Source: Nitrospinota bacterium (GTDB taxonomy: Bacteria > Tectomicrobia > Entotheonellia > J063). From it: a DNA stretch of 6,022 bases. The stretch spans positions 1 through 6,022 of the forward strand of contig RFHZ01000630.1 in the NCBI GenBank assembly GCA_003696125.1, written 5' to 3'. This document shows, piece by piece, positions 1-6,022 of this stretch (positions are counted from its first letter, which is position 1; each line of letters starts with the position of its first letter). A program made the position numbers and the translations under genes. Below the pieces are notes generated by a model. It ran no database searches. It saw only the letters and a list, made by a program, of their open reading frames with translations, and was not told the origin of the DNA.

Positions 1-591
1 ACTGACCACCTCCTGCATCGCCTCCTGTAGCGCTGCCTGGTCCCGGACCAGAGGGGCCGGCTCGCTTCGCGCTCCCTTCTTGATCCTTGCCCTGGCCACA
101 TCACGTGGCACCTCGATGTACCCGGGCCGTTTGGTACGCAACACCTCGGCAAGAACCCTGTCGATCTCCTCACCGGCAGAGGCGGCATCGGTCAGGGCCA
201 CAGCAGACCCGGTAACCGCTTTGTACACATTGAGTTGTGACTCAAAGGTCTTTACCCGGTGATGGAAGAGGACATCGAGCTTGCGTCCCTGCATCTCCGG
301 GGCTCCGCTGATGACCAGCACCGGTGACTTTTCCGCATAGGCCTGGGCAATGGAGTTGACCATGTTGAGTCCACCCGCCCCAAAGGTGACCGTGGCCACC
401 CCGAACCCGCGTAGCCGGGCATAGGCATCCGCGGCAAAGCCGGCTGACGGTTCGTGGGTAGTCACCACGATCTGGAGACCAGCTTTTTCCATGGCGCTGA
501 AGAGGGGAAGGGCAAAATCACCAGGAATGCCGAAGATATGCTCTACCCCCAGTGCTTTGATCTTGCTGAACAGATACTCTCCGACTTGCAT
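1..591 (-). CDS. Thiamine-diphosphate 2-oxo-acid decarboxylase, phenylpyruvate/indolepyruvate type (N-terminal part)
   Basis: Reads from ATG at 591 to the window edge without a stop: 197 codons, so only the N-terminal pyrimidine-binding domain and the start of the central domain are present; the family is usually about 540-560 residues. Visible marks are GIPGDFALPLF (residues 21-31), HEPSAGFAADAYAR (46-59) with Glu47 as the expected catalytic glutamate contacting the cofactor aminopyrimidine, GAGGLNMVNS (71-80), AYAEKSPVLVISGAPE (84-99) and the HH pair at 110-111 typical of 2-oxo-acid decarboxylases. From memory, the wording is closest to the Azospirillum IpdC/phenylpyruvate decarboxylase and AruI branch, rather than acetolactate synthase or classical pyruvate decarboxylase. 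Such enzymes decarboxylate aromatic or branched 2-oxo acids to aldehydes in the cytoplasm, in amino-acid catabolism or indole-acetate formation. The start is supported by a strong Shine-Dalgarno. It lies 83 nt downstream of the DUF4242 gene. The family is well supported; the exact substrate is not, because the missing part contributes to specificity. Confidence 0.88.
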   Translation of the reverse strand, partial: MQVGEYLFSKIKALGVEHIFGIPGDFALPLFSAMEKAGLQIVVTTHEPSAGFAADAYARLRGFGVATVTFGAGGLNMVNSIAQAYAEKSPVLVISGAPEMQGRKLDVLFHHRVKTFESQLNVYKAVTGSAVALTDAASAGEEIDRVLAEVLRTKRPGYIEVPRDVARARIKKGARSEPAPLVRDQAALQEAMQEVVS

Positions 592-595
592 GATG

Positions 596-605
596 CCTCC
601 CTCCT
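596..605 (-). promoter_or_regulatory. Ribosome-binding site of the decarboxylase gene
   Basis: Read on the minus strand the sequence is AGGAGGGAGG, then CATC, then ATG at 591. The AGGAGG core sits 8 nt from the start codon. This near-perfect Shine-Dalgarno fixes the start at the Met that precedes QVGEYLF, which matches the usual N terminus of the family. Confidence 0.8.
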
Positions 606-645
606 GCATAACCGATGATACCATGTGAGGAGGTTTGCGTACGCC

Positions 646-667
646 CTCCAGGGTCGTAACCCCGGAG
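646..667 (-). other. Small hairpin between the DUF4242 and decarboxylase genes
   Basis: CTCC-A-GGG, a six-base loop, then CCC-C-GGAG: seven pairs interrupted by one A/C mismatch. It lies just after the DUF4242 stop codon and before the decarboxylase ribosome-binding site. No T-run follows on the minus strand, so it is not a standard intrinsic terminator. It could stabilise or process the operon transcript, or be chance. Confidence 0.3.
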
Positions 668-674
668 AACACAA

Positions 675-941
675 TTAGCGAAACATGCCCGGATCGACCT
701 CCAGTTCTATGGGCGTGATCTTATCCGCAGGAATACCGGCTCGCCGGGCATGCTCGCGGAGGCTTTCCGGATCTGGTGCTTCGTATTCGCAATAGATTTT
801 CCCTTCTGAATGCGAGATGTAGCTCTTGATCCAGACCACACCCGGCATCTCGGCCGCCACCTGGATCGATCGTTGCCCGGCAGCCTGGAGTTCTTCGGGT
901 GACATCTGGCCTATGTTGCGTTCGATGATGTAGCGTGGCAT
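675..941 (-). CDS. DUF4242 family protein (SCO4226-like, possible nickel-binding protein)
   Basis: An 88-residue protein, of ordinary length for this single-domain family. The family-like core is VVWIKSYISHSEGKIYCEYEAPDPESLREHARRAGIPADKI, at about residues 35-75. It includes the SYI..-EGK-YC-Y-APD stretch and the REHARRAG(I/V)P motif, with potential metal ligands His44, Cys51, Glu52, Glu54 and His64. DUF4242 proteins are small ferredoxin-like alpha/beta folds. The Streptomyces coelicolor member SCO4226 was described as binding nickel; whether this one does is inference. I start it at ATG 941 because of the well-placed ribosome-binding site and because the family begins near here. The frame stays open upstream to 1229, but that would overlap the cyclase gene by about 270 nt and add non-family sequence. 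It begins 19 nt after the cyclase stop codon, so translational coupling is likely. No signal peptide or membrane segment is visible. Confidence 0.85.
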   Translation of the reverse strand: MPRYIIERNIGQMSPEELQAAGQRSIQVAAEMPGVVWIKSYISHSEGKIYCEYEAPDPESLREHARRAGIPADKITPIELEVDPGMFR

Positions 942-947
942 GTCTCG

Positions 948-953
948 CTCCTC
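948..953 (-). promoter_or_regulatory. Ribosome-binding site deciding the DUF4242 start
   Basis: GAGGAG on the minus strand, 6 nt before ATG 941, placed in the 19-nt gap after the cyclase stop. It supports the short 88-residue reading over the 184-residue open frame. Confidence 0.75.
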
Positions 954-960
954 TATGGAT

Positions 961-3900
961 TCAGAGTTGTGCTTGTAGTTGGGTACAGGCCCTGCAAAGC
1001 TCCCCATCTCCACACTCCGTGGCCATGGCCAGAGCCTGTCTGGTATATTCCCGGGCAGAAAGGGGTGAACCCTGGGCCGCGTATACCCGGGCCAGGTGGT
1101 GCAACATCCACCCCTCTCCCCGGGAATCGTCAATGCTGCGCCGGATCTCCAGGGAAGCCTGGTAGTGCTGGATCGCCTCGTCGTAGCGTCCCAGATCGTA
1201 ATAGACATCGCCGATGGCCGCCAGCCCATGCCCTTCCAGGAGCCGTTGTCCGGTCTGTTGATGGGTAGTTACCGCTTCCTGCAGACAAACCAGTGCTTCG
1301 TCATGGCGCCTGAGACCCCGCAGCGTCACCCCGAGGCTGTTCAGGATCAGGCCGAGATGAACCAGGTCTCCCAGGTCCTCATAGATCTGCCGGGCCTGTT
1401 CGTAGTGCATCAGCGCCTCGGTATAAGCCGCCTGGTGCCATTCCAGGATGCCGAGCTGATTCAGCAACTCTCCCTGCTGAACCTGGTCTCCCAGCCTTCT
1501 GGCCAGATCCAGCGCTTCGTGCAGGTAGCGTATGGCCTGCTCCGGTGCGTTGAGAGGGTGCCGGGAGAGCCGGATCATCTGTTGCAGTGCCTCCAACTCT
1601 CCTGGAGGATTGGCGAGTTGCCTGCGCAGGGCGCAGACCTTCTCCCAGGCGCTAAACGCCTCCAGGGAGTTCTGGAGGTGCTCCTCATAGATGGTGGCGA
1701 CCTTGCTCCAGATCAGAGCCTCATTCTCCTGCTCTTTCAGCTCTGTCGCCACCGTGGTGGCCTCTAAGAGACAGGGAAGGGCGTCTTGAGGCCGATTAAG
1801 CACCAGCAGGAGCTCTCCCACCATGCGCAGCGCATGGAGCAGACCCTGCCCATACCGGATGTCGCGGGTCATCTGCACCACGTCTTGATAGAGGCGCAGG
1901 CTTTCCTGCACCTTTCCCTGTTCCCAGGAGATATGGGCAATAGAGGTCAGGGTGAACGCCTGGCCGATGAGGTTGCGGCAGTGGACATGAATATCGTACG
2001 CCTGCCGGTAGTAAGTCAGGGCCTGCTCCAGATCACCCCGGTCCCGGTGGACATTGGCGATGTTGTACAGGGTGGGGGCCAGCTTGACCAGGTTGTGCAG
2101 CGAGGTGTAGAGCTGGCGAGCCTCTTCCAGACAGGCCAGTGCCCGCGCGTAGTGTCCGAGCTTGCGCAAGACCACACCGAGATTGGTCAGATCGGTGGCA
2201 ATGGCGGTCAGATCTCCTCGCTCTCGATCGATGGCCAGAACAGCTTCGTTGCAGGAGAGCGCATCGTCGTACCGGCCCTGATGCCAGCGGAGGAAGCCTA
2301 TGCTGCGGAAGACATGAGCCTCTCCGGCTTGGTCAGACAGGGCTCGCCGCAGGGCAAGCGCCTGGCTGAGAACCTGCTCTGCTTCTGCGAAACGTCCCAA
2401 CAGGGTGTGCAGTTCTCCCTGCCGGACGTACACCTCGGCCAGGCAGGACGGATTATCACCCGGGGATAGCAGGGCAAGGAGTTGATCGATGATCGCCTGC
2501 TGCTGATCCCGCCATCCCAGGGTTTCATAGAGCCGCTCCTGCCGGAGCAGGAGATCGAGCAGCGTCTCCTGGCGGGATCGATCCTCTGGAAGTTGCTCTA
2601 GGCAGGTTTGGGTTTGTGCAAGCATCCTGACCGCTTCCGGGAATTGACTCAGCCGCTCCGCGCTCTCGGCTGCCTGGCGCCCATAGATCACCGCCTTTTC
2701 CCAGTCCTCTGCCAGGCGAAAGTGGTAATGCAACAGGTAAACCTGCTCCTCCAGCCGGTCCTGATCCAGTTCTTCCATCACCTTCCCTACCTGTCCATGC
2801 AGGACCTTGCGTCGCTGCCGCAGCAGGGTTTCATAGGCCACTTCCTGCGTCAGCACATGCTTGAAGGTATACTCGGCTTCGGGTAACACGCGGATCTGCT
2901 GAATCATCTCCGTCTTCTGCAGCATTTCCAGGGCTTCCGCCAGGGCCACCTGGTCCGGATAGAGCCGCTCAAGGATACGCCGGCCAAACACCCGCCCGAT
3001 AACCGAGCCCAGGCGCAGGACCTCCTGCGCGGCAGGGGGCAGGCGATCCAGGCGGGTGCGGATGATGGCCTGTACCGTATCGGGCAGAGCAAGGTGTTCC
3101 AGGGTTTGGGTGAGGGTTGCTTCCCCATCCACAACGACCAGTATCCCCTCTTCGAGCAAAGCATAGCAGATCTCTTCGATGAAGAGCGGGTTACCGGCGG
3201 TCTGTTCATGGATCAAGGCGGTAAAACCTTCTGGTAGATGTGAGGCGTCGATAAGGGACTTGATGATGCGTTCGGTGTGGTGGATAGAGAGCGGCTTCAG
3301 GATAAGAGGGGTATGAGAGGTTCGATGCCCCCAGTTCGCCGGTAACTCGGGCCGGTACGTGACCACGACCAGCAGAGGGGCAGAGGAGGCCATACCGATC
3401 AGGTGCTGCAAGGCAGCCTGGGAGGCCTCGTCGCTCCAGTGCCAGTCTTCCAGCAATAAGACCAGGGGACGATGGCGTGCGCTCAGGGTGAGTATGGCAC
3501 TCAAAGCTTCCTGGATGGCCTGGCGCAGCTCTTCTCCTTGCATGTGGGCAGGTAAGGGATACTCGCTGCGAATGGATAAAAGGTGCAGATAGAGGGGAAG
3601 AAACGGCTCTAAGGAGGGGTCAATCGCCACAATCCGGGTGGCAACCGTTTCCGGTAGCGCCCCTTCGTCTGGCAGGTGTAATCCCTGGCGGAGGGCATCC
3701 AGAAAGGGAAAATAGGGGGTATCGCTCCTGGATGATTGGCATCTCCCCTGCCACACCGTAACCCGTTCCTGATCCAGAGAATGTCGAAATTCATACAGCA
3801 ATCGACTCTTCCCGATGCCTGCCTCTCCGACGACGCTGACAAACTCGCCTTCCCCCTGCATCGCCTTTCCCAGGGAATAATGGAGAGAGGCCAGTTCCTG

Positions 3901-4716
3901 GTCTCGACCGGTACAGGGGGCAAACCCCCGCTGTTCTGCTGCTTCAAAACGGGAGAGAATCGGTGCCGCTTCCACCACCCGGTAGGGGATAAGGGGTTGA
4001 GCCTTCCCCTTCACCCTGACCGCAGCCAGCGCCTCTGTGGTGAAGTAGGGAGTAATCAATCGCTGCATGGCCGGGCTGATCAGGATTTCGTCTGCCTGGG
4101 CCAGTGCTTTCAGCCGGGCCCCGGTATTGACCGTATCCCCGGTAATCCCGTATCGTCCGTCCCGCTCATCACGTAGAGTGGTGACGATCAGGCCGGTATG
4201 AATACCGGTATGCATGCGAAGCGGTTGACCGATGCGGGCCTCCACTGCAGGACCGATCTGGCGAACCAGTGCATGCAGGGCCAGAGCAGCGTTGACCGCC
4301 CGTAGCGGATCATCTTCATGCGCATGAGGGATACCGAAGAGGGCCAGGATCTCATCCCCGACAAACTGGTTGACGATCCCTCCGTAACGCTCAACGATCT
4401 GTACCGCCTGCTCCTTTATCCGTCGCATGATCGCTTCCACCTCTTCCGGGTCCAGGGTTTCGTTGAGGGCCGTGTACCCGGAGAGATCGGAGAAGAGGAC
4501 CGTTGCCTGCCGGCGTTCACCCCCAGGTCCGACCTCCTGGAGCGTGTCCCTCGCTTCTGGAGGGGAAGAGAGGAGACGGCCACACTGGTTACAGAACCGG
4601 CTCCCGGCCGGATTTTCGTGGTGACATTGCGGGCAGAGAAGGGAGAGCGGAGTCCCACATTGGTTACAAAACCGGGCTTGGTCGGAGTTGCTGTGCCGAC
4701 ACTGTGGACACTCCAT
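961..4716 (-). CDS. Zinc-ribbon / class III nucleotide cyclase / STAND ATPase / TPR signalling protein
   Basis: A 1251-residue cytoplasmic multidomain regulator with no membrane segment. Residues 1-50 form a double zinc ribbon (Cys3/6/17/20 and Cys28/31/42/45). Residues about 67-247 form a class III adenylate/guanylate cyclase domain: metal-binding Asp77 (VLFSDLSGYT) and Asp121 (VGDEILALFG), 44 residues apart as in the family, and transition-state Asn197 and Arg201 (GDTVNTGAR). Substrate-selecting positions are unusual: Gln117 where Lys is canonical and Gly190 where Asp or Thr is canonical, so activity and ATP/GTP preference are uncertain. Residues about 265-640 form a STAND/AAA_16-type NTPase: Walker A GEAGIGKS (297-304, Lys303), Walker B LVLLLED (418-424), and the conserved FKHVLTQEVAY (618-628). 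From about 690 to the end lies a TPR array with a 40-residue period. The start at 4716 begins directly at the first zinc ribbon and has GGGAGAAG upstream (4721-4728). Family architecture is certain. The cyclic nucleotide product, ligand and partners are unknown. Confidence 0.93.
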   Translation of the reverse strand: MECPQCRHSNSDQARFCNQCGTPLSLLCPQCHHENPAGSRFCNQCGRLLSSPPEARDTLQEVGPGGERRQATVLFSDLSGYTALNETLDPEEVEAIMRRIKEQAVQIVERYGGIVNQFVGDEILALFGIPHAHEDDPLRAVNAALALHALVRQIGPAVEARIGQPLRMHTGIHTGLIVTTLRDERDGRYGITGDTVNTGARLKALAQADEILISPAMQRLITPYFTTEALAAVRVKGKAQPLIPYRVVEAAPILSRFEAAEQRGFAPCTGRDQELASLHYSLGKAMQGEGEFVSVVGEAGIGKSRLLYEFRHSLDQERVTVWQGRCQSSRSDTPYFPFLDALRQGLHLPDEGALPETVATRIVAIDPSLEPFLPLYLHLLSIRSEYPLPAHMQGEELRQAIQEALSAILTLSARHRPLVLLLEDWHWSDEASQAALQHLIGMASSAPLLVVVTYRPELPANWGHRTSHTPLILKPLSIHHTERIIKSLIDASHLPEGFTALIHEQTAGNPLFIEEICYALLEEGILVVVDGEATLTQTLEHLALPDTVQAIIRTRLDRLPPAAQEVLRLGSVIGRVFGRRILERLYPDQVALAEALEMLQKTEMIQQIRVLPEAEYTFKHVLTQEVAYETLLRQRRKVLHGQVGKVMEELDQDRLEEQVYLLHYHFRLAEDWEKAVIYGRQAAESAERLSQFPEAVRMLAQTQTCLEQLPEDRSRQETLLDLLLRQERLYETLGWRDQQQAIIDQLLALLSPGDNPSCLAEVYVRQGELHTLLGRFAEAEQVLSQALALRRALSDQAGEAHVFRSIGFLRWHQGRYDDALSCNEAVLAIDRERGDLTAIATDLTNLGVVLRKLGHYARALACLEEARQLYTSLHNLVKLAPTLYNIANVHRDRGDLEQALTYYRQAYDIHVHCRNLIGQAFTLTSIAHISWEQGKVQESLRLYQDVVQMTRDIRYGQGLLHALRMVGELLLVLNRPQDALPCLLEATTVATELKEQENEALIWSKVATIYEEHLQNSLEAFSAWEKVCALRRQLANPPGELEALQQMIRLSRHPLNAPEQAIRYLHEALDLARRLGDQVQQGELLNQLGILEWHQAAYTEALMHYEQARQIYEDLGDLVHLGLILNSLGVTLRGLRRHDEALVCLQEAVTTHQQTGQRLLEGHGLAAIGDVYYDLGRYDEAIQHYQASLEIRRSIDDSRGEGWMLHHLARVYAAQGSPLSAREYTRQALAMATECGDGELCRACTQLQAQL
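985..2520 (-). repeat. TPR array within the signalling protein (about 12-14 units, 40-residue period)
   Basis: Within the protein, the turn position (usually Gly, as in GRYDDAL or GRYDEAI) falls at residues 734, 774, 814, 854, 894, 934, 974 and 1014. After a two-residue insertion it continues at 1056, 1096, 1136, 1176 and 1216. A further, less regular unit may lie near 690. This is the signature of extended TPRs (TPR_12-like), which form a superhelical peptide- or protein-binding surface. The units are diverged in DNA and are not recent tandem copies. The weakest units are those around 974 (Asn), 1014 (Leu) and 1056. Confidence 0.85.
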
Positions 4717-4820
4717 GGCGCTTCTCCCATGCTCTGTTTTTACCCATACCGTTTAAGGTGTTCCTGCAAGGAGGAGATTCGGCGGTACTCACAAAAGACA
4801 CACCGCTATGTCTGCAAGAG

Positions 4821-4840
4821 GGCAGAGACCTTGCTCTGCC
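4821..4840. repeat. Perfect 7-bp inverted repeat (hairpin)
   Basis: GGCAGAG, loop ACCTTG, CTCTGCC: seven perfect pairs with a six-base loop, extendable by one G-U pair in RNA. The sequence just after it, CTCGGTGCTCTCTGTGG, resembles the CTCTGTG-rich intergenic repeats seen in many bacterial genomes, so this may be an outlying part of the same repeat family as the element at 4939-5030. No T-run follows on either strand, so it is unlikely to be an intrinsic terminator. Confidence 0.5.
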
Positions 4841-4861
4841 TCGGTGCTCTCTGTGGGGCAA

Positions 4862-4889
4862 ACTTCAGGTGGCGCTGAGTTCCTGAAGT
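4862..4889. repeat. Perfect 8-bp inverted repeat with 12-base spacer
   Basis: ACTTCAGG, twelve bases, CCTGAAGT. The arms are exact reverse complements. Centre-to-centre spacing is about 20 bp (two helical turns), which would suit a dimeric repressor or activator. It lies about 150 bp upstream of the signalling gene and about 350 bp upstream of the exported-protein gene. It could equally be an RNA hairpin or part of the repeat-rich segment. Confidence 0.45.
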
Positions 4890-4938
4890 ACAAAAGTCCT
4901 CCGGTACTCGTCATAGTCAGCTCGACAATGTTGAATTC

Positions 4939-5030
4939 ACCGCAGAGTTCGCAGAGAACGCGGAGAGGAACAGCATTTTTTTGCAATGCATTCCAGAAAT
5001 ATCCTCTGCGACCTCAGCGTTCTCTGCGGT
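4939..5030. repeat. Inverted intergenic element made of 9-bp CGCAGAG-type units
   Basis: The left arm (4939-4965) has three CGC(A/G)GAG heptamers at 4941, 4950 and 4959. The right arm (5004-5030) has three units on the opposite strand, CTC(T/A)GCG at 5004, 5013 and 5022. The arms match as reverse complements at 21 of 27 positions; the mismatches fall mainly in the two-base linkers. The 38-base centre contains a nested GCATT/AATGC hairpin (4973-4989). The sequence resembles the widespread ACCGCAGAG-type dispersed intergenic repeats of many environmental bacteria, which are often mis-annotated as short proteins. A non-autonomous mobile or nucleoid-related role is possible but unproven. Confidence 0.7.
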
Positions 5031-5111
5031 AAAATGCAAATGAAACATCGTCAAGTTACTTAAAGCAAAAAAAGAGCCCTCTGTCAATGAAAATGCGATT
5101 CATGAGAATTT

Positions 5112-5141
5112 TTTAATTTTCCCTTAACCTCTCTCTAACCT
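5112..5141 (+). promoter_or_regulatory. Pho-box-like array of three 8-bp direct repeats
   Basis: TTTAATTT (5112-5119), CTTAACCT (5123-5130) and TCTAACCT (5134-5141) are separated by exact 3-bp spacers, giving an 11-bp period. The first two fit the cyanobacterial Pho-box consensus PyTTAAPyPy(T/A) fully, and the third has one mismatch. PhoB/OmpR-family response regulators bind direct repeats at this spacing. The array ends 9 bp before an extended -10, the geometry expected when the bound activator replaces a -35 element. The regulator is inferred; no regulator gene is in the window. Confidence 0.5.
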
Positions 5142-5147
5142 TCTCCG

Positions 5148-5156
5148 TGCTATGCT
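5148..5156 (+). promoter_or_regulatory. Extended -10 element of the exported-protein promoter
   Basis: TG-C-TATGCT: a TGn extension and a -10 hexamer matching TATAAT at four of six positions. No good -35 lies 16-18 bp upstream; instead the Pho-box-like repeats occupy that place, as at activator-dependent promoters. Transcription would start near 5163, leaving a leader of about 75 nt. Confidence 0.45.
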
Positions 5157-5223
5157 GGGTAGGCGATGCATAGTCTCTGGATGGAGCGCAGGCGCATCAT
5201 CCTGATCGGTCATACGGTTGGAG

Positions 5224-5230
5224 AAGGAGG
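5224..5230 (+). promoter_or_regulatory. Ribosome-binding site deciding the exported-protein start
   Basis: AAGGAGG, 8 nt before ATG 5239. An in-frame TTG at 5218 lies upstream of this site and would make the Shine-Dalgarno part of the coding sequence, so ATG 5239 is preferred. Confidence 0.85.
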
Positions 5231-5238
5231 AAAGTGCA

Positions 5239-5946
5239 ATGAGGACGCGGATCTTAGTTTCTATAACCTTTTTCCTGGTTATCTCTTTGGTGACTGCTGG
5301 TGTGGTGAATGCACAGAGTCGTAACTCCTTTGTCTGCGACGAGACCACCCTTACCCTCCCTGAGAATGCCTTGGTGACAAGCGTGGAGACGGATGGTTTC
5401 TCCGGCTCTCTCACCTACACCACGGCGGATGGGGTCGAGGAATTCCTCGATCTCCCCATCGATTATTCGTACCGTTACATCTTCCCCATGGCCATTTTGC
5501 TGGATGGAAAAGAGACCAAGATCCTGGAAGCCGGTCCATTCATCTGGGTGTACGGTGAGACGACCGCCCTGGAGGATTTGGAAGGGAAGGTCTTAAGCAA
5601 GTTTGAGGCGTTGAAGCTCGAGTGCGACTATTTTGCCGGGGCCTTCTTCTACTATGAAAACTGGGGTACACAATGGATCATCAAGGCCAAGGTGTCTACC
5701 AATACCGGTGGAGGAGGGAATCCAGGAAAGCCGGTCGAATTTGAGGGATTCCTTACCGCAATCGATTCGGCAGAGGTGGTCATAGAGAAAGAAGGAACGC
5801 AGCGGACACTCACGGTCACCAGTCAAACCCAGATCACGCTGAACGGTCAGAGTGCCACCCTCGATGACCTGCTCCTGGGAGATAAAGCAAAGGCCAAGTA
5901 CGATCCTGCGACTTATGAAGCCCTGCAACTCATCGTTGAGCGCTGA
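5239..5946 (+). CDS. Exported protein with C-terminal DUF5666-like domain
   Basis: A 235-residue protein. A Sec signal peptide is clear: MRTR, a hydrophobic core at about 5-20, and a VNA/QS cleavage site after residue 25. There is no lipobox cysteine at the cleavage site, so it should be released to the periplasm or outside. Residues about 30-152 form a domain I do not recognise, with beta-rich and aromatic stretches and two cysteines (33 and 129) that could pair. A glycine-rich linker follows (155-165). Residues about 166-235 resemble DUF5666: FEGFLTAIDSAEVVIE, then TVTSQTQI, LDDLLLGDKAKAKY and EALQLIVER, a small beta-barrel-like fold of unknown function common in exported proteins. The start is set by AAGGAGG at 5224-5230. 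The promoter region carries Pho-box-like repeats, so regulation by a PhoB-type response regulator is possible. The gene is transcribed away from the cyclase group and appears to be its own unit. Export is well supported; function is unknown. Confidence 0.85.
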   Translation: MRTRILVSITFFLVISLVTAGVVNAQSRNSFVCDETTLTLPENALVTSVETDGFSGSLTYTTADGVEEFLDLPIDYSYRYIFPMAILLDGKETKILEAGPFIWVYGETTALEDLEGKVLSKFEALKLECDYFAGAFFYYENWGTQWIIKAKVSTNTGGGGNPGKPVEFEGFLTAIDSAEVVIEKEGTQRTLTVTSQTQITLNGQSATLDDLLLGDKAKAKYDPATYEALQLIVER

Positions 5947-5984
5947 GTCGCGATGACGAGCGATTAAGAGTTTTTGCACAACTA

Positions 5985-6008
5985 CTCTCTTGCAGGAAGA
6001 TTAGAGAG
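5985..6008. repeat. 6-bp inverted repeat downstream of the exported-protein gene
   Basis: CTCTCT, twelve bases, AGAGAG, 38 bp after the stop codon. The stem is short and no T-run follows within the window, so it is at best part of a terminator or a chance hairpin. Nothing else is seen in the last 76 bases. Confidence 0.2.
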
Positions 6009-6022
6009 CAGGTAAGCTAATA

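Follow-up and report, generated by a model that had tools for sequence, protein, structure and literature searches.

Which regulator reads a row of TTAA boxes in front of an exported-protein gene, and does such a row place the gene under phosphate control? The window, that is, the whole stretch of 6,022 nucleotides analysed here, comes from a Nitrospinota bacterium. It carries a gene for a 235-aa exported protein at 5239-5946 on the forward strand (signal-peptide-like N-terminus by eye). A sequence-only reading had placed a Pho-box-like activator site and an extended -10 in front of this gene, and had assigned the gene to a phosphate or related two-component regulon.

Three boxes, their exact 11-bp register and the lack of a -35 are all confirmed when the sequence is read. 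Box 1 (TTTAATTT, 5112-5119) and box 2 (CTTAACCT, 5123-5130) fit PyTTAAPyPy(T/A), and box 3 (TCTAACCT, 5134-5141) has one mismatch to it; all three lie on the forward strand, as do the other features of the promoter. Boxes 2 and 3 occupy the position where a -35 would be. No sigma-70 -35/-10 pair occurs in 4700-6022. The extended -10, TGC TATGCT, spans 5148-5156 (TGC at 5148-5150, hexamer at 5151-5156). The 9-bp gap that had been given between array and -10 holds from the end of box 3 to the hexamer TATGCT. Counted to the TGC that precedes the hexamer it is too long: from the end of box 3 to TGCTATGCT there are 6 bp. Transcription is expected to start near 5163. A ribosome-binding site, GGAGG (5226-5230), can be read 8 bp ahead of the ATG, and a weak terminator-like hairpin with a T-run follows at 5946-5970 on the forward strand (two found, 1.4 expected by chance). 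An activator site with an extended -10 ahead of an exported-protein gene is a supported description of the locus.

Elsewhere in the window, three more features were noted. An interspersed repeat of the CCGCAGAG type (4908-5060) ends about 50 bp ahead of the promoter; it contains a 30-nt imperfect inverted repeat (4936-4965/5004-5033) and has more than 20 partial copies with 72-94% identity across the host contigs. The reverse strand encodes a 1251-aa regulator with zinc ribbons, a guanylate/adenylate cyclase domain, an AAA ATPase and TPR repeats (961-4716), and a small SCO4226-like (nickel-responsive) protein (678-941, Pfam E 7e-27).

A pyrimidine/TTAA run can arise by chance and have no function, and the T-rich region, 50 bp from an interspersed repeat, would favour such an origin. 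However, a first-order Markov model (182 kb of host contigs, both strands) predicts 0.0003 three-box arrays with at most one mismatch for the whole 4.18-Mb genome, and 4.5e-7 for the window. With the T-rich local composition of the window, 1.4e-6 three-box arrays are expected per 105 bp. When up to three mismatches are allowed, the three-box scan of the host genome finds two places only: the window (one mismatch) and C324:2282-2311 on another contig (no mismatch).

Two boxes can also be combined with the -10, which gives the pattern TTTAATYY-N3-YTTAAYCT-N20-YATNCT. Without mismatches it occurs three times in the host (C324:2282, C324:3139 and window 5112), where 8e-6 matches are expected. A fourth match appears at three mismatches (C509:5215-5259), none appear at one or two, and the reversed control has no match in the host genome. 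The pattern was derived from the sites themselves, so only independent matches carry weight. Hence its weight lies in the match on C509, a match in the classmate G003, the reversed control and the gene context. The other genomes scanned contain no match without mismatches; at up to two mismatches, 60 genomes yield scattered matches with one or two mismatches, mostly AT-rich, and the reversed control is of similar order. When the window site is left out of the matrix, it still scores 47.7 bits, and the best score of any other place in the scanned contigs is 17.2. Genome-wide pattern scans of the host find no array outside the sites described here. Four host sites and one classmate site, all at promoters and at one set distance from the -10, speak against a chance run as well. 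We give it next to no probability: for practical purposes this explanation is already refuted.

The full element, array and -10, is present at four places in the host: in the window, twice on C324 and, in weaker form, on C509. On C324 (L047), genes for a response regulator of the OmpR type (179-853) and for a sensor kinase (850-2286) form a pair, and both sites of this contig lie directly downstream of it. The array at 2282 starts within the final codons of the kinase gene, ahead of a gene for a 173-aa exported protein (2454-2975). The array at 3139, in which box 3 is displaced by one base, stands ahead of a gene for a PepSY-like exported protein (3280-3822; Pfam E 0.07, under the cut-off), which is followed by a DUF4382/DUF5666 gene (3860-5611; DUF5666 E 1e-19). 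The site on C509 stands ahead of a gene for a DUF2231-like membrane protein (Pfam E 7e-4, under the cut-off).

One relative has a clear orthologous site. The comparison set comprises four classmates, and the other approximately 55 genomes share only the domain with the host. Among the four classmates, G003 has a single match to the two-box and -10 pattern (C11:74293, two mismatches). It lies 6 kb downstream of a regulator-kinase pair orthologous to that of C324 (regulator 84%, kinase 63% identity), with an identical recognition helix, NVIDVYISYLRQKID. Downstream of the site lie a DUF2231-like gene and a PepSY-like gene, whose identities to their counterparts on C509 and C324 are 45% and 50%, respectively. 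In the host these two genes belong to separate site-bearing contigs and their orthologues stand behind a single site in G003. Near 80 relatives of the regulator from other phyla (48-61% identity), arrays are no more frequent than the reversed pattern. Thus, the operator looks lineage-restricted or diverged.

The five sites can be aligned. From box 1 to the hexamer there are 39 bp at each of them (four in the host, one in G003), which bears out the idea of an OmpR/PhoB-type direct-repeat site at a fixed distance from the -10. The hexamers are TATGCT, CATACT, TATCCT, TATACT and TATCTT. A degenerate fourth repeat, CATGAGAA (5101-5108, forward strand), lies in register 11 bp ahead of box 1, and the other four sites keep it as TGAGAA/TTAAGAA. 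In columns -11 to -1 the mean best-base count is 3.91 of 5 (null mean 2.51, 99.9% quantile 3.09), and in columns -30 to -12 it drops to 2.32. The conserved element thus covers 5101-5156 and is longer than the array first described. Conservation ends abruptly on either side of the element, so the sites are not duplicated stretches.

A further conserved stretch follows a CusR-like regulator-kinase pair in two other classmates (G002, L140:7871-7950; G001, L141 around 3930, reverse strand). By eye it has five 11-bp units (TCTAAGC, CTCATTC, CTTAATA, CTCATTT, TTCACCC) and then CATATT. A gene for a DegP-like protease lies downstream of it in G002. A two-component system, then an 11-bp array, then an envelope gene: this suggests a recurrent plan in the class.

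Which regulator binds the array? A putatively cognate OmpR-type regulator is encoded near sites both in the host (C324) and in G003 (C11). The C324 regulator scores 304.1 on TIGR01387, the model for heavy-metal response regulators of the CusR/CopR type, and passes the cut-off of 279.2; its kinase falls just short on TIGR01386 (290.6 against 292.55). On the PmrA equivalog model the regulator reaches 213 bits, short of the required 330. We consider it likely that an OmpR/PhoB-family response regulator, most probably that of C324, uses the array as its operator, with predicted class II activation of a small set of genes for exported and membrane proteins. Three more host sites, together with that in G003, support the claim of a two-component regulon. 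For the window gene, the link to C324 rests on the identity of the site sequences, the two-component system being on another contig.

Another OmpR-type regulator of the host could take this role, alone or in cross-regulation with the first. C585 encodes a second complete regulator-kinase pair, QseB-like, which could in principle share the sites, and cross-talk can occur between related regulators, QseB and PmrA among them (PMC10729948). The C585 locus, however, has no good array, its regulator has a different recognition helix (NVIEVMIYNIRKKF), and the site in G003 adjoins a two-component system of the C324 type. We regard control by a different OmpR-type regulator, or by both, as very unlikely and keep the C324 regulator as the candidate.

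Is the array a Pho box? A Pho box is defined by boxes of 8 bp in tandem, separated by 3-bp linkers and placed some 10 bp ahead of a -10, and the window site has this form; its box sequence is the SphR consensus CTTAACCT in repeats of 8+3 bp (PMC1906773). As a true Pho box it would be bound by a PhoB/SphR-type regulator that the assembly lacks, and the gene would be induced under phosphate limitation. The classmates lend this some support. G001 and G002 have a gene for a PhoB-like regulator in the order porin-phoB-pstS-C-A-B-phoU (the porin is phosphate-porin-like), and ahead of this pho operon stands a TTTAAC/TTTACC array with an 11-bp period and 39 bp to TATCTT. In G003, CTTAACC/CCTAACC repeats lie upstream of pstS. 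Because the pho arrays of G001 and G002 share the geometry, geometry alone cannot separate the two regulons.

The window site is set apart from the pho arrays of the class by sequence and gene context. On the same matrix the pho sites of G001 and G002 reach 12.8-15.3 bits and the window 47.7, and the other good genomic matches sit at a two-component system of the CusR type. A search for the array upstream of the host's phosphate genes, as had been proposed, finds none in about 350 bp of intact sequence upstream of pstS (C336) and none on the pstB-phoU contig (C402); the check covered these two loci, without the region upstream of pstC/A. Absence of the array from the phosphate genes is an outcome that the sequence-only reading had itself named as refuting its proposal. 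The assembly contains three Trans_reg_C proteins, one of them in a 1271-aa open frame, with no PhoB found among them; scoring on the PhoB model TIGR02154 covered the other two, the regulators of C324 (214) and C585 (172), which both fail the cut-off of 296. The host genome is a fragmented metagenome-assembled genome (990 contigs, 94.8% complete, 8% contamination), and hence it may lack a PhoB gene, or additional sites, that the organism has. With the array missing from pstS, no PhoB in the assembly and a regulator that fails the PhoB model, the proposed phosphate regulon is not supported, and we judge a true Pho box unlikely.

The likely true Pho array of the class is at L144:2523-2580 in G001 and around L143 10840 (reverse strand) in G002, with boxes TTTAAC/TTTACC/TCTAAT at an 11-bp period, 9 bp ahead of TATCTT. 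Possible Pho boxes upstream of pstS in G003 (L145, around 12762, reverse strand) are CTTAACCGAACCTTAACC near the pstS start and, further upstream, CCTAACCGCATCCTAACGC ahead of CATACT.

How might the C324 regulator work? Once phosphorylated, it would bind head-to-tail, with one DNA-binding domain per 11-bp repeat. In that position it would lie over the missing -35 and bring RNA polymerase to the extended -10, as in class II activation. The shared operator would drive at least three other units in the host: the 173-aa exported protein, the PepSY-like protein with the DUF4382/DUF5666 protein, and the DUF2231-like membrane protein. This mode would resemble that at PhoB, SphR, PmrA and BqsR sites (PMC1906773, PMC3973317, PMC4682146).

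The individual systems agree with the array to different degrees. The SphR Pho box of cyanobacteria (CTTAACCT three times, 3-bp linkers) has the same box sequence, number, 11-bp period and place ahead of the -10 (PMC1906773). In contrast, our host is evidently not cyanobacterial, since so few close relatives are in the comparison set; its sites are found at a CusR-type two-component system and envelope genes instead of pho genes, and no PhoB/SphR was found. The PmrA/BasR box, CTTAAT-N5-CCTAAG, has the same TTAA/CTAA half-sites head to tail at an 11-bp period (PMC3973317), whereas the window has three to four repeats instead of two. The BqsR/CarR site, TTAAG-N6-TTAAG, has the same 11-bp TTAA repeats with different box ends (PMC4682146). 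As PmrA and BqsR share spacing and core, the TTAA box is not specific to SphR. Among the CusR/CopR regulators, whose model the C324 regulator passes, CusR of E. coli is known to use a dyad around TGACA, not TTAA direct repeats.

In PepSY modules such as BqsRS and DbfQRS, two-component systems adjoin genes for PepSY proteins, a link reported at more than 60-fold above chance (PMC4682146, PMC12714742). Here, by contrast, the regulator belongs to the heavy-metal subfamily and the PepSY match is below the Pfam cut-off. The module is known and widespread, and its kinase can be a target of the PepSY protein (PMC12714742); by analogy, the PepSY-like protein may act on the C324 kinase.

What does the window gene encode? 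The last 74 residues of its product match a four-repeat DUF5666 protein of genome G016 (E 7e-9; that protein hits DUF5666 at E 1e-27). On the Pfam model the product itself reaches 12.6 bits, below the gathering score of 27. By sequence it is related to DUF5666, and it is not formally a member. A pattern search in 84,980 genomes finds no relatives. For the C-terminal domain (8-row alignment) an OB fold is predicted with pLDDT 95.6; the single-sequence structure of the whole protein is poor (pLDDT 45) and was set aside. The best fold match of the domain is CusF (Z 9.4, rmsd 1.8-1.9 over 63-65 residues; Foldseek E 0.002). OB folds are common, and the match of the predicted model would indicate fold, not function. 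We rejected the protein as a CusF: the domain is devoid of His, Met, Trp and Cys, and hence CusF-type metal binding is not expected.

The window gene probably belongs, with other genes for exported and membrane proteins, to a small regulon that serves the envelope or the handling of metals rather than phosphate. Metal or envelope stress as the signal are guesses, based on the regulator subfamily and the gene content. Tentatively, and as a possibility we rate a little below even, a regulator of the CusR/CopR subfamily has, in a poorly sampled phylum, adopted SphR/PmrA-like TTAA direct repeats as its operator; the PepSY-like, OB-fold (DUF5666) and DUF2231-like proteins would be its private envelope regulon. 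Such a system would be a PepSY-sensor module, in which exported products may feed back on the kinase.

For a two-component system from a lineage that has hardly been studied, the finding would supply a concrete operator together with a first, small regulon. DUF5666, DUF2231-like and PepSY-like proteins would be tied to one regulator. A direct-repeat array of TTAA boxes should not be called a Pho box without checking the genes that bear it.
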